Assembly (NCBI GenBank): GCA_016191555.1
Contig: JACPVX010000051.1
Coordinates: forward strand, 124,001 to 188,000
Length of the DNA: 64,000 nucleotides
From: Bacteroidota bacterium
GTDB taxonomy: Bacteria; Bacteroidota; Bacteroidia; Cytophagales; Cyclobacteriaceae
Reading direction: 5' to 3'
Position 1 is the first letter of the stretch, and each line of letters starts with the position of its first letter. The position numbers and the translations under genes are program-made. Below, in pieces: positions 1 through 64,000 of this stretch. The notes below the pieces were generated by a model, which worked only from the letters and a program-made list of their open reading frames with translations, did not search any database and had not been told where the DNA came from.

Positions 1-264
1 TCTGTATCTTTTAAGTATACGGGCAAGTTGATAAATGGTGCAGAGGAAGGAAGTATATTCGAGACTTCCACATCACCCATTAAAACTAAATTATCTGATC
101 TAATCAAGGGACTAAAAATAGGAATGAAATTTATGAAGGTTGGAGGGAAGACAACGTTTTATATTCCATCAACAATGGCATATGGTTACACTGGTACCAC
201 GGATGGAAAAGTGCCCGCTAGAGCTAATTTGATTTTTGAAATTGAATTAACGGCAGTTGAATAG
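1..264 (+). CDS. FKBP-type peptidyl-prolyl isomerase, C-terminal part (5' cut by window)
   Basis: The reading frame is open from base 1 and starts inside an FKBP domain (VSFKYTGKLINGA), so the true start lies upstream of the window. The visible 87 codons cover the C-terminal two thirds of the fold: the YTGKL strand, an IFETS segment where FKBPs usually have FDSS, GLKIGMKFMKVGGK, the YIPSTMAYGY loop and the last strand LIFEIELTAVE. It is probably an exported or lipoprotein FKBP like its neighbour 13 bp downstream, with which it likely forms an operon. The D-to-E change in the FDSS position may affect catalysis. Family call is firm; localisation is inferred from the neighbour. Confidence 0.85.
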   Translation, partial: SVSFKYTGKLINGAEEGSIFETSTSPIKTKLSDLIKGLKIGMKFMKVGGKTTFYIPSTMAYGYTGTTDGKVPARANLIFEIELTAVE

Positions 265-277
265 CCACTAATATTTT

Positions 278-1144
278 ATGAAAACTTTCTTCGCTCTGGG
301 AATAATGATTTTGCTCTTATCCTGTAGCGAAGAAAGTATTCCGGAAAGTAAGCAGCAGTTGCAAAAAGATATTCAGCTAGTGGATTCCTATCTGGCTGAA
401 AAAAATATTGCTGCTGAAATAGATTCAAGAGGGTATCGGTATGTTGTTTCTAATATTGGTTCATCGTTTAAACCTGTGTTGGAAGATTCTGTGATAATTA
501 ACTATACCACCATTATCATGCGTGGTGATACCATCAACAAAAATGTAACAGGCACTTTTTTACTCAGCAAACTAATTAAGGCGATTCAATACCAACTACC
601 CAATGTAGGTGAAGGCGCGACTCTAGAATTATATATTCCTTCAGGGTTAGCCTATGGTGCTTATCCGGCAGGTGCGATACCACGTAATTCTAATCTAATC
701 ATCCATTTGAAGTTAGTCAAGGTAATTCCGGAATACACTAAGCAACTGTTAAGAGACATTGCAAGTATTGACGATTATCTTGCAGACAATTCAATCACCG
801 CATTGAAAGATGTATCTGGGCTGCGATATAAAATTACTCAACCACCAAAAGATGCCAATACGATTGCTCCTTTGGCTTCTGATTCTGTGGTGATCTATTA
901 CACGGGAAAGATCCTCTCTACAGGTGCAGTCTTTTATCAATCCACGACACCGGAAAGTTATCGACTAAATAAAACCGGAACACTTAAGGTTTGGCAAAAG
1001 GGCTTGGTATTTTTTAAAGAAGGAACCAAGGCAATACTTTACGCTCCATCCGGCTTAGCCTACGGATCATATGAAAAATATGGTGTGCCTCCCAATACCA
1101 ACGTGGTGTTTGAAGTAGAGATACAGAAAGTGATCAGTAAATAA
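278..1144 (+). CDS. lipoprotein with two degenerate FKBP domains
   Basis: The 288-aa product begins with a lipoprotein signal peptide (MKTFFALGIMILLLSC, lipobox LLSC with Cys16), so it is probably an envelope lipoprotein. Two FKBP-like repeats follow, at about residues 25-150 and 155-287. Each opens with a similar helix (QQLQKDIQLVDSYLAE and KQLLRDIASIDDYLAD), and each keeps the YIPSGLAYG or YAPSGLAYG loop and a closing strand. Domain 1 has TINKN where active FKBPs carry the FD pair and lacks the pocket tryptophan. Domain 2 has VFYQS but keeps W. Both may therefore bind peptides or act as chaperones rather than isomerise proline bonds. The stop overlaps the rdgB start by one base (TAATG). Confidence 0.85.
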   Translation: MKTFFALGIMILLLSCSEESIPESKQQLQKDIQLVDSYLAEKNIAAEIDSRGYRYVVSNIGSSFKPVLEDSVIINYTTIIMRGDTINKNVTGTFLLSKLIKAIQYQLPNVGEGATLELYIPSGLAYGAYPAGAIPRNSNLIIHLKLVKVIPEYTKQLLRDIASIDDYLADNSITALKDVSGLRYKITQPPKDANTIAPLASDSVVIYYTGKILSTGAVFYQSTTPESYRLNKTGTLKVWQKGLVFFKEGTKAILYAPSGLAYGSYEKYGVPPNTNVVFEVEIQKVISK

Positions 1145-1722
1145 TGAGGATTTGTTTTGCTACTAACAATCAGCACAAAATTAAAGAGGTATGCGCTCTA
1201 TTGGATAGTTCGTACACCATTTTAAGTTTATCAGATATTGGTTGCCTAGAGGAATTGGCGGAAGAGCAAAGTACCATTCCGGGTAACTCATTTCAGAAAG
1301 CGAATTATGTTTTTCAGAAATACCATGTGCCGTGTTTTGCCGATGATTCCGGATTGGAAGTCGATTCATTGAATGGAGAACCTGGTGTAGACTCTGCACA
1401 CTATGCCGGTCCTCAACGCAGTTTTGACGATAACATGAATCTGTTATTGAAAAACCTAAATGGCGTTACTATGCGTAGCGCGCAATTCAGAACTGTCATT
1501 ACACTTGTTACACCGCAAACCACTCAGCAGTTTGAAGGAATTTTGCGCGGTCAGATACTTCATGACAAACGTGGTACAGAAGGTTTTGGCTATGATCCTC
1601 TTTTTCTTCCTGATGGATACAATAGAACTTTGGCAGAGATGAGTCTGGAAGAGAAAAATAAAATCAGCCACCGCAGTAAAGCAGTAGCTAAGTTGATTGA
1701 GTTTTTAACCAGCCTTCGCTAA
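1144..1722 (+). CDS. rdgB: XTP/dITP diphosphatase (RdgB/HAM1 family)
   Basis: A 192-aa cytoplasmic house-cleaning pyrophosphatase that hydrolyses dITP, XTP and ITP to monophosphates and so keeps deaminated purines out of nucleic acids. Visible family motifs are the N-terminal TNNQHKIKEV, the central FADDSGLEVDSLNGEPGVDSA with the catalytic and metal-binding acidic residues, the GFGYDPLF loop, and the C-terminal NKISHRSKA segment. Length matches the family (about 190-200 aa). ATG overlaps the stop of the FKBP lipoprotein gene by one base, which implies translational coupling. A strong hairpin follows directly. Confidence 0.95.
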   Translation: MRICFATNNQHKIKEVCALLDSSYTILSLSDIGCLEELAEEQSTIPGNSFQKANYVFQKYHVPCFADDSGLEVDSLNGEPGVDSAHYAGPQRSFDDNMNLLLKNLNGVTMRSAQFRTVITLVTPQTTQQFEGILRGQILHDKRGTEGFGYDPLFLPDGYNRTLAEMSLEEKNKISHRSKAVAKLIEFLTSLR

Positions 1723-1729
1723 AATAAAA

Positions 1730-1754
1730 CAGGCGGCTCGTTTTGAGCCGCCTG
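1730..1754. terminator. bidirectional hairpin terminator between rdgB and secDF
   Basis: A perfect 10-bp stem, CAGGCGGCTC and GAGCCGCCTG, encloses a 5-nt loop (GTTTT). It lies between two convergent genes. On the minus strand the stem is followed by a T-rich run (complement of aaaataaaa), so it fits best as the secDF terminator. On the plus strand the trailing sequence is less T-rich but can still serve rdgB. Confidence 0.85.
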
Positions 1755-1777
1755 CTATTCATTTAATAAAGTTAGAT

Positions 1778-4700
1778 CTAAGCCTTTACAGGTTTCACTT
1801 CGCCATCAGGGCTCTTATCCAAATCGATTACAACCGGAGCTGCAATGAAGATGGATGAATATGTTCCGATCACGAAGCCAACAAACAATGCAAATGAGAA
1901 ACCTCTCAACACTTCACCACCAAAGAATAATAAAACAACTACTGTAATCAAGGTTGTTCCGGAAGTGATCAAGGTGCGGCTTAAGGTATTGTTGATCGCG
2001 TCATTGAATACTGCCTTTCGGTCGTGCGATGCACCAAAGCCCAAGAATTCACGAATACGGTCGAAGATAATTACAGTATCGTTGATGGAGTAACCAATGA
2101 TGGTCAGCAACGCTGCGATGAATACCTGATCGATTTCAAATGCAAATCCAAACAGTTTCGCAAAAGCGAAAGCAGAGATCACAAACAACGAGTCGTGCGC
2201 CAAAGCGATTACAGCTCCTAAGCTGTACTGCCACTTTTTGAATCGCACCAATACATATAAGAAGATCAGCACCAGAGCAAGAATACTGGCCTCTACGGAA
2301 GAGTTCTTAATGTCATCGGCAATTGTAGCTGTTACTTTTGATGAGGATGAAATGGTAAAGTGAGTGTTATCAATCAAGGCATCATTTTCGCTAAACTGCA
2401 AACCGGTAAATTTAGTAACACCCGCTACCAATGCATCTTTCACTTTATCGTCTGCTCCGTCTGTTTCATCTTCAATCAAATAAGAGGTTGTTACCTTCAC
2501 TACATTATTACCACCGTAGTTTTTCACTTCAGTTCCAGACTTTTCAAAACTCTCGGCCAATGCATTGCGCATAGCAGTTGCTTCAACTGGTTTTTTGAAA
2601 GAAACGATATACGATCTGCCTCCTTTGAAATCTACACCAAAGTTGAGGCCCTGCACCGCCACCAGAATCATACCGGCTGTGATAAACGAAGCAGAGAATA
2701 TATATGCCTTCTTACGGTTTCCGATGAAGTTGTATTCTTTGCGTTTTTTAATTATATGTGAAATAGGAGTTTCAAAAGAAACTTTGGCATCGTCTCCTTT
2801 GCGCACCATCCACTCTACCACTAAACGTGAAATGTAAACGGCTGTAAAGAATGAACAGCTAATACCGATGATCAATGTAATGGCAAAACCTTTGATTGGA
2901 CCCTGGCCCAAAATGTACAAAGCGGCTGCGGTGAACAAGGTCGTCAAGTTCGAGTCGAAGATCGTCATGAAGGCGCGATCAAAACCTAACTTAATGGCGT
3001 CACGCAATTTTCTGCCGATTGCCAATTCTTCTTTAATACGTTCGTAAATCAATACGTTCGCATCCACCGCCATACCCATCGTCAATACGATACCCGCAAT
3101 TCCCGGAAGGGTAAGGGCTGCATTGAACTGCGCTAAAATTCCTAAGATGAAGAACACGTTGAACAACAATGCGATGTTTGCTACCCAACCACCCTTGGCA
3201 TAATAAGCCAACATGAATAATACGACCAGCGCCAAACCACAAGCCATAGAGATTAAGCCTTGGCTTTGTGCTACCTGACCTAATGTTGGACCAACGATTG
3301 CCTGTTCAACAATTTTAGTCGGGGCGGGTAGTGAACCTGCTTTTAACACACTCGCCAAATCTTTGGCTTCTTCATTGGTGAACGACCCACTGATTTGCGA
3401 ATTCCCGTTTGGAATTTCTCCGTTTACTGTAGGTGCAGTGTAAACGTAATTGTCAAGTACAATGGCAATTCTACCTTGAGGTTGTTTGGCAGCAGCAGCA
3501 GCAGTTACCTTTGCCCAGGTTTTTGCACCCGCAGCATTCATTGTCATACTTACCGCTGGACGTGAGAATTGATCCACATCTAAACGTGCATTATTTATTA
3601 CTTCGCCTGTGAGGAGTGGTTTTCCGTTCCTTCCAATGTTGACAAAGTTTAATTGAATGTCATCTATACCTTTGGTCACATCCGGATTAGCTTTTACATC
3701 CCAAAAGAATCCAACAGTACGTGGCAACATAGCGCGCACATCTGGGCGTCTAAGAATTTTGTTGATAACAGCGGTATCCTTTAATTGATAATAGAAAGGA
3801 ATATTTTGGCTGAACAATGCAAAGAGTGGTGATGCGCTGGCGGCACGCAATGAATCTAAGGCAGATGTGCCTGTGCTATCTTTTGCGGCAGTGCTCAATG
3901 CTTTCTCCAAGTCAGACTTGGTTGAATCGGAAGGAGCTTTTGTTTCAGCGGTAGCTGCAGGTTTATTCGCTGCCTTCAAATCATTCTGCTCTTTCAAAAG
4001 CATTTGATTGATGGCTCCTAATGCTTGTCCTAGTTGTGGATCATAAGTAGGCTCAACAATTTCCCAGAACTCTAAGCGTGCTACCCCTTGCAATAATTTG
4101 CGAACACGTTGCGGGTTATCAGCACCCGGAATTTCGATTTGAATTCTTCCGGTGCCTTGCAAACGTTGAATGTTCGGCTGCGAAGTTCCGAATTGGTCAA
4201 TACGTGTTTTCAAGATGGTGAATGAGCGATCAATCGCTTCTTCGATTTCTTTATCTAAAAACTTCATTACATCCGCATCGCTATCAGTTAGCTTCACGCG
4301 ATCTTTATTTGATGAGGACGTGAAAACAGAAGCCAATGATTTGTCAGGGTTAGCTTCTTTGAATGCTTTGAAAAACAAGGCGCTAAATTTTGAATCGCTC
4401 GACTTTTGCAATTCGCTGGCTTTTTGCAAAGCAGCTATGAAGGCAGGATCTTGATTATTGCCGCTCAGTCCGCGGATAATGTCAATCGGAGAGATTTCCA
4501 AAACCACGTGCATACCTCCTTGCAAGTCGAGGCCAAGATTCAATTCACTTTCTTTTACTTCCTTATAAGTGTATTCGGCACCTAATAAGTTATAAACGGT
4601 CTTGTTCCAAAGTGAATCCAGATAATTCTGTTTTTTGGTAAGATCTAAATTGCCAGCCTTATCGGTGGCTTGTGCAATGGCATCTTTTTGAATGTTGCGA

Positions 4701-4783
4701 GATACCCATGTAAACGACAGGTAATATAAACACAACAGGGTGATGAGAATGGTGAGTACAACTACGACTCCTTTGTTACGCAT
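1778..4783 (-). CDS. secDF: protein translocase subunit SecDF (fused)
   Basis: A 1001-aa fusion of SecD and SecF, the form typical of Bacteroidota. It sits in the inner membrane and uses the proton gradient to help pull exported proteins out of SecYEG. The SecD half has an N-terminal membrane segment, the LGLDLQGGMHVVLEI motif, the periplasmic P1 region, the ITGSF-like region (here QISGSFTNEEAKDLA) and the AGSLPAP motif. It continues with GLALVVLFMLAYY and further membrane helices with GMAVDANVLIYERIKEE. The SecF half begins near residue 690 with NFGVDFKGG and ends with IGYSINDTVIIFDRIRE. A low-complexity Ala/Lys/Ser/Thr insert lies at about residues 265-305 in the periplasmic part. Last gene of a minus-strand group with the small membrane protein and uridine kinase. 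Confidence 0.97.
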   Translation of the reverse strand: MRNKGVVVVLTILITLLCLYYLSFTWVSRNIQKDAIAQATDKAGNLDLTKKQNYLDSLWNKTVYNLLGAEYTYKEVKESELNLGLDLQGGMHVVLEISPIDIIRGLSGNNQDPAFIAALQKASELQKSSDSKFSALFFKAFKEANPDKSLASVFTSSSNKDRVKLTDSDADVMKFLDKEIEEAIDRSFTILKTRIDQFGTSQPNIQRLQGTGRIQIEIPGADNPQRVRKLLQGVARLEFWEIVEPTYDPQLGQALGAINQMLLKEQNDLKAANKPAATAETKAPSDSTKSDLEKALSTAAKDSTGTSALDSLRAASASPLFALFSQNIPFYYQLKDTAVINKILRRPDVRAMLPRTVGFFWDVKANPDVTKGIDDIQLNFVNIGRNGKPLLTGEVINNARLDVDQFSRPAVSMTMNAAGAKTWAKVTAAAAAKQPQGRIAIVLDNYVYTAPTVNGEIPNGNSQISGSFTNEEAKDLASVLKAGSLPAPTKIVEQAIVGPTLGQVAQSQGLISMACGLALVVLFMLAYYAKGGWVANIALLFNVFFILGILAQFNAALTLPGIAGIVLTMGMAVDANVLIYERIKEELAIGRKLRDAIKLGFDRAFMTIFDSNLTTLFTAAALYILGQGPIKGFAITLIIGISCSFFTAVYISRLVVEWMVRKGDDAKVSFETPISHIIKKRKEYNFIGNRKKAYIFSASFITAGMILVAVQGLNFGVDFKGGRSYIVSFKKPVEATAMRNALAESFEKSGTEVKNYGGNNVVKVTTSYLIEDETDGADDKVKDALVAGVTKFTGLQFSENDALIDNTHFTISSSSKVTATIADDIKNSSVEASILALVLIFLYVLVRFKKWQYSLGAVIALAHDSLFVISAFAFAKLFGFAFEIDQVFIAALLTIIGYSINDTVIIFDRIREFLGFGASHDRKAVFNDAINNTLSRTLITSGTTLITVVVLLFFGGEVLRGFSFALFVGFVIGTYSSIFIAAPVVIDLDKSPDGEVKPVKA

Positions 4784-4878
4784 ATGAAAATAAAATTTAA
4801 ATGAAAAAACTTAGAAATAATGAACAGCCTTCGGGTGAAACCGAATCGGCAAACATTAGGATAAAAATGAGAGAAAAA

Positions 4879-5217
4879 TTAAGGCGCGTTGGGCGCGATG
4901 GTGGTACGAAAGAGCGTACGAAATAATTTGAAAAGACTTTGGCGAACAACTGCAATTACTTTTTTAGGCTCTTCGGAAACAACTGCCTGTTGAGGTATGA
5001 TTTGCGAGTTGTCATTTATAGCTAATGTATTGCCATTGGCAACTACATCCGAAGGCGCATGAATACTGGCCTGATCTTTTGAATCACTTTGTTCGGTTTT
5101 TGCTTTCGCTTTTTCGTCAGTTACAGGCTTATAAAAAGACTGGGTAAGCACAATTACTGCCACCGACAAGATGCCGGCAAGCAGTAAAAACCCTCTTTTT
5201 AGCGCCTTTTTTGACAT
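4879..5217 (-). CDS. small single-pass membrane protein, unknown function
   Basis: 112 aa, not recognised. A basic start (MSKKALKR) is followed by one hydrophobic segment (residues 9-25), then a Lys/Glu/Asp/Ser-rich stretch and a C-terminal basic, aromatic segment (SLFKLFRTLFRT). The order suggests a membrane anchor with most of the protein outside the cytoplasm. It lies 95 bp upstream of secDF and 50 bp downstream of the uridine kinase-like gene on the same strand, so co-transcription is plausible, but no link with secretion can be shown. It could also be a poorly conserved lineage-specific protein. Confidence 0.6.
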   Translation of the reverse strand: MSKKALKRGFLLLAGILSVAVIVLTQSFYKPVTDEKAKAKTEQSDSKDQASIHAPSDVVANGNTLAINDNSQIIPQQAVVSEEPKKVIAVVRQSLFKLFRTLFRTTIAPNAP

Positions 5218-5267
5218 TTTCAGTTACTCTCTTTCAAATTCCGGATGGCAAAACTAGGCATTACCGG

Positions 5268-5894
5268 CTAATTTGCAACTTCTAATTTTGATTTTAGAAA
5301 GCTCGCGATTACATCCAGGGCCTTTTTAAAATTGCTGTTGTTGGGGATCACCAAATCAGAGTAATGCTTGAGTGGCTCAATTTGACTTTCGTAAATGGGC
5401 ATTACATGAAATTGATAGCGATAGAGCACATCGTCTAGGTCATAACCACGCTCCACCTGATCTCTGCGAATTCTGCGCCCCAGCTTTACGTGGTCTTTGG
5501 CTTCGATAAATATTTTTAGGTCTATTTCTTTAGCGATTTCTTCGAAATATTGAACAAACAAGCCTTCGACTATTATAATAGGTGCACTTTTAAATTCAAG
5601 TAAAGAGGGTTCTGCAGCCGGGTTGTTAAATGTGTATTCTTTTTTGAAAACGCTTTGTCCAGCTTTGAGCTTGATGAGATCATTTAAAAATGCATCCCGA
5701 TCAATGGATACGGGCAAATCAAAATTTTTCACTCCATTTTCATCAATCGGCTGCTGTTCACGTGGTTTATAATAATTGTCTTGCGAAATCAAACAGATTT
5801 CTTCGGGTTTGAAAAGATCGGAAAGCCCTTGCAAAAAATACGTTTTGCCCGAGCCGCTTCCGCCCGTAATGCCAATGGTAAATGGTTTGTTCAT
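5268..5894 (-). CDS. udk: uridine kinase family protein
   Basis: 208 aa, the usual size for uridine/cytidine kinase, which phosphorylates uridine or cytidine to the monophosphate in pyrimidine salvage. Visible are the P-loop GGSGSGKT near residue 11, the SQDNYY substrate-binding segment near residue 38, the NFDLP motif after it, IIIVEGLF (Walker B-like), and the RRIRRDQVERG lid. The residue after the P-loop is Tyr, where typical Udk proteins have Thr or Ser, so substrate range may differ; phosphoribulokinase/Udk-like ATPases of other specificity share this fold. ATG start; diverges from the small membrane protein gene at 5994. Confidence 0.85.
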   Translation of the reverse strand: MNKPFTIGITGGSGSGKTYFLQGLSDLFKPEEICLISQDNYYKPREQQPIDENGVKNFDLPVSIDRDAFLNDLIKLKAGQSVFKKEYTFNNPAAEPSLLEFKSAPIIIVEGLFVQYFEEIAKEIDLKIFIEAKDHVKLGRRIRRDQVERGYDLDDVLYRYQFHVMPIYESQIEPLKHYSDLVIPNNSNFKKALDVIASFLKSKLEVAN

Positions 5895-5993
5895 AGGTTT
5901 GACTGTAAAATTACATTTTATGTTTCTAAAAAGAATTAGTGTGGCTCACCTTCTTTTTTTAGTAATTTTAGTTTCAGGTCAATTAACAAATTT

Positions 5994-6395
5994 ATGATTC
6001 AAGAGAAGTCGAGAGTTTCGGGTTGGATAGGCGGAACGATTGCCTTCGTTCTCTTATTTGGAGCGGGTTTGTTTGTCTACGATCTACTCTTTTCAAAACC
6101 CGACCATCTGAAGGGTGTAATTATCGAAAAGATATTTGTGCCGGCACATACCTACTCTGGCGGCCCCTATGGTGGTAATCGCAGGGGAAACTATACCATC
6201 ACCACTGCGCAGGAGGAACAATGGATTGCCATTGTAAAAACAGAAGCGGGGGATACACTGAAAGTACATTGCCACTCCAGCCATTATGAGAATACCGATG
6301 TGGGTAATACCGTCTACTTTAAGAAATACGAAGGACATTTATTCCATGTAGATTATTTCGCGCACAACGAAGAGGAAGAAATCAAAAAGCAATAA
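5994..6395 (+). CDS. single-pass membrane protein, unknown function
   Basis: 133 aa, not recognised. One hydrophobic helix at residues 11-31 (WIGGTIAFVLLFGAGLFVYD) anchors a C-terminal domain of about 95 residues. That domain has beta-rich segments such as LKGVIIEKIFVPA and EEQWIAIVKTEAGDTLKVHC, reminiscent of small OB- or SH3-like folds, and a Gly/Tyr/Arg-rich patch at about residues 53-64. It ends in an acidic-basic tail (EEEEIKKQ). It is separated from xdhC by 76 bp and may be an independent unit. Confidence 0.6.
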   Translation: MIQEKSRVSGWIGGTIAFVLLFGAGLFVYDLLFSKPDHLKGVIIEKIFVPAHTYSGGPYGGNRRGNYTITTAQEEQWIAIVKTEAGDTLKVHCHSSHYENTDVGNTVYFKKYEGHLFHVDYFAHNEEEEIKKQ

Positions 6396-6471
6396 TTGTA
6401 TGGCAACTTTTTCATGGAACTGTATTCATAAATTGCCCATCGACTAAAGCTAGAAAAGGAATTCGTAAGAA

Positions 6472-7575
6472 ATGAAGGAGTTGAAGGCCATCGTAGCCGA
6501 ACGGAAAAAACTAGATTTAAATAGGCAAGCGGCTTTGGCCACTGTCGTGAAAGTAAGTGGTTCATCTTATCGAAGCCCCGGAGCGCGCATGCTCATTACC
6601 GATGATGGCAAATGGGTAGGCTCCATCAGCGGAGGTTGTTTGGAAGGCGATGCCTTGCGCAAAGCGCGACTGGTGATGACCAGCAAGCAACCCATGACAG
6701 TTACCTATGACACACGTGAAGAAAGTAATCAGAATCTAGGCATTAGCCTGGGATGCAATGGCGTGATTGATGTGTTGATCGAACCTTTTTCAGAGAATTA
6801 TATTCCAACTCAATTTTTTGAACCCATCATTCAGCGAAATGAACCAGTAGTAATGGCTACTGTTTTTCGAGCTGAAAATGGTGTGGGCGAAAAAATGTGG
6901 AGCGATTCATCCGGCATTATTCAATCCACGATTTCCGATTCAACATTAAAAGACGAATTACATCTACAGTTGAATGAAGTGTTTCAACTCAAAAGATCAT
7001 TCGCTCAGAAAATCGTAGCCCTCTCAGGTGAAGCGGAAGTTTTTTTGGAGTGGATTCAGCCTTCCGTCTCTGTATTGATTTTTGGTGGTGGCTTTGATGC
7101 ACGCCCAGTTAGCCAATTGGCCAAAACACTGGGGTGGGAAGTGCAGGTTACCGATGAGTGCGTAGCACACATTGCACCAGTCTTTTTTCCGGGCGTTGAT
7201 AAGTTATCGTTGTGCCAGCGTGAGTTTATCGATCGCGATTTTAAAATCACAAGTTATACAGCCTGTGTACTCATGTCGCACAACTACGAATATGATCGCG
7301 ATGTACTAAAGAAAGTCATTCATTCACCGGCACCATACATTGGCATTCTTGGCCCGCGCAAGCGATTTGATAAAATGCACGAAGAATTTCGAAAGAGTGG
7401 ATTGGAGTTATCGGATGAACAGTTGTATCGAATCCATTCACCCATTGGGTTGGATATCGGGGCAGAGGCTGCGGATGAAATTGCTGTTTCCATTATTGCC
7501 GAAATACAAAGTGTTTTTGCAAAACGCCCAGCGGGATTTTTAAAACAACTGACTGGCCCTATTCATCAGAGATGA
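6472..7575 (+). CDS. xdhC: XdhC/CoxI family molybdenum hydroxylase maturation protein
   Basis: 367 aa with the full two-domain layout. The N-terminal XdhC/CoxI domain (residues 15-80) shows VVKVSGSSYRSPGARML and GSISGGCLEGDALRKARLV. The C-terminal Rossmann domain (about 200-350) shows VLIFGGGFDARPVSQLA, LMSHNYEYDRDVLK, LGPRKR and HSPIGLDIGAEAADEIAVSI. Family members sulfurate the molybdenum cofactor and insert it into xanthine dehydrogenase, CO dehydrogenase or related aldehyde oxidases. No such hydroxylase is in the window, but a MobA/MocA-like transferase lies about 3.2 kb downstream. The stop overlaps the next start (ATGA), which suggests coupling with the DUF1287 gene. Confidence 0.92.
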   Translation: MKELKAIVAERKKLDLNRQAALATVVKVSGSSYRSPGARMLITDDGKWVGSISGGCLEGDALRKARLVMTSKQPMTVTYDTREESNQNLGISLGCNGVIDVLIEPFSENYIPTQFFEPIIQRNEPVVMATVFRAENGVGEKMWSDSSGIIQSTISDSTLKDELHLQLNEVFQLKRSFAQKIVALSGEAEVFLEWIQPSVSVLIFGGGFDARPVSQLAKTLGWEVQVTDECVAHIAPVFFPGVDKLSLCQREFIDRDFKITSYTACVLMSHNYEYDRDVLKKVIHSPAPYIGILGPRKRFDKMHEEFRKSGLELSDEQLYRIHSPIGLDIGAEAADEIAVSIIAEIQSVFAKRPAGFLKQLTGPIHQR

Positions 7576-8162
7576 GCTCGAGGTGGTACATTTCCTACAT
7601 TCTGGTCATTAGCAGCTTCGCTACTGACTTGTTTGCACAAAATGAATTCGCAAAGAAATTAGCGGAAGCGGCATTTTCACTTACAAACCAAAAAGTAGAA
7701 TACGACCCCACGTATTTTTCAATCAGTTATCCGGGTGGAGATGTTCCCGCTGATAGGGGAGTTTGCACGGATGTAGTTATTCGAGCTTATCGAAAACTTG
7801 GGATCGATCTTCAAAAGGAAGTGCATGTGGATATGAAAGCAAATTTTTCTAAGTATCCGGCAAAGTGGGGACTCAAGCAACCAGACAAAAATATCGATCA
7901 TCGAAGAGTGCCCAATCTGATGACCTTTTTTTCAAGATTCGGAACTACCAAGAAAATAAGTAAAGAACCGATAGACTACTTACCTGGCGATATCGTGTGC
8001 TGGAATTTGGGAGGAGCTATCACTCATATTGGAATTGTGTCAAATCACAAATCAAAAGATGGTCAGCGGAGTTTGATCATTCACAATATTGGTCAAGGTC
8101 AAGTGGAGGAAGATATTTTGTTTGAGTATAAAATAATCGGACATTATGCTTTTAGAAAGTAA
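7572..8162 (+). CDS. exported DUF1287 family protein
   Basis: 196 aa. A signal peptide (about residues 1-22, ending DLFAQ) precedes a domain matching the DUF1287 pattern: VEYDPTYFSISYPGGDVPADRGVCTDVVIRAYRKLGIDLQ, then a D-rich middle with NIDHRRVPNLM, and a C-terminal GDIVCWNLGGAITHIGIV with a HNIGQG motif. The Cys of GVCTDV and the His of THIGIV suggest an NlpC/P60-like cysteine peptidase or amidase fold acting on cell wall, but no enzymatic role is proven for the family to my knowledge. Overlaps xdhC by 4 bp; the pairing with xdhC may be an operon accident. Confidence 0.85.
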   Translation: MSSRWYISYILVISSFATDLFAQNEFAKKLAEAAFSLTNQKVEYDPTYFSISYPGGDVPADRGVCTDVVIRAYRKLGIDLQKEVHVDMKANFSKYPAKWGLKQPDKNIDHRRVPNLMTFFSRFGTTKKISKEPIDYLPGDIVCWNLGGAITHIGIVSNHKSKDGQRSLIIHNIGQGQVEEDILFEYKIIGHYAFRK

Positions 8163-8223
8163 CCCTACCTCGTGTACATTCTAAAAAATACAAGATATTT
8201 GTAGGTACCAGAACCAAGCACCT

Positions 8224-9642
8224 ATGCGCTCAATCTTTTTTCTTCAGACACTCGCGCTTCTGTTATTCGCCTGCAATCAGCGGGACTCTAAACTTACACC
8301 AAAGCCGGATGCTGATAATGGAGGTTTGTTTTTACCGGATGGTTTTGGAGCATTGGTCGTTGCAGATAGCGTTGGCCCTACCCGTCACTTGGCAGTGAAT
8401 GACAATGGAGACATATATGTAAAACTTAAAATTATTGAAGGCGATCGGGGTAATGTTGCAATAAGAGATACCGACAATGATGGAAAAGCAGATATCATTC
8501 AACGTTTTGGCGACTATGCGAATGACGGAAGCTTTGCTACCGAGATGCGTGTTCATAATGGGTATCTTTATTTTAGTTCGGAGTTGGTAGTGTATCGCCA
8601 AAAATTGACACCTCCCGAATTGATTCCAGCGGGCAAACTGGAAATAATGGTAATTGATCTTCACCCCATTCAATGGCACAATGCAAAATCGTTGGCATTT
8701 GACAATCGCGGAGGCATGTATGTTACTTTCAGTGCACCAACCAATGTGTGCGAAGACTGGACTCCAGAAGCGCTGGAGGCTTATTCACATGGCTCTACAG
8801 CTGGCATCAAAGGACAAATGCCTTGTCAGCAATTAGTAGATCAGGCAGGTATATGGCGCTTTGACGAAAACAAACCTGGCCAGTATCAGGATGATGGCAA
8901 GTTGTATGCTACTGGTTTGCGAAGCGTGGTAGCACTTTCGTGGAATGATGAACACAATAGTTTGTATGCTGTGCAACACGGTCGTGATTATTTACACGGC
9001 CACGCACCCGACCATTATAGTCAATGGCAAAATGCAGTTTTACCTTCAGAAGAATTCATGAAGATAAAGTCGGGCGAAAATTATGGTTGGCCGTATACCT
9101 ATTACGATCCCTTTAAAAAGAAACGAATGCTGGCACCGGAATATGGTGGTGATGGAACAAAGGAAGATACACGTTTCGCATTACCCATGATGGGCTTTCC
9201 GGCACACTGGGCGCCAAATGATTTGTTGTTTTACAAAGGCAAACAGTTTCCGCCTCGCTATCGCAATGGTGCTTTCGTAGCCTTTCATGGTTCTACGAAT
9301 CGTGGACCCTACCCACAAGCCGGATATATTGTTGCATTCGTTCCTTTTGAAAATGGAGTGGCGACAGAAAACTGGGAGATATTTGCAGACGGTTTTGCTG
9401 GCGTAGAGACGATTGTAAATATGAGCGATGCGCGATACCGACCTATGGGACTGGCCGAAGGGCCGGATGGATCGCTTTATATTTCAGAGTCCAAGAAAGG
9501 TAAAATATGGCGCGTGGTATTTAATGGAGACACAACCAAGTTTGGTTCGGCACAGTTGACAGAGATGGAGAAGCGAAAGACAAAAAGCTATGTGCGTACT
9601 CCGAATGAGAAAACAGATTTAGTGGGAACACAAAGTCACTAG
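8224..9642 (+). CDS. PQQ-dependent sugar (L-sorbosone) dehydrogenase-like lipoprotein
   Basis: 472 aa with a lipoprotein signal (lipobox LLFAC, Cys at about residue 17). The rest is a six-bladed beta-propeller like soluble glucose/sorbosone dehydrogenases. Features include LPDGFGALVVADSVGPTRHLAVNDNGDIYV, the repeated DxDxDGxAD-like calcium-type segment (DTDNDGKADI), GLRSVVALSWN, the GENYGWPYTYYDP motif, and FVAFHGSTNR near the end followed by GLAEGPDGSLYISE. Relatives oxidise sugars with pyrroloquinoline quinone in the periplasm, though many Bacteroidota members are untested. It begins 61 bp after the DUF1287 gene and is followed after 4 bp by a small secreted protein. Confidence 0.85.
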   Translation: MRSIFFLQTLALLLFACNQRDSKLTPKPDADNGGLFLPDGFGALVVADSVGPTRHLAVNDNGDIYVKLKIIEGDRGNVAIRDTDNDGKADIIQRFGDYANDGSFATEMRVHNGYLYFSSELVVYRQKLTPPELIPAGKLEIMVIDLHPIQWHNAKSLAFDNRGGMYVTFSAPTNVCEDWTPEALEAYSHGSTAGIKGQMPCQQLVDQAGIWRFDENKPGQYQDDGKLYATGLRSVVALSWNDEHNSLYAVQHGRDYLHGHAPDHYSQWQNAVLPSEEFMKIKSGENYGWPYTYYDPFKKKRMLAPEYGGDGTKEDTRFALPMMGFPAHWAPNDLLFYKGKQFPPRYRNGAFVAFHGSTNRGPYPQAGYIVAFVPFENGVATENWEIFADGFAGVETIVNMSDARYRPMGLAEGPDGSLYISESKKGKIWRVVFNGDTTKFGSAQLTEMEKRKTKSYVRTPNEKTDLVGTQSH

Positions 9643-9646
9643 TATA

Positions 9647-10174
9647 ATGAAAGGTGCAATTTTTGTTTTTTGTGGGATCTTCCTTTTGGCAATGGCAGGC
9701 AATGCGCAAGAAAAGAAGGAGAAACTGAAGACTATTTGGCCAGATGACCACAAGTGGAAGGTAGGATCTGATCAGGAAGATAAAGCCATGCATGTGCTGG
9801 AATTAATTCCGGAGAAAGAAACACATGAGCAGTGGACCATACTAGGCACCATGATTTCCATGAAAGGCGCACAGTACGTGCCGATGGAGAATATCATGAT
9901 GGCCATGTATGAGCAAGTAAAGCTCAATGCACCGAAGTCTACCGTAACCGAAATAGAATTGAATGAAGCAACCGCGCACCATTGGATTGTTTTTAAAATT
10001 GAGTCACCTCGATTTCATCATCACAAAATACCCGAATCCAGATTGTATTACGTTATTCAAGGTGATTCTTCCTTATATATCAATATTGTCACTGTCAAAG
10101 AAAAATCAATCTCACATCATTTTGTTGAAAAGTGGAGAGCGATTTTTAAGGCCAGTGAGTTGGTGTACGAGTAG
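9647..10174 (+). CDS. small secreted protein, unknown function
   Basis: 175 aa, not recognised. The N-terminus is a signal peptide (MKGAIFVFCGIFLLAMAGNA, cleavage before QEKK). The mature part is mixed alpha/beta with Trp-rich segments (IWPDDHKWKVG, EQWTILGTMIS, HHWIVFKIESPRFHHH). It is 4 bp downstream of the sorbosone dehydrogenase-like lipoprotein gene and therefore almost surely co-transcribed with it, which hints at a shared periplasmic role. The histidine cluster near residue 125 could bind metal, but this is only a guess. Confidence 0.7.
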   Translation: MKGAIFVFCGIFLLAMAGNAQEKKEKLKTIWPDDHKWKVGSDQEDKAMHVLELIPEKETHEQWTILGTMISMKGAQYVPMENIMMAMYEQVKLNAPKSTVTEIELNEATAHHWIVFKIESPRFHHHKIPESRLYYVIQGDSSLYINIVTVKEKSISHHFVEKWRAIFKASELVYE

Positions 10175-10264
10175 ATAATAGGTGTTTTGATATTGAAAAA
10201 GGCAAACTTGTCTATTAGCTATGTTTCATGTCTTCACAAAACATAAAAACTATATTACTATCTA

Positions 10265-10762
10265 ATGCGCATCTTCATCATACTTTTGATATTGAGTTTT
10301 TCTGTGGCTTTGCATGCACAGTCAACCCAAGCCGAAATCAATTCGCAAATTTGGGAACCATTTATCCAGTATTTTAGCGATCACAATGCAGTTGCATTTT
10401 TAGCTTTGCATTCAAAAGATGTAGTTCGCTCGCCACGCGATGCCAAAACAATCTGGGGGTATGACGAGTATTTAAAAAAACAATCGGAAGGCGATGCATA
10501 CGAATTAAAAAACAAGTTAAAACGCACGCTCGAGCTTCGATTTACGGAGCGCATCGCCAAGGGAGATAATGCCATTGAAGTCGGTATTTATAAAACGGTG
10601 GTCACCGCACCAGACGGTACACAGCAAATCTATTTTGGACGCTTTCATGTGGTACTCAAAAAGATCAATGGCACTTGGAAAATAACAGTCGACACTGACT
10701 ATACCGAGAATAATACGATTGGTGAGAAAGATTTTCTAGCCGCAAAGTCAATGAACGAATGA
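10265..10762 (+). CDS. secreted NTF2-like (SnoaL/DUF4440-type) protein
   Basis: 165 aa with a signal peptide ending LHAQS. The remainder follows the NTF2-like cone fold: a helix with EPFIQYFSDHNAVAFLALHSKDVVRSPRDAKTIWGYDEY, then strands ending in GRFHVVLKKINGTWKITVDTDY, the typical closing strand of SnoaL/DUF4440 proteins. Such proteins are small ligand-binding or isomerase-like folds, and no substrate can be read from sequence. Its stop overlaps the start of the nucleotidyltransferase gene (ATGA), so both are likely co-translated. Confidence 0.7.
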   Translation: MRIFIILLILSFSVALHAQSTQAEINSQIWEPFIQYFSDHNAVAFLALHSKDVVRSPRDAKTIWGYDEYLKKQSEGDAYELKNKLKRTLELRFTERIAKGDNAIEVGIYKTVVTAPDGTQQIYFGRFHVVLKKINGTWKITVDTDYTENNTIGEKDFLAAKSMNE

Positions 10763-11346
10763 TGTCAACGGCTATTATCATCTTAGCGGCTGGCTCTTCT
10801 TCACGCCTGGGCAGAAGCAAGCAACTGCTCATTTATCAGGGAATAAGTTTACTCAAGCGAACGGCGCTCGCAGCTTTAGAAACAAAATTGTCGGTCTTCG
10901 TAGTGCTAGGAGCCAATGCTGCAACTCATCAAAATGAGATCAACGATTTACCATTAAGTATTACAGTCAATCAGGATTGGAGCAAAGGTATGGGCCATTC
11001 GCTCAAGCATGGTCTAAGATATGCATTACAACAAATGCCGGATATCGATAGCGTGCTCGTTCTAGTTTGCGATCAACCACACATTCATTCTGCCCACTTG
11101 CTGAATTTAAAAAATCAATTTCAGGAGGGTGAAGCATCGATGGTAGCTTCCGCGTATGCCGATGGGGCAGGGGTGCCCGCGCTTTTCGGGCGCGAATGGT
11201 TTGAACACATCTTGCAATTGCCCGATGACCACGGAGCACGAAGTTTGATCACTAAAAATAAGTCACAAGTCGCTACAGTGCCATTTCCTTTAGGCGCTGT
11301 CGACATCGACACCGAAGATGACGTGATTAAATTTCTGGCAGACTAA
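10759..11346 (+). CDS. MobA/MocA-like NTP transferase (molybdenum cofactor cytidylyl/guanylyltransferase type)
   Basis: 195 aa with the nucleotide-binding signature IILAAGSSSRLGRSKQLL at the N-terminus, VFVVLGANA, the WSKGMGHSLKHGL substrate segment, VLVCDQPHI with the metal-binding Asp, and GVPALFGREWF. This is the pattern of proteins that attach CMP or GMP to molybdopterin for molybdenum hydroxylases. With xdhC at 6472 it points to a molybdenum hydroxylase encoded elsewhere in the genome. ATG pair at the start; the first overlaps the previous stop. The 3' end overlaps the convergent rhodanese gene by 4 bp. Confidence 0.85.
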   Translation: MMSTAIIILAAGSSSRLGRSKQLLIYQGISLLKRTALAALETKLSVFVVLGANAATHQNEINDLPLSITVNQDWSKGMGHSLKHGLRYALQQMPDIDSVLVLVCDQPHIHSAHLLNLKNQFQEGEASMVASAYADGAGVPALFGREWFEHILQLPDDHGARSLITKNKSQVATVPFPLGAVDIDTEDDVIKFLAD

Positions 11347-12716
11347 ACAGCCACTTCTTCCGTCACTACGTCCAATCCGGCTTGCACCATCGCACCAAAT
11401 CCTCCATACACGTTCGTAAGGTTAGTGAAGCCTTCATTTTTCATGATCGAGATTGCAGTCATCGAGCGATAGCCACCTCCACAATGCACGATATAAGGTG
11501 TTTGTTTATCAAGTGTAGCTAAATTATCCGGAAAATTAGCCAACGGCAGAAAAGTAGCATCGCGCAAGTGACTAACATTCCACTCGCCATGCTTACGCAC
11601 ATCGAGCACATGTGTGTGTTGCATTTCTTTTTTCATTTCTACGGCAGTGATGGAGCGAACCGTATCCAGCTTTCCATCCCATGCGGCAATCCCACCTTGC
11701 AAATAGCCAATTACATTTTCGTAACCAATGCGCGCTAGTCGTAGCACCGCTTCTGATTCGGTACCTTCATCGGCAATTAAGACCAATGGCGTGTGGATGT
11801 TAATCAAAGTGCCTACCCACACTGCATATTGTCCGTTCAAGCCAATATTGACCGAAGAAGGAATAAATCCTTTTTCAAACACTTCCGCTTTGCGGGTATC
11901 CAAAATCAAAGCTCCGTTTTTCACTTCAACTTTAAACTCATTCAAAGAAAGCGGACGATTGTTTTCCTTAATTACACTGTCAATGGAGTTGTATCCTTCT
12001 TTGTTGATGCGCGCATCCTGAAAGAAATAACTCGGTGGCGGCAGAATGCCATCGGTTACTTGCGCGATAAATTGTTCGCGCGTTTGATCTTTCAATGCGT
12101 AATTAAATTTCTTTTGTTCGCCAATGGTTGAGAATGTTTCCTTGCCAATATTTTTTCCGCATGCCGATCCGGGGCCGTGTGCCGGATAAACAATCACGGC
12201 ATCGGGCAACGTTTTGATTTTTTGATTGAGCGAATCATACAACATGCTCGCCAACTCTTCGCGCGACATCACACCATCCAGCAAGTCTGGTCTTCCGACA
12301 TCGCCTACAAAAAGTGTGTCGCCTGTAAAAACAGCGTGCTCTTTTTTATTTTCATCGAATAACAAATAGCATGACGATTCTGGTGTGTGGCCTGGGGTGT
12401 GCAAAACTCTAAGAGTCAGCTTTCCCAATTTAAATTCCTGACCGTCTTTTGCGCTGATGATGTCATAATTTGTTTCGGCCATTGGGCCGTAAACGATTGG
12501 AGCATTCACCTTTTTCGATAGATCGATATGGCCGGAAACAAAGTCGGCATGAAAGTGAGTTTCAAAAATATATTTGATTTTAGCATTTCTGCGCTTCGCC
12601 AACTCGGTGTAAGGCTCCGTTTCGCGGATGGGGTCAATGATGGCAGCCTCTCCTTCCGATTCGATGTAGTAGGCGGCCTCGGCCAAACAATTAGTATAGA
12701 GTTGCTCGATGTACAT
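11343..12716 (-). CDS. MBL-fold hydrolase with two rhodanese domains (persulfide dioxygenase type)
   Basis: 457 aa. Residues 1-250 form a metallo-beta-lactamase domain of the ETHE1/persulfide dioxygenase type: ETHFHADFVSGH, HTPGHTPESSCY, FTGDTLFVGDVGRPDL and YPAHGPGSACGKN. Two rhodanese domains follow. The first (about 265-350) has the loop LIADEGTES with no catalytic cysteine. The second (about 360-455) has VHCGGGYRSM with the cysteine. Proteins of this layout oxidise glutathione or low-molecular-weight persulfides and move sulfane sulfur, protecting from sulfide. Upstream it faces the WG-repeat gene across a 145-bp gap that must hold both promoters. Confidence 0.9.
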   Translation of the reverse strand: MYIEQLYTNCLAEAAYYIESEGEAAIIDPIRETEPYTELAKRRNAKIKYIFETHFHADFVSGHIDLSKKVNAPIVYGPMAETNYDIISAKDGQEFKLGKLTLRVLHTPGHTPESSCYLLFDENKKEHAVFTGDTLFVGDVGRPDLLDGVMSREELASMLYDSLNQKIKTLPDAVIVYPAHGPGSACGKNIGKETFSTIGEQKKFNYALKDQTREQFIAQVTDGILPPPSYFFQDARINKEGYNSIDSVIKENNRPLSLNEFKVEVKNGALILDTRKAEVFEKGFIPSSVNIGLNGQYAVWVGTLINIHTPLVLIADEGTESEAVLRLARIGYENVIGYLQGGIAAWDGKLDTVRSITAVEMKKEMQHTHVLDVRKHGEWNVSHLRDATFLPLANFPDNLATLDKQTPYIVHCGGGYRSMTAISIMKNEGFTNLTNVYGGFGAMVQAGLDVVTEEVAV

Positions 12717-12804
12717 AGTTCGCAGTGTTTTTCGTTACCCCTTTGGCGGGTTTTGACTTAACGGTACAAATCTCCAAAAAATTCCCAAATATCTTGTTAG
12801 TACC

Positions 12805-12812
12805 TACATTTG
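12805..12812 (+). promoter_or_regulatory. possible -7 box upstream of WG-repeat gene
   Basis: TACATTTG matches the Bacteroidota -7 consensus TAnnTTTG and lies 49 bp before the ATG at 12862. I see no clear TTTG at the -33 position, so this is a weak call based on the -7 box alone. Confidence 0.3.
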
Positions 12813-12861
12813 TACTGCAAATTTGTGAGGTGAATCCTTAAATTGTCTGAATTACTATCAA

Positions 12862-14985
12862 ATGAAGTTGATTCCTTTTTTTCTGGCTTGGCTCTTATCT
12901 GCGTCTTTGCATGCAGAGGGCTACTTGCTTTTTGAAGAAAATGGAAAGAAGGGAATTAAAAATGAACAAGGGCAAGTGGTTATCCCCGCATCATTCGATG
13001 CCTTGGGCTGGTCAGATGGAAGTTTTTCGGTGATAGGTCAAACCACGGGCTATCGCCTCAAGGAGCAATGGGGGCTGATAAATCTCAACAAAGAATTTAT
13101 CACCCAACCTCTCTATACACAGCTCATTTACAAAAGTGGTGAGTACATCATTGCACGAAAGAAAATGAGCCCCATCGCTGAAAAGCTTGGTTGTATTTCC
13201 TTACGGGGAGAGATGCGAATTCCATTTGTATACGATGGTATCGAAATCAACGGCCTGCGTGCTATTGTATTTAATTTGAATGGAACGCGCTTCGAATTTG
13301 GATTGGTCAATTTGCAAAACCAAATCATCATTCCGCAGCAATACAAAAGCATTACTTCGTTGGGCACATTACGCTACGCAGTGCAAAATCGCGAGAGCAA
13401 AATCGCTTTGTTCAGCGAAGATGGAAAATCGATTACTGAATTTACCATCGATAGCCTCTCACAATTTTACAAGGGCTACTCAATCATTTATCAAAAAGGA
13501 TTGCAGGGACTGATCAATCGCGAAGGCGAAATCAAACTACCAACCCACTATAGCCGAATAAAAATTACAGAATCAGGTGCCATACAAGTTCAATTACCCG
13601 GAGAATGGAAATACCTCAATCACAAAAACGAAGAGCTTTCCAAAATCATTGCCGATGATTTAGTTTCTGTAACGCAGCACCGCAGCATTATTTTTCTGGG
13701 AGGAAAGTATGGTTTGCTCGATGAGCGCAACCGAATTATTTTGCCGTTGCAATGGAGCAGCATGCAAGAAATTAAGCCTTCTGTTTTTTTAGTAGGTCAT
13801 AAAAACAAACTGGGAGTTATTGATGCCGATGGAAAAGGTATTTTTCCTGTACTGTACGATTCTATTCAACTCACACCTACCGGCTATCGGCTATTTGAAA
13901 AGAATGAAGGCTGGCAGTTGGCTAACACATCAGGAGAAATCACCACGCAAAAAAAATACGAGTTGCTCTATCGCTTTAGCGGCTCAAGTTGGGTCGTGCG
14001 CAGTCGCGGATTTTATGGTGTTGTGAACACGCGGGGCGAGGAGTTTATTCATTGCGTGTTCGATTCTATCGGTGATCGCACCTCTAATTATGTGGCAGTA
14101 AAATTCAAAAATCAATATGGTGTTATCGACCACCGCGAAAACTGGAAGTTGGCTCCGCAACCTTTTTCAATTCAATTGGCCAATGATGCGTGCTATCTCA
14201 TTCGCGAAAAGGAAAATTCATTTCTCAAAAGTTTTGATGGGAAAGTCATTTCCTTTACTTCTTATCGGGTGAAGTTAGAGTCGACACATTGGGTAGAAAT
14301 ACTTCCCGATGGCAGACAAAATAAATTCGATTACAATGGCATGCGCTATGTGCCGGTGTCTTACGCTTCCGCGGAAGCGTTCACAACTCCGGCCGCTAAA
14401 GAGTTTCAATTGAGTGAGGGATTGTTGGGCATCCGCAGAGACGATAAGTTTGGATTTGTGGACGCACGAGGCAGCCTGGTGATTGCCAACCGATATGATA
14501 GCGTGGCCGATTTTAGAGAGGGATTAGCACCTGTTAAATTGATTGGCAAGTGGGGCTTTCTCAACAAGCAAGATCAACTGGTCATTCAGCCCAATTATGA
14601 AAAGGTCACTCCGTTTTACAATGGTTTTTCAATCGTGACGCGCAACGGAAAAACCGGTGTTATCAACGCCAGCGGCAAACCGGTGCTGGATGTAAAATAT
14701 GAGTCGGTTCAACGTCTGCCCGATGGTAAGTTTTTGTTTAAAACGAAGGGATTGTTCGGATTGGCCTCCGCTACAGGCCTTGTCTTAATTGAAGCTCGAT
14801 TTGACCACTTAGCTGAAGTGAAAAGCGGCTTTTTGTTGGTGAGCCAGGCTGGAAAATGGGGGCTGTTGACTACTGAGGGCATCGATGTGATCCCTCTTTT
14901 CTATGATAAGCTGGAATATCATGAGGCCAACGATCATTTTTTGGCCATGCGTAAGCCGGAGTGGAAGGAGATTATTCCAGAATGA
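12862..14985 (+). CDS. WG-repeat protein, exported
   Basis: 707 aa with a signal peptide (MKLIPFFLAWLLSASLHAEG) and many WG-type repeats along the whole length. Each repeat runs as WGLIN or GVIN/GLLD, then a polar turn, a strand such as IILPLQW or VIQPNYE, and a Y/F-rich end. Clear copies include QWGLINLNKEFITQPLY, YGLLDERNRIILPLQW, LGVIDADGKGIFPVLY, YGVVNTRGEEFIHCVF, FGFVDARGSLVIANRY, WGFLNKQDQLVIQPNY, TGVINASGKPVLDVKY and WGLLTTEGIDVIPLFY. WG repeats form a beta-structured scaffold; function is unknown and probably protein or glycan binding. It is divergent from the rhodanese gene and followed by tatA. Confidence 0.88.
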   Translation: MKLIPFFLAWLLSASLHAEGYLLFEENGKKGIKNEQGQVVIPASFDALGWSDGSFSVIGQTTGYRLKEQWGLINLNKEFITQPLYTQLIYKSGEYIIARKKMSPIAEKLGCISLRGEMRIPFVYDGIEINGLRAIVFNLNGTRFEFGLVNLQNQIIIPQQYKSITSLGTLRYAVQNRESKIALFSEDGKSITEFTIDSLSQFYKGYSIIYQKGLQGLINREGEIKLPTHYSRIKITESGAIQVQLPGEWKYLNHKNEELSKIIADDLVSVTQHRSIIFLGGKYGLLDERNRIILPLQWSSMQEIKPSVFLVGHKNKLGVIDADGKGIFPVLYDSIQLTPTGYRLFEKNEGWQLANTSGEITTQKKYELLYRFSGSSWVVRSRGFYGVVNTRGEEFIHCVFDSIGDRTSNYVAVKFKNQYGVIDHRENWKLAPQPFSIQLANDACYLIREKENSFLKSFDGKVISFTSYRVKLESTHWVEILPDGRQNKFDYNGMRYVPVSYASAEAFTTPAAKEFQLSEGLLGIRRDDKFGFVDARGSLVIANRYDSVADFREGLAPVKLIGKWGFLNKQDQLVIQPNYEKVTPFYNGFSIVTRNGKTGVINASGKPVLDVKYESVQRLPDGKFLFKTKGLFGLASATGLVLIEARFDHLAEVKSGFLLVSQAGKWGLLTTEGIDVIPLFYDKLEYHEANDHFLAMRKPEWKEIIPE

Positions 14986-15022
14986 TTATAAAATTGGTTT
15001 ACCGCCCATAAAAGCACGCTTT

Positions 15023-15051
15023 TTTGGATCAAACAATTAATTCTATCTTTA
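15023..15051 (+). promoter_or_regulatory. possible tatA promoter
   Basis: TTTG at 15023-15026 and TATCTTTA at 15044-15051 are separated by 17 bp. This fits the Bacteroidota pattern TTTG/TAnnTTTG except for the last base of the -7 box. The ATG of tatA is 18 bp further on, which would give a short leader. Confidence 0.45.
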
Positions 15052-15069
15052 CAATCTTAATTTAATTTT

Positions 15070-15279
15070 ATGAGCACACTATTTTTGATTGGAATGCCGG
15101 GCATGGGCGAGTGGGTGGTAATCGGCTTGTTTGTGTTGATTTTCTTCGGTGCAAAAAAAATACCTGAGTTTGCCAAAGGATTAGGCAAAGGCATTCGTGA
15201 GTTTAAAGATGCCGTGAAGGACGTGAAGAAAGAGGTGAATGATGCAGGCAAAGAAGTGCCTAAGATTGATCAGGAATAA
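15070..15279 (+). CDS. tatA: Sec-independent protein translocase TatA/E
   Basis: 69 aa with one N-terminal membrane helix (WVVIGLFVLIFFGA), the conserved FGAKKIPEFAKGLGKGIREFK hinge and amphipathic helix, and a charged tail rich in Lys and Asp/Glu. TatA multimers form the pore that carries folded proteins across the inner membrane after TatC recognises the twin-arginine signal. TatC is not in the window. The stop is 3 bp before the gatA start, so the two are probably co-transcribed. Confidence 0.95.
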   Translation: MSTLFLIGMPGMGEWVVIGLFVLIFFGAKKIPEFAKGLGKGIREFKDAVKDVKKEVNDAGKEVPKIDQE

Positions 15280-15282
15280 GCA

Positions 15283-16707
15283 TTGAAACCTTACTCGAAT
15301 TTCGCGCAAGTCCAGCACGATCTTCAACATGGAATCACTTCTTGTCGGGAGTTGGTCACGTATTTCTTGGCCAACATCGAAAGTAAAAGACACCTCAATG
15401 CATTCCTCAGCGTCTATCGCGAGGAAGCATTGCAGCGTGCTGAATCCATTGATCTCAAAATAAAAAACGGAACCGCTGGTAAACTGGCTGGCCTGGTTGT
15501 CGGCCTCAAGGATGTGCTTTGCTATAAAGATCATCCTCTACAGGCGAGCAGTCGCATTTTAGATGGCTTTATCTCTCAATTCAATGGTACAGTCGTTCAA
15601 CGCCTTTTAGATGCCGATGCCATCATCATAGGTCGGCAAAACTGTGATGAGTTTGCGATGGGCTCGTCCAACGAAAACTCTGCTTTTGGCCCTACTCTTA
15701 ACGAAATAGATCCCACGCGTGTGCCGGGTGGGTCGTCCGGTGGTTCTGCCGTGGCCGTGATGGCTGATTTATGCCATGTTTCTCTGGGGTCAGATACGGG
15801 TGGTTCCGTGCGTCAACCGGCTGCCTTCTGTGGAATTGTGGGCTTAAAGCCTACGTATTCGCGCATTTCGCGGCACGGACTCATCGCCTATGGTTCTTCG
15901 TTTGATTGTATTGGTATTTTTTCGAAAAGTGTAGATGATGTAGCGCTTGTGTTAGAAATAATTGCCGGTGCCGATGAATTTGACAGCACTGTTTCACGCA
16001 ATCCGGTTCCTTCTTATTCAGTTGCTGCTTCGCCTTCTAAAAAATTCAAAGTTGCTTACATGCGCGACACGCTGAATTCTGCTGCTCTGCAACCGGAAAT
16101 TCAACAAGCTATTCAACGAAAGTTAGATTTGCTAAAAAGCGAAGGACACACAGTGGAGGCCATTGATTTTCCATTGAATGAATATGTGTTGCCTACCTAC
16201 TACATTTTGGCAACAGCCGAAGCTAGTTCAAACCTCTCGCGATACGATGGTGTTCGCTATGGCTATCGCAGCCCCAACACAACCGACTTGGCTTCGATGT
16301 ATAAGAAAACGAGAGCTGAAGGATTTGGTAAAGAAGTGCAACGCAGAATTTTACTCGGCACATTTGTATTAAGTGCGAGTTATTATGATGCCTACTATTC
16401 CAAAGCGCAAAAAGTGAGGCGCTTGATTCGTGACGGCATGAAAGAAATTTTTAAATCCTACGATTTTATTGTTACACCCACTACGCCTACCACCGCATTC
16501 AAGTTGGGTCAGCATTCAGATAATCCGGTGGAAATGTACTTGGCCGATTTATTTTCCGTTCAGGCTAATGTGGCCGGAATTCCGGGCATTTCGGTGCCTT
16601 GCGGAAAGGATCAACAAGGATTGCCCATTGGCATACAGGCTATGGCCGATGACTTTGAGGAAGAAAAACTGTTTCAATTCTCGAAGATATTGCTGAACTT
16701 ACAGTGA
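15283..16707 (+). CDS. gatA: Asp/Glu-tRNA amidotransferase subunit A
   Basis: 474 aa amidase-signature enzyme. Visible are the catalytic lysine in VGLKDVLCYKD, the Gly/Ser loop PGGSSGGSAVAVM, and GSDTGGSVRQPAAF with the cis-Ser and nucleophilic Ser. GatCAB converts Glu-tRNA(Gln) or Asp-tRNA(Asn) to the amide form, and GatA releases the ammonia from glutamine. I chose a TTG start at 15283, 3 bp after the tatA stop, because the N-terminal helix (FAQVQHDLQHGITSCRELVTYF) aligns with the family there and no ATG lies nearby. Possible Shine-Dalgarno AGGA sits just upstream. Confidence 0.93.
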   Translation: MKPYSNFAQVQHDLQHGITSCRELVTYFLANIESKRHLNAFLSVYREEALQRAESIDLKIKNGTAGKLAGLVVGLKDVLCYKDHPLQASSRILDGFISQFNGTVVQRLLDADAIIIGRQNCDEFAMGSSNENSAFGPTLNEIDPTRVPGGSSGGSAVAVMADLCHVSLGSDTGGSVRQPAAFCGIVGLKPTYSRISRHGLIAYGSSFDCIGIFSKSVDDVALVLEIIAGADEFDSTVSRNPVPSYSVAASPSKKFKVAYMRDTLNSAALQPEIQQAIQRKLDLLKSEGHTVEAIDFPLNEYVLPTYYILATAEASSNLSRYDGVRYGYRSPNTTDLASMYKKTRAEGFGKEVQRRILLGTFVLSASYYDAYYSKAQKVRRLIRDGMKEIFKSYDFIVTPTTPTTAFKLGQHSDNPVEMYLADLFSVQANVAGIPGISVPCGKDQQGLPIGIQAMADDFEEEKLFQFSKILLNLQ

Positions 16708-16766
16708 TTTTTTCCGTGTGGAAGGGTAGAGGCGCACTATTTTTTAAACTTTATTACTATTTGGGT

Positions 16767-18188
16767 ATGGAAAAAGATAATGTATTCAAGCGATTCACTT
16801 TACGGCTATGTAGGTTGTCGTTTATTCTAATTTCGTTTTCATCCTTTTCGCAAGACATTATTGTAAAAGATACGTTGGGTGGAGATTTGATCTTACCGAT
16901 CGACACCACAGCTACACTTTTATTGCCAAATAATTTAGAATACATTCCGGCTGATGCAACACCGCAGTTAATTGCAGATCGATTGGGCTGTCTGCAACAA
17001 ACCATCGAACTGACTTACAATAGCAAAGTGCAGTCCTTCATTGATTATTTCACTATTCGCGATCGGGAATACACTCGCATGGTGCAACGTAGAAAGGATT
17101 TATACTTTCCTCTTTTTGAGAAAAAATTAAAAGAATACAATCTACCCGATGAGTTAAAATACTTATCCATTATTGAATCTGGTCTTAATCCACGCGCTAC
17201 TTCACGTGCTCGTGCCGTGGGCTTGTGGCAGTTTATGTCGGGCACTGGTCGCTACATGGGCTTGAGCAATGATTGGTACATTGATGAGCGTATGGATCCC
17301 GAAAAATCGACTGATGCTGCTTGCCGGTACTTAGCTCAACTTTATGGCATGTTTCATGATTGGCAATTAGTGTTAGCCGCTTATAACTCAGGTCCGGGCA
17401 CTGTGCGCAATGCCATTCGTAGAAGCGGTTACAAGAAAAACTTTTGGGAAGTGTATGCTCGCTTGCCGCGCGAAACAAAATCGTATGTACCACAATTTAT
17501 CGCCATCGTTTACGCGATGAATCACACCGAAGAGCATAATCTGGTAGAAATGGCTAAAGAAGAAGTGCCTCCGCACGATACCATTCACGTAAAGCAGTTT
17601 CTTCACTTCGAAACATTTGCCAATTTAACCGGCACCTGTTTGGAAGATATGCAACGCTTGAATCCTTCGGTAATGCGTAGTGCATTACCCGATAATGGAA
17701 AGAATCATGTGATCAAAATACCGGTGTGGGCAAAATCCTCGCTTGAACAAAACCGGCAGTTCATTTTAGATTCATCTTCACGTATCGGTAAAAAAGAATT
17801 GGAATCTCTGGCGAAAAATATGTCTGGAAGTACCTATGGACGCGAAGTGCAAATGTACAAAGTGCGTTCAGGCGATGTATTGGGTTCTATTGCTGAGCGC
17901 TATGGCGTGCGTGTTGCAGATTTGAAAAAATGGAACAGTTTGTCAGGAAATACAATTCGAGCGGGGCAACGGCTTAGTATTTGGACCTACCCGGTTCGCA
18001 TTACAGCGTCTACCCGTTCGTTGAATTCGCTACTTCCGTCAAATTCAAAAACGTACACAGTTCAGCCGGGCGATACCTTGTGGGAAATTGCGAAACGATT
18101 GCCGGGCGTATCGGTAGAAAAGCTGAAAAACCTGAATAAGTTGAAGGGAAACAAGCTAAAGCCGGGTCAAAAGTTAGTCATTGGTTAA
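16767..18188 (+). CDS. mltD: LysM-containing lytic transglycosylase (MltD type)
   Basis: I place the start at the ATG at 16767; the upstream GTG in the same frame would overlap gatA and lacks a signal peptide. The 473-aa product begins with an export signal (LSFILISFSSFSQ). An SLT domain at about residues 100-230 has the ESGLNPRATSRARAVGLWQFM and AAYNSGPGTVRNAI motifs, with the catalytic Glu in the first. Two LysM domains at the C-terminus (MYKVRSGDVLGSIAERYG and TYTVQPGDTLWEIAKRL) bind peptidoglycan. It cleaves the glycan strands in the periplasm. Confidence 0.92.
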   Translation: MEKDNVFKRFTLRLCRLSFILISFSSFSQDIIVKDTLGGDLILPIDTTATLLLPNNLEYIPADATPQLIADRLGCLQQTIELTYNSKVQSFIDYFTIRDREYTRMVQRRKDLYFPLFEKKLKEYNLPDELKYLSIIESGLNPRATSRARAVGLWQFMSGTGRYMGLSNDWYIDERMDPEKSTDAACRYLAQLYGMFHDWQLVLAAYNSGPGTVRNAIRRSGYKKNFWEVYARLPRETKSYVPQFIAIVYAMNHTEEHNLVEMAKEEVPPHDTIHVKQFLHFETFANLTGTCLEDMQRLNPSVMRSALPDNGKNHVIKIPVWAKSSLEQNRQFILDSSSRIGKKELESLAKNMSGSTYGREVQMYKVRSGDVLGSIAERYGVRVADLKKWNSLSGNTIRAGQRLSIWTYPVRITASTRSLNSLLPSNSKTYTVQPGDTLWEIAKRLPGVSVEKLKNLNKLKGNKLKPGQKLVIG

Positions 18189-18288
18189 ATACAACACGGC
18201 AGATTTGCTAGTGCTGTTTCTTCTTGTGACATTTCGATGTCAATGGGATTCTAGGATATGAATCTCAACCCATTTCCAGCCAACGAAA

Positions 18289-19362
18289 ATGAAAAAGTTA
18301 ATTATTCTTTTAGCCGCAGTAGTTGCTCTGTATTCATGCTCCGACCAAAAGGGTGGCGGTACGAGCGGTCCACCGGCATCAGGTCTGCCTGGCGATATGT
18401 ATCTGATCATGGATTCTGCTCAATGGAATGGGCCTTTGGGTAAGCTGATTGACTCTACGTTTACGCGCGATATGCTGGTGCTCAACCGCACGGAGCCAAT
18501 TTTTAGAATGCGCTGGATTGATCCTCGCAAATTGAATTTTGTGCTGAAGCAACGAAGAAATTTGATTTTTGCGGTGACACTCGATCAAAAAGCAGCTGGT
18601 GCAAAACGGGTGCGCGGCATGTTTACACAACAATCCATTGATCGCATCAAGTCAGACACTTCTTTTTTTATGACTACGTCTACGAACCTTTTTGCTAAAG
18701 GACAAGAGGTTATGTTTTTGGTTGGCACCACCGAAAAAGAGCTTATCAAAAAAATTAGAGGTAACCAAGAGAAGATAACCTCCCATTTCGATCGGGCAGA
18801 AGTAAAAAGATTGACATCTACATTATTTAAATCAGGGCAATTAAAAGGAGTTGCTGAGATTATGCATAAGAGCATGAAAGCTGAAATAAAGATTCCGTTT
18901 GGTTTTGACTTAGTGACAGCAGACAGCGCATTTATCTGGGCTCGGCAAATCAATCCAAAAGATGACAAAGACATATTCATTGCCCGAAAACCATACCGAT
19001 CGGTTGGGCAGTTTAAGAAAGACAGCCTCATTGCTTTTCGTGATGAAGTTTGCAAGAAACATTTGTTTGGCGATCCGGAAAGGCTCCAATCGTACCTAAT
19101 AACAGAAACCAAAATTTCTTACAAACCTGTGATGACCAGAGAAGTTAATTTTCATGGAATGTATGCGGTAGAAATGCGTGGGTTGTGGCGTACCAACAAC
19201 TTAACAATGGGTGGCCCCTTTTTATCGTATGCGTTTGTAGATGAAAAAAACGGATTGCTCTATTATATTGAAGGATTTACCTACGCTCCAGGAAAAGAGC
19301 AGCGAGAGATTATGCGAGAACTGGATGTTATCCTAAATACTTTTAAGTTTACAGGGAAATAA
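18289..19362 (+). CDS. DUF4837 family lipoprotein
   Basis: 357 aa with a lipoprotein signal (lipobox LYSC, Cys17) followed by a Gly/Ser/Pro-rich linker. The rest matches the DUF4837 pattern seen in Bacteroidota: GDMYLIMDSAQWNGPLGKLIDSTF, a middle with RNLIFAVTLDQK, and the C-terminal MYAVEMRGLWRTNNLTMGGPFLSY and YIEGFTYAPGKEQREIMRELDVIL. Function is unknown. It probably sits on the periplasmic side of the membrane. Upstream gap to mltD is 100 bp; downstream the histidine kinase gene starts after 27 bp, so co-transcription is likely. Confidence 0.85.
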   Translation: MKKLIILLAAVVALYSCSDQKGGGTSGPPASGLPGDMYLIMDSAQWNGPLGKLIDSTFTRDMLVLNRTEPIFRMRWIDPRKLNFVLKQRRNLIFAVTLDQKAAGAKRVRGMFTQQSIDRIKSDTSFFMTTSTNLFAKGQEVMFLVGTTEKELIKKIRGNQEKITSHFDRAEVKRLTSTLFKSGQLKGVAEIMHKSMKAEIKIPFGFDLVTADSAFIWARQINPKDDKDIFIARKPYRSVGQFKKDSLIAFRDEVCKKHLFGDPERLQSYLITETKISYKPVMTREVNFHGMYAVEMRGLWRTNNLTMGGPFLSYAFVDEKNGLLYYIEGFTYAPGKEQREIMRELDVILNTFKFTGK

Positions 19363-19389
19363 GGCCTCTATCTGGAGGTGCCCTAAGTA

Positions 19390-20298
19390 ATGTCGTTAAT
19401 TTTTATCGGTTCGTTAGTAATTATTGCGATTCTGGCATTTGTGCTGGTGTATTCATACCGACAAAATTCGCAGGACGCAGTCGCCAACATGAGCAGGGCG
19501 ATGGAAGAATCTAAGGAAAGACTCATCAAAAGAACCGAGCAATTTGAAATTGAAGCATCATCCTGGAGATTGAAAGAAGAGGCATTTGAGCGAGAGATTC
19601 GGCAGTTGCACGAGAAACTCACTAACCGTGTCATTGTGCAGTGCCCTGAAGATTTTACTCTTCTTTCCGATGAAGAAAACGTCTTGGCGATAGACGAGAT
19701 CATTTACTTCGAACGCACGCGTATTTCACGCGAGTTACACGATGACTTAGTGCAGAAACTGGCTGCAGCTCGTCTTACCTTAGAACATGCCAATTTGTAT
19801 CCCCTGCGTCCGGAGGTGGCAGCGGATATTACTAAGGCGATGAATACTTTGGAAATGGCTGTGAGCGGAATACGTTATTATATTTCCAATGAATTACAAC
19901 CTGATTTTGCCCGATTGCGACTGGAAGAAGTTATTCAACGGTTATGTAGTTCGATGGATCGCTTGGTTGGCCGTAAGCTTTGTTTGGAGATATTAAATCC
20001 CGAAAGGGAATTTGCGATTGCACCTGATGTTTTGCGTGAAATATTTAGAATAACTCAACAAGCAGTTCAAAATTCAATTACGCATTCCATGGGTGATAAT
20101 ATATTTGTTGTTGTCAGTTGGAAAGACGATTTGTTTATTCAAGTAAAAGACGATGGGGTAAGCTTTATTCGAAGACAAAAAAATACAGGTTCGCAAACAA
20201 TGAGCAGCCGTGCCAAGCGTATTGGTGCTCAATTAGATTTTGTTATAAATTCTAAGGGACTTGTGATAGAACTTCGGTTACCCCGGCCCCTACAATAA
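19390..20298 (+). CDS. sensor histidine kinase, HisKA_3/NarL type, without a sensor domain
   Basis: 302 aa. One membrane helix (residues 1-22) is followed by a charged coiled-coil-like region (about 30-80), then the dimerisation/phosphoacceptor helix RTRISRELHDDLVQ with His117. The ATP-binding half has FRITQQAVQNSITHS (N box) and QVKDDGVSFI (G1-like). The N-terminal part is too short for a PAS or TPR sensor, so the signal may be sensed through the membrane helix or a partner. The gene runs tail to tail with a LuxR-type regulator, overlapping it by 9 bp, which makes the two a plausible pair. Confidence 0.9.
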   Translation: MSLIFIGSLVIIAILAFVLVYSYRQNSQDAVANMSRAMEESKERLIKRTEQFEIEASSWRLKEEAFEREIRQLHEKLTNRVIVQCPEDFTLLSDEENVLAIDEIIYFERTRISRELHDDLVQKLAAARLTLEHANLYPLRPEVAADITKAMNTLEMAVSGIRYYISNELQPDFARLRLEEVIQRLCSSMDRLVGRKLCLEILNPEREFAIAPDVLREIFRITQQAVQNSITHSMGDNIFVVVSWKDDLFIQVKDDGVSFIRRQKNTGSQTMSSRAKRIGAQLDFVINSKGLVIELRLPRPLQ

Positions 20299-20907
20299 TC
20301 CATTGCGCAGCACATAAGCTATCAATTCTGTGCTGTTTTTAGTGCCCGTTTTATGCAACAGTCGTTTCCGATGATCTTCGATTGAAGATTGTTGCAGACG
20401 TAATGTGGCGGCAATTTCTTTGGTAGCCAACCCTTCGCAGAGTAGGCGTAAAATATCGAAATCACGTGGTGTTAAATTAAGGGTCGATCGCATGTCCGTG
20501 TTAGTAAGCGATACGGTAGAGTTAGAATAGTATTTTCCTTGCAAAACGGTCTCAAGGCATTGATTGATTTCTTGAATACCGGTGTGATGTTTAAGTAAAA
20601 TACCATGAACACCTGCGTGTTTCAAGTCAGCTAATGTAGAGGCCTCATTGTAGCCTGTCATTCCGATTAGAAATAGTTTTGGGTAATCTCGTCTCAAACG
20701 AAGAATCAATTGAATGCCATCCGTCACGGGCATACGGGCATCGATAAATGCTACTTGTATGGAATGTTTTCGAATAATGGAAATGCCCTGATCGGCAGAA
20801 ATAGCTTCCCAGGCCTTGGCGATATACGTAGACCCCGTTAGCAGATGTGCAAAAGATTCTGCGAATAGCTTGGCGTCATCAACCACTAGTGCATTTACTT
20901 TATCCAT
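20290..20907 (-). CDS. response regulator, NarL/FixJ (LuxR HTH) family
   Basis: I place the start at the ATG at 20907 (205 aa). The frame extends upstream to 20982, but that extension reads through the TACCCC repeat and adds nothing typical of a receiver. The receiver domain (1-120) has VVDDAK, the phosphoacceptor Asp56 in VAFIDARMPVTDG, a GMTGYNE segment and LLKH where Lys is expected. The C-terminal LuxR helix-turn-helix (LTPRDFDILRLLCEGLATKEIA through STELIAYVLRNGLL) binds DNA. It probably partners with the kinase ending at 20298 and may act on the repeat in front of its own gene. Confidence 0.9.
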   Translation of the reverse strand: MDKVNALVVDDAKLFAESFAHLLTGSTYIAKAWEAISADQGISIIRKHSIQVAFIDARMPVTDGIQLILRLRRDYPKLFLIGMTGYNEASTLADLKHAGVHGILLKHHTGIQEINQCLETVLQGKYYSNSTVSLTNTDMRSTLNLTPRDFDILRLLCEGLATKEIAATLRLQQSSIEDHRKRLLHKTGTKNSTELIAYVLRNGLL

Positions 20908-20937
20908 TTCTGCTTTTTTTAGCAAGATACTCCAAGA

Positions 20938-20970
20938 ATGGGGTAGTGTCCATACCCCATTTACGGGGTA
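20938..20970 (-). promoter_or_regulatory. candidate operator: three TACCCC half-sites upstream of the response regulator
   Basis: GGGGTA at 20940-20945, TACCCC at 20953-20958 and GGGGTA at 20965-20970 alternate in direction. The outer pair of each dyad is perfect: TACCCC-GTAAAT-GGGGTA on the minus strand, and ATGGGGTA/TACCCCAT with a 7-nt spacer on the other side. Centres are 12-13 bp apart, about one helix turn plus. The block ends 31 bp before the chosen ATG and just upstream of TATCTTGC (20929-20922, minus strand), a weak -7 box. It looks like a binding site for a dimeric or multimeric activator, possibly the regulator itself. Confidence 0.55.
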
Positions 20971-20982
20971 GGTTATTGACAT

Positions 20983-21304
20983 TGCCCTCTTAAATGACGT
21001 AGTTTCCTTCCCAATAGCGAAATGCCTTTTCGGTATATCAAAAAATTAAAGAATAAATTGGCATCAATGGTAAGAACGGAGGTTGGATAGGAGATTTTGA
21101 AATTCATCGGCAAACAGAGAAAAATGGAATGTAGGACAAGACACAAAAATAGAATACGCTTATTATCTTCCCCAGCAGCCAGACGGCTTAAAAACTGTCT
21201 GGCTGTTTATGAGTTTTTATGTTTGGTTGATCATGTAGAAAGATTGAGACGCTAGCAAAAAAGGGAATGGTCAATAGATTGGTTCAGATTCACCCTAAAA
21301 AGAA
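20983..21304. other. gene-free intergenic region
   Basis: No open reading frame of note: the ATGs here run into stops within a few codons, and no tRNA-like cloverleaf was seen. It holds one clear hairpin (listed separately) and otherwise AT-rich sequence. It must contain the promoter of the ABC ATPase gene at 21305, but I could not find a convincing TAnnTTTG box. A small RNA cannot be excluded. Confidence 0.5.
21176..21205 (+). terminator. hairpin upstream of ABC ATPase gene
   Basis: Perfect 9-bp inverted repeat CAGCCAGAC and GTCTGGCTG with a 12-nt loop, followed by TTTATGAGTTTTTATG, a broken T-run. It could end an unseen short transcript or act as an attenuator or leader element for the ATPase gene 99 bp downstream. 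No gene ends directly before it on the plus strand. Confidence 0.5.
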
Positions 21305-22126
21305 ATGAATATGCAGTCTAATTTGAAATGGGAAGACACCTCCTACTCATTCATCACAAATCCGAGGTGGCCGATGATCCATGCATTCAACTCCACTAAC
21401 TTATTGGTCGTTTCTGGTCTTTCATTTTCTTATTCCGCACAACGCCATCCCTTGAGGCAGATTAATATGACCTTGAGGCGTGGAGAATTGACATCGCTGG
21501 TAGGTATGAATGGAAGTGGCAAAACCACTCTTTTGCGATTAATAAACAAGGAACTTCTTCCTTCTGACGGGTCGATTTTAGTCGATGGCATACATTGGTC
21601 GCGTTTTGATGTGCCTGCATGGCATGGTCAGGTAGGCTTCGTAAACAGCGCACAAGAAATATTCAATGATAGCTTATTGTACAACATCACCTTAAGCCAT
21701 CATCCGAATGATTCCAAAGCAGCTATTAGTTTTTGTTTACGAACCGGGTTTGCCAACTATTTTCAAGACTTGCCTCGAAGTTATCTTACACTACTTGGTC
21801 ACAATGGTGTGCAACTATCAGCAGGTCAAAGGCAGTTGATTATTTTGGCTCGCGTACTTTTTAAACAACCCCAAATTCTATTGCTAGATGAGCCCACACT
21901 TTCGTTGGATGATTTGACGGAGCAGTTTGTGATGAATTTATTAGATAAAGAAAAACAGAGCCGAATTGTTATAATTGCCACAACTAAAGCCTCTCTGGCG
22001 CAAAAATGTGATCAGGTGCTGGTACTAGATAAGGGCATTATTACCACTTCCGGCTCACCGAGAGATCGAATGATTTTGGAAAGGCTTGGATTAAACAGTC
22101 CGATGAGAGCCCATTCTTACCGCTAA
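21305..22126 (+). CDS. stand-alone ABC ATPase domain with altered H-loop
   Basis: 273 aa, a single nucleotide-binding domain with no membrane part and none encoded nearby. After about 30 non-conserved residues come the A-loop region (LSFSYS), Walker A GMNGSGKTT, a Q-loop-like FVNSAQEIFNDSLLYNI, the signature LSAGQRQ in place of LSGGQ, and Walker B ILLLDEPT with the catalytic Glu. The H-loop reads ATTKASL where exporters have A-H-R or T-H-R, so the switch His is Thr. Overall it resembles the ATPase of type I exporters (FNDSLLYNI). It may be regulatory or pair with a permease elsewhere. Confidence 0.85.
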   Translation: MNMQSNLKWEDTSYSFITNPRWPMIHAFNSTNLLVVSGLSFSYSAQRHPLRQINMTLRRGELTSLVGMNGSGKTTLLRLINKELLPSDGSILVDGIHWSRFDVPAWHGQVGFVNSAQEIFNDSLLYNITLSHHPNDSKAAISFCLRTGFANYFQDLPRSYLTLLGHNGVQLSAGQRQLIILARVLFKQPQILLLDEPTLSLDDLTEQFVMNLLDKEKQSRIVIIATTKASLAQKCDQVLVLDKGIITTSGSPRDRMILERLGLNSPMRAHSYR

Positions 22127-22148
22127 TGAAATAATAACCCTTCAGAGA

Positions 22149-22172
22149 CCTCCTTTTTGACGCATTAGGAGG
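22149..22172 (+). terminator. weak hairpin after ABC ATPase gene
   Basis: CCTCCT (22149-22154) and AGGAGG (22167-22172) can form a 6-bp stem with a 12-nt loop, followed by CTTTT. It lies 22 bp past the ATPase stop and before maeB. Short stem and short T-run make this a moderate call. Confidence 0.4.
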
Positions 22173-22233
22173 CTTTTACAAGCCTTGCTGTCTCGGTGAT
22201 AAATCGTAAATTTCGATCTTTACCGAAATAGAA

Positions 22234-24513
22234 ATGTCTATAAAAATTCGCAAACAAGATGCCCTCGATTATCATACCCAAGGGCAGCCGGGCAAGATTG
22301 AAGTAGTGCCCACCAAACAACTTAGTACACAATTTGAACTGGCATTGGCCTATTCGCCTGGCGTAGCCGAGCCATGCAAAGAAATAGCCGCCAATAAAGA
22401 AGACGTTTATAAATACACCAGCAAAGGAAATCTGGTGGCCGTCATCTCCAATGGCACGGCCGTATTGGGTCTCGGAAATATTGGCCCAGAAGCCAGCAAG
22501 CCGGTGATGGAAGGCAAGGCTGTGTTGTTTAAAAAATATGCCGGCATCGACAGCTTTGATATTGAAATTGATGAAGAAGACCCCGATGCTTTCATCAAAA
22601 TTGTAAAATCGCTGGAACCAACTTTTGGAGCCGTCAATCTGGAAGACATCAAAGCCCCGGAGTGTTTCAAAATTGAAACCGAGTTGCGCGAGAAGATGAA
22701 CATTCCGATCATGCACGATGATCAGCATGGTACCGCTATTATTTCCAGTGCCGCGTTGATCAATGCACTGCAAGTAGTCGGTAAAAAAATTGAAGAGATT
22801 ACTTTGGTGGTGAATGGTGCTGGCGCGGCAGCGGTGTCATGCACTAAATTATATTTGGCGCTTGGTCTGAAGAAAGAAAATCTGATCATGTGCGATAGCA
22901 AAGGTGTGATTCACAAAGAGCGCCAAGGGCTAGACGCCAGCAAACTGGAGTTTGCCACCGCGCGCAAAGTCAACACATTGCAAGAAGCCATCAAAGGTGC
23001 CGATGTTTTCCTCGGGCTTTCAGTTGCTGATATCCTTACACCGCAAGATATTTTGGCGATGGCCAAAGATCCGATTGTGTTTGCTTTAGCGAATCCTAAT
23101 CCGGAGATAGCCTACGATCTGGCTAAGAAAACGCGACCAGACTTAATCATGGGCACCGGCCGTTCCGATCATCCTAATCAGGTGAATAACGTACTCGGAT
23201 TCCCTTACATTTTCCGAGGCGCTTTGGATGTGCGTGCTACGGAAATTAACGAAGCCATGAAGCTGGCAGCCGTACATGCTTTAGCAGAATTAGCTCGCGA
23301 GCCTGTGCCTGATATTGTATTTCAAGCGTATGGTATTGACAAAATTCAATTTGGTCGCGAATACCTCATTCCAAAACCACTCGACCCGCGATTGATTACC
23401 ACTGTTTCACCGGCCGTTGCAAAAGCGGCTATTGAATCAGGCATTGCCAAAAATCCGATTACCGATTGGCAGAAATACCACACGGATCTATTGAAGCGAA
23501 TAGGCATCGATCAAAAACTTACGTCTCGCGTAATTGATTTAGCCAAGAAAAAACCAAAGCGAATACTATTTGCGGAAGCAGATCATATCAAGATATTAAA
23601 GGCTGCGCAAATTTTACAAGACGAGGAAATTGCCATTCCAGTTCTGCTCGGAAGTCGTGTAGATATTGAACGATTGATTAAAGAACACAACTTAGATTTG
23701 AGCGGCTGCGAGATTGTAGATCCGCGAGAAGAAAAAGAACTGACCGCCACCTATGCCAAAGCCTATTTTGAAAAACGTGCACGCAAGGGAATAACAGTGA
23801 AAGAAGCTGAGCGACAAATGCGCGATCGCAATGCATTTGGTGCCATGATGGTGGAGTTTGGCAAAGCCGATGCGTTGGTTTCTGGTCTTACCAAAGATTA
23901 TTCAAAGACAATTTTGCCTTCGCTCCAAATCATTGGCATGAGCCCGGGTGTGAAACGTGTAGCGGGTATGTATATCATCATGAATAAGAAGGGAACATTC
24001 TTCTTTGCCGACTGCACGGTAAATGTAAACCCGACTGCCGATGAGTTAGTTGGAATTATTGGATTAGCAGCTCGTGGCGTTCAATTCTTTGATATTGAAC
24101 CCCGTGTTGCTGTGTTATCGTATTCCAACTTCGGATCGAGCAAAGGAGAAATTCCGGAGAAAGTGCAAGAGGCAGTGAAACTGGCAAAGGCAAAATATCC
24201 TGAACTGATTTTGGATGGTGACATTCAGGCGAACGTAGCTTTTGATACAGAGCTGCAACGAGAAAACTATCCCTTCAGCGCCTTGGCGAAAGACGGAGCT
24301 AATACATTAATCTTCCCGAATTTGGCATCCGGCAACATTGCGTACAAGTTGTTGATGGAAATTGGTGGTGCCGAAGCTATTGGCCCAATTCTGCTTGGCA
24401 TGAAAAAACCAGTGCATGTATTGCAATTGGGCAGCTCCATTCGCGATATTGTAAACATGGCCGCCATTGCAGTGGTAGACGCGCAGTTGCATGAAAAGAA
24501 TGAACACCTTTAA
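22234..24513 (+). CDS. maeB: NADP-dependent malic enzyme (malic enzyme-phosphotransacetylase fusion)
   Basis: 759 aa, the size of the MaeB-type fusion. The N-terminal malic enzyme part (1-430) has [13 protein letters not shown], the FAxVNLEDI-like [13 protein letters not shown], the [11 protein letters not shown] substrate/metal site, and the [12 protein letters not shown] nucleotide fold. The C-terminal part (440-759) is phosphotransacetylase-like ([54 protein letters not shown]). It decarboxylates malate to pyruvate and yields NADPH; the PTA-like part usually acts as a regulatory acetyl-CoA sensor. Divided from ruvA by 83 bp of repeats. Confidence 0.95.
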
Positions 24514-24527
24514 CTTTATTGATTAAC

Positions 24528-24591
24528 TTAATTCGTTGATTCGGTAATTCGATCATTAACGAATAATCGAATCAACACATTAACGAATTAA
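24528..24591. repeat. nested inverted repeats in the ruvA leader
   Basis: The gap between maeB and ruvA contains three nested palindromic pairs. TTAATTCGTT (24528-24537) pairs with AACGAATTAA (24582-24591); GTTGATTCG (24535-24543) with CGAATCAAC (24568-24576); ATTCG (24547-24551) with CGAAT (24560-24564). The whole could fold into one long interrupted hairpin. It might be a maeB terminator, a leader for ruvA-sprA, or a protein-binding array; nothing in it decides between these. Confidence 0.6.
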
Positions 24592-24596
24592 ATTAA

Positions 24597-25187
24597 ATGA
24601 TAGCCTATTTAAAAGGAAAACTGGTTTACAAAGATCCATCGCATGCGATCATCGAAGTGAATGGAGTGGGATATCAGGTAAACATTTCCCTCAACACGTT
24701 TGCGGAAATTAAAGACAAGGAAGACATTCGCCTGTCTACGTATTTTCATGTGCGCGAAGATGCGCAGGTGCTCTTTGGTTTTGCTACCGAAGCAGAGAAG
24801 CAAATGTTTCAGTATTTGATTTCGGTAAATGGGGTTGGGCCAACTACCGCGTTGATTGTTTTGTCGTTTTTACCTCCCGAAGAATTGAAGGCAGCCATCA
24901 TTCGTGAGGACGCACCTGCTTTGCAAGCGGTGAAGGGAATTGGAGGAAAAACCGCGCAGCGACTGATCCTCGAATTGAAAGATAAATTGAAGAAAGATAG
25001 CCTTGAAGAATTGCCCGGAAATACGGGATTAGTACGCAATACGGTTCGCCACGAGGCGTTAAGTGCCTTGGTAACATTGGGTATCGCCAAACCGGCTGCG
25101 GAGAAAAGCGTAGATGCCGTGCTGAAAAGGTCTGGAAATACCATTAGTTTGGAAGAGCTTGTAAAACAAGCATTAAAAAACGCCTAA
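24597..25187 (+). CDS. ruvA: Holliday junction branch migration protein RuvA
   Basis: 196 aa, the usual length. The start MIAYLKGKLVYKDPSHAIIEVNGVGYQV is the family OB-fold strand set. Two helix-hairpin-helix motifs follow (LISVNGVGPTTALIVL and LQAVKGIGGKTAQRLILEL), and a C-terminal domain (about 145-196) binds RuvB. RuvA holds the four-way junction square so that RuvB can move it during recombination repair. It is followed after 6 bp by sprA, a linkage I recall as common in Bacteroidota; RuvB is not in the window. Confidence 0.97.
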   Translation: MIAYLKGKLVYKDPSHAIIEVNGVGYQVNISLNTFAEIKDKEDIRLSTYFHVREDAQVLFGFATEAEKQMFQYLISVNGVGPTTALIVLSFLPPEELKAAIIREDAPALQAVKGIGGKTAQRLILELKDKLKKDSLEELPGNTGLVRNTVRHEALSALVTLGIAKPAAEKSVDAVLKRSGNTISLEELVKQALKNA

Positions 25188-25193
25188 ATACGA

Positions 25194-28100
25194 TTGATTG
25201 TAGCTACTCGGAAGATCAACTTCAGTTTCGGACTGGCATTTTGCCTTTTCGCACTGATGCTTTTGCCTGAAGCAAAGGCGCAGAACGATAGCACTCAATC
25301 AAAATCAGATACCACCAAGTTTAAAGTAGTCAACCCGTATCGCCCCAGCTACCGACCTACCGATCGCTATGGTGACCCTTTTTCGAATTACTCAACGTAT
25401 TCACCGCTCTTCTTAAAAAATCCCAAGAGCTTCAATCTCGATGTTCAATTCGACTCGGGCATGAACTATAATATTCGTGAGCGCATTGGCAAAGTTAACT
25501 TCCGCCCCAATTCGTCCATGACCTTCCGCGATTTTAGTTCGCAACAAGATCAACTCTTTCGCAAACAATATTGGCAAACCAAAAGTCAGGCGCTGGATGG
25601 TGTGAGTGCTGTCAGTGGACGAAACTTGTTACCCAAATTGTATGTGAGCCCCATCCTCGATCGCATTTTTGGAGGCAGCTATGTAGAGTTGGTGCCTCGC
25701 GGAAATGTCATCTTAGATTTTGGAGCTTCCTTCCAAACGATCAATAACCCATCCATTCCAATTCGCCAGCAAAGCAATGGTGGTTTTGAATTTGATCAGC
25801 AAATTAGTTTGAATGTAACGGGCAAAGTAGGAGAGAAGCTGAAGGTGACCACCAACTTTGACAACAACAATTCTTTCGATTTCCAAAATAACATGAAGGT
25901 GGAATACACCGGTTTTAAAGAAGACTTATTGAAGAAGTTGGAGATTGGTAATGTGGGCTTGCCATTAAACAACAGTTTAATTCAAGGATCGCAAAATTTG
26001 TTTGGTGTAAAAGCACAACTGCAGTTTGGAAAACTTTTCGTGACGGCAGTGGCATCTACTCAACGCGGCAAGCAGTCGTCAGTGCGAGTAGCCGGAAATT
26101 CAAGTGGCACCTCACAAGGACGCCCCTTTGAGATCGTGGGTTCCAACTATGACGAGAACCGTCACTTTTTTCTCGGGCATTTCTTTCGCGACCATTATGA
26201 AGAATGGTTAAGTAGTTTGCCACAGGTTTTCACAGGCATCAACATCACCCGCATTGAGGTGTATTCCATTAATCGATCGAATGATACGCAAACCAATCGT
26301 GATGTAGTGGGCTTCATGGATATGGGTGAGACAGATCGAATCTACCGTAAAAATTTACTTTCCGGTACGTCCTCGCCAACACACAACGCTGCCAATAATC
26401 TTTTTTCATTGATTCCGACAAAACCAAATTCGGATAACATCAATGACCAATTGGTGGCGCAAGGTTTTGCGAATGGAACTGATTTTGAAAAAATTACCAG
26501 CGCGAGAAAATTAGCAGCTACCGAGTTCTCATTCAACAGTCAACTCGGATACATCACGCTGCAGCGCAAGTTACAAAATGATGAAGCGCTGGCCGTAGCA
26601 TATGAATATACCTATAATGGCCAGGTGTATAAAGTGGGCGAGCTTACAGAAGACTATTCCGGAAAAGATCCCAAAGAAGTTGTGCTGTTAAAACTACTTC
26701 GGCCACGAAAAATTTCAGTGAAAGACAACAACAAGCAAATCATTCCTACATGGGATTTAATGATGAAGAACATTTATAGCCTTAATGTTTCTTCGCTTAC
26801 GCGCGATGGTTTTCAATTGCGCATGATTTATCGCGATGACCGAACTGGTATTGACAATCCGCAATTACAAGACGGAACGGTTTCGCGCACGAAACAACTG
26901 ATTCAGGTTTTTGGATTGGATCGATTGAATCCTTACAATGATCCCCAACCAGATGGGAATTTTGACTTTGTAGAGGGTTTTACAGTCAACACGAGTACAG
27001 GGCTGATCATTTTTCCTTTTCTGGAGCCATTAAATAAACCGCTTCGAAATTTATTTAAGTCTGAAAACAATACGGCAGTAGAGTTAGCCTTAAAGGATAA
27101 GTATGTTTACGATACGCTCTATCATACCACCAAGGCAGAAGCTGAATTAGTTGCGACCAAAAATAAATTTTGGATTGTGGGTTCCTTTAGAGCAGGAGCC
27201 GGAAAAGAGATTGTTATTCAGGGATTCAACATTTCGCAAGGCTCCGTAAAAGTTTATGCCGGTGGCACACCATTGCGGGAAGGGTTGGACTACTCGGTGG
27301 ATTACACGTTTGGTAAAGTGACGATTCTGAATGACGGGATCTTAAGTTCAGGTAAAGACATTGACATACAATACGAGCAACAAGATCCATTCGCCTTTCA
27401 AACACGCTCATTGTTGGGAACACGCTTCGATTACAAATTGAATGACGATATCAATTTAGGAGCAACTTTTCTGTACTACAACGAACGGCCACTCATTTCC
27501 AGAAACTTGATTGGAAGTGAGCCAGCTCAAAATATTCAGTATGGATTAGATTTCAACATGAAAAAAGATTCGCGCATCTTAACCAAGTTGGTGGATGCAT
27601 TGCCTTTTCTTCAAACGAAAGAGACATCTACCATTTCATTAAACGCAGAGTTTGCTCAGCTGCTGCCGGGCACATCCAATGTAATTGATGGTGAAGGCAC
27701 ATCGTTCATTGATGATTTTGAGAATACCATTACCCCTTACAGTCTGATGGCACCGCAAGGTTGGAAGCTGGCCGCTGTTCCAACAAATGATGTGAACTTT
27801 GATGGAGCCAACGGATTAACGGATGATGTCAAAGCGGGATATAATCGGGCGAAGCTGGCGTGGTACCAGGTAGACAATCTATTTTATCGTGAGGGAGGTA
27901 GCTTCAAACCTGGTAACATCACACTGGAAGATCTGAAGAATCATTACACGCGGCCGGTGTTGCCACAGGAAATTTTTCCAGGCAGAGATGCATATGTTGG
28001 TAATTTCTATGAGCCCATTTTTGATATTGCTTATTTTCCCAATGAAAGAGGACCTTATAATTACAACTCAGGTTTTGCAGGTTTAGATTATAGAAAGAAA

Positions 28101-31100
28101 TGGGGAGGTATCACCACTGCGGTTCGTAACGAAGTTGACTTCGACAAAGCCAATGTGGAGTATGTGGAGTTTTGGATGATGGATCCGTTCATCAATAATG
28201 CAAATGGAGTCGTGTTGGATGGAGACAACAACAAATCGAATGTTACCGGTGGTAAAATGATCTTGCATTTAGGTACCATTTCAGAAGACGTAACCCGCGA
28301 TGGTAAACATGGTTTCGAAAACGGATTACCTCGCGATGGTAGCGCGACTGGTACTACCAACACAGCATGGGGTAAAGTAACTACATTACAGTATTTGAAT
28401 AATGCGTTTGATAGTAGCCCTACTTCTCGTGCTAATCAAGATGTGGGGATGGATGGATTGAATGATGCAGAAGAGAAAACTAAGTTTAGTACATTAATTA
28501 CTGCAGAAGACCCTTCAGCCGATAACTTCAAATACTTTCTTGGCCAGGACTACGATGACAAGAATGCTAAAATATTAGAGCGCTACAAAAACATCAACGG
28601 TCAGGACGGAAACTCACCGATTGTTACCGGCTCGCAATCATTCGCACAATCCGGTAGCCCGCTTCCGGATAACGAAGATTTGAATCAGGATAACACGCTT
28701 TCTGAAAAAGACGAAGAATACTATTCGTATAACATTGAGTTGCAACCGGGGCAGTTGGAAGTAGGAAAGAAATTCATCGTAGATAAAATCACTCCTTCTG
28801 TTGCAGGATTTGCAAACGGTGAAGTGACCTGGTATTTATTTCGCGTACCAGTGCGAAACTTTGATAGTAAAACAGGCGAGATCAATGGATTTAAGTCGAT
28901 TCGATATGCACGATTAATTTTAACTGAGTTTCAAGAGCCGGTAGTGTTGCGTATGGCTAACTTTCGAATGATCGGCAATCGGTGGAGGCGCTACACAGAA
29001 ACATTGGCAGAAGCAGGTTTGTCAACGGCAACAGATCCTAACTTGGATAACTTTATCGTTTCAGCTGTAAACATCGAAGACAACGCTCAACCGGATTCAA
29101 AAAAGCCAGGCTATGTAGAACCGCTGAATCGTGACCGTGACATTACTTCCGTTCAGCAGCGAAGGCTGAATGAGCAATCTGTGCAAATGTGTGTTACCGA
29201 TTTAGCGGATGGAGACGCACGTGCTGTCTACAAAAATGTGTCCCTCGACTTTTTTAACTACGGAAGGTTGAAGTTGTTTTTGAGTGCGCATGATCAGACA
29301 GGAATTGCTCAGGATAATCAGTTGAAGGCTTTTGTTCGCTTAGGTTCTGACTTCGATCAGAATTATTATGAAATTGAATTACCCCTAAAAATTACCCCTC
29401 CCGGTGTTCGCGATGTTGGAACAGTTTGGCCGGATCAAAATCAAATTGATTTAGATCTCAATGAATTGTATGCGTTGAAAGTGCAACGCGACCGCGAGAA
29501 TTATTCACTGGGCACGATTTATCCGCTGGGTGCCGGGCGACAAGCGGGCAAACACTCGATTCGGATTCTGGGCCGACCAGATTTAGCACAAGTGAAGGTG
29601 ATGATGATCGGTGTACGAAATCCGCGCACAGGTGATGCCAAGCCATTGAGTATTTGTTTGTGGGCAGATGAACTTCGCCTGACGGATTTTGATCGCACAG
29701 CAGGGATTGCAGCTAACTTTGTGATGAATGCAAAATTGGCTGACCTCGGAAACATTTCCGGGTCTTACCGACATATTGGTTTTGGTTTTGGTGGAGTGCA
29801 ATCAAAAATAGCTGAACGCGCCCGCGGTGAAACAAACGCTTTTGATATTTCTGGTACAATCAATGTAGATAAATTATTGCCTCCCAATCTTGGCTTAAAG
29901 ATTCCCATGTTCTTTAGTTACGAGAGCAATGTGATCAGTCCCAATTTTGATCCCGCCAACCCGGACGTGCGGCTTGCGGCCGCGCTCAAATCGTTTAACA
30001 CGGAAGCAGAGAAGAATGCTTATTTACAATTGATTCAAGATCGCACGATCAGGCGAAGTATCAATTTTACGAATGTGCGCAAAGTAAAAGTGAAGAAAGA
30101 TGCGAAATCGCATATCTATGATATTGAGAATTTTTCATTCACTTATGCTTATAGCGATCAAACGCATACCAACTTTAGTTTGATTACCGATTTGAAGCGA
30201 AGCATCAAAGGTGTGGTGGCATGGCAATATGCTTCAAAGTTTAAAGGCTTTGAACCTTTCAAAGATGTCAAACTGTTTGCACCAAAAAGCCTGCAGTTTT
30301 TAAAGGACTTCAATTTCAATCCAATGCCCACCTCCATTTCTGTGCGAGGAGAATTGGACCGGTCGTATAGCGAACTAACCTACCGGAGCTCAACAAAGGA
30401 TACGGATGCTTCTGCGAGTAAACCTAATTATTCTAAATACTTTGTGTTTAATCGATACTACAATGTGCGATGGAATTTAACTAAATCGCTCAGCTTAGAT
30501 TACAATGCCACGGTTAATGCGATTATCGATGAACCCAATGGAGACTTAAGCAATCCGGATTCTTTGAAGATCGTCCTTAACAATTTAAAGAACTTCGGAC
30601 GTATCAAATACCTTGATCAAAGCATCACTTCGAATTACACACTCCCTTTTGAAAAGTTTCCCATTACCAATTGGATTTCGGGCGACTATCGATACAGTGC
30701 CGGCTATAATTGGAAAGCTGGTCCACTTGAGAAAACGGCAGCTCTGCAAATTGGTAATACAATTCAAAATTCGCGCACGCAAGCACTCACAGGCCGCATC
30801 GATATGGTGAAGCTCTACAATAAAATTGGCTTCTTGAAAGATGTAAATACGCCACCTCGACCTTCAGCACCAACCACTACCAAAAAACCTGCCGTGCCAG
30901 ATACCGTGCGCAGACCTCCCGACTTGAGAGCATTAAAGTTGTTATTGCGTTTAGTGATGTCGGTGCGAAACATCAATGCTAGTTATACTTTGAACGAAGG
31001 TTCCATATTACCGGGCTTCAACAAAAACCCAAAACTATTTGGCTTTGATCAGGATTGGCAATCGCCTGGCATCGGTTTTTTGCTGGGCGATCAGGACCCC

Positions 31101-32330
31101 AACATTGCGACTCTTGCCGGAAAGAACGGATGGCTTACCAAGAATCCAAAACTGACCGCACCGTTCACACAAAATCAAAGTACCGAATTGACATTGCGAG
31201 CGAGCCTCGAGCCATCTACGGACATTAAAATTCAATTGGATGCACGCAAGAGCACGAACGCAGCGTACCAGGAGATTTTTAGATATGATGATACAATGGC
31301 TGTGCCGGACTATGTAGGATTAAGTCCGAGCCGAAATGGCTCCTATCGAATTTCATTTATGAGTGTGAACACCTCATTTGAAAATAATTCCAGTATCAAT
31401 TCAAATGTTTTCAAACAGTTTGAGAAAAATCTGGACATCATTAAAAATCGTTTTCAAACGCTCAATGGAGGTAAGGAATACGATATCAAATCGCAAGACG
31501 TATTAATCCCGGCATTCATTGCGGCCTATTCCGGAACATCAGCTGAAAGTGTTGGCTTATCACCTTTCCCGAAAATTCCAATTCCCAACTGGCGATTGGA
31601 TTATAGTGGATTGAATAAGTTGTCGTTTATGAAGGATATTTTTCAGTCGGTGACCATTAATCACGCCTACACCTCCAACTACTCGGTGGTTAACTATAGC
31701 AACTCACTTGAATACACAAAGCCGGAATACGCTCAGTTTCGTAGTCAGCTGCAAATCAATAAACCCATCGAAAGTTATAACTCCGATTTCTTTGCAGTGG
31801 TAAAGAGCGCCACCACTGATCAGCTCATTCCACTTTATATAATTAATCAGGTGATGATTAGTGAATCCTTTCAGCCTTTGATAGGTATCAACGCTCGAAC
31901 CAAGAGCAAGCTCAGTTTGAAGTTTGAATATAAAACGAAACGCGATGTTTCTCTAAACGTAAGCAATGCCCAAATCACCGAGTTGTCAGGAAAAGATTGG
32001 TCATTTGAGGTGGGCTTTACGAAGAATAATATGAAGCTGCCATTCAAGGATCAAGGTCGAACCATCACCTTAAAAAATGATATTACCTTTTTGATGAATA
32101 TCAGCTTAAGCAATACGCAAACCATCCAGCGTAAGATTGCGGAGGAGAGTGTGATCACGAACGGAAATATCAATTTTCAATTTCGCCCCAATATTAGGTA
32201 TGTCGTGAATCAAAAGTTGCAGATTACTGCCTATGCCGAACACAGCACGAATGAACCTTTGGTGACCAATTCCTATCCCAGGTCCAACACGCGCGTAGGG
32301 TTTAAGATTTTGTTTAATCTCGCTCCGTAG
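25194..32330 (+). CDS. sprA: SprA, outer-membrane translocon of the type IX secretion system
   Basis: 2378 aa, a giant size typical of SprA/Sov. It has a signal peptide (about residues 1-29, ending EAKAQ), then the SprA N-terminal region with repeats such as NVTGKVGEKLKVTTNFDNN and YTGFKEDLLKKLEIGNV, and many alternating aromatic-polar strands to a closing C-terminal barrel strand (TRVGFKILFNLAP). SprA forms the outer-membrane pore through which T9SS cargo leaves the cell, and is required for gliding in gliding species. TTG start chosen 6 bp after the ruvA stop since it gives the full signal peptide. The PKD protein at 60489 is a probable cargo. Confidence 0.95.
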   Translation: MIVATRKINFSFGLAFCLFALMLLPEAKAQNDSTQSKSDTTKFKVVNPYRPSYRPTDRYGDPFSNYSTYSPLFLKNPKSFNLDVQFDSGMNYNIRERIGKVNFRPNSSMTFRDFSSQQDQLFRKQYWQTKSQALDGVSAVSGRNLLPKLYVSPILDRIFGGSYVELVPRGNVILDFGASFQTINNPSIPIRQQSNGGFEFDQQISLNVTGKVGEKLKVTTNFDNNNSFDFQNNMKVEYTGFKEDLLKKLEIGNVGLPLNNSLIQGSQNLFGVKAQLQFGKLFVTAVASTQRGKQSSVRVAGNSSGTSQGRPFEIVGSNYDENRHFFLGHFFRDHYEEWLSSLPQVFTGINITRIEVYSINRSNDTQTNRDVVGFMDMGETDRIYRKNLLSGTSSPTHNAANNLFSLIPTKPNSDNINDQLVAQGFANGTDFEKITSARKLAATEFSFNSQLGYITLQRKLQNDEALAVAYEYTYNGQVYKVGELTEDYSGKDPKEVVLLKLLRPRKISVKDNNKQIIPTWDLMMKNIYSLNVSSLTRDGFQLRMIYRDDRTGIDNPQLQDGTVSRTKQLIQVFGLDRLNPYNDPQPDGNFDFVEGFTVNTSTGLIIFPFLEPLNKPLRNLFKSENNTAVELALKDKYVYDTLYHTTKAEAELVATKNKFWIVGSFRAGAGKEIVIQGFNISQGSVKVYAGGTPLREGLDYSVDYTFGKVTILNDGILSSGKDIDIQYEQQDPFAFQTRSLLGTRFDYKLNDDINLGATFLYYNERPLISRNLIGSEPAQNIQYGLDFNMKKDSRILTKLVDALPFLQTKETSTISLNAEFAQLLPGTSNVIDGEGTSFIDDFENTITPYSLMAPQGWKLAAVPTNDVNFDGANGLTDDVKAGYNRAKLAWYQVDNLFYREGGSFKPGNITLEDLKNHYTRPVLPQEIFPGRDAYVGNFYEPIFDIAYFPNERGPYNYNSGFAGLDYRKKWGGITTAVRNEVDFDKANVEYVEFWMMDPFINNANGVVLDGDNNKSNVTGGKMILHLGTISEDVTRDGKHGFENGLPRDGSATGTTNTAWGKVTTLQYLNNAFDSSPTSRANQDVGMDGLNDAEEKTKFSTLITAEDPSADNFKYFLGQDYDDKNAKILERYKNINGQDGNSPIVTGSQSFAQSGSPLPDNEDLNQDNTLSEKDEEYYSYNIELQPGQLEVGKKFIVDKITPSVAGFANGEVTWYLFRVPVRNFDSKTGEINGFKSIRYARLILTEFQEPVVLRMANFRMIGNRWRRYTETLAEAGLSTATDPNLDNFIVSAVNIEDNAQPDSKKPGYVEPLNRDRDITSVQQRRLNEQSVQMCVTDLADGDARAVYKNVSLDFFNYGRLKLFLSAHDQTGIAQDNQLKAFVRLGSDFDQNYYEIELPLKITPPGVRDVGTVWPDQNQIDLDLNELYALKVQRDRENYSLGTIYPLGAGRQAGKHSIRILGRPDLAQVKVMMIGVRNPRTGDAKPLSICLWADELRLTDFDRTAGIAANFVMNAKLADLGNISGSYRHIGFGFGGVQSKIAERARGETNAFDISGTINVDKLLPPNLGLKIPMFFSYESNVISPNFDPANPDVRLAAALKSFNTEAEKNAYLQLIQDRTIRRSINFTNVRKVKVKKDAKSHIYDIENFSFTYAYSDQTHTNFSLITDLKRSIKGVVAWQYASKFKGFEPFKDVKLFAPKSLQFLKDFNFNPMPTSISVRGELDRSYSELTYRSSTKDTDASASKPNYSKYFVFNRYYNVRWNLTKSLSLDYNATVNAIIDEPNGDLSNPDSLKIVLNNLKNFGRIKYLDQSITSNYTLPFEKFPITNWISGDYRYSAGYNWKAGPLEKTAALQIGNTIQNSRTQALTGRIDMVKLYNKIGFLKDVNTPPRPSAPTTTKKPAVPDTVRRPPDLRALKLLLRLVMSVRNINASYTLNEGSILPGFNKNPKLFGFDQDWQSPGIGFLLGDQDPNIATLAGKNGWLTKNPKLTAPFTQNQSTELTLRASLEPSTDIKIQLDARKSTNAAYQEIFRYDDTMAVPDYVGLSPSRNGSYRISFMSVNTSFENNSSINSNVFKQFEKNLDIIKNRFQTLNGGKEYDIKSQDVLIPAFIAAYSGTSAESVGLSPFPKIPIPNWRLDYSGLNKLSFMKDIFQSVTINHAYTSNYSVVNYSNSLEYTKPEYAQFRSQLQINKPIESYNSDFFAVVKSATTDQLIPLYIINQVMISESFQPLIGINARTKSKLSLKFEYKTKRDVSLNVSNAQITELSGKDWSFEVGFTKNNMKLPFKDQGRTITLKNDITFLMNISLSNTQTIQRKIAEESVITNGNINFQFRPNIRYVVNQKLQITAYAEHSTNEPLVTNSYPRSNTRVGFKILFNLAP

Positions 32331-32393
32331 GTACGGTTGTCATTTTAGCGCCACAAAATTGGTTTGCTGGGTTCGTACCTCGTGCTTTTTGGT

Positions 32394-32401
32394 TATTTTT
32401 G
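32394..32401 (+). promoter_or_regulatory. possible -7 box for gcvH
   Basis: TATTTTTG matches TAnnTTTG and ends 22 bp before the ATG at 32424. It lies inside the in-frame upstream extension, which supports the ATG as the true start. The -33 position shows only TTCG (32372-32375, 18-bp spacing), a partial match. Confidence 0.4.
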
Positions 32402-32423
32402 TGCCCTAAACAATCAGACCACT

Positions 32424-32804
32424 ATGAATATACCCGCTAACCTCAAATACACAAAAGATCACGAATGGATTGAACTGAATGGCAATACCGCTACGGTAGG
32501 CATTACCGATTTCGCTCAAGGCGAATTGGGTGATATCGTTTATGTTGATATTTCTTCGGTTGGCAAATCCATTGCGCAGCATGAGGTTTTCGGAACGGTA
32601 GAAGCAGTTAAAACAGTTTCTGATCTTTTCATGCCGGTATCAGGAAAAGTGTTAGAGTTTAACTCAGGACTGGAAGCAGCTCCTGAAACCGTGAATTCAG
32701 ATCCTTATGGAAAGGGCTGGATGGTAAAGGTAGAATTGAGCAATGCTGCCGAAGTTGAAGGTCTTCTTTCAGCTGATCAATACAAGGAACTAATCGGTAA
32801 ATAA
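32424..32804 (+). CDS. gcvH: glycine cleavage system H protein
   Basis: 126 aa lipoyl carrier of the glycine cleavage complex, which shuttles the aminomethyl group between the P, T and L proteins. Visible are YTKDHEWI at the N-terminus, [17 protein letters not shown], and the lipoyl-lysine site [16 protein letters not shown] at 32424 chosen: the in-frame extension upstream (TTG at 32364) adds a hydrophobic stretch with no place in the fold and contains a promoter-like box. It is followed by lipA, which makes the lipoyl group that this protein carries. Confidence 0.96.
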
Positions 32805-32810
32805 AACTTG

Positions 32811-32846
32811 TTCGTTAATGGTTGAATACTTTTTAACGAAAGTATT
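32811..32846. repeat. overlapping inverted repeats between gcvH and lipA
   Basis: TTCGTTAA (32811-32818) and TTAACGAA (32833-32840) form one 8-bp dyad. AATACTTT (32825-32832) and AAAGTATT (32839-32846) form a second with a 6-nt loop. The two share bases, so they are mutually exclusive folds. The TTCGTTAA element resembles the arms in the ruvA leader (TTAATTCGTT). Possibly a weak terminator/attenuator. Confidence 0.45.
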
Positions 32847-32866
32847 GCGGCTATTAATAAATAACT

Positions 32867-33751
32867 ATGATTGAACTTCCCACCATATCTGCTGAGCAAA
32901 CCCGTAAACGCAAGCCTGACTGGCTAAGGGTCAAATTGCCTATTGGGCCGGAGTATGCCAAGGTGCGTAAGTTGGTAGACGACCATAAGTTGCACACCAT
33001 CTGCGAAAGCGGTAATTGCCCTAACATGGGCGAGTGCTGGGGAGCGGGCACTGCCACCTTTATGATATTGGGAAATGTATGTACGCGTAGCTGCACCTTT
33101 TGTGCGGTAGCTACAGGCCGCCCTCCCGAATATGATGTGGATGAACCCAAGCGCGTGGCAGAGGCGATTAAGCTGATGGGCGTAAAGCATGCGGTGATTA
33201 CTTCGGTAAACCGTGATGAACTGAAAGATCGTGGCGCAGAAATCTGGTATCAAACCGTTGTGCAGACCAAAGCACTGAGCCCAGCTACCACCATCGAAAC
33301 ATTGATTCCGGATACGAAAGGGAATTGGGATGCGCTCTATCGCATGATTGACGGAGGGCAGGAAGTGGTTTCTCATAATATGGAAACCGTTGGTAGACTC
33401 TATCGCATTGTGCGCCCACAAGCGAAATATGAACGCAGCTTAGAGCAAATCAAAAGAACGCGTGAGGCAGGCAAACGCACCAAATCTGGTATTATGCTGG
33501 GCGTAGGCGAAACACAGGAAGAAGTTTTCAAAGCGATGGACGACCTTGCTGCGAACGGCTTGATGATACTTACATTAGGTCAATATCTGCAACCGACTAA
33601 AATGCATTTAGAAGTAGCGGAGTTTATTCATCCGGATACTTTTGCGATGTATAAAGAAGAAGGCCTGAAGCGCGGATTAAAATATGTAGAGTCGGGCCCG
33701 CTGGTTCGCTCTTCGTATCATGCCGAGCGGCATGTAAACGTGCCTTTATAA
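32867..33751 (+). CDS. lipA: lipoyl synthase
   Basis: 294 aa radical-SAM enzyme that inserts two sulfurs into octanoyl groups on lipoyl domains. It has the auxiliary-cluster motif [12 protein letters not shown] and the radical-SAM motif [10 protein letters not shown]. Other family landmarks are [39 protein letters not shown] and the C-terminal [10 protein letters not shown], where the Ser is the family's conserved cluster ligand. It follows gcvH by 62 bp, giving a small carrier plus cofactor-maker unit. A strong bidirectional terminator follows. Confidence 0.97.
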
Positions 33752-33765
33752 AACAATACGATAAT

Positions 33766-33809
33766 TCAACAAAAAAGCACTGACTCGACAATCAGTGCTT
33801 TTTTGTTGA
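33766..33809. terminator. strong bidirectional terminator between lipA and M28 peptidase
   Basis: An 18-bp perfect stem, TCAACAAAAAAGCACTGA (33766-33783) and TCAGTGCTTTTTTGTTGA (33792-33809), encloses an 8-nt loop. It sits between two convergent genes and carries the A/T run in both arms, so it can stop transcription from either side. Confidence 0.92.
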
Positions 33810-33814
33810 GGTGG

Positions 33815-35329
33815 TTATTTCTTGTCCACCACCAGTCGGCCATCCCGATTAGCAACTTCCCACGCAGTGTAGAAAACAATTTTGGCGCGCTTGGCCAGAA
33901 GGTCAAATTCAATCTTACTTACTTCATCTGTTACCTGATGATAATCTTCATGAATTCCATCAAAGAAGAAAGCAATCGGAATTCCTTTCTTGGCAAAATT
34001 CCAATGGTCAGAACGCTTATATAAGTTGGTAGGATGGTTTTCGTCATTGTAGAGATAATCGAAATCTAGTTTCGTGTGGGTCTTGTTATTGCGTTCATTG
34101 ATTTCATGAAGCTCGCTGGAAAGTTTATCCGATCCGATCACATACACATAGTCGGCCTTGTCTTTGTGCTCGGGATCGCGTCTACCCACCATGTCAATGT
34201 TTAAATCGACCACCGTGTTTGCCAATGGAAACACCGGATGCTCCGAATAATATTCAGATCCAAATAATCCTTGCTCTTCACCAGTTACAGTCATGAACAA
34301 AATACTTCTGCGTGGGCCTTTTCCTTCTTTCTTAGCTTGTACGAATGCTTTGGCAATTTGTAAAACACTTACAGTGCCAGAGCCATCATCATCTGCTCCA
34401 TTGTTGATTACGTCACCCGTGCCATTTGGATTTACACCAATATGATCGTAGTGCGAAGTGATAATCACCAATTCGTCTTTTTTATCTGTACCTTCCAGAT
34501 AGCCTAAAATATTTTCGCTTTTTACCACTTTTACATTCATCGCTACTTGATAGCTGATTTTGCCCGGCTTTACTTTAGCCAACTTCTTTTTGGCTGATGG
34601 TGCTGTTGCAGCATCATTCAATTTGGCGGTGGTCGAGTTGAACAATTTTTCAGCCACAGCCGAAGTAATAAAGAAGATGCCTTTGTTTAAGTTGTTACCA
34701 TCGGGTTTAGCGAGAGTTAAGTTTCCGCCTGAGAAAAACCCTTGTAGCTGCGCGGCAAAAGTTTTAAAATCTTGTGCAGAGCTGCTAGGAATAATGAAGA
34801 TCATCTTTGCACCTTTTTCACGTGCACTCGTGGCGAGTTTACGAAGTCCGGAAAGGCTTCCAAATGACAGCGCATCTGTTTGAATAGCAACCGCCTTGTC
34901 TTTTACCACTACCTGAGCAAAATCTGCATCCGTTCCTTTTCCTACAAATACGACATCCGTAGCGATTTCTCCACCACTATCAGCAGATCCATAGTAGAAC
35001 ATATCGGTGTAGTTGTCGATACGATTTGCGCCCACTTTAATGTAGATATCTGCCGGACTTACTTTATATAAATCGATTGGCTGATAATGCGAACCGTCAA
35101 CGGGCGCACTCAAACCCAATTCTTGAAAATAATTGCTGATATAGGCGGCAGCCATTTTCTGGCCGCGTGTTCCGGTCTTTCTACCTTCCAATGCATCAGA
35201 GGCTAGAATGGTGAGGTTTTCTTTTAAGTCGCTGGTGGTAATCAGTTCGGCATATTTGGTTGCGCTGTTTTCTTGCGCGAAGCCTGCGTGAGCTACTACG
35301 ATGAGGAGTAGCCAATTCAATTTTTTCAT
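33815..35329 (-). CDS. M28 family metallopeptidase, exported
   Basis: 504 aa with a signal peptide (MKKLNWLLLIVVAHAGFAQ). An N-terminal propeptide/PA-like region (about 120-250) interrupts the approach to the catalytic part. The zinc peptidase core has HYDHIGVNPNGTGDVINNGADDDGSG (His and bridging Asp), FMTVTGEEQGLFGSEYY (Glu-Glu), LNIDMVGRRDPEHKDK and, near the end, SDHWNFAKKGIPIAFFFDGIHEDYHQ. Such enzymes act as aminopeptidases or carboxypeptidases in the periplasm or outside. Probably monocistronic; it starts 88 bp upstream of the GWxTD gene end. Confidence 0.93.
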   Translation of the reverse strand: MKKLNWLLLIVVAHAGFAQENSATKYAELITTSDLKENLTILASDALEGRKTGTRGQKMAAAYISNYFQELGLSAPVDGSHYQPIDLYKVSPADIYIKVGANRIDNYTDMFYYGSADSGGEIATDVVFVGKGTDADFAQVVVKDKAVAIQTDALSFGSLSGLRKLATSAREKGAKMIFIIPSSSAQDFKTFAAQLQGFFSGGNLTLAKPDGNNLNKGIFFITSAVAEKLFNSTTAKLNDAATAPSAKKKLAKVKPGKISYQVAMNVKVVKSENILGYLEGTDKKDELVIITSHYDHIGVNPNGTGDVINNGADDDGSGTVSVLQIAKAFVQAKKEGKGPRRSILFMTVTGEEQGLFGSEYYSEHPVFPLANTVVDLNIDMVGRRDPEHKDKADYVYVIGSDKLSSELHEINERNNKTHTKLDFDYLYNDENHPTNLYKRSDHWNFAKKGIPIAFFFDGIHEDYHQVTDEVSKIEFDLLAKRAKIVFYTAWEVANRDGRLVVDKK

Positions 35330-35417
35330 AAGCTAGGATTTAGGGAATACGATTAGTACCTTTTTTAAGGCGCTCAAAGTTAGAGATTTTTGAATGCAAT
35401 GAAATTGAAGAAAGGTA

Positions 35418-36578
35418 TTAGAAGCGACTTTTACGCCAAAGGTCAACTGTGCTGAACCACGGCTCATTAAAGCGTTTATCGCGAAGCAAAATAAAATTAT
35501 CGGCATCGTACACACTGCCACTCTTCACAAAAGTAAAACGAACGTTATAACTTTTATAGCTCCATACTTCATTGCCCTGATTTTTTCCTAGCTCATCGGG
35601 TGCTCCAAAAATCGTGTAAATCATTCCTCGATCCGTTTTCCATCCTTCCTTGTACGCACTGAAATACCGATTCGCTTGTTCAACTCGTTGAAAATAGCTA
35701 CGCATGAAATTGCGTGCTCTGTCCTTATCGCGAGTAATTTCCAGTACCACTTTATCAAAAGCCGGCTTATCACCATTAACTTTTAATAACTGTTTGTATT
35801 CATCCGGGGTGGTAAGAAAAATCAGTGGGCCAGTGAGGTCTTCTATTTTATTGAATTTCGGATATGTATCATTGACGATACGCATCGAAAATCCATCTTG
35901 AGCAGTAGTGTCCTGCTGAAATAAATATAAGCCATACTGTTTTGGCGTAAACGATGCTCCGTTGGGTAATTGAAACAAAGAGTCGTGGAAAAGAAATCGC
36001 TCTGCGCCACCACCTTGATCGCTAAAAGGGGGGAGGGGTTGTGGAAAAGTTGTTTTGTAGTAGGATACAAAAAGTGGTTTGCCATCTACATTTTTCGCAA
36101 AATAACTTTTGCCTTTGGTAAGGTAATTTTCATGCAGTATGCCACTCGCATTTTCGATCCATCCGCGCACCGGATAAATAGCTTCAACCAACTTGTAGTA
36201 ATACCAGCTTCGCTGCGATTCGGTATGTGTCACTTTGGCAAGTAATAGCCAGGGTTTTGCCGGAACTTCGAACGAAAGTATCCCCGAACGAATGTTTCCG
36301 TCATTTGTAATGATAGAATCTTTATTTGAAAATAGTTCTCCTTCCCGATGATTATAAGAGGCGCGACTTTCCCAACTAATGCTGTAGCCTGAAGCAGGGG
36401 CTGTGGTAGTTTTTAATTGGTAATGGATAATTACCTTCTTCTCGCCTCGTGCCAGATGTAGCCTTAAATCGACTTCATTTTTTGGATTGTACCAATGGCT
36501 GAAATTTAAACTGGTCACAGCCTGCCCAGATGCAGAGAGAGCCAATGCCCAAAAGATACCTGTAAGAACATTCTTCAT
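35418..36578 (-). CDS. GWxTD domain-containing exported protein
   Basis: 386 aa from the ATG at 36578; a GTG 9 bp further upstream is in frame but less likely. A signal peptide (KNVLTGIFWALALSASGQA) leads into a beta-rich N-terminal half. The C-terminal third carries the name motif in EGWKTDRGMIYTIFGAPDE and ends with YNVRFTFVKSGSVYDADNF. These proteins occur in Bacteroidota and Acidobacteriota, with no proven role. The gene diverges from the methyltransferase gene across 81 bp. Confidence 0.88.
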   Translation of the reverse strand: MKNVLTGIFWALALSASGQAVTSLNFSHWYNPKNEVDLRLHLARGEKKVIIHYQLKTTTAPASGYSISWESRASYNHREGELFSNKDSIITNDGNIRSGILSFEVPAKPWLLLAKVTHTESQRSWYYYKLVEAIYPVRGWIENASGILHENYLTKGKSYFAKNVDGKPLFVSYYKTTFPQPLPPFSDQGGGAERFLFHDSLFQLPNGASFTPKQYGLYLFQQDTTAQDGFSMRIVNDTYPKFNKIEDLTGPLIFLTTPDEYKQLLKVNGDKPAFDKVVLEITRDKDRARNFMRSYFQRVEQANRYFSAYKEGWKTDRGMIYTIFGAPDELGKNQGNEVWSYKSYNVRFTFVKSGSVYDADNFILLRDKRFNEPWFSTVDLWRKSRF

Positions 36579-36635
36579 ACCCTTCACAATTCAAGTTAAA
36601 GCTACTATATAAACGATAAATTTAGCGAATAGAGT

Positions 36636-36643
36636 TATTTTTG
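36636..36643 (+). promoter_or_regulatory. possible -7 box for the methyltransferase gene
   Basis: TATTTTTG fits TAnnTTTG and ends 17 bp before the ATG at 36660, so the leader would be about 10 nt. No matching -33 TTTG is seen at the usual spacing. Confidence 0.35.
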
Positions 36644-36659
36644 CCTTCTACATTTTTTT

Positions 36660-37436
36660 ATGGCATCTGTTTATACCACCGAAATCGCATCAGACTCAGT
36701 TTTATCGGACAATCCAATCCATCAACGCTTGCTGAAAGCATATGTTTTAGCACACGATTTGGTAAGTGGTGATTTGTTAGAAGTGGGCTGTGGTGAAGGA
36801 CGTGGTATTGACTTGTTGTTACCAAAGGTGGCCAGCTTTTCGGCTATAGATAAAATTGCTCCGGTAGTGGACGAGTTAAAAAAGAAGTATCCTACCGCTA
36901 CTTTTGTGAGTGGCAATATTCCACCCTTGGCTGCATTTGCTGAAAACTCGTTTGATTGTGTGGTCAGCTTTCAGGTGATTGAACACATTCAAAACGATGT
37001 GGCTTACTTGAAGGAAATACACCGCGTGTTGAAGCCGGGGGGATTTGCCTTGATTACCACACCAAATCGACCTTTATCGCTTTCGCGGAATCCGTGGCAT
37101 ATACGCGAATACACTGCAGATGAATTGACTAATCTGGCGAGGGGCATTTTTTCGGAAGTAGTCATGAAAGGAATTGGTGGAAACGACAAGGTGATGCAGT
37201 ATTATGAGCGCAACAAAAAGTCAGTTGACAAGATGATGCGCTGGGATATCTTTAATCTGCAATACAAGTTACCCGCGGCTATACTTAGAGTGCCTTACGA
37301 AATTTTAAACCGCTTGAATCGCAATAAACTAAAAGAAGGTGCCGATGAATTGGTAAAAAGTATTCATCATACAGATTACATCGTAGTAGAAGATGCTTCG
37401 CAAGCACTTGATTTGTATCTAACGGTGAGAAAGTAA
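36660..37436 (+). CDS. class I SAM-dependent methyltransferase
   Basis: 258 aa with the SAM-binding motif I LLEVGCGEGRGIDLLL, motif II (SAIDKIAPVVDELKKKY), SFDCVVSFQVIEHIQN (motif post II/IV with the EHI segment) and VLKPGGFALITTPNRP. This is the Methyltransf_11/UbiE-like pattern. The substrate is unknown; the C-terminal extension (about 170-258) is the likely acceptor-binding part. It stands alone between the GWxTD gene and the DUF2723 gene, and its last codons lie in a hairpin. Confidence 0.9.
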   Translation: MASVYTTEIASDSVLSDNPIHQRLLKAYVLAHDLVSGDLLEVGCGEGRGIDLLLPKVASFSAIDKIAPVVDELKKKYPTATFVSGNIPPLAAFAENSFDCVVSFQVIEHIQNDVAYLKEIHRVLKPGGFALITTPNRPLSLSRNPWHIREYTADELTNLARGIFSEVVMKGIGGNDKVMQYYERNKKSVDKMMRWDIFNLQYKLPAAILRVPYEILNRLNRNKLKEGADELVKSIHHTDYIVVEDASQALDLYLTVRK

Positions 37437-37454
37437 ATATACTTTCTCACCGTT
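37421..37454 (+). terminator. terminator overlapping the methyltransferase stop codon
   Basis: A perfect 15-bp stem, AACGGTGAGAAAGTA (37421-37435) and TACTTTCTCACCGTT (37440-37454), with a 4-nt loop. The left arm contains the last codons and most of the stop codon (37434-37436). It is followed by TATTTTTTAC, a T-run, on the plus strand. On the minus strand the following bases are not T-rich, so it serves the plus-strand gene best. Confidence 0.88.
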
Positions 37455-37460
37455 TATTTT

Positions 37461-40421
37461 TTACTGATCGCTGGTAGGAATCGCGCCTCTGATTTGAAGA
37501 GCATTCACTAAGCGGTTGTACGCATCTTCCATTTTCTTAGCGAGATCTTCTTCGCCATTTTCATAGAGTGTGCGCTGTAGCGAATTGAGGATAAAGATAT
37601 TTCGTCTTAATTCACCCGTCAAACCATAACCTTCAGCAATTAGGTAAGTTGCCATTTGATCCGCACGGTCGCCAAGGATTTTTGAAATCTCAACGGCTTT
37701 ATCTTTTTCGCCTACTTGGAAAAGCAGATCAACTGTTTCAGGAGTGGTGTAGTCATAATTGATTACTTTATCCGGCATTTTAGCTAAGGAGAAGAGCAAC
37801 ACCTTATCTGCTTTTTCCATTTTTCCTTCATCGATCAATGCCTGCGCCAGTGAGTTAATGGAACTGCGATGATTCACTACAAAGCCCCTGTAATCATCGG
37901 TATAGTAAACCTTCTCATTATCCAATCCGCGATAGCGAAACTTATTCACCATGATGTCAAAGCTTCTTTCGGTATCAACCAAGTATTCGCGGTCTTTACG
38001 AGGATTTCTTACCGGTAATATGCGGTATGCATTTCCTTCTTGCACAGCATAAGGGCTTAAGTCAATATTGATCTGCGACATCGAAGTATGGTTCAAATAA
38101 ATTGGACGTTCCCAATTATTCGTTACCAACAAGTCGAGTAAGGCCAAATCTTTCTTTTCCAAGCCACCACGAATCAATCGAATTTGCATTTGGTCGACAA
38201 CCAGACTATCCATTCCTTTCGGAATAATGCCCTTCGCCAATATGGCTTGCTTATCGATGTTCAAGGTGAATACTTTGCTAGGAACAAGATTACGATCACC
38301 ATCGCGCAACTGCTTGGTGTCTTTGGCCAATAACTGAAGGTATTCTTTCGCATCAATACTTGGAATTTTAAAATCAGCAAATGGCAAATAATCATTCGGG
38401 CCACCTTGCTGATAATTTTTAGGTGTCAGCGTGTAGGGGAATGGATCAGACTTGTACGCTTTTCGGGTTGTTTGGTCAATATACCAGTCCGTGTTGTAGT
38501 AACTCAATACGATCACGCGCAGATCGGGGCGAGCCTCTTCCACTTCTTGAGCATACCATAGCGGGAACGTATCATTATCGCCACCGGTAAAAATGATGCC
38601 GTTTGTTGCACATGACTCGAGATAGTTGGTGGCAGAATCTACCGAGAAGAAGCGATCTGCACGATTATGATCATCCCAGCCATCTTTTGCCATTAAGGCA
38701 GGTGCTGTTAAACCAATGAGAGTAGCAGCGATGGCAGCGGTCTTTGCATTTTTTAAAAACCGTTGTAGCCCTTCGGCAATTCCAATCACGGCCAATCCAA
38801 TCCAAAATGCGAATGCATAATACGATCCTGCATAGATGTAGTCTCGTTCACGTGGCTCTGTTGGTGGCGAATTGAGGTACACCACAATAGCCACACCCAA
38901 CATGATAAAGAGAAGCCCCACTACCGCAAAGCTCTTGGTATCTTTTACTAATTGAAAATACATTCCAAGAAGACCCAATATGAATGGAATCATAAAGAAG
39001 TTATTGCGACCTCCATTTTTTGCCAACGCTTCCGGTACCGCTTTGAACCACTGCTTTGGCCCGAGCCAATCGGCACCCTGCTCGTCACTTTCGCGGCCGG
39101 CAAAATTCCACATAAAGTAGCGCATATACATAGTGCCAATCTGGTGCTGGAACATGTAGTACAAGTTTTGAGAGAAGGTAGGTTTTTGGCCTTCTTGCAA
39201 ACCAAGTATCTCTTTATACGATTCTTTATTGTCTGAATTCCAAACGCGTGGTAAGATGGTTTGCTGATCGGGTTGGTAAACGTATGTGAATTTACGATCA
39301 GTGATTTCGTATTTGTCTTTTCCTTTCGTGTAAATCGGATCACCGTATTCAATATCCACAATGCGCGCTGTAAAATAAGGGCCATACAGCAATGGGCGGC
39401 TTCCATACTGTTCGCGCTTCAGATAGCGCACGAAGCTCAATGCGTCTTTTGGAGCATTTTCATTTATCAGTGTGTCATAGCTGGAGCGAATTACCACTGT
39501 GGCATACGATCCATAACCAATCAAAATAAAAGCGGTTGCCAATAAGAATGTATTCCATACCGGCATGTCTTTCTTTTGGGTATAGAAAATTCCGAATACC
39601 AATGCGGAAACTACTAGAATAGTAAAAACCAAGGCGCCTGATCCAAAGAAAAGCCCTAGCGTATTTACAAAGAATATTTCAAAATTTCCGGCAATGGTTG
39701 GTAAGCCTGGCACGATGAAATCATTAATGAAAAGAACAATGGCAACACTTACTAACAGAGCGGCTACAATGCCCCACACTCCGGGTTTGAATTTTTTAAA
39801 GTAGTAAATCAATCCCAATGCAGGCACTGTTACCAAATTCAGCATGTGAACCCCAATGGATAATCCCATCATATAGGTGATCAACAGCAACCAACGATTG
39901 GCTTTGCTTTCGTCTTCAATCACGTCCCACTTCAAAACGCCCCACACGACAAAAGCAGTGAAGAATGACGACATGGCATACACTTCGGCTTCAACAGCTG
40001 AAAACCAAAATGAATCCGAGAAGGTATAAGCCAGTGCTCCAACGAGGCCGGCACCCATCAATAACCATGTTTTTTCTTCAGTGATTTCTGAATCTTTATT
40101 GGCACCGATCATTTTGCGGCCAAGCAAGGTGATAGACCAAAATAGAAAAAGGATGGTGAAGGCACTGGCCAGCACACTCATAAAGTTAATCCAGTAGGCT
40201 ACTTTGGTGACATCGCCAAAGGCTAGAAAAGAGAAAAACCGACCCATCAATAAGAACAATGGTGCGCCCGGAGGGTGAGGAACCTGAAGTTTGTAAGAAA
40301 CCGCTATAAACTCGCCACAATCCCAATAACTGGCGGTTTCTTCCATGGTAATAAAGTAAACGAGTAGGGCTACTCCGAAGGTAATCCAACCAACCAGGTT
40401 GTTCGCTTTCTTAAATGTCAT
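37461..40421 (-). CDS. DUF2723 multi-pass membrane protein (GT117-like)
   Basis: 986 aa. About a dozen hydrophobic helices span the first 570 residues, starting LVGWITFGVALLVYFITM. The segment ETASYWDCGEFIAVSYKLQV with PHPPGAPLFLL matches DUF2723 proteins, which resemble protein O-mannosyltransferases of the GT-C fold. Acidic residues in WDCGEF are candidates for the catalytic pair. The last 420 residues are soluble and include a region like tetratricopeptide helices (about 850-985). It may use lipid-linked sugars to modify surface or secreted proteins. This is a family-based inference; no acceptor is known here. Confidence 0.85.
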   Translation of the reverse strand: MTFKKANNLVGWITFGVALLVYFITMEETASYWDCGEFIAVSYKLQVPHPPGAPLFLLMGRFFSFLAFGDVTKVAYWINFMSVLASAFTILFLFWSITLLGRKMIGANKDSEITEEKTWLLMGAGLVGALAYTFSDSFWFSAVEAEVYAMSSFFTAFVVWGVLKWDVIEDESKANRWLLLITYMMGLSIGVHMLNLVTVPALGLIYYFKKFKPGVWGIVAALLVSVAIVLFINDFIVPGLPTIAGNFEIFFVNTLGLFFGSGALVFTILVVSALVFGIFYTQKKDMPVWNTFLLATAFILIGYGSYATVVIRSSYDTLINENAPKDALSFVRYLKREQYGSRPLLYGPYFTARIVDIEYGDPIYTKGKDKYEITDRKFTYVYQPDQQTILPRVWNSDNKESYKEILGLQEGQKPTFSQNLYYMFQHQIGTMYMRYFMWNFAGRESDEQGADWLGPKQWFKAVPEALAKNGGRNNFFMIPFILGLLGMYFQLVKDTKSFAVVGLLFIMLGVAIVVYLNSPPTEPRERDYIYAGSYYAFAFWIGLAVIGIAEGLQRFLKNAKTAAIAATLIGLTAPALMAKDGWDDHNRADRFFSVDSATNYLESCATNGIIFTGGDNDTFPLWYAQEVEEARPDLRVIVLSYYNTDWYIDQTTRKAYKSDPFPYTLTPKNYQQGGPNDYLPFADFKIPSIDAKEYLQLLAKDTKQLRDGDRNLVPSKVFTLNIDKQAILAKGIIPKGMDSLVVDQMQIRLIRGGLEKKDLALLDLLVTNNWERPIYLNHTSMSQINIDLSPYAVQEGNAYRILPVRNPRKDREYLVDTERSFDIMVNKFRYRGLDNEKVYYTDDYRGFVVNHRSSINSLAQALIDEGKMEKADKVLLFSLAKMPDKVINYDYTTPETVDLLFQVGEKDKAVEISKILGDRADQMATYLIAEGYGLTGELRRNIFILNSLQRTLYENGEEDLAKKMEDAYNRLVNALQIRGAIPTSDQ

Positions 40422-40570
40422 AATTTGGTTGCAAATGAAGTTGCGAAAATAGGGAAATTAGCCCATAGTCTTAGATCAAATTTATGCAGACTTTTGTGGC
40501 TATAACTCCCGGAAACTCAAACCACAAACGACTTGTAGAAGGAACTTGTTTCGGCTGTAATAATTTTAAC

Positions 40571-41686
40571 ATGGAGGTACCTTTTTTTTCCACCTTGCGG
40601 CAACATCAGGCCATCAGCGAAAAGCTGGAAGTTGCATTCGCTGGCTTTTTGCAGAAAGGCATCTTCATTTTAGGCGATGATGTGAGCTTATTTGAAGCAG
40701 CATTTGCTCGCTTCCATCAGATGCCCTATTGTACCTCTGTGGCTAATGGAATGGATGCCATTTTTATTGCTCTGAAGTCACTAAACATTGGGAAGGGCGA
40801 TGAGGTGCTGGTGCCCTCGCATACATGTTTTGCTACTTGGCTGTCGGTGAGTCGCACAGGGGCAACGCCCGTGCCAGTGGAAGTAAACCCATTCGATTTT
40901 ACGATGGATGTGAGTCGTTTGGAAGCAGCCGGAACTTCGCGCACAAAGGCGATTGTACCCGTTCATTTATACGGGCACCCGTGTGCGATGCCCACAATGA
41001 TGGCCATCGCAAAAAAGCGAAATTGGAGTGTGGTAGAGGACAATGCTCAATCGCATGGGGCCACATGCCATCAAAAGCTTACCGGAAGCTGGGGAGATCT
41101 AAGTGCTACGAGTTTTTATCCAACTAAAAATTTGGGAGCGTGGGGTGATGGTGGGGCGATTCTTTCCCGATCTGATTCGGATTACCAGTTTCATCAGGCA
41201 TTTCGAAATTACGGATCGGTACAAAAAGACATTCATTTGATGCAAGGTGTAAACTCGCGTTTGGATGAATTACAGGCAGCGATTCTGCAAATAAAGCTTC
41301 CATATCTATCGCAGTGGAATAACCGAAGAGTGGCGAATGCCAATTTATATCATCAACAATTGAAAGGTGTTGGCGATTTAATCTTACCAAGTTTAGGTAA
41401 TGAAAACTTTCACCCTGTTTTTCATTTGTACGTAGTTCAAACGGCTTATCGCGATCACCTGAAAGAGTTCTTAGGCAAGCAAGGAATTGGAACGGCTATT
41501 CATTACCCAACCCCCATTCATTTGCAAGCAGCTTATCGCGATCTAGGATATGCCGAAGGTAGTTTGCCGATTGCAGAACGCCTTAGCAAAACGGTATTAA
41601 GTCTTCCAGTGTGGCCGGAATTAGAACCGCGTGAAGTTGAAAGCGTATGCGAGGCAATTCGGACTTTTTTTGATCGTCACTTATAA
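40571..41686 (+). CDS. DegT/DnrJ/EryC1/StrS family aminotransferase
   Basis: 371 aa from the ATG at 40571; the frame extends to 40484 but this adds no conserved sequence. PLP-fold motifs: VANGMDAIFIALKSLNIGKGDEVLVPSHTCFATWL, VPVHLYGHPCAMPTM, VVEDNAQSHGA, and SFYPTKNLGAWGDGG with the PLP-binding Lys. The ending IHYPTPIHLQAAYRDLGY is typical. Such enzymes put an amino group on a nucleotide-activated keto sugar, usually for O-antigen or other surface glycans. It opens the surface-polysaccharide region, although a direct link with the amidotransferase genes 7 kb away is only contextual. Confidence 0.92.
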   Translation: MEVPFFSTLRQHQAISEKLEVAFAGFLQKGIFILGDDVSLFEAAFARFHQMPYCTSVANGMDAIFIALKSLNIGKGDEVLVPSHTCFATWLSVSRTGATPVPVEVNPFDFTMDVSRLEAAGTSRTKAIVPVHLYGHPCAMPTMMAIAKKRNWSVVEDNAQSHGATCHQKLTGSWGDLSATSFYPTKNLGAWGDGGAILSRSDSDYQFHQAFRNYGSVQKDIHLMQGVNSRLDELQAAILQIKLPYLSQWNNRRVANANLYHQQLKGVGDLILPSLGNENFHPVFHLYVVQTAYRDHLKEFLGKQGIGTAIHYPTPIHLQAAYRDLGYAEGSLPIAERLSKTVLSLPVWPELEPREVESVCEAIRTFFDRHL

Positions 41687-42327
41687 ACGATCATATAAAA
41701 CGCTAGCCACAAGATAAAGACCAAAACGTACGAACACGAAACAATCCACCAGGTGGCGTTGTTCTGTTTGTGAGTGCGCATGGAGAAAAAATTGACACCA
41801 CGCACCAACACCAGCACGTAAAGAATTTCGAAAAGGCTGATGGCTCGGAGCGGGTACGCAAAGCGACTTCCCAACAAGGTTTGATAGTCGAAGAAATGCA
41901 TGAGCGACAGCGGGTAAAATGCTCTGATTTCGGGGACGGTCGGGTCGGTTTTGATAAACAGAAACCAGATGATTTTTAAAAGCTCGGGAACAATAAATAC
42001 GAACTCGGCAGCCATTACCACGCTCCAACACTGGCTGAAGGTGATTCGATAACCAAAAAGAAAGCAACCCACCCATAAGACAAACCCGATTACCGTGAAT
42101 TTCCAGGCATAAATGAAAGGAATGGATAAAAACTGAAGCCCGCTAATCAGTTGAAGTATAGCACCTTCTGGACGGTCTTGCATAAACTCAAATGCGGCCG
42201 TCTCGTTTTCGATAAATGACTTCTTAACGTAAAGCAATAAAACTGAGATCAAACAAAGTATGAGAAAAGTCAGTCTTTTATCAGAATCAAAGATGGAGTG
42301 GTTTTCTTCTTCGTTAAGTGCTGTCAT
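41677..42327 (-). CDS. multi-pass membrane protein, unknown function
   Basis: 216 aa from the ATG at 42327; a longer frame to 42393 would run into the divergent TPR gene and looks like non-coding translation. Hydrophobic helices at about residues 19-34, 60-90, 105-130, 165-185 and 190-216 suggest five membrane spans. No family recognised; a YIP1-like or polymer-associated role is possible but not supported. The 3' end overlaps the end of the convergent aminotransferase gene by 10 bp. CAAAAGTA at 42332-42339 (TACTTTTG on this strand) fits a -7 box with almost no leader. Confidence 0.7.
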   Translation of the reverse strand: MTALNEEENHSIFDSDKRLTFLILCLISVLLLYVKKSFIENETAAFEFMQDRPEGAILQLISGLQFLSIPFIYAWKFTVIGFVLWVGCFLFGYRITFSQCWSVVMAAEFVFIVPELLKIIWFLFIKTDPTVPEIRAFYPLSLMHFFDYQTLLGSRFAYPLRAISLFEILYVLVLVRGVNFFSMRTHKQNNATWWIVSCSYVLVFILWLAFYMIVYK

Positions 42328-42391
42328 GCGACAAAAGTAATTGTTTAGTTGATGTTGTGTTTTAATAATCCCAACTTTGAATCCTGATACC

Positions 42392-43600
42392 ATGAGTCAA
42401 GTGAAGCACCGTTTTCTTTTTTTTGTTGCGCTTTCCGTCTTTAGCGGATTCTCGGCTTTGGTAAACGGTCAAGATCAGAAGAAGGATACAACCATAATCC
42501 TAATCAACGACATCACCATGCAATTGGAGGCAACGCAGGCCCTCAATGACTTATATGATTTTAACTTTGCGGAGGCTGAAAAACAGATGCGATGGTTTAA
42601 GCAAAAATATGCGTGGCATCCGCTTCCCTATTTTTTGTTGGGATTGAGTGAGTGGTGGAAGATTATGCCCAACACCAAGGAAACAAAGTATGACGATCGT
42701 TTTTTGGCATACATGGATAGCGCGATTTTCGTGGCCGAGAACCTCTACAAAAAACATCCGGAGTATAAGATTGAGGCCGCCTTCTTTTTAGCCGCAGCGC
42801 ATGGTTTTAAAGGAAGATTGTATGCAGATGAAGAACGTAAAAGTTGGCGAAAAGCTGCGGTGCAAGGTAAATCAGCTCTCAATTATTTAGAGATAAGTAG
42901 GCAAAAAGAAGGCCTAAGCCCGGAATTGCTTTTTGGCGATGCGCTCTACAACTATTTTTCGGTGTGGGTACCAGAGAACTATCCAGCACTGAAACCATTA
43001 CTATGGTTTTTTCGGAAGGGCGATAAACAGTTGGGTTTGAAACAACTCAAAGAAGTAAGCTATAATGCATTTTACACACGCACCGAAGCCATGGTGTGGT
43101 TGATGCGCATTATGAACAGCTATGAAAACGACCAGATGCGTGCTTTTCAGATAGCAGAATACTTGCACCAAACCTATCCCAATAATCCTTACTTCCATCG
43201 CTATTTTGCGCGCATGCTTTATTCGCGAGGCATGTATCCCGAGTTGGAGACCGAGTCACTTAAAATTCTTTCTTTGATTGACAGTGCCAAGCTAGGTTAC
43301 GAGGCCACCAGTGGTCGCTATGCTGCTTTTTTCTTAGGTCAGTTGTATGACTTTAAGCGCAAAGATGATTTGGCTAAAAAGTATTACTTACTCTCGGGCA
43401 AGTTTGCTGAAGAGATTGGCGCCACGGATTCGGGGTATTACTTATATTCGCTCATTGCATTGGGCGAAATCAGTGAGCGGCAGGGCAATAAAGCAGAAGC
43501 GAAAAAGTATTTTAATCTGGTGAAATCCAAAGCAGGCAGAAAAGACGAGGCGTTTAAAGACGCCAAGCGAAGACTAAAAAAGTTAGAGAAAAGTGATTAG
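42392..43600 (+). CDS. exported TPR-type protein, unknown function
   Basis: 402 aa from the ATG at 42392. A signal peptide (about 1-27, ending SALVNGQ) is followed by helix pairs with the tetratricopeptide spacing: ALNDLYDFNFAEAEKQMRWFKQKY, ALNYLEISRQKEGLSPELLFG, AEYLHQTYPNNPYFHRYFARMLYSRGMYPE, YEATSGRYAAFFLGQLYDFKRKDDLAKKYYLL and EISERQGNKAEAKKYFNLVK. Probably a periplasmic scaffold protein. A TTG start 15 bp upstream is possible. It stands before a membrane protein gene on the same strand with a 21-bp gap. Confidence 0.8.
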   Translation: MSQVKHRFLFFVALSVFSGFSALVNGQDQKKDTTIILINDITMQLEATQALNDLYDFNFAEAEKQMRWFKQKYAWHPLPYFLLGLSEWWKIMPNTKETKYDDRFLAYMDSAIFVAENLYKKHPEYKIEAAFFLAAAHGFKGRLYADEERKSWRKAAVQGKSALNYLEISRQKEGLSPELLFGDALYNYFSVWVPENYPALKPLLWFFRKGDKQLGLKQLKEVSYNAFYTRTEAMVWLMRIMNSYENDQMRAFQIAEYLHQTYPNNPYFHRYFARMLYSRGMYPELETESLKILSLIDSAKLGYEATSGRYAAFFLGQLYDFKRKDDLAKKYYLLSGKFAEEIGATDSGYYLYSLIALGEISERQGNKAEAKKYFNLVKSKAGRKDEAFKDAKRRLKKLEKSD

Positions 43601-43621
43601 CTACCAGTTAATTTTTTTGAT

Positions 43622-44959
43622 TTGGAACTAAGGGATTTTGTTGTCACACCCATTGTTGTTATGCTGGTTTACATAGTAGCCTACTATGTACGACCATTTT
43701 GCACGGATGCCATTAATCGAGCTTATTTTATTCCGGCCCTTACTGTGAAAATGCTTGGAGCCATCGCGGTCGGCCTAATTTATCAATTTTATTATACCAG
43801 TGGAGATACATTTACCTATCACACACATGGCAGCCGACTGATCTGGGAAGCTTTTATGAATTCTCCGATGGAGGGTATTCGGATCTATTTTGCGCATGGC
43901 ACCTATGGTCCAGGTCTATGGGAAATAGCAGATCAAATTTGGTTTTGGCGCGATCCGCGATCGTTCTTCGTCATTCAAATGGCTACCTTATTCGACTTGC
44001 TTACATTCTCAACTTATTCTGCCACCGCTGTCTTGTTTTCCGTGATTGCCTTTACAGGCGGATGGATGTTGTATCTCGTCTTTTATAAGTCTCACCCGCA
44101 CGCACATCAGGTGTTGGCCTTTTGTTGTTTGTTTGTTCCTTCGGTAGTTTTCTGGGGATCCGGCTTATTGAAAGACACCGTGACGCTTGCATTCGCAGGT
44201 ATAAGCACCTTCTGCTTTTATAAGCTGCTGATCGAAAGACGAGTTTCGGTTGGATATGTATTGTTATTGATCCTATCTTTTTATATCATCTATTCAATCA
44301 AAAAATACATTCTCATCAGTTTGGTCATCGGGTTGATTGTTTGGCTTGCTTCGCGATTTTTCTTTCAAGTGCGCTCCTATATGCTGAGGATTCTCCTTAT
44401 CCCTATTGTTCTAATTCTATCTTTAGCAATTACGTATATCAGCATCAGTAAAATTACGGAAGACGATGCCCGTTATTCGATCGAGAATATTGCTCAAACA
44501 TCTAAGATAACAGCATATGATATTCGCTATGGCTGGGGTGCCCGCTCTGGAGATGGATCGGGCTATAGCCTCGGTGAATTGGATGGATCTTGGCAAAGCA
44601 TGCTTCGATTGGCACCAAGTGCCATTAACGTTTCCTTGTTCAGGCCTTATATTTGGGAGGTGGGTAATCCGTTGATGGCACTTTCAGCGCTTGAGAGTTT
44701 CATTACACTACTGGCAACCATTCTTGTTCTCATTCAAGTACGCAGTTACTTATTTCATTACGTGCGAGCAGAGGTTATTTTTTGCCTCGTGTTTGCATTC
44801 ATCTTTGCCTTTGGTGTAGGCGTTTCATCCTACAATTTCGGAACGCTATCACGCTATAAAATTCCTTTACTACCTTTTTATTGGTCGGCATTGGCTATCA
44901 TTTACTCTTCATGGGCACGCGATCGCAAAGCGGCCATGGAGATTAATGATATAGCGTGA
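43622..44959 (+). CDS. multi-pass membrane protein, possible polysaccharide polymerase or GT-C protein
   Basis: 445 aa with about ten hydrophobic helices. A soluble loop near residues 50-100 (GDTFTYHTHGSRLIWEAFMNSPMEG and FAHGTYGPGLW) and a larger loop at about 285-345 (YSIENIAQTSKITAYDIRYGWG) separate them. The layout resembles Wzy-like polymerases or GT-C glycosyltransferases, but no motif settles it. I kept the TTG start at 43622 because the first ATG lies inside the first membrane helix. The 3' end overlaps the convergent gene at 44943 by 17 bp. Confidence 0.65.
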   Translation: MELRDFVVTPIVVMLVYIVAYYVRPFCTDAINRAYFIPALTVKMLGAIAVGLIYQFYYTSGDTFTYHTHGSRLIWEAFMNSPMEGIRIYFAHGTYGPGLWEIADQIWFWRDPRSFFVIQMATLFDLLTFSTYSATAVLFSVIAFTGGWMLYLVFYKSHPHAHQVLAFCCLFVPSVVFWGSGLLKDTVTLAFAGISTFCFYKLLIERRVSVGYVLLLILSFYIIYSIKKYILISLVIGLIVWLASRFFFQVRSYMLRILLIPIVLILSLAITYISISKITEDDARYSIENIAQTSKITAYDIRYGWGARSGDGSGYSLGELDGSWQSMLRLAPSAINVSLFRPYIWEVGNPLMALSALESFITLLATILVLIQVRSYLFHYVRAEVIFCLVFAFIFAFGVGVSSYNFGTLSRYKIPLLPFYWSALAIIYSSWARDRKAAMEINDIA

Positions 44960-45881
44960 GGACACTGTCCACGTCATGAGCCAGCATACGACTTTCAATT
45001 TGTGCACCGGCATGATTTAAATGATGCCGGTCTTTCCACAGAGAAGTTCTTTGCTGTAATACTGGAATATTTTTTTCTAAATAATTAATGTAGGGAATCC
45101 CCATATTTTTCAAACGGCTTTCTAATTCCATAACCCCTTCTGACTTTTTTTGATCATACGAATAAATAGGTGATGTAAAACAGATGACCTGTACTCCGTT
45201 TTTGCGACAGGTCGACAAAAACTCGTGCAAGTATTCCCATTGATGTTGATCCAATTTTTCATCGGTGAATGGAAGGATCTTTTGGAGTGAATAGATTGTG
45301 GTGATGCTGTCGGTTTCACTCGGTTCAATAGCCACATATCCATTCGAAGCGTAATTGGTACGAATAGTTTGCAGATAATTCTTCAATAGACTAATCACAC
45401 GGCCATTGTAGCGATACGAAGCAAAGAAAAATTTGGCTTGTTCATAGCGCGAAAGCGCATTCAGTTCGCGTGTGATCCACTCATTTTTTCCATGGTAGAA
45501 TTTTAAATTTTGAATATCGCGGTTGGATTGTTCGCCAATAAATTCTTCGGGTTCAAGGTGTAGCAAAATTAGCTTGGGCATTTTACCTTCCCTCTCCATT
45601 TGAGTTAATAGTCCGGTTTGAAAAATCTGATGCATGCCGGCATGGCAAAGATTATAAGTGGGTCGTGCGAAACTATCGGGGATGATTTGATAAAACGCGC
45701 GCGAGTTGCCCATCACTACCCAATCAGGTGTTTTTGGCAGCGTTAAATAGTAATTTATTTTGCCGCCTGTTTGCCCTGTTTTTGTTTGTCGATAGAACGA
45801 ATCGAATAGATAACCCAAGCCACGATCGAAGGCGAAAAGGATCAGAAGACTAACGATAATGAAGATGCTGAATTTTCGCAT
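44943..45881 (-). CDS. membrane-anchored SGNH-like protein, MBOAT partner
   Basis: 312 aa with one N-terminal membrane helix (FSIFIIVSLLILFAF). The domain behind it has VVMGNSRAFYQIIP, like block I of SGNH-type hydrolases with Ser, and KDRHHLNHAGA near residue 290, like the Asp-His block. It follows the MBOAT gene after 3 bp on the same strand. This is the usual pairing of an MBOAT acyl donor with a DltD- or AlgJ/AlgX-like periplasmic protein that transfers acetyl or other acyl groups onto a surface polymer. The acceptor here is probably a cell-surface glycan. Confidence 0.75.
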   Translation of the reverse strand: MRKFSIFIIVSLLILFAFDRGLGYLFDSFYRQTKTGQTGGKINYYLTLPKTPDWVVMGNSRAFYQIIPDSFARPTYNLCHAGMHQIFQTGLLTQMEREGKMPKLILLHLEPEEFIGEQSNRDIQNLKFYHGKNEWITRELNALSRYEQAKFFFASYRYNGRVISLLKNYLQTIRTNYASNGYVAIEPSETDSITTIYSLQKILPFTDEKLDQHQWEYLHEFLSTCRKNGVQVICFTSPIYSYDQKKSEGVMELESRLKNMGIPYINYLEKNIPVLQQRTSLWKDRHHLNHAGAQIESRMLAHDVDSVLTLYH

Positions 45882-45884
45882 GGT

Positions 45885-47297
45885 TCAGAATTGAAAGTAA
45901 ATAAACTGATCACCATCCGAAACACCAAAAAGGACAATCAACAGCGTAAAACCAACCAGCCATGCTGCCGACCAAGTAGGAGAACTCATCGTAAAAATTG
46001 CTTCTCCTTTTTTTCGAAAGAAGAAGAATTCAAAGATGATTAAAATGACAAATCCGAATGTCATTCCGGCAAAGATGCCTGTGTCTTGAATGCGAAGATT
46101 CCAAAATTGCAATGGCTGAATCATATTGCCTAAAATGCCAATCGCTTGTTTGAACGTATTCGCCCGAAAGAAAATCCAGGTAAGGCAAATCAAATGAAAA
46201 GTAATAAAAACCTGACCGCATTTAAATAGGAGAGAACTAGCTCTAATTTTATTGATGTCGAATACTTTCTCGATACTGAGGTAGATTCCATTAAGAAAAC
46301 CCCAGATGACAAAATTCCAAGACGCACCGTGCCATAAGCCTCCGAGCAACATGGTTAAAATCAGATTGCGATAGGTCTTCCATTTCCCAAGCCGATTGCC
46401 TCCCAACGAGATGTAGAGATAATCTTTTAGCCAACTGGAGAGTGAAATGTGCCAACGTCTCCAAAATTCAGTTACACTTTTAGAAAAATAGGGCAGACTA
46501 AAATTTGTCATTAGGCGATAGCCCATCACGCGTGCAGCACCTAAAGCAATATCCGAATAGCCGGAGAAATCGCAGTAGATCTGAAAGGCGAAACAATACG
46601 TAGCAAACAATAAGGTAAAGCCGGTATTTACCTCCCAATTATTGTAAATGGAGTTAACATAAATAGCCAGTTGATCAGCTACCACTACTTTTTTAAACAA
46701 CCCCCAAATCATTTGTTGTAAGCCGGAAATAGCCTCGCTTGAATCAAACTTCTTTTCTTCCCGAAATTGGTGCAATACATTTTGCGGTCGCTCGATTGGC
46801 CCGGCTACTAATTGTGGATAGAATAAAACATACAAACTATACAATCCCAAGTGTCGCTCGGCTTTTTGATTACCACGATACACTTCAATGACATAACTCA
46901 TCGCCTGAAAGGTGTGGAAAGAAAGACCAATTGGCAGTAAGATGTTCAAATAAGGTACTTCGTGAACTTGCAGGCCGAGTGTTTGAATCAGCGCATTTAC
47001 ATTTTCGATAAAGAAATTATAGTACTTGAAGAAAGCGAGTACTCCTAAATTGGAGACGAGGCTGATCGTAAGCAATAATTTTCTTCGGGCTCCTTGTGCG
47101 TCTTCAATATAAATACCGGCTATGTAATCGATGAGGATGGTGAAGAAAAGAATGAGGATGTAAATAGGGACAAACGCACAATAGAAGACACAGCTTGCGA
47201 TGAGCAAATGAATCCATCGAAATCGATGTGGAATTAAAAAGAAAACAATCGTGACAACGAGAAAAAAGAGTGCGAATTGAATGGAATTGAATAGCAT
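45885..47297 (-). CDS. MBOAT family O-acyltransferase (AlgI/DltB type)
   Basis: 470 aa, membrane-bound O-acyltransferase. It has many hydrophobic helices, the region LPIGLSFHTFQAMSYVIEVYRG, the VAGPIERPQN segment, FWRRWHISLSSWLKDYLYI, and the catalytic His in GGLWHGASWNFVIWG. Such proteins move acyl groups across the membrane for O-acetylation of alginate, teichoic acids or other glycans. ATG start; followed after 3 bp by the SGNH-like partner gene, forming a two-gene unit. Confidence 0.93.
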   Translation of the reverse strand: MLFNSIQFALFFLVVTIVFFLIPHRFRWIHLLIASCVFYCAFVPIYILILFFTILIDYIAGIYIEDAQGARRKLLLTISLVSNLGVLAFFKYYNFFIENVNALIQTLGLQVHEVPYLNILLPIGLSFHTFQAMSYVIEVYRGNQKAERHLGLYSLYVLFYPQLVAGPIERPQNVLHQFREEKKFDSSEAISGLQQMIWGLFKKVVVADQLAIYVNSIYNNWEVNTGFTLLFATYCFAFQIYCDFSGYSDIALGAARVMGYRLMTNFSLPYFSKSVTEFWRRWHISLSSWLKDYLYISLGGNRLGKWKTYRNLILTMLLGGLWHGASWNFVIWGFLNGIYLSIEKVFDINKIRASSLLFKCGQVFITFHLICLTWIFFRANTFKQAIGILGNMIQPLQFWNLRIQDTGIFAGMTFGFVILIIFEFFFFRKKGEAIFTMSSPTWSAAWLVGFTLLIVLFGVSDGDQFIYFQF

Positions 47298-47429
47298 CTG
47301 TTTCCTTTAGAAGTCTGAAAAATATTGATTTAATCCGACAACATCAATATTTCGTGGAGGTTGTGCCCACTTCGTTGTGCCCATTACTCTTTTCAGTATA
47401 TTCTTTGTTCTTTTGCAAGACAATTACCC

Positions 47430-48092
47430 ATGCTGTCAACCCAATCTTCTTTATTTTTTTGCGATGTGTGCGATACCCTGTACCGCTCGAATACCACCTT
47501 TGATTTCATCCGTTTTGTGGTAGCGAAAAGAGGGCGAGTTAGTCGCGTGCTATTGTGGGCAATTAGCAGCACTCAGTCGCCTTTATTTTATGTTTTGATT
47601 TTACTGAATAAGATAACATCTCGCGATTGGCCACGTCAATTGGCACTGCAATTTCTGCGCGGCATGTCGAGTGAAGAGCTAGAGAAAGAGGCCACTCAGT
47701 TTTATCAGCAGTATTTAGTCCCTCGAGCCAATCAAGAGGTTTTTCAATATATTAAAAAGCCTAGCGTTACCGCGATTTTATTGTCATCCAGTATTAGTCC
47801 GGTGATAAAAGCAATCGCCCAAGCAAATGGCCTTCTCTATTTTAGCTCCGAACTGGAGCTAAATGATGGAAAAGCAACCGGCCAACTTCAAATTGATATG
47901 ACAGGGCGCAAGCACGAGGTGGCAAAAAAGTTAATGGCTGAGCGCGCAATTCTTTCGGTGGGCGTAATCACGGATAATTACTCCGATTGGGAATTAGTGA
48001 AACTAGCTGATGAAAGGTTGGTAGTAGTTGCCAGCGAAGCGCAAAAGAATTTTTGGAAACCTTTGAGCCCCCATTTTATTGTAGTTTCATAG
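47430..48092 (+). CDS. HAD-family phosphatase (PSP-like)
   Basis: 220 aa from the ATG at 47430; the frame opens further upstream with non-conserved sequence. HAD motifs: I, FFCDVCDTLYRS with the nucleophilic Asp and general acid Asp; II, ILLSSSISPV with Ser; III, GRKHEVAKKL with Lys; IV, VITDNYSDWELVKLAD with acidic residues. It has a helical cap between motifs I and II (about 25-110). The stop is followed by the next ATG after 1 base. Together with the UbiA-like gene it could be the separated form of HAD-UbiA proteins. Confidence 0.85.
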   Translation: MLSTQSSLFFCDVCDTLYRSNTTFDFIRFVVAKRGRVSRVLLWAISSTQSPLFYVLILLNKITSRDWPRQLALQFLRGMSSEELEKEATQFYQQYLVPRANQEVFQYIKKPSVTAILLSSSISPVIKAIAQANGLLYFSSELELNDGKATGQLQIDMTGRKHEVAKKLMAERAILSVGVITDNYSDWELVKLADERLVVVASEAQKNFWKPLSPHFIVVS

Positions 48093-48093
48093 T

Positions 48094-48849
48094 ATGAGCC
48101 CAATCGCCTACTTGCCCTTTTTCTATTTTCAGAATACCCGATTGAATAATCGGAAAGCGTTTGTTTTCCATGCTGCCTATGAATGGTTGCCGGCAGCATT
48201 ATTGGCATTTTACTATTTCTCATCAGCTAGCACGCTGGTAAGTGTGATACTCTATTATCTAGCCTTTATTTCGGTTTATGAAATAGGTTACGTGATCAAC
48301 GACCAGCAGGCACATGAAGAAAAAGAAGGTCGCAAACGTTCCGAGCAACTCAATGCATTTCAATTGACGACTTTTATTGCGATTCGTTTGATTGTGTTTT
48401 TAATCATTACCACCCTTCAAAGTCAGATGCAATCAACTTTGTGGTGGGGTTGGTATCTATTGTTAGCCATTCAGTTTGCGTGGCACAATCTACTTACACT
48501 TCGTTCGCTAAAGGCTGTTACATTTTCGTTCTTAGCTTTCAGTCGTTTCTTTTCACCTATTATCATGTTGATACCTACAGCCATCAGTGCATCACTTGCA
48601 CTGCCGGTTTTTCTGAACTACGTCTTATTTCGTCTATTTACCTACCTCGATTCCAAGGACCTATTGAGGAATTTTGAACGAAAATCCGGTGCTTATTACA
48701 GGGGTTATTATCTCTTGATAATACCGTTTTCAATACTAATTGCCTATTTATATCAATCCTGGATTCCGCTGGCACTTAATGGATATTACCTTTTAATAGG
48801 CTTGGCATTTAGTCTTCTGCCATCTTCGGCAAAGGCAACTTCCGATTGA
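48094..48849 (+). CDS. UbiA-like multi-pass membrane protein
   Basis: 251 aa, about eight hydrophobic helices. Between helices 2 and 3 lies YEIGYVINDQQAHEEKEGRKRS, comparable to the first Asp-rich motif of UbiA prenyltransferases (NDxxDxxxD). A second acidic stretch, YLDSKDLLRNFERKSGA, lies near residue 195 where UbiA proteins have their second motif. UbiA enzymes join a polyprenyl diphosphate to an aromatic or sugar acceptor. The match is partial: Asp is replaced by His/Glu in part of the first motif. It starts 1 bp after the HAD gene stop. Confidence 0.55.
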   Translation: MSPIAYLPFFYFQNTRLNNRKAFVFHAAYEWLPAALLAFYYFSSASTLVSVILYYLAFISVYEIGYVINDQQAHEEKEGRKRSEQLNAFQLTTFIAIRLIVFLIITTLQSQMQSTLWWGWYLLLAIQFAWHNLLTLRSLKAVTFSFLAFSRFFSPIIMLIPTAISASLALPVFLNYVLFRLFTYLDSKDLLRNFERKSGAYYRGYYLLIIPFSILIAYLYQSWIPLALNGYYLLIGLAFSLLPSSAKATSD

Positions 48850-48859
48850 ATATTTTAAG

Positions 48860-48867
48860 TAAATTTG
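48860..48867 (+). promoter_or_regulatory. possible -7 box for the glycan-core operon
   Basis: TAAATTTG fits TAnnTTTG and ends 20 bp before the TTG start at 48887. No TTTG at -33. If correct, the core operon starting at 48887 has its own promoter independent of the UbiA-like gene. Confidence 0.35.
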
Positions 48868-48886
48868 TGGTCTGGTTCTTACAAAA

Positions 48887-50122
48887 TTGAGCAAGTTGAC
48901 CGCAACTACTTCTACCCTCGCAAATGATTCGGAACAATTGACCGGAGGCTATCGCATGTGCAGCGTTACCGTAATGGATACGACTGTGCCCGGCATTACT
49001 TTTAACGAAAAAGGTGCTTGTAATTTTTGCGATTATTATGAAGCGCTTGCTACTCGCACGGTTTTGCGTGATCCGGCTGTATTGAAATCAGAATACGATG
49101 TCGCGATCCAAACCATCAAACACGAAGGCAGGAAAAAGAAATATGACTGTATTTTAGGAATCAGCGGGGGCATGGATAGCACCTATTTGGCTTGGCTCGC
49201 CAAAAAAGAAGGTCTCCGACCATTGCTGGTGCATTTTGATAATGGCTGGAATTCAGAATTAGCTGTTAAGAACATTGAAAATATAGTTAACATCCTCGGG
49301 TTTGATTTGCACACATTCGTGATGGACTGGGAGGAGTTTAGGGATTTACAACGAACCTATTTCGAAGCTTCTGTGGTGGATGTTGAGGTGCCAACCGATC
49401 AATTGATTTTTGCCGCACTCAATCGCATTGCCTACCAGAATAACATCAAATACATTTTAGCAGGTAATAATGTCGTCTGCGAATCGATCAATCCTGATGG
49501 TTGGGTTTACAAGGATAAACTTGATCTGGTAAACTTGCGCGATATTCATGCTACCTACGGTAGACTGAAACTTCGAAAGCTTCCCCGCCTGGGTATTATT
49601 CAGCGTTACTTTTACGAGGCCGTGGCCAGTATTCAAACGGTGAATCTGCTCGACTTGATTGCCTACAATAAAGCCAGCGTAAAAAAGCTTATCGAGAAAG
49701 AATTGAATTGGCGCGACTATGGTGGTAAGCACTATGAATCTGTATTCACCCGATTCTATCAGGGATATTATTTGCCTACCAAGTTTAACATCGACAAGCG
49801 AAAAGCACATCTTAGCAACTTGATTCTGTCAGGACAGATGACGCGATCGGAAGCGCTTACCATTTTGCAAACCCCTACTTATTTGGAAAAAGATCAGCAG
49901 GCTGATTTGCGTTACGTCATTAAGAAATTGGGATTTAGTGAGGCCGAGTGGGAAACCATTATGCGCAACCCTCGCGTTGAGCACGCTTCTTTTAAAACGG
50001 AGCGAGATTTTTCAACACGAGCATTTTATTTTCTATTTCGATCGGCCATGTACATACCTGTACGTTTGTTGCGCTTGATTGGAATACTTTCTCGAACCAA
50101 ACAAATCGGATCGCGATGGTAG
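48887..50122 (+). CDS. wbpG: N-acetyl-sugar amidotransferase (WbpG family), stand-alone copy
   Basis: 411 aa with a PP-loop ATPase fold: the ATP site GISGGMDSTYLA at about residue 91, LVHFDNGWNSELAVKNIENIV, and the family block NWRDYGGKHYESVFTRFYQGY with KRKAHLSNL. Family members use ATP and ammonia from HisH to convert an N-acetyl group into an acetamidino group on a nucleotide sugar. The N-terminal metal-site Cys pair is incomplete: Cys25 is followed by S-V-T where the paralogue at 54110 has C-T-R-C; the second pair C-N-F-C is intact. TTG start; the end overlaps hisH by 7 bp. Confidence 0.9.
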   Translation: MSKLTATTSTLANDSEQLTGGYRMCSVTVMDTTVPGITFNEKGACNFCDYYEALATRTVLRDPAVLKSEYDVAIQTIKHEGRKKKYDCILGISGGMDSTYLAWLAKKEGLRPLLVHFDNGWNSELAVKNIENIVNILGFDLHTFVMDWEEFRDLQRTYFEASVVDVEVPTDQLIFAALNRIAYQNNIKYILAGNNVVCESINPDGWVYKDKLDLVNLRDIHATYGRLKLRKLPRLGIIQRYFYEAVASIQTVNLLDLIAYNKASVKKLIEKELNWRDYGGKHYESVFTRFYQGYYLPTKFNIDKRKAHLSNLILSGQMTRSEALTILQTPTYLEKDQQADLRYVIKKLGFSEAEWETIMRNPRVEHASFKTERDFSTRAFYFLFRSAMYIPVRLLRLIGILSRTKQIGSRW

Positions 50123-50721
50123 TAATTATTGACTATGGTGTGGGCAACTTGATGGCCATCCAAAACATCATCCGCAAAGTAGGAGGTGATTCCGTGGTTT
50201 CATCTGATCCGCTAATAATCGAGCAGGCAGAAAAATTGATTTTGCCCGGGGTAGGTTCATTCGGGTATTGCGCACAGCAATTAAATAGCCGCAACCTCAT
50301 TCCGGTTTTAGAACAAGAAGTCTTGCAAAAGAAGAAACTGGTTCTCGGTCTTTGTGTGGGTGCGCAGTTGATGACATCAGGAAGTGAAGAGAGCCCGGAA
50401 AATGGATTGGGTTGGGTGGATGCTAAGACAGTGAAATTCAATACGGAGATTGTTCCAATTGTTCCGCACATGGGCTGGTGTGATGTTCATTTCAAAAGGC
50501 AATTGCCATTGAGCAAAGGTTTTGAAGACGGAGCCCGATTTTATTTTGTTCACTCGTATCACTTTGTGTTCGACAAACCAGAAGAAATCTTGGCCACCGC
50601 ACATTATGGTTATGATTTTACCTGTGCGTTTCAAAAAGAGAATATTTTAGGCGCGCAGTTTCATCCCGAAAAAAGCCATCGGTTTGGAATGAAATTATTT
50701 GAAAACTTTCTAGAGGCATAG
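50116..50721 (+). CDS. hisH: HisH-type glutamine amidotransferase subunit (glycan paralogue)
   Basis: 201 aa class I glutaminase. The nucleophile is Cys80 in VLGLCVGAQLM, and the His-Glu pair lies in AQFHPEKSHRFG. It makes ammonia from glutamine for a partner synthase. It overlaps the WbpG-type gene by 7 bp and is followed after 12 bp by a HisF paralogue. No other histidine biosynthesis gene is in the window, so it most likely feeds the sugar amidotransferase, as HisH2/HisF2 do with WbpG in Pseudomonas O-antigen loci. Confidence 0.9.
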   Translation: MVVIIDYGVGNLMAIQNIIRKVGGDSVVSSDPLIIEQAEKLILPGVGSFGYCAQQLNSRNLIPVLEQEVLQKKKLVLGLCVGAQLMTSGSEESPENGLGWVDAKTVKFNTEIVPIVPHMGWCDVHFKRQLPLSKGFEDGARFYFVHSYHFVFDKPEEILATAHYGYDFTCAFQKENILGAQFHPEKSHRFGMKLFENFLEA

Positions 50722-50733
50722 CCCGCAAAAGAA

Positions 50734-51507
50734 ATGAAACGAGTCAGGGTCATACCGGTAATCATGATTAACAGCGGCCGCGCAGTGATTACGCAGAAAT
50801 TCAGCAAACCTATTTATGTTGGGGACCCCATCAATTCGATCAAAATTTTAAATGACAAGGAGGTAGATGAGTTGGTGATTTTAGATATTACCGATAAGAA
50901 AATTCAAAAGAAGCCCGATTTTGAATTGATTGAGAAAATGGCATCTGAGAGCTTTATGCCATTGGCGTATGGTGGCCACGTAACCGAATTAGCCGATGCC
51001 GAAATTTTGCTGAAGTGTGGCATTGAAAAAATTTCATTTAACCGCGCGCTGTTTACGCATCCTGAAATGGTGAAAGAACTTTCTTACCGTGTAGGTAAGC
51101 AAAGCATTGTAGCCTCTATCGATGTTAACAAGAACTTACTCGGTACTTATCAAATCAAAACTAAAAACGGTAGCGAAACTGTTGGTTCGGACATTGAGCA
51201 AATTTTGCAAGATGTTTTGGAACTGGGAGTGGGTGAAATATTCCTAAATGTTATTTACCGGGATGGTACCATGGCCGGCTACGATGAGAAAATTTTGAAG
51301 CGTGTAACCAGCGCAGTAAATGTGCCGGTGATTGCGTGCGGTGGAGCTGCAACCACGGTCGATTTTTTAAAAGCTGTAAAGGAGGGAGGCGCATCAGCTG
51401 TGGCAGCAGGTGCTATGTTTTTTTTCAAAGGTGGGTTTAATAGTGTCTTGGTAAATTATCCCGATCAGAAAAAATTGCTTTCCGAATTTTACACGCACCT
51501 TGAATAA
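50734..51507 (+). CDS. hisF: HisF paralogue lacking the catalytic aspartate
   Basis: 257 aa TIM-barrel of the HisF family, with VASIDVNKNLLGTYQI and NVIYRDGTMAGYDEKILKRV at the expected places. The first strand reads RVIPVIMINSGR, where true HisF has IPCLDVKDGR, so the general acid Asp11 of histidine synthesis is Met11. This argues against a role in making imidazole glycerol phosphate and for an ammonia-channel partner in sugar amidation. The 3' end overlaps the flippase gene by 8 bp. Confidence 0.88.
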   Translation: MKRVRVIPVIMINSGRAVITQKFSKPIYVGDPINSIKILNDKEVDELVILDITDKKIQKKPDFELIEKMASESFMPLAYGGHVTELADAEILLKCGIEKISFNRALFTHPEMVKELSYRVGKQSIVASIDVNKNLLGTYQIKTKNGSETVGSDIEQILQDVLELGVGEIFLNVIYRDGTMAGYDEKILKRVTSAVNVPVIACGGAATTVDFLKAVKEGGASAVAAGAMFFFKGGFNSVLVNYPDQKKLLSEFYTHLE

Positions 51508-52882
51508 GCTAAAACAAATTTTTGGTGAAGGCTTGGCAGCCCTTCGAAAGGATGGCTCGTTTGCCCAAAGCTATGCGATCGTTCTTTCGGGAACGGGTAT
51601 CAACATTCTGGTGCAAATCCTTATTACGCCCATCGTTACTCGCATCTACGGGCCCGAGGCATATGGCACCTATTCCATCTTTAATGCCATAGCCACTAAC
51701 ATCGCTATGATTGCAACATTGCGGTTCCCACAAGCATTACTCTTACCACCGCAAGAACGAGATTTTCATATACTGATGCGGGTAACGCTGGTAAGTGCGC
51801 TTGTAACTACCGGCTTCACTTTTATTGCATTCTATTTTGCTGCTTCGCCTTTTTTGAAACTGTTGGGCGCTGAGAAATTGACTGATTATTACTTCTTAAT
51901 TCCCGCCATGGTTTTGTTGATTGCGCTCAACCAAATTTTTGGTCAATGGCAATACAGGTTAAATAGATTTAAAAAGTCAGTTGCAATCGACACAGGCGTT
52001 TTGGTGGGAGTACGAATTTTTAATCTGAGTTATGGATTGATGGCCACCCGAAATACGATTGGGTTATTATTGGGCGATATGCTTGGAAAAATAGTGGGTC
52101 TTGTTTTCAGCTGGCGACTAATCATTAAAGAGGAGATTCGATACCTCTTTTCTCCGGTTTCCCTTCAAGATTTTTGGAGGCTGGTAAAAGAGTATCAGCA
52201 ATACCCGATCTATAATTTGCCAGGTGTTTGGGCAACATTATTTTCTGAGCAGTTGGTCGTGTTTTTTGTTTCTTCGCAGTATGGCCTTCCAACCCTAGGG
52301 GTTTTGTCGTTGGCCATCAGCATGCTGGATTTACCAAAACGCTTGTTTGCCTACACTGTCACATCTGTATTTTTTAAAAAGGCCGTGGAGGTGTATAAAT
52401 CCTCGCTTGAAGAATTGCAGACGCTGGTACTACGAGTGATGTATGGATTATTAGCCGTGTGCATTTTGCCATACGGATTGGTAACGGCCTTTGGCAGTGA
52501 ACTATTCTCGTTTGTTTTTGGACAGGATTGGTTGCTCAGCGGAAAGTTGGCTCAATACATCGCGGTGTATTGTGTATTTGAATTGCTCTACATCTCGCTG
52601 GATTCCGTGTACTATGTTCTTCGTAAAGAAAAGCGACTATTTGTATTTCAAGTGGCCACTTTTGTGCTTCGCTTTGGTGTGATGTTTGCCAGCGTGCAAC
52701 TTTCAGCACCGTTGGAGCAGTGTATTTTGGCACTAACGATTGCCAATTCAATATTATACTTGTCGCATTTGGGTTACATTTTGCATTTGTTGAGATTAAA
52801 GTGGTTCAAGCATTTAGTTTTTATTGTCATGATTGAAGCATCATGTATTTTACTATTTCTAGGTTTTCGGCAGTTATTATGA
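51500..52882 (+). CDS. polysaccharide flippase (Wzx/oligosaccharide flippase family)
   Basis: 460 aa with about twelve to fourteen hydrophobic helices, the first at SYAIVLSGTGINILVQILITPIVTRIYGPEAYGTYSIFNAI, typical of MOP-superfamily flippases. It moves lipid-linked oligosaccharides across the inner membrane for O-antigen or capsule-like glycans. I use a TTG start at 51500 that overlaps the hisF stop by 8 bp; no ATG lies before the first helix. Part of the compact core operon. Confidence 0.88.
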   Translation: MNKLKQIFGEGLAALRKDGSFAQSYAIVLSGTGINILVQILITPIVTRIYGPEAYGTYSIFNAIATNIAMIATLRFPQALLLPPQERDFHILMRVTLVSALVTTGFTFIAFYFAASPFLKLLGAEKLTDYYFLIPAMVLLIALNQIFGQWQYRLNRFKKSVAIDTGVLVGVRIFNLSYGLMATRNTIGLLLGDMLGKIVGLVFSWRLIIKEEIRYLFSPVSLQDFWRLVKEYQQYPIYNLPGVWATLFSEQLVVFFVSSQYGLPTLGVLSLAISMLDLPKRLFAYTVTSVFFKKAVEVYKSSLEELQTLVLRVMYGLLAVCILPYGLVTAFGSELFSFVFGQDWLLSGKLAQYIAVYCVFELLYISLDSVYYVLRKEKRLFVFQVATFVLRFGVMFASVQLSAPLEQCILALTIANSILYLSHLGYILHLLRLKWFKHLVFIVMIEASCILLFLGFRQLL

Positions 52883-52949
52883 TAAATTCAAAAACTCAAT
52901 ATTTTTTCATTCTCAACTAATATACCAAGCTAATCCATAAGCGAGTACT

Positions 52950-54113
52950 GTGAAAGTTACCTATTTAAGCATTGGCGAAGCCAGCCCAGGGGTCAGTAAA
53001 AAACTAAAGGACAAAACGGAAAGCTTTCGCGAGGCTGGTTTAGATGTACATTTAGTAATGGTAGGTACCGGTAAGGATGTAACTTCCGATACGATTACAG
53101 AACTGGAAGTAAGTCAATCGTTATCACAAAAGATAGGCAAGTTCTTTATTCTGTGGCGATTTTCAGTAGCACTTGAACAGTTGGCTTTATACAAAGCTAC
53201 CTTGAAATGGATTCGATCACATCCGGCTGATGTTATTTTGTTTCGCTATCCGGTTAGTGACTTTTTCCTGTGGTGGTTTATGCTTCGCTGTCAACAGCGT
53301 GTTGTGTTTGAATATAACACCATTGAAATTACAGAACTGAATTTGCGAAGATCAACATCCTTCTACTATCAGTATTTTTATTGGAGTGAACGCGTTTTTG
53401 GTAAGATGGTACGATCCCGTTCTTCCGGTATCATTGGTGTTACTCCAGAAATTGCCAATTATCAATCTAAGTTAGCAGGCGGAAAAATCCCAACGACTTC
53501 GATCAGTAATGGGATCAATGTGGAAAGAGTTGCAAAACATCGTGATTTGAAATTTGATGGACGCGAACTTACAATTGTATTGTTAGCCGGATCGCAGGCT
53601 CAATGGCATGGTGTTGATATTTTGTTGCGCAGTCTCTCTAAAGTAACTGGCGATTGCCTAATCAACTGTTTTTTGGCAGGGCAAATTACTGAACAGCAAA
53701 AGGAGTATGCACTTAAATTGCCGAATGTGACTGTGTTGCCAGGTCAATTTGGTGAAGACCTCGACCGTCTAATGGATCAATGTCATATCGGAATTGGAAC
53801 GTTGGGCTTTGAGAGCAGTTTTTTAACACAAGCTTGTCCGCTGAAAGTCCGCGAGTATTGGGCAAGAGGCATTCCATTTGTAATTGCGTATGAAGATGCT
53901 GATTTGATTAACAACGCTGAAATGCAGCCATTCTTTCTTCGGTTGGAGGTGAAAGACGGTCTCATTGACGTGAACGAGGTAATTAGTTTTGCTAAGAAGT
54001 TGTATGCTTCGGGTGATGTGGTAGTAAGGCTGCGCGAATTGGCAGCGCGTCAAATCGACTACCGGGTAAAGGCCATGCAATATGTTTCATTTATCAACTC
54101 GTTGCCAAAATGA
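52950..54113 (+). CDS. glycosyltransferase, GT4-like
   Basis: 387 aa with a two-domain GT-B layout. The C-terminal half has IVLLAGSQAQWHGVDILLRSL, NCFLAGQITEQQ, and a final donor-site region (LTQACPLKVREYWARGIPFVIAYEDADL). The start is GTG at 52950, 67 bp after the flippase gene, which is the largest gap in the core. The 3' end overlaps the next gene by 4 bp (ATGA). Sugar donor cannot be read from sequence. It probably adds one residue to the glycan. Confidence 0.82.
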   Translation: MKVTYLSIGEASPGVSKKLKDKTESFREAGLDVHLVMVGTGKDVTSDTITELEVSQSLSQKIGKFFILWRFSVALEQLALYKATLKWIRSHPADVILFRYPVSDFFLWWFMLRCQQRVVFEYNTIEITELNLRRSTSFYYQYFYWSERVFGKMVRSRSSGIIGVTPEIANYQSKLAGGKIPTTSISNGINVERVAKHRDLKFDGRELTIVLLAGSQAQWHGVDILLRSLSKVTGDCLINCFLAGQITEQQKEYALKLPNVTVLPGQFGEDLDRLMDQCHIGIGTLGFESSFLTQACPLKVREYWARGIPFVIAYEDADLINNAEMQPFFLRLEVKDGLIDVNEVISFAKKLYASGDVVVRLRELAARQIDYRVKAMQYVSFINSLPK

Positions 54114-56497
54114 AAAAAACAATTGTGGTTTTTACGATTGAATATCCAGATCCGTTATTGGATAAGGAACTTCCTTATTTGGCAGCGAATTTTGAAAAGG
54201 TTTATCTCCTTCCACAAAATCTGATTGGCACACCTTCACTTCCACCGAATGTGGAGGCATTTTCAATCTTTAAAAAAGTAAATTTAAAAAGGCCAATTCC
54301 CCTTTTGTTCAAACATTTTTTTAGAATTATTAGAATCTACAGTAGTAAACTCACTAACTCAACGTACCGCAAATATTATATAACGTATGTTAAAAGCTTT
54401 CTAGGCTACTTAGTTTTGGAATTGGAAAAGGTAAAGCCACTTCGCACTTTTATTGAAAAGCATCATTTGCAGGAAGCTATTTTTTATGATTACTGGTTAG
54501 TAGATGCAACACTGGCTTTAGCTGAACTGAAACGCGAGGGACTCATTAGGTATTCGATTGCTCGCACCCATGGATTCGATCTTTACCATGAGCGACAGTT
54601 TGAAAAACATGTAGCGTTTCAAGAGTACCGGGTAGCCTATCTTGATAAAGTATTCGCCATTAGCAACCATGGATTTGAGTATTTACATCATAAGCTACCG
54701 AAGGAACTACATAGTAGAATCGGATTAAATTATTTGGGTGTAGCCCCCCGGAAAATTGAGTTAGTTTCGAAGAAAGCAGGTGACGTTTGTACTATTGTAT
54801 CTTGTTCGGCAGTCATTGGTCTGAAGCGCGTAGCCTTGCTGGTGGATGTTCTAAAACGATGTAGTTTACCCATTCGCTGGGTGCATTTTGGTGATGGCCC
54901 TTTGATGGACGAGGTAAAAGAGAAGGTGAAGGAATTACCTTCTCATATTCAGGTTGATCTGAAAGGTAGCCAGCCGAACGAAAAGGTAATGGAGTTCTAT
55001 CAGCATAACTATGTAGATCTCTTTGTTTCATTCAGTCAATACGAAGGGCTACCCGTTTCGATGATGGAGGCCATCCAGTTTGGAATCCCTGTGATGGCTT
55101 GTGACATTTACGGTATTCCAGAAATTGTGACCGCCCAAACCGGAGTTTTGGTAAAAGTAGATGACGGAGAAGACGCCTTGGCGCTTATGCTGGAGCAAAC
55201 GTTAAGAACGCAACCGTTTGATAGAGAGAAAATCCGCCAGTTTTTTGAAAATCGTTTTAATGCTGAACGGAATTTTGAGCAATTTATTGACGATATTTCT
55301 GCTCAGTTACCTATGCAAGGCGCACCTACTAGTTCTAGTTCAAACATCGCATACCAGCAATGCACCCGATGCGTATTGGATACTTCCGATGATCCAAGTA
55401 TTACGTTTAACCAACAGGGCGTTTGCAGCTACTGCCAGCGATACGATAGCGAGGAAAAATTGCTTCTTAAGAGCCCCGAAAATATGCAAGTTGAGTTAGA
55501 GACTTGGGTGAATCGGATGAAAATGGCTGGGAAGGGGCAGAAGTATGATTGCATATTGGGCATAAGCGGAGGTGTGGATAGCACCTATCTGGCATATAAA
55601 GCTAAAGAATTTGGGCTTCGGCCGTTATTGGTTCACTTCGATAATGGATGGAATTCTGAATTGGCTGTGAAAAATATCGAAAACATTGTTACCAAGCTTG
55701 GCTTTGATCTTCACACATTCGTCATTGATTGGGATGAGTTTAGAAGCTTGCAGTTAGCTTTTTTACGGGCATCGGTGATTGACGTGGAGTTGCCAACAGA
55801 TCATGCCATGTTGGCCACCTTGTATAATCTGGCATTGCAGCACAAGATAAAATACATTCTAAGCGGTCATAATATTGTTTCTGAGCTGATCTTGCCGGAG
55901 AATTGGTATTTCAACAAACGCGATCATGTTCACATCCAAGCGATCAATGATCAGTTTGGCGAGGTGCCTTTGAAAACCTTTCCATTATTGACTTCCAAAT
56001 TGAAATTCCTTGTATCGTACCACGAGATTCAAAGCGTGGCTTTGTTGAACTATTTGCCGTACAACAAGGAAGAGGTGAAGAAAGTGATTATGGATAAGTT
56101 AGAATGGCGTGATTACGGAGGCAAACACTATGAATCTATTTTTACGCGATTCTACCAAGGCTACATTTTGATCAAGAAGTTTGGTGTGGATAAGCGCAAA
56201 GCACACTTATCCAATCTTATTTGCTCGAGACAAATAACGAAAGAACAAGCCATCGCTCAACTTGAAAAGCCCGCTTATGATCCACAGGTGTTTGCCACCG
56301 ACTATGAGTTTGTGTTGAAAAAATTTAAACTTACAAAAGCAGAGTTTGAAGAAATAATGAGTCGTCCGGTGAAAAAGCATACCGATTATCCGGTAGATAT
56401 ATCCATTTACGATCGCTATACGATCTTACGATTGGTGCGCCCCTTTTGGTTGGGCTTCAAAAAGATGCGACAGAAACTAAAACCGGCAACTGTTTAA
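54110..56497 (+). CDS. fusion: GT4 glycosyltransferase + WbpG-type N-acetyl-sugar amidotransferase
   Basis: 795 aa in one unbroken frame. Residues 1-400 are a GT4 enzyme (SCSAVIGLKRVALLVDVLKR, WVHFGDGP, and the E-x7-E box in SQYEGLPVSMMEAIQFG). A Ser/Thr linker at about 402-414 leads into a complete amidotransferase: CTRC at 418-421 and CSYC (metal-site pairs), GISGGVDSTYLA at about 484, VHFDNGWNSELAVKNIENIV, EWRDYGGKHYESIFTRFYQGY, and KRKAHLSNL. The amidotransferase half closely resembles the gene at 48887 but keeps all four Cys. It overlaps the previous gene by 4 bp. A single-enzyme link between adding and amidating a sugar is inferred from architecture only. Confidence 0.9.
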   Translation: MKKTIVVFTIEYPDPLLDKELPYLAANFEKVYLLPQNLIGTPSLPPNVEAFSIFKKVNLKRPIPLLFKHFFRIIRIYSSKLTNSTYRKYYITYVKSFLGYLVLELEKVKPLRTFIEKHHLQEAIFYDYWLVDATLALAELKREGLIRYSIARTHGFDLYHERQFEKHVAFQEYRVAYLDKVFAISNHGFEYLHHKLPKELHSRIGLNYLGVAPRKIELVSKKAGDVCTIVSCSAVIGLKRVALLVDVLKRCSLPIRWVHFGDGPLMDEVKEKVKELPSHIQVDLKGSQPNEKVMEFYQHNYVDLFVSFSQYEGLPVSMMEAIQFGIPVMACDIYGIPEIVTAQTGVLVKVDDGEDALALMLEQTLRTQPFDREKIRQFFENRFNAERNFEQFIDDISAQLPMQGAPTSSSSNIAYQQCTRCVLDTSDDPSITFNQQGVCSYCQRYDSEEKLLLKSPENMQVELETWVNRMKMAGKGQKYDCILGISGGVDSTYLAYKAKEFGLRPLLVHFDNGWNSELAVKNIENIVTKLGFDLHTFVIDWDEFRSLQLAFLRASVIDVELPTDHAMLATLYNLALQHKIKYILSGHNIVSELILPENWYFNKRDHVHIQAINDQFGEVPLKTFPLLTSKLKFLVSYHEIQSVALLNYLPYNKEEVKKVIMDKLEWRDYGGKHYESIFTRFYQGYILIKKFGVDKRKAHLSNLICSRQITKEQAIAQLEKPAYDPQVFATDYEFVLKKFKLTKAEFEEIMSRPVKKHTDYPVDISIYDRYTILRLVRPFWLGFKKMRQKLKPATV

Positions 56498-56505
56498 CTG
56501 CTGCT

Positions 56506-57594
56506 ATGGAATTTTTAAGTCAAAAGAAAATTCTAGTCATCTCACCTGAGTCATGGTCACACATTCCGGTTTCCAAGCACCATTATACTAAGGTGCTGGC
56601 GCAAAATGGCAATCAGGTTTTTTTTCTCAATCCGCCATCGAAAAAAAACGAAGTAAAAGAAGATAGTGCACATCCCGGAGTGTGGGTGGTTGATTATGTC
56701 GCCATCCCCGGTGTTAATCGATTGCCTTCGTTCTTGCGGGATTTGATCAACCGATATCAGATTCACCAATTAAAAAAACAGTGCAATACTTCTTTCGATG
56801 TGGTTTGGTCGTTTGACGCATTTCGTTTTCAAAATTTGAACTTGTTTAAAGCCAAGGTGTCTTTGTATCATGCGGTGGATGTTCACGTATCAGCCCTTGA
56901 AATGGAATTAGCATCTACCGCCAACATCATCTTGTCGGTATCGCAAAAAATTTTAGATCGGTATTCATTTACCAACAAGATTTTGAAAAAAATCAATCAC
57001 GGGTTAGGATCACACTTTTTTCAAAACTTGCCTACCACCGAACTACCTTCAGCTCCCTTGCACGTAGGTTACGTTGGCAATTTGGATAACTGGTGTATTG
57101 ATATCCCTACGTTGTTAGAAATTGTAGATACCCATCCTTCCGTTCATTTTACTTTCATTGGGCCATATAAAACGGATTCTATACTGGCAAAAGCGCTGCA
57201 AACGAAAGCGCATTGTACCTTACTTGGACGAGTACCCACAGAGAAGTTGCCAATGCTGTTTCAGCAGTTTCATTTTTTTGTGATGTGTTATAAAGGCGAT
57301 GAAGTGGATGTGAATTCCAACCATCATAAGATTTTGGAATACTTAACGACCGGAAAACCGGTGGTCATGAACTACACAGATGAGTACAACGACAAGCGAG
57401 ATATTGTAATCATGTCCGACCGAAATCAACAGCTTCCTGCGCTTTTCCAAGAAGTTTGCACTAATTTTAACTTCTATACCACAAACGACTTGGTGGAGAA
57501 ACGAAAAGTATTTGCGTTTTCAAATTCTTACCAACAACATGTGGGCACGATCGATCAACTCATGGTTCATTTTTTAGCTTCAGCGAATGATTAA
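56506..57594 (+). CDS. glycosyltransferase, GT4-like
   Basis: 362 aa from the ATG at 56506, 8 bp after the fusion gene; the frame extends upstream into that gene but the extra part is not conserved. The N-terminal half has ILVISPESWSHIPVSKHHYTKVL, WSFDAFRFQNL and LSVSQKILDRYS. The C-terminal half has LHVGYVGNLDNWCIDIPTLLEIV, HFTFIGPY, LLGRVPTEKLPMLFQQFHFFVMCYK, and HHKILEYLTTGKPVVM. Probably adds a sugar to the glycan. It overlaps the FkbM gene by 8 bp. Confidence 0.85.
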   Translation: MEFLSQKKILVISPESWSHIPVSKHHYTKVLAQNGNQVFFLNPPSKKNEVKEDSAHPGVWVVDYVAIPGVNRLPSFLRDLINRYQIHQLKKQCNTSFDVVWSFDAFRFQNLNLFKAKVSLYHAVDVHVSALEMELASTANIILSVSQKILDRYSFTNKILKKINHGLGSHFFQNLPTTELPSAPLHVGYVGNLDNWCIDIPTLLEIVDTHPSVHFTFIGPYKTDSILAKALQTKAHCTLLGRVPTEKLPMLFQQFHFFVMCYKGDEVDVNSNHHKILEYLTTGKPVVMNYTDEYNDKRDIVIMSDRNQQLPALFQEVCTNFNFYTTNDLVEKRKVFAFSNSYQQHVGTIDQLMVHFLASAND

Positions 57595-58426
57595 ATTTCT
57601 TTTACGCGCACTTCGAAAACTGGGTTTGATTCAACATTTGAATCTTACGTTTTCTTATGCCGTGCATGGTCGTGTGTATCGCATTCCTGTAAAGGGAGCT
57701 GTGGGTTTTGATCATTTTTTGGATGCAGAGCAGTGGATGAAAGATATATTAAAACGACTCATGACCGCACAGCCACAGAAAGCATTTTTAGATGTGGGTG
57801 TAAATGTCGGACAGACTTTACTTACCGTAAAAAGCATCAACAATGAGGTGCCTTACTATGGATTTGAACCCAATCCAATATGTGTTTCGTATGTTGCTGA
57901 CTTGATCGAAGCGAATCGTCTTAGGGCTACGGTCTATCCGGTGGGCTTGAGTAATAGCAGCGGGTTAGTGGTTCTTTATAAAGATGTACGACTACCGGGA
58001 GACAGCAGCGCCTCCATGATAAAAGAATTCAGAGATACACAAGGCAAGGTGGAAGTATTTGTTCCGATCCTTTCATGGGAACAGGTTCCGGCAAGAGAGC
58101 AGGCGATTCAGTTTGGCATTGTTAAAATTGATGTAGAAGGAGCCGAGTGGGAGGTTATTTCCGGCCTAGCTGAATTATTGGAACAACAACGCCCATTTAT
58201 CATCTGTGAAATCCTTCCGGTTTACACGAGCGATAACGCATTCCGCCTCGAGCGACAAGAAAAAATATTGCAACTTCTTAAGAAACTAAACTATGTCATT
58301 TTCCGAATTAGCCTTCAAGCTGAGTTGATTCCTTTACAAACAATTGAAGTGCACGGAAATTTGGTAGATAGCAACTATGTTTTCGCTCCGCAAGAGCGCG
58401 CATCGGCAATTTCAACAACAATGTAA
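57587..58426 (+). CDS. FkbM family methyltransferase
   Basis: 279 aa with the FkbM pattern: AFLDVGVNVGQTLLTVKSI (SAM motif I), YYGFEPNPICVSYV, LSNSSGLVVLYKD and VKIDVEGAEWEVISGLAEL. In glycan loci these enzymes O-methylate sugars. It overlaps both neighbours (8 bp upstream, 1 bp TAATG downstream), so it belongs to the same translationally coupled operon. Confidence 0.9.
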   Translation: MIKFLLRALRKLGLIQHLNLTFSYAVHGRVYRIPVKGAVGFDHFLDAEQWMKDILKRLMTAQPQKAFLDVGVNVGQTLLTVKSINNEVPYYGFEPNPICVSYVADLIEANRLRATVYPVGLSNSSGLVVLYKDVRLPGDSSASMIKEFRDTQGKVEVFVPILSWEQVPAREQAIQFGIVKIDVEGAEWEVISGLAELLEQQRPFIICEILPVYTSDNAFRLERQEKILQLLKKLNYVIFRISLQAELIPLQTIEVHGNLVDSNYVFAPQERASAISTTM

Positions 58427-59250
58427 TGCAGCCGCTGGTTTCTGTCATTATGCCGGTTTATAATGGCGAAAGGTATGTAGCGCAAGCGATCCAATCGGTT
58501 TTATCACAAACGTATCAACAGTTTGAATTGTTGATTGTGAACGATGGCAGCACCGATGGAACAGAACAAATTGTCAAGCAATTTACAGATCCTCGCATTC
58601 GTTACTTTGTTCAAAAAAATGCAGGTGTTTCAGCAGCGCGTAATTTGGCGCTAGCAAATAAGAAGGGTACCTATTTTTGCTGTTTGGATGGTGATGATGT
58701 GCTTCCACAAAATTCGATTCAAAGTAGAATGGAAGTTTTTGGCCGCTCCTCAGCAATTACATTTGTAGACGGCTTGGTTTTCGTATTTGATGCATCGCTT
58801 CAAAAGCTATTGTACCAATGGAGACCTCGCAAAGAGGGCCATGTGTTTCGGGAATTAATTCGACTTACAGGCAACTGTTTTTTTGGCCCTACTTGGATGG
58901 TGAAAGTAATGCCGGAAACGATCTATTGTTTTGCGGATGGAATGACGCATGGAGAGGATTTGCTCTTTTATATATCCATCGCAAATGGTGGCGAGTATGC
59001 GTATACCGAAGATTGCATTCTTCATTATAGAAAAAATGAGCAATCGGTGATGAATAACTTGGCTGGTCTAGGAAGAGGTTATGCAGTTTTAGCTTCAAAA
59101 CTAGCTCAAACGCAAGGTGACGATTTTACGATGTGGGATCGACTTCTATTTCATTTGAAGATTCGGAAAATCATGTTTTTGTCTTTTTGCTCTAATAGAG
59201 ACTACCGAAGAGCTTTTGAATATGTAATTTTGGGGAAAACAAAAGAATAA
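58426..59250 (+). CDS. glycosyltransferase family 2
   Basis: 274 aa with the GT-A start PLVSVIMPVYNGERYVAQAIQSVL, then LIVNDGSTDGTEQIV, the AGVSAARNLAL segment, and the metal-binding CLDGDDVL (a DxD-like motif). The C-terminal half is the usual acceptor domain. It adds one sugar from a nucleotide donor on the cytoplasmic side. It is joined to the next gene by a one-base TAATG overlap. Confidence 0.92.
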   Translation: MQPLVSVIMPVYNGERYVAQAIQSVLSQTYQQFELLIVNDGSTDGTEQIVKQFTDPRIRYFVQKNAGVSAARNLALANKKGTYFCCLDGDDVLPQNSIQSRMEVFGRSSAITFVDGLVFVFDASLQKLLYQWRPRKEGHVFRELIRLTGNCFFGPTWMVKVMPETIYCFADGMTHGEDLLFYISIANGGEYAYTEDCILHYRKNEQSVMNNLAGLGRGYAVLASKLAQTQGDDFTMWDRLLFHLKIRKIMFLSFCSNRDYRRAFEYVILGKTKE

Positions 59251-60458
59251 TGCGGCTATTGTTCGTCAGTTATTGGGGATTGAATGAGGGGTTAACAGCC
59301 GCAACTGTTCTGCCGCATCTGCAAATATTGGCTAGCATTGAAACGATTGATCAAATCATATTTTGTTCCATTGAGCGAGGTGGAGAGCCAATTGCGACAG
59401 GCCCCATTCTACACCCGAAAATTTTGCACATACCTTTAGTTTCCCAACCTAAAGGAAATGTTTTTTTAACGAAAGCCAACGACTTCATTTCTTTTCCACG
59501 CCAGTTAATACAAATTTGTGAGGAGTATCAAATTGATAAGATGATTTGCCGATCGCCCATGGCAGGCGCCTTAGGCTATCTGGCAGCGCGTAAAAACAAT
59601 ATTCCGTTTGTGGTTGAATCATTTGAACCGCATGCAGAGAGTATGATTGAGTCGGGCGTGTGGACTAAATTAGATCCTCGGTATTGGATTGAACTATATT
59701 TTGAACGACAACAAGTGAAAGCTGCCGGTAAAATATTTCCGGTGAGTTTCCATCACAAAAAGCGGTTGATGGAAGAAGGGCTGAGCGAAAATAAAATCAT
59801 AGTGATGCCCTGCTGTGTGGCACTTGATAAATTTAAGTATGATGCCGCAAAGCGATCAGCGATCCGCCTCCAACTTGGAATTCAAGAAAATCAAACCGTT
59901 GGAATTTATGTAGGTAAATATGGTGGTATTTATTACGATCAGGAAGCGTTTGATCTTTATCGAGATGCCTTTCATTTTTTTGGGGAATCATTTCGTCTGA
60001 TCATTTTAACAGAACAAGACCGTTCAGAAGTGCTAAAGAAATGTTTGGAGCGAGGCGTTGATGCGAACTACCTATTTATTCATCGCGCTAAGCACGATGA
60101 AGTAAATGCATATTTATCAGCAGCCGATTTTGCCTTTAGCACGATTAAGCCGGTGCCCAGCAGGCTGTATTGCTCGCCTATTAAAAATGGCGAGTATTGG
60201 GCAAATGGTTTGCCCATTATTACTGAAATGAATATCGGTGACGACTCTGATATAATCGTTCGGGAAGGTGGAGGAGTAATCTTAGATCGCAACCATCCAG
60301 CGAATGCTTTTCAGAAGTTGAAAGAGTTAATATCGAAGGGGCGAGCGCGCAATTCGGAGGAAATTCAACGCCTTGCTCAAAGGCACCGAAGCATGGATGT
60401 GGTCGAGTCAATTTATCGACAAGAATTTACCGATTCATCCAAACTTACCAACATCTGA
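59250..60458 (+). CDS. glycosyltransferase, GT4-like
   Basis: 402 aa with a two-domain layout: N-terminal MRLLFVSYWGLNEGLTAATVLPHLQIL and DKMICRSPMAGALGYLAAR; C-terminal VGIYVGKYGGIYYDQEAFDLY, SFRLIILTEQDRSE, and a donor-binding end SPIKNGEYWANGLPIITEM. Last gene of the core operon before the secreted PKD gene. Donor unknown. Confidence 0.83.
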   Translation: MRLLFVSYWGLNEGLTAATVLPHLQILASIETIDQIIFCSIERGGEPIATGPILHPKILHIPLVSQPKGNVFLTKANDFISFPRQLIQICEEYQIDKMICRSPMAGALGYLAARKNNIPFVVESFEPHAESMIESGVWTKLDPRYWIELYFERQQVKAAGKIFPVSFHHKKRLMEEGLSENKIIVMPCCVALDKFKYDAAKRSAIRLQLGIQENQTVGIYVGKYGGIYYDQEAFDLYRDAFHFFGESFRLIILTEQDRSEVLKKCLERGVDANYLFIHRAKHDEVNAYLSAADFAFSTIKPVPSRLYCSPIKNGEYWANGLPIITEMNIGDDSDIIVREGGGVILDRNHPANAFQKLKELISKGRARNSEEIQRLAQRHRSMDVVESIYRQEFTDSSKLTNI

Positions 60459-60488
60459 TGAGGTGTATCTATTAGGAAGCAGACAGAG

Positions 60489-63400
60489 ATGAAGCAGTTA
60501 AAGTTCTTTTTTTTGACAGGTATGTTGGTTGCACAGGCAGCCTATGCTCAACCTTCATCGTCATTTACAGCGCCTGCTTCCGCGTGTTTGCAGGAAGGCC
60601 TGGCAATCACTAATTCATCAACCAATGCCAATTCCTATCAATGGGATGCATGCGCAGATGATTTTCAAACACTTAAAAGCAATTTGAGTATTGCCACCTT
60701 GACAAATCTTTCCAATGGATTTGGTTATAAGTTGGTGGAAGATAATGGCAACTGGTACGGATTTGTTGTCAGTCAGGGAGGCCTGCGACTGTTTCGAATG
60801 GATTTTGGCAATAGCCCGCTCAATGTGCCTACTCAAACTGTTGATCTGGGAAATCCTGGCAACGCACTCTCATTTCCACAAGACATAGAGATTTATAAAG
60901 CCAATGGCAAATGGTATGGCTTTGTTGGTAGTAATGATAATGGTTATGGAATTGTTCGTTTGGATTTTGGTGCAACCATCACGAGTGCTCCAACGGCTAC
61001 CAATATCGGAACCTTTGGTGTATTTGGTCGATTCTGGGATTTAAAGGTAGTTGAGCAAAGCGCAAATTTGGTTCTCGTAATTAATGAGCGAAATAATGGC
61101 ACGCTCATTCGCGTGAACTATCGTAATGCATTTGAAAATTCCATTACGAATGCCACACATGTTTTTGTCACAAGTTCAATTACATCGAATCTTTCTCCAG
61201 GTTTTGATTTAATTCAAAACAACGGCAATTGGATTGCGCTGCTTACTTCTTATTTAGATAATAAACTCTATCAAATTAACTTTGGTAGCGATCTCTTTTC
61301 AACGCCCACATTACAATCGTCTTTTTCGCTTTCAACATTCAACAAACCAATGCGTGTGCGTGTTGTTCCAGAAGGGAATCGATATGTAGGGGTAGTAAGC
61401 AATGAATCATCAGCCATTTCGATTGTCGATTTAAAGGACTTAAACCCGATTAACTCGCCTACGCTCATTTCGCATAGCGGGCTGCCCAATTTTTTGGGAT
61501 TGGATGTTGAGCGATTTAATGGAAAGAGTATTGTATTGGGCGTTGGTAGTGTTGACAATAAAGTTCGGCAACTGATTTTCGAATCAGATTGTGGAGCAAC
61601 ACCATCATTTTTTACCACCACTTCTCCGGTAATCAAATATTCAACATCCGGCACGAAAGTAATTGAATTAAAAGCCATCAACACCACAAGTGCGTTGTCG
61701 GCATTATCATCTCGAACCGTTATTGTTACATCGGCCACGGCACCGGATATTGATTTTTCAATGGTTAATAGTTGTGCGAATGCTCCCGTGAATTTTTCAG
61801 CTATCAACAGCTCCGGCAATATCATTTCATACAATTGGAATTTTGGTGATGGGAATTTGGCCACAGGAAATTCACCACAGCATACTTACTCATCAGCCGC
61901 TGCCTATCCCATCAGTTTGCAGGTAAATTCATCGACCGGATGCACGAATAGTGTCACGAAAACTCAGGATGTTTACAATCCGCCTCAGGCAAATTTCGTA
62001 ATGCCTTCAGCCAGCCCTTTTTGTACGAGCCAGTCCTATCTGTTTGCAAACTCGACTACATTTGATTCAGGCTCTTCGCCTACCTGGCAATGGTCAGTCG
62101 ATGGCAATACAGTTGCCTCTTCTAAAGATTTGACATTTTCATTTGTGTTCACCTCAACGCAACAGATTCAATTGACGGCATCTTTGCCGGGTTGCAGCAC
62201 GCAGTCGACACAAACAATTAACTCATTAGCTACCGGTCCATTGGTTAATTTTTCGATGGGCAATGCATGCCAATCATCACCGGCAACATTTACCAATACT
62301 ACAATTGGCTCTGTCACTTCGTATGCCTGGACATTTGGAGACGGCAATACTTCAACTCAAACAAATCCGCAGAATACATTTGCAAATATTGGTTCATACC
62401 AAGTTACCCTGCAGGCAAATAACGCGGCAGGTTGCCAGAATTCACTGACGAAATCCATTACTATCTATTCCAAACCACAACCTGATTTTTCAATCGGCCT
62501 GCCACCCTTTTCGTGCGCAGGAACAGCTTCACAATTTTCAGATGCTACCCCTAATCCAGTGGACAGCAATCTTAATTCTTGGGCATGGAGTTTTGGAGAC
62601 GCTGCGAATGGAACCTCTACCAACCGTAATCCATCCTATACTTATTCCACTGCCGCTTCCTATTCCGTTTCCCTTACTGTTGGAACTAACTTTGGATGCA
62701 GTGGTACCATTCAAAAATCAATTACAATTGCACCATCGCCTATTGCAAATTTTACAAATTCTGCTGCATGCAAAGATCAGTTAACGCAATTTACAGACGC
62801 TTCTACGGGCACTATTCAGTCGCGCTTATGGCAGATACAAGGAAACAATATTGCCACTCCCAATCCAACCTATACGTTCACTGGCTCGGGATCATTTCCC
62901 GTTGTGCTTACCCTTACCGGTACGAATGGGTGCGTTGCTCAAACCAGCAAAACTATTTCAGTTCCCGTTCCACCAACACTGGATTTTCAAGTAGCGAAAC
63001 CTTGTGTCAATAATGCAACTGTTTTTACCGAGCTAACCAACACTGCCGATCCTTCCGTTTCGCAAGCGTGGGTTTTTGGAAGTATTGGTAGCGGCAATGG
63101 TTCGCCCGCTACATTTAATTTCCCAACAGCCTCTGGCCAAAATGTGAAACTAAGTTCTACTCGTCAATCGGGATGTACTTATTCGTTGACGAAAACTGTT
63201 TCTATTACCGATGCACCTGTCGCTAGTTTTACCACTTCTGTGGAGTCCGGAGCTGCGCCTTTACCGGTAACATTTACAAACACATCCACAGGCGCTACTA
63301 ATTATGCTTGGAAATTTGGAGATGCGCTTTCTTCCACCTCTTCGGTAACAAATCCGTCTTTTACATATACTAGCTTGGGAGATTACACCGCTGAACTCAG

Positions 63401-64000
63401 CGCGTTCAATGCACTTGGTTGTAGTAACAAGGCCACTTCGATCATTCGTGTAGTGGTTCCTGCTATTGATTTAGTATTAACTGACTTCTATCTGCTAAAA
63501 GATTCACAAACCGGAATTTTGCAGCCAGTCGTAACCATCACCAATAATAGTAATGTAACAGTTACAGATCCCTCGATTCTGATTGAATTGGCTGGTGGTG
63601 CGAGTGTCAAGAAACAACTAAGTGCTTCTATCAAGCCAACGAAAGATTTTACGCAAGTGTTGGACTTCCAACTTGTTCCACAAACGATTACCTACTTATG
63701 TGCAGAGGTGCAAGCGAGTGGTGACACGGACTTGTTTCTCAATCGGAAGTGTGTTTCACTAAATGATCAGGAAATTTTGCTTGCTCCTTATCCTAACCCT
63801 GCGATTGATTCCCTGATGCTGGATTGGATTAGTAAAAATGGGTCTTCTGTTTCTGTTGATATTTTTAATGCCGCGGGTGTAGTTGTTTTTCAACAATCGA
63901 TCACTTCAGTCGTATCCGGACTCAACCGACTTTCGGTAAATGTCGAGGCACTTCCAGTCGGTGTGTATTTTATTCGTTTCAGCGACTCTGTCGTCACCCG
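60489..64000 (+). CDS. large secreted PKD-domain protein with T9SS sorting domain (3' cut by window)
   Basis: The frame is open from the ATG at 60489 to the last base (about 1170 codons); the stop lies beyond the window. A signal peptide (about 1-20, ending AAYA) is followed by six imperfect repeats of about 50 residues (residues 75-380), each with an NGNWYGFV-like strand and an RLDFG-like strand, suggesting a beta-propeller. Four to seven PKD-type domains follow (YNWNFGDGN, YAWTFGDGN, WAWSFGDAA, YAWKFGDAL). A C-terminal type A sorting domain begins near PYPNPAID. It is probably exported by SprA and anchored or released at the cell surface; it could be an adhesin. Thirty bp after the glycan operon. 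Confidence 0.9.
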   Translation, partial: MKQLKFFFLTGMLVAQAAYAQPSSSFTAPASACLQEGLAITNSSTNANSYQWDACADDFQTLKSNLSIATLTNLSNGFGYKLVEDNGNWYGFVVSQGGLRLFRMDFGNSPLNVPTQTVDLGNPGNALSFPQDIEIYKANGKWYGFVGSNDNGYGIVRLDFGATITSAPTATNIGTFGVFGRFWDLKVVEQSANLVLVINERNNGTLIRVNYRNAFENSITNATHVFVTSSITSNLSPGFDLIQNNGNWIALLTSYLDNKLYQINFGSDLFSTPTLQSSFSLSTFNKPMRVRVVPEGNRYVGVVSNESSAISIVDLKDLNPINSPTLISHSGLPNFLGLDVERFNGKSIVLGVGSVDNKVRQLIFESDCGATPSFFTTTSPVIKYSTSGTKVIELKAINTTSALSALSSRTVIVTSATAPDIDFSMVNSCANAPVNFSAINSSGNIISYNWNFGDGNLATGNSPQHTYSSAAAYPISLQVNSSTGCTNSVTKTQDVYNPPQANFVMPSASPFCTSQSYLFANSTTFDSGSSPTWQWSVDGNTVASSKDLTFSFVFTSTQQIQLTASLPGCSTQSTQTINSLATGPLVNFSMGNACQSSPATFTNTTIGSVTSYAWTFGDGNTSTQTNPQNTFANIGSYQVTLQANNAAGCQNSLTKSITIYSKPQPDFSIGLPPFSCAGTASQFSDATPNPVDSNLNSWAWSFGDAANGTSTNRNPSYTYSTAASYSVSLTVGTNFGCSGTIQKSITIAPSPIANFTNSAACKDQLTQFTDASTGTIQSRLWQIQGNNIATPNPTYTFTGSGSFPVVLTLTGTNGCVAQTSKTISVPVPPTLDFQVAKPCVNNATVFTELTNTADPSVSQAWVFGSIGSGNGSPATFNFPTASGQNVKLSSTRQSGCTYSLTKTVSITDAPVASFTTSVESGAAPLPVTFTNTSTGATNYAWKFGDALSSTSSVTNPSFTYTSLGDYTAELSAFNALGCSNKATSIIRVVVPAIDLVLTDFYLLKDSQTGILQPVVTITNNSNVTVTDPSILIELAGGASVKKQLSASIKPTKDFTQVLDFQLVPQTITYLCAEVQASGDTDLFLNRKCVSLNDQEILLAPYPNPAIDSLMLDWISKNGSSVSVDIFNAAGVVVFQQSITSVVSGLNRLSVNVEALPVGVYFIRFSDSVVT

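Follow-up and report, generated by a model that had tools for sequence, protein, structure and literature searches.

The window, a stretch of 64,000 nucleotides from a Bacteroidota genome, contains a glycan cluster whose genes are all encoded on the forward strand. The cluster comprises a stand-alone amidotransferase paralogue with a TTG start (AT1, 48887..50122; TIGR03573, 265 bits), a HisH-type glutaminase (50116..50721; TIGR01855, 216 bits), a HisF-like protein of the AglZ/HisF2 kind (50734..51507) and a Wzx-type flippase (51500..52882; PF01943). These are followed by a GT4 glycosyltransferase (GTa, 52950..54113), which overlaps by 4 bp the fusion gene that is the subject of this work (54110..56497). 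Downstream lies another GT4 glycosyltransferase (GTb, 56446..57594), the first start codon of which falls within the fusion gene, and the remainder of the cluster consists of an FkbM methyltransferase, a GT2 and a further GT4, GTc (57587..60458); GTa, GTb and these last genes were assigned from the list of open reading frames and Pfam. The order FkbM-GT2-GTc is common to loci L016 and L017. With 294 bits against a cut-off of 310, the HisF2-like protein narrowly misses the curated equivalog NF038364; it is the best such match in the window genome, and the next two matches adjoin each other on another contig and are likely hisF and hisA. Both HisH and an AglZ/HisF2-like partner are thus encoded in the cluster of the fusion (50116-51507). 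The initial annotation had described a two-amidotransferase locus. The second copy is real, but the arrangement is common: two NASAT (N-acetyl sugar amidotransferase) genes lie within 30 kb on one contig in at least 10 of the 83 over-cut-off genomes of the first sample (390 genomes), the window genome included. AT1 is 50% identical to the fused amidotransferase half over 368 aligned columns and lacks the full tetracysteine.

The fusion gene is a single ATG-started open reading frame of 795 codons, and neither a stop nor a frameshift, which were sought, is present near 55310. The glycosyltransferase half (residues 1-401, 54110..55312) contains the Pfam domain Glycos_transf_1 (PF00534) at residues 229-368 with 65 bits (cut-off 26.4), and a motif scan found in it an EX7E motif, a mark of GT4 enzymes, at E312-E320. 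The NCBIfam glycosyltransferase models score at most 48 bits each against this half, all far under their cut-offs. A linker (residues 402-412, 55313..55345) leads to the amidotransferase half, AT2 (55346..56494), which matches TIGR03573 at residues 416-750 with 301 bits (curated cut-off 203.2). By motif scan, AT2 has the PP-loop SGGVDS at residues 486-491 (55565-55582) and the tetracysteine C418/C421/C439/C442 (CTRC...GVCSYC, pattern CxxC-Xn-[GN]xCxxC). The complete chain was predicted by AlphaFold2 as two confident domains, one GT4-like and one NASAT-like, with a mean pLDDT of 90.9, the linker being a stretch below 50. Because the pTM is just 0.55, the placement of the two domains relative to each other is undefined and the model shows no channel. 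Ranks 1-6 of the Foldseek search are taken by BshA-type GT4s of the GT-B fold on the glycosyltransferase half (E 1e-16) and by the solved NASAT 8WEX on the amidotransferase half (E 7.5e-16 and 7.9e-16, probability 1.00, TMt 0.65-0.67). The proposal that one frame joins a complete GT4 to a complete amidotransferase is borne out by the frame, PF00534 and TIGR03573, and the reading of the protein as a GT4, a disordered linker and a WbuX/WbpG-type NASAT holds at the level of sequence and predicted structure.

The same fusion, 84% identical, is encoded as a single 793-residue frame in two separately assembled metagenome-assembled genomes, L015 (JAJTHV010000429.1) and L016 (DGYK01000060.1). With 91 contigs and a completeness of 77%, the window genome is a draft in which an error of sequencing or assembly could have joined two genes. 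The identical architecture in two more assemblies, with a difference in linker length that is in frame, rules this out for practical purposes. Relative to both relatives the synonymous sites are saturated (pS >0.8), with dN of 0.12-0.14 in the glycosyltransferase half and 0.07-0.08 in the amidotransferase half; judged by these rates, both halves are under purifying selection. The linker changes fast and differs in length by 6 nucleotides while the frame is kept. It had been called a Ser/Thr linker, which is true of the window genome and not of the two relatives, where it reads PMQRALSEPSKTF and AMPHVSSHPTRTY. In all three fused genes the linker opens with an in-frame methionine, Met402, which may be what is left of an original amidotransferase start codon and leaves room for a separately translated amidotransferase. 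The fraction of A in the 25 bases upstream of Met402 is 0.12-0.20, compared with 0.20-0.52 at nine listed starts.

A congener, G016, has a matching gene cluster in which the two activities are encoded by two genes overlapping by 11 bp, and its separate glycosyltransferase is orthologous to the corresponding half of the fusion (46% identity). This unfused counterpart, together with the disordered and variable linker, would suit a fusion that arose as a by-product of overlapping operon genes, the loss of the stop codon or frame being tolerated, or giving equal dosage, without any hand-over of substrate. Retention of the fusion across saturated synonymous divergence argues against such an origin.

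Fused NASATs were surveyed with the TIGR03573 profile in overlapping samples of Bacteroidota at the level of genus, family, class, order and phylum; up to five candidates per genome were scored in all samples except that of the genus, and their counts are lower bounds. A NASAT above the cut-off is fused behind another domain in 23 genomes. Full-length GT4s account for 14 of the partners and fall into four groups; the others include a GT2, an asparagine synthase, a hexapeptide acyltransferase and half a GT4. One of the 23 partners has its highest score, under the cut-off, against O-acetyltransferases of the WbbJ and WcaF type. No dehydratase, aminotransferase or dehydrogenase of nucleotide sugars was identified among the 23, five of which are unassigned. 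The EX7E pattern is unmatched in the three fusions of the GT4X group, one of which, L058, has by eye an Asp at the first place. N-terminal partners of about 355 and 295 residues have no sequence match in the PDB. The low-confidence model of the former (pLDDT 54.6) has Foldseek matches with a TM of about 0.3 to GT-B proteins, glycosyltransferases and epimerases; the latter has a sub-threshold GT2 match (E 0.0053) in one of its two members, and inspection by eye shows an acidic stretch, D-x-D-D. G813 and G962 each have a HisH gene that overlaps the fused amidotransferase on its downstream side and a HisF gene after that; no other NASAT was reported in either genome at the thresholds used, so that a fused amidotransferase can be the partner of HisHF. 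HisF2 lies on a separate contig in several fusion-bearing genomes, and two of 20 have no HisF2 match.

The fusions are unevenly spread. Fused frames occur in 4 of 25 NASAT-bearing genomes of the genus, in 7 of 61 of the family sample and in at least 17 of 130 of the class sample, whereas the order and phylum samples (390 and 395 genomes) contain no over-cut-off frame of at least 590 residues besides that of the window. Frames of 519-561 residues are found in G421, G255 and G360 of the first sample (390 genomes). A fusion private to the window genome, as the first two samples suggested, is overturned by the genus, family and class samples. The statement that WbpG-family proteins are separate enzymes describes the usual state and is no rule, and the GT4-NASAT architecture recurs in Bacteroidota even though the order and phylum samples show only the one case. 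Beyond the samples, genome contigs were scanned with patterns close to the window protein, which reach close kin only. In none of nine plasmid records does a single region cover 80% of the query, and literature searches returned no description of a GT-NASAT fusion.

A NASAT tree of 72 rows was built from loci that had been picked for long frames and paired copies, and the proportions of fused and unfused genes in it are not frequencies. Left out were matches below 150 bits to AT1 or AT2 (among them those in L031-L039, L048, L049, L053, L055, L056, L066 and L093), duplicates (L001-L014 and L068) and one plasmid locus (L057). The fused amidotransferase belongs to a well supported clade (100/99) of ten NASATs, seven of which are fused to a GT4; the remaining three immediately follow a GT4 gene, with overlaps of 8, 11 and 64 bp when called from the first start codon. 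Three kinds of GT4 are represented in this clade, and BLAST similarity between the kinds is slight or partial; therefore it is proximity to some GT4, rather than to a particular one, that is conserved. A single GT4A fusion inherited by all carriers is rejected on both the whole-domain and the core-only trees (AU p<1e-40; p 7e-45), a result that a later swap of the glycosyltransferase or of the NASAT could equally give. The fused or unfused state changes at least nine times on the NASAT tree, and eight times on the core columns. The glycosyltransferase and amidotransferase trees disagree, so the two halves have not simply coevolved.

The neighbour directly upstream of the 49 unfused NASATs was recognised as a GT4 in nine cases and as HisF in 17, and was unclassified in 14. 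Of the nine GT4 genes, five overlap the NASAT (by 4-64 bp) and the other four are separated from it by 0-21 bp, spacings that speak for a by-product of gene overlap; the repeated changes of state and the scatter of GT4A-type fusions over more than one NASAT clade speak the other way, and we regard an origin of this kind as quite improbable. The tetracysteine pattern is present in 22 of 23 fused and 22 of 49 unfused NASATs among these selected loci, L080 having two CxxC pairs that the pattern does not catch. A sign test of tetracysteine against fusion gives a median p of 1, with just six independent pairs on supported branches and no power, and we do not propose the tetracysteine as a prerequisite of fusion.

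The explanation that we favour, with a probability of just under one half, is that the fusion is a bifunctional amidinating glycosyltransferase fed by HisH/HisF, part of a glycan cluster of the O-antigen or glycoprotein type, and that it amidates the nucleotide sugar first and then transfers it. The C-terminal NASAT half would use ATP and ammonia, the latter coming from the HisH-HisF pair of the same cluster, to convert the sugar's N-acetyl group to acetamidino. The GT4 half, at the N-terminus, would put the amidinated sugar onto the growing lipid-linked chain, and the short flexible linker would hold the two active sites near each other for its immediate hand-over. The activity, the ammonia source, the order of the steps and the identity of the sugar are what we infer here. 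That amidation is coupled to transfer, as the initial annotation had suggested, is supported by the recurrence of NASAT fusions with different glycosyltransferases. The motifs kept in both halves, the purifying selection, the in-frame linker, the clade of NASATs fused to or following a GT4, the HisH and HisF genes behind the fusions of G813 and G962 and the match to 8WEX also speak for this explanation; the non-glycosyltransferase partners (hexapeptide acyltransferase and asparagine synthase), the half GT4 and the presence of a GT4 directly upstream of only 9 of 49 unfused NASATs speak against it. So do the undefined domain placement, the disagreement of the two trees, Met402, the uneven spread of the fusions and the fusion-bearing genomes with HisF2 on another contig or with no HisF2 match.

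The steps could also run in the opposite order, the GT4 half adding the N-acetyl sugar to an undecaprenyl-linked chain on which the tethered amidotransferase would then amidinate it. The pocket of 8WEX is unusually wide and open according to its authors, in the available part of their paper (PMC10607449), which speaks for this order. The partners point the same way, being mostly full-length GT4s, with one GT2 and one O-acetyltransferase-like protein (below cut-off), and including no identified enzyme of nucleotide-sugar synthesis of the three kinds named above. Acetamidino nonulosonic acids, however, are believed to be completed at the stage of the CMP-sugar, ahead of transfer. Moreover, fusion to the next step of the pathway is equally expected if amidation precedes transfer, and the low-confidence model of the 355-residue partner also matches UDP-GlcNAc 2-epimerases. 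We consider transfer before amidation plausible but rather unlikely, and amidation of the nucleotide sugar followed by transfer the more likely order. A broader and more speculative proposal, which we hold to be unlikely, is that NASATs of Bacteroidota include a class of glycosyltransferase-borne tailoring enzymes at the site of glycan assembly, whose substrate would be the sugar during its attachment to the lipid carrier or afterwards. With the conserved NASAT core as a crossover anchor, strains would exchange the whole glycosyltransferase together with the zinc-ribbon end of the NASAT, which would alter the glycan and preserve the amidine.

The amidotransferase half resembles LpNASAT (WbuX/WbpG family, TIGR03573, PDB 8WEX) in profile score, PP-loop, tetracysteine and fold, but is carried at the C-terminus of a GT4 protein; the available part of the LpNASAT paper, which proposes ATP use and a zinc-binding tetracysteine, names no such fusion (PMC10607449). 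The glycosyltransferase half resembles the retaining, BshA-like GT4s of GT-B fold in Glycos_transf_1, EX7E and fold, but carries the additional C-terminal NASAT. Like the acetamidino systems WbpG-HisH-HisF and WbuX-WbuY-WbuZ (named in part after PMC10607449 and NCBIfam descriptions), the window locus encodes HisH and AglZ/HisF2-like proteins; it differs from them in having a single HisHF pair for two NASATs, of which one is joined to a GT4. Another Bacteroidota glycan cluster, that of Tannerella forsythia, encodes Tanf_01265, a 605-residue AsnB-type protein without a glycosyltransferase, which in the available part of the source is proposed to form the acetamidino group of the glycan (PMC6120980); it is set apart here by description, not by sequence.

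As far as the literature was available, the moment at which the acetamidino group is added to bacterial surface sugars has been deduced, not demonstrated. An amidotransferase that has been tied to a glycosyltransferase more than once in nature makes the order of the steps testable with one purified protein. For annotation, a single NASAT match can conceal a glycosyltransferase, and a NASAT within or just behind a glycosyltransferase gene points to a glycosyltransferase that may handle an amidino sugar.

The open frame at 54110-56497 (+) begins with ATG and encodes 795 residues. It contains a Pfam Glycos_transf_1 domain at residues 229-368 (65 bits, cut-off 26.4) and an NCBIfam TIGR03573 N-acetyl sugar amidotransferase (NASAT) domain at residues 416-750 (301 bits, cut-off 203.2), which bears out the claim of the initial annotation that a GT4 glycosyltransferase and an amidotransferase share one frame. 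The AlphaFold2 model of the full chain, computed from a 42-row alignment, has a mean pLDDT of 90.9, with residues 402-412 below 50, and a pTM of 0.55. In this model the protein is comprised of two firm domains, the mutual position of which is left unpredicted. A Foldseek search with the model matched both the BshA GT4s (E 1e-16) and the NASAT structure 8WEX (E 8e-16).

A genome_contigs scan with the window protein, covering one genome per species in 84,980 species, found the same fusion in two Flammeovirgaceae MAGs, CoA8_M5 (locus L015) and UBA5008 (L016), each as a single 793-aa ORF 84% identical to the window fusion. A Nei-Gojobori count shows saturation of synonymous sites (pS >0.8) when the window gene is compared with either relative; the GT half has a dN of 0.12-0.14 and the amidotransferase half one of 0.07-0.08. 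The linker is fast-changing among these genes, and its length differs by two codons, in frame. A sequencing error at the join, such as the stop or frameshift that the initial annotation had considered, is ruled out by the intact fusions of these two relatives. Met codon 402, common to all three genes, may be the former start codon of the amidotransferase.

The distribution of the architecture was surveyed by a TIGR03573 search of tool-drawn, mutually overlapping whole-genome samples from Bacteroidota only, at E-value limits of 1e-20 to 1e-50 and with at most five candidates scored per genome in the four larger samples; fused genes were identified by the length of the stop-to-stop frame. Further fusions of a GT with TIGR03573 were found in these overlapping samples. 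A fused frame occurs in 4 of the 25 genomes with a match in the genus sample (62 genomes), in 7 of 61 in the family sample (390) and in at least 17 of 130 in the class sample (395). In the order sample (390 genomes, 92 with a match) and the phylum sample (395 and 60), the window gene is the sole over-cut-off frame of at least 590 aa. The loci of all 23 genomes with fused frames were fetched; 19 were scanned with Pfam, and L075-L078 were assigned by similarity to the scanned L074, to which their GT halves are 57-67% identical. The partner is N-terminal to the NASAT in all 23. It is a full-length GT4 in 14 (the window and its two relatives, two other families with seven members between them, a further GT4 kind, named GT4X, with three, and L091), a GT2 in one (L086), the N-terminal domain only of a GT4 in one (L088, 5502-7277 (+)), a hexapeptide O-acetyltransferase-like domain in one (L087, 5946-7727 (+)) and a GATase with asparagine synthase in one (L089, 6018-9092 (-)). 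The remaining partners, of about 355 aa (L081-L083) and about 295 aa (L084, L085), are without family assignment and show weak signs of glycosyltransferase folds.

WbuX-like domains also occur in other multidomain proteins. Three NRPS modules (L031, 2-4204 (+); L032, 1750-5865 (+); L033, 3525-7541 (-)) consist of condensation, AMP-binding and PP-binding domains with a NASAT domain after the AMP-binding core; in L031 it precedes AMP-binding_C and scores 143 bits with TIGR03573, under the cut-off. Amidine formation by these modules is possible. Three proteins of 605-679 aa combine an N-terminal class-II glutamine amidotransferase with a C-terminal WbuX-like domain (L034, 3043-5079 (+); L035, 4410-6443 (-); L036, 4054-5868 (-)), which scores 153 bits, under the cut-off, in L034. 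These proteins perhaps make their own ammonia.

Loci for phylogenetic trees were chosen, not drawn at random, and the neighbours of 49 unfused NASATs were labelled with our own GT4 profile and BLAST seeds, 14 of the 49 upstream neighbours being unclassified. In the careful tree of 72 NASAT domains, the fused domain (AT2) falls in a clade of ten (support 100/99), of which seven are fused to GT4s of three kinds and three are unfused, each directly behind, and overlapping, a GT4 gene. Parsimony requires nine changes between fused and unfused states on the whole NASAT tree and eight on the core-only tree. Placement of the ten fusions with GT4A partners in one NASAT clade was rejected (AU p 7e-45; 3e-77 with core columns only). 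In the GT tree, a quick one with several long branches, the GTs of the window and its two relatives group with the unfused GT of a congener, G016, and the GT4X fusions group with the unfused GTs of genomes G011 and G806; distant GT4s therefore took the same place beside the same NASAT clade.

The cluster of G016 has the gene order of the window (HAD, UbiA, AT1, HisH, HisF, Wzx, GTa, GT, AT2, GTb, FkbM, GT2, GTc), with GT and AT2 as two genes overlapping by 11 bp. In G011 and G806, AT2 follows a different GT4, with overlaps of 8 and 64 bp when called from the first start codon. The simplest account of these gene arrangements is that the fusion arose by the joining of an overlapping GT-AT2 pair; an older fusion may instead have been split in G016. 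The reversed order, NASAT then GT4 with a 4-bp overlap, occurs in L020 (3823-6212 (+)), where the GT4 is a 31% relative of the window GT4 half. HAD-type and UbiA-like genes adjoin each other in five related NASAT loci (window 47361-48849; L016, 328-1747; L017, 13899-15394; L058, 13988-15389; L067, 3987-5406).

In windows of 25 columns, the AT2 domains of the window and of G011 share 36-60% identity over columns 25-100; from the PP-loop onward, over columns 100-400, the figure is 72-100%. The G011-G806 pair shows higher identity over columns 25-100 (60-92%) and lower identity after them (24-96%), and the GT4s encoded upstream in these two genomes are 86% identical. It seems that the GT travels as a unit with the N-terminal end of AT2, the apparent breakpoint lying at the conserved core. 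Between L018 (9984-11132) and the window (55346-56494), identity increases abruptly at the PP-loop, as if the GT and the NASAT N-terminal end had been swapped via recombination.

The stand-alone amidotransferase reported initially at 48887 (AT1, 48887-50122) is indeed a paralogue of the fused half (50% identity over 368 aligned columns). Two NASATs within 30 kb are present in at least 10 of the 83 over-cut-off genomes of the order sample, the window genome counted. Many Bacteroidota NASATs, with AT1 and L021-L028 as examples, are missing part of the zinc-binding tetracysteine, reputedly a mark of the family; it is incomplete in 27 of 49 unfused NASATs of the chosen set, AT1 included, several of them the sole NASAT of their fetched stretch. 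The cluster contains the best HisF2-like gene of the genome (294 bits), the runners-up (206 and 100 bits) being adjacent on another contig, and therefore a single HisHF pair probably feeds both AT1 and the fused domain. In genomes G813 and G962, where the fused domain is the only NASAT reported, HisH and then HisF come after it.

The two halves of the protein are known families. A literature search confined to open-access titles and abstract openings found no description of a GT-NASAT fusion, and the parts considered of two fusion and network papers (PMC4039749, PMC11237513) do not mention it; the joined architecture and the recurrence of the joins look undescribed so far. NASATs have been proposed, from structure, to ligate ammonia to the sugar N-acetyl group, converting ATP to AMP and PPi (PMC10607449, in part). 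The portions considered of PMC3958885, PMC7371886, PMC6120980 and PMC7468200, and likewise of PMC11340318, PMC8657804 and PMC8305728, leave undecided whether amidation precedes transfer, and transfer before amidation is possible. The simplest reading is that amidation of the donor is followed by prompt transfer: HisH and HisF would supply ammonia to the NASAT half, which would amidate the donor sugar, and the GT4 on the same chain would promptly transfer it.
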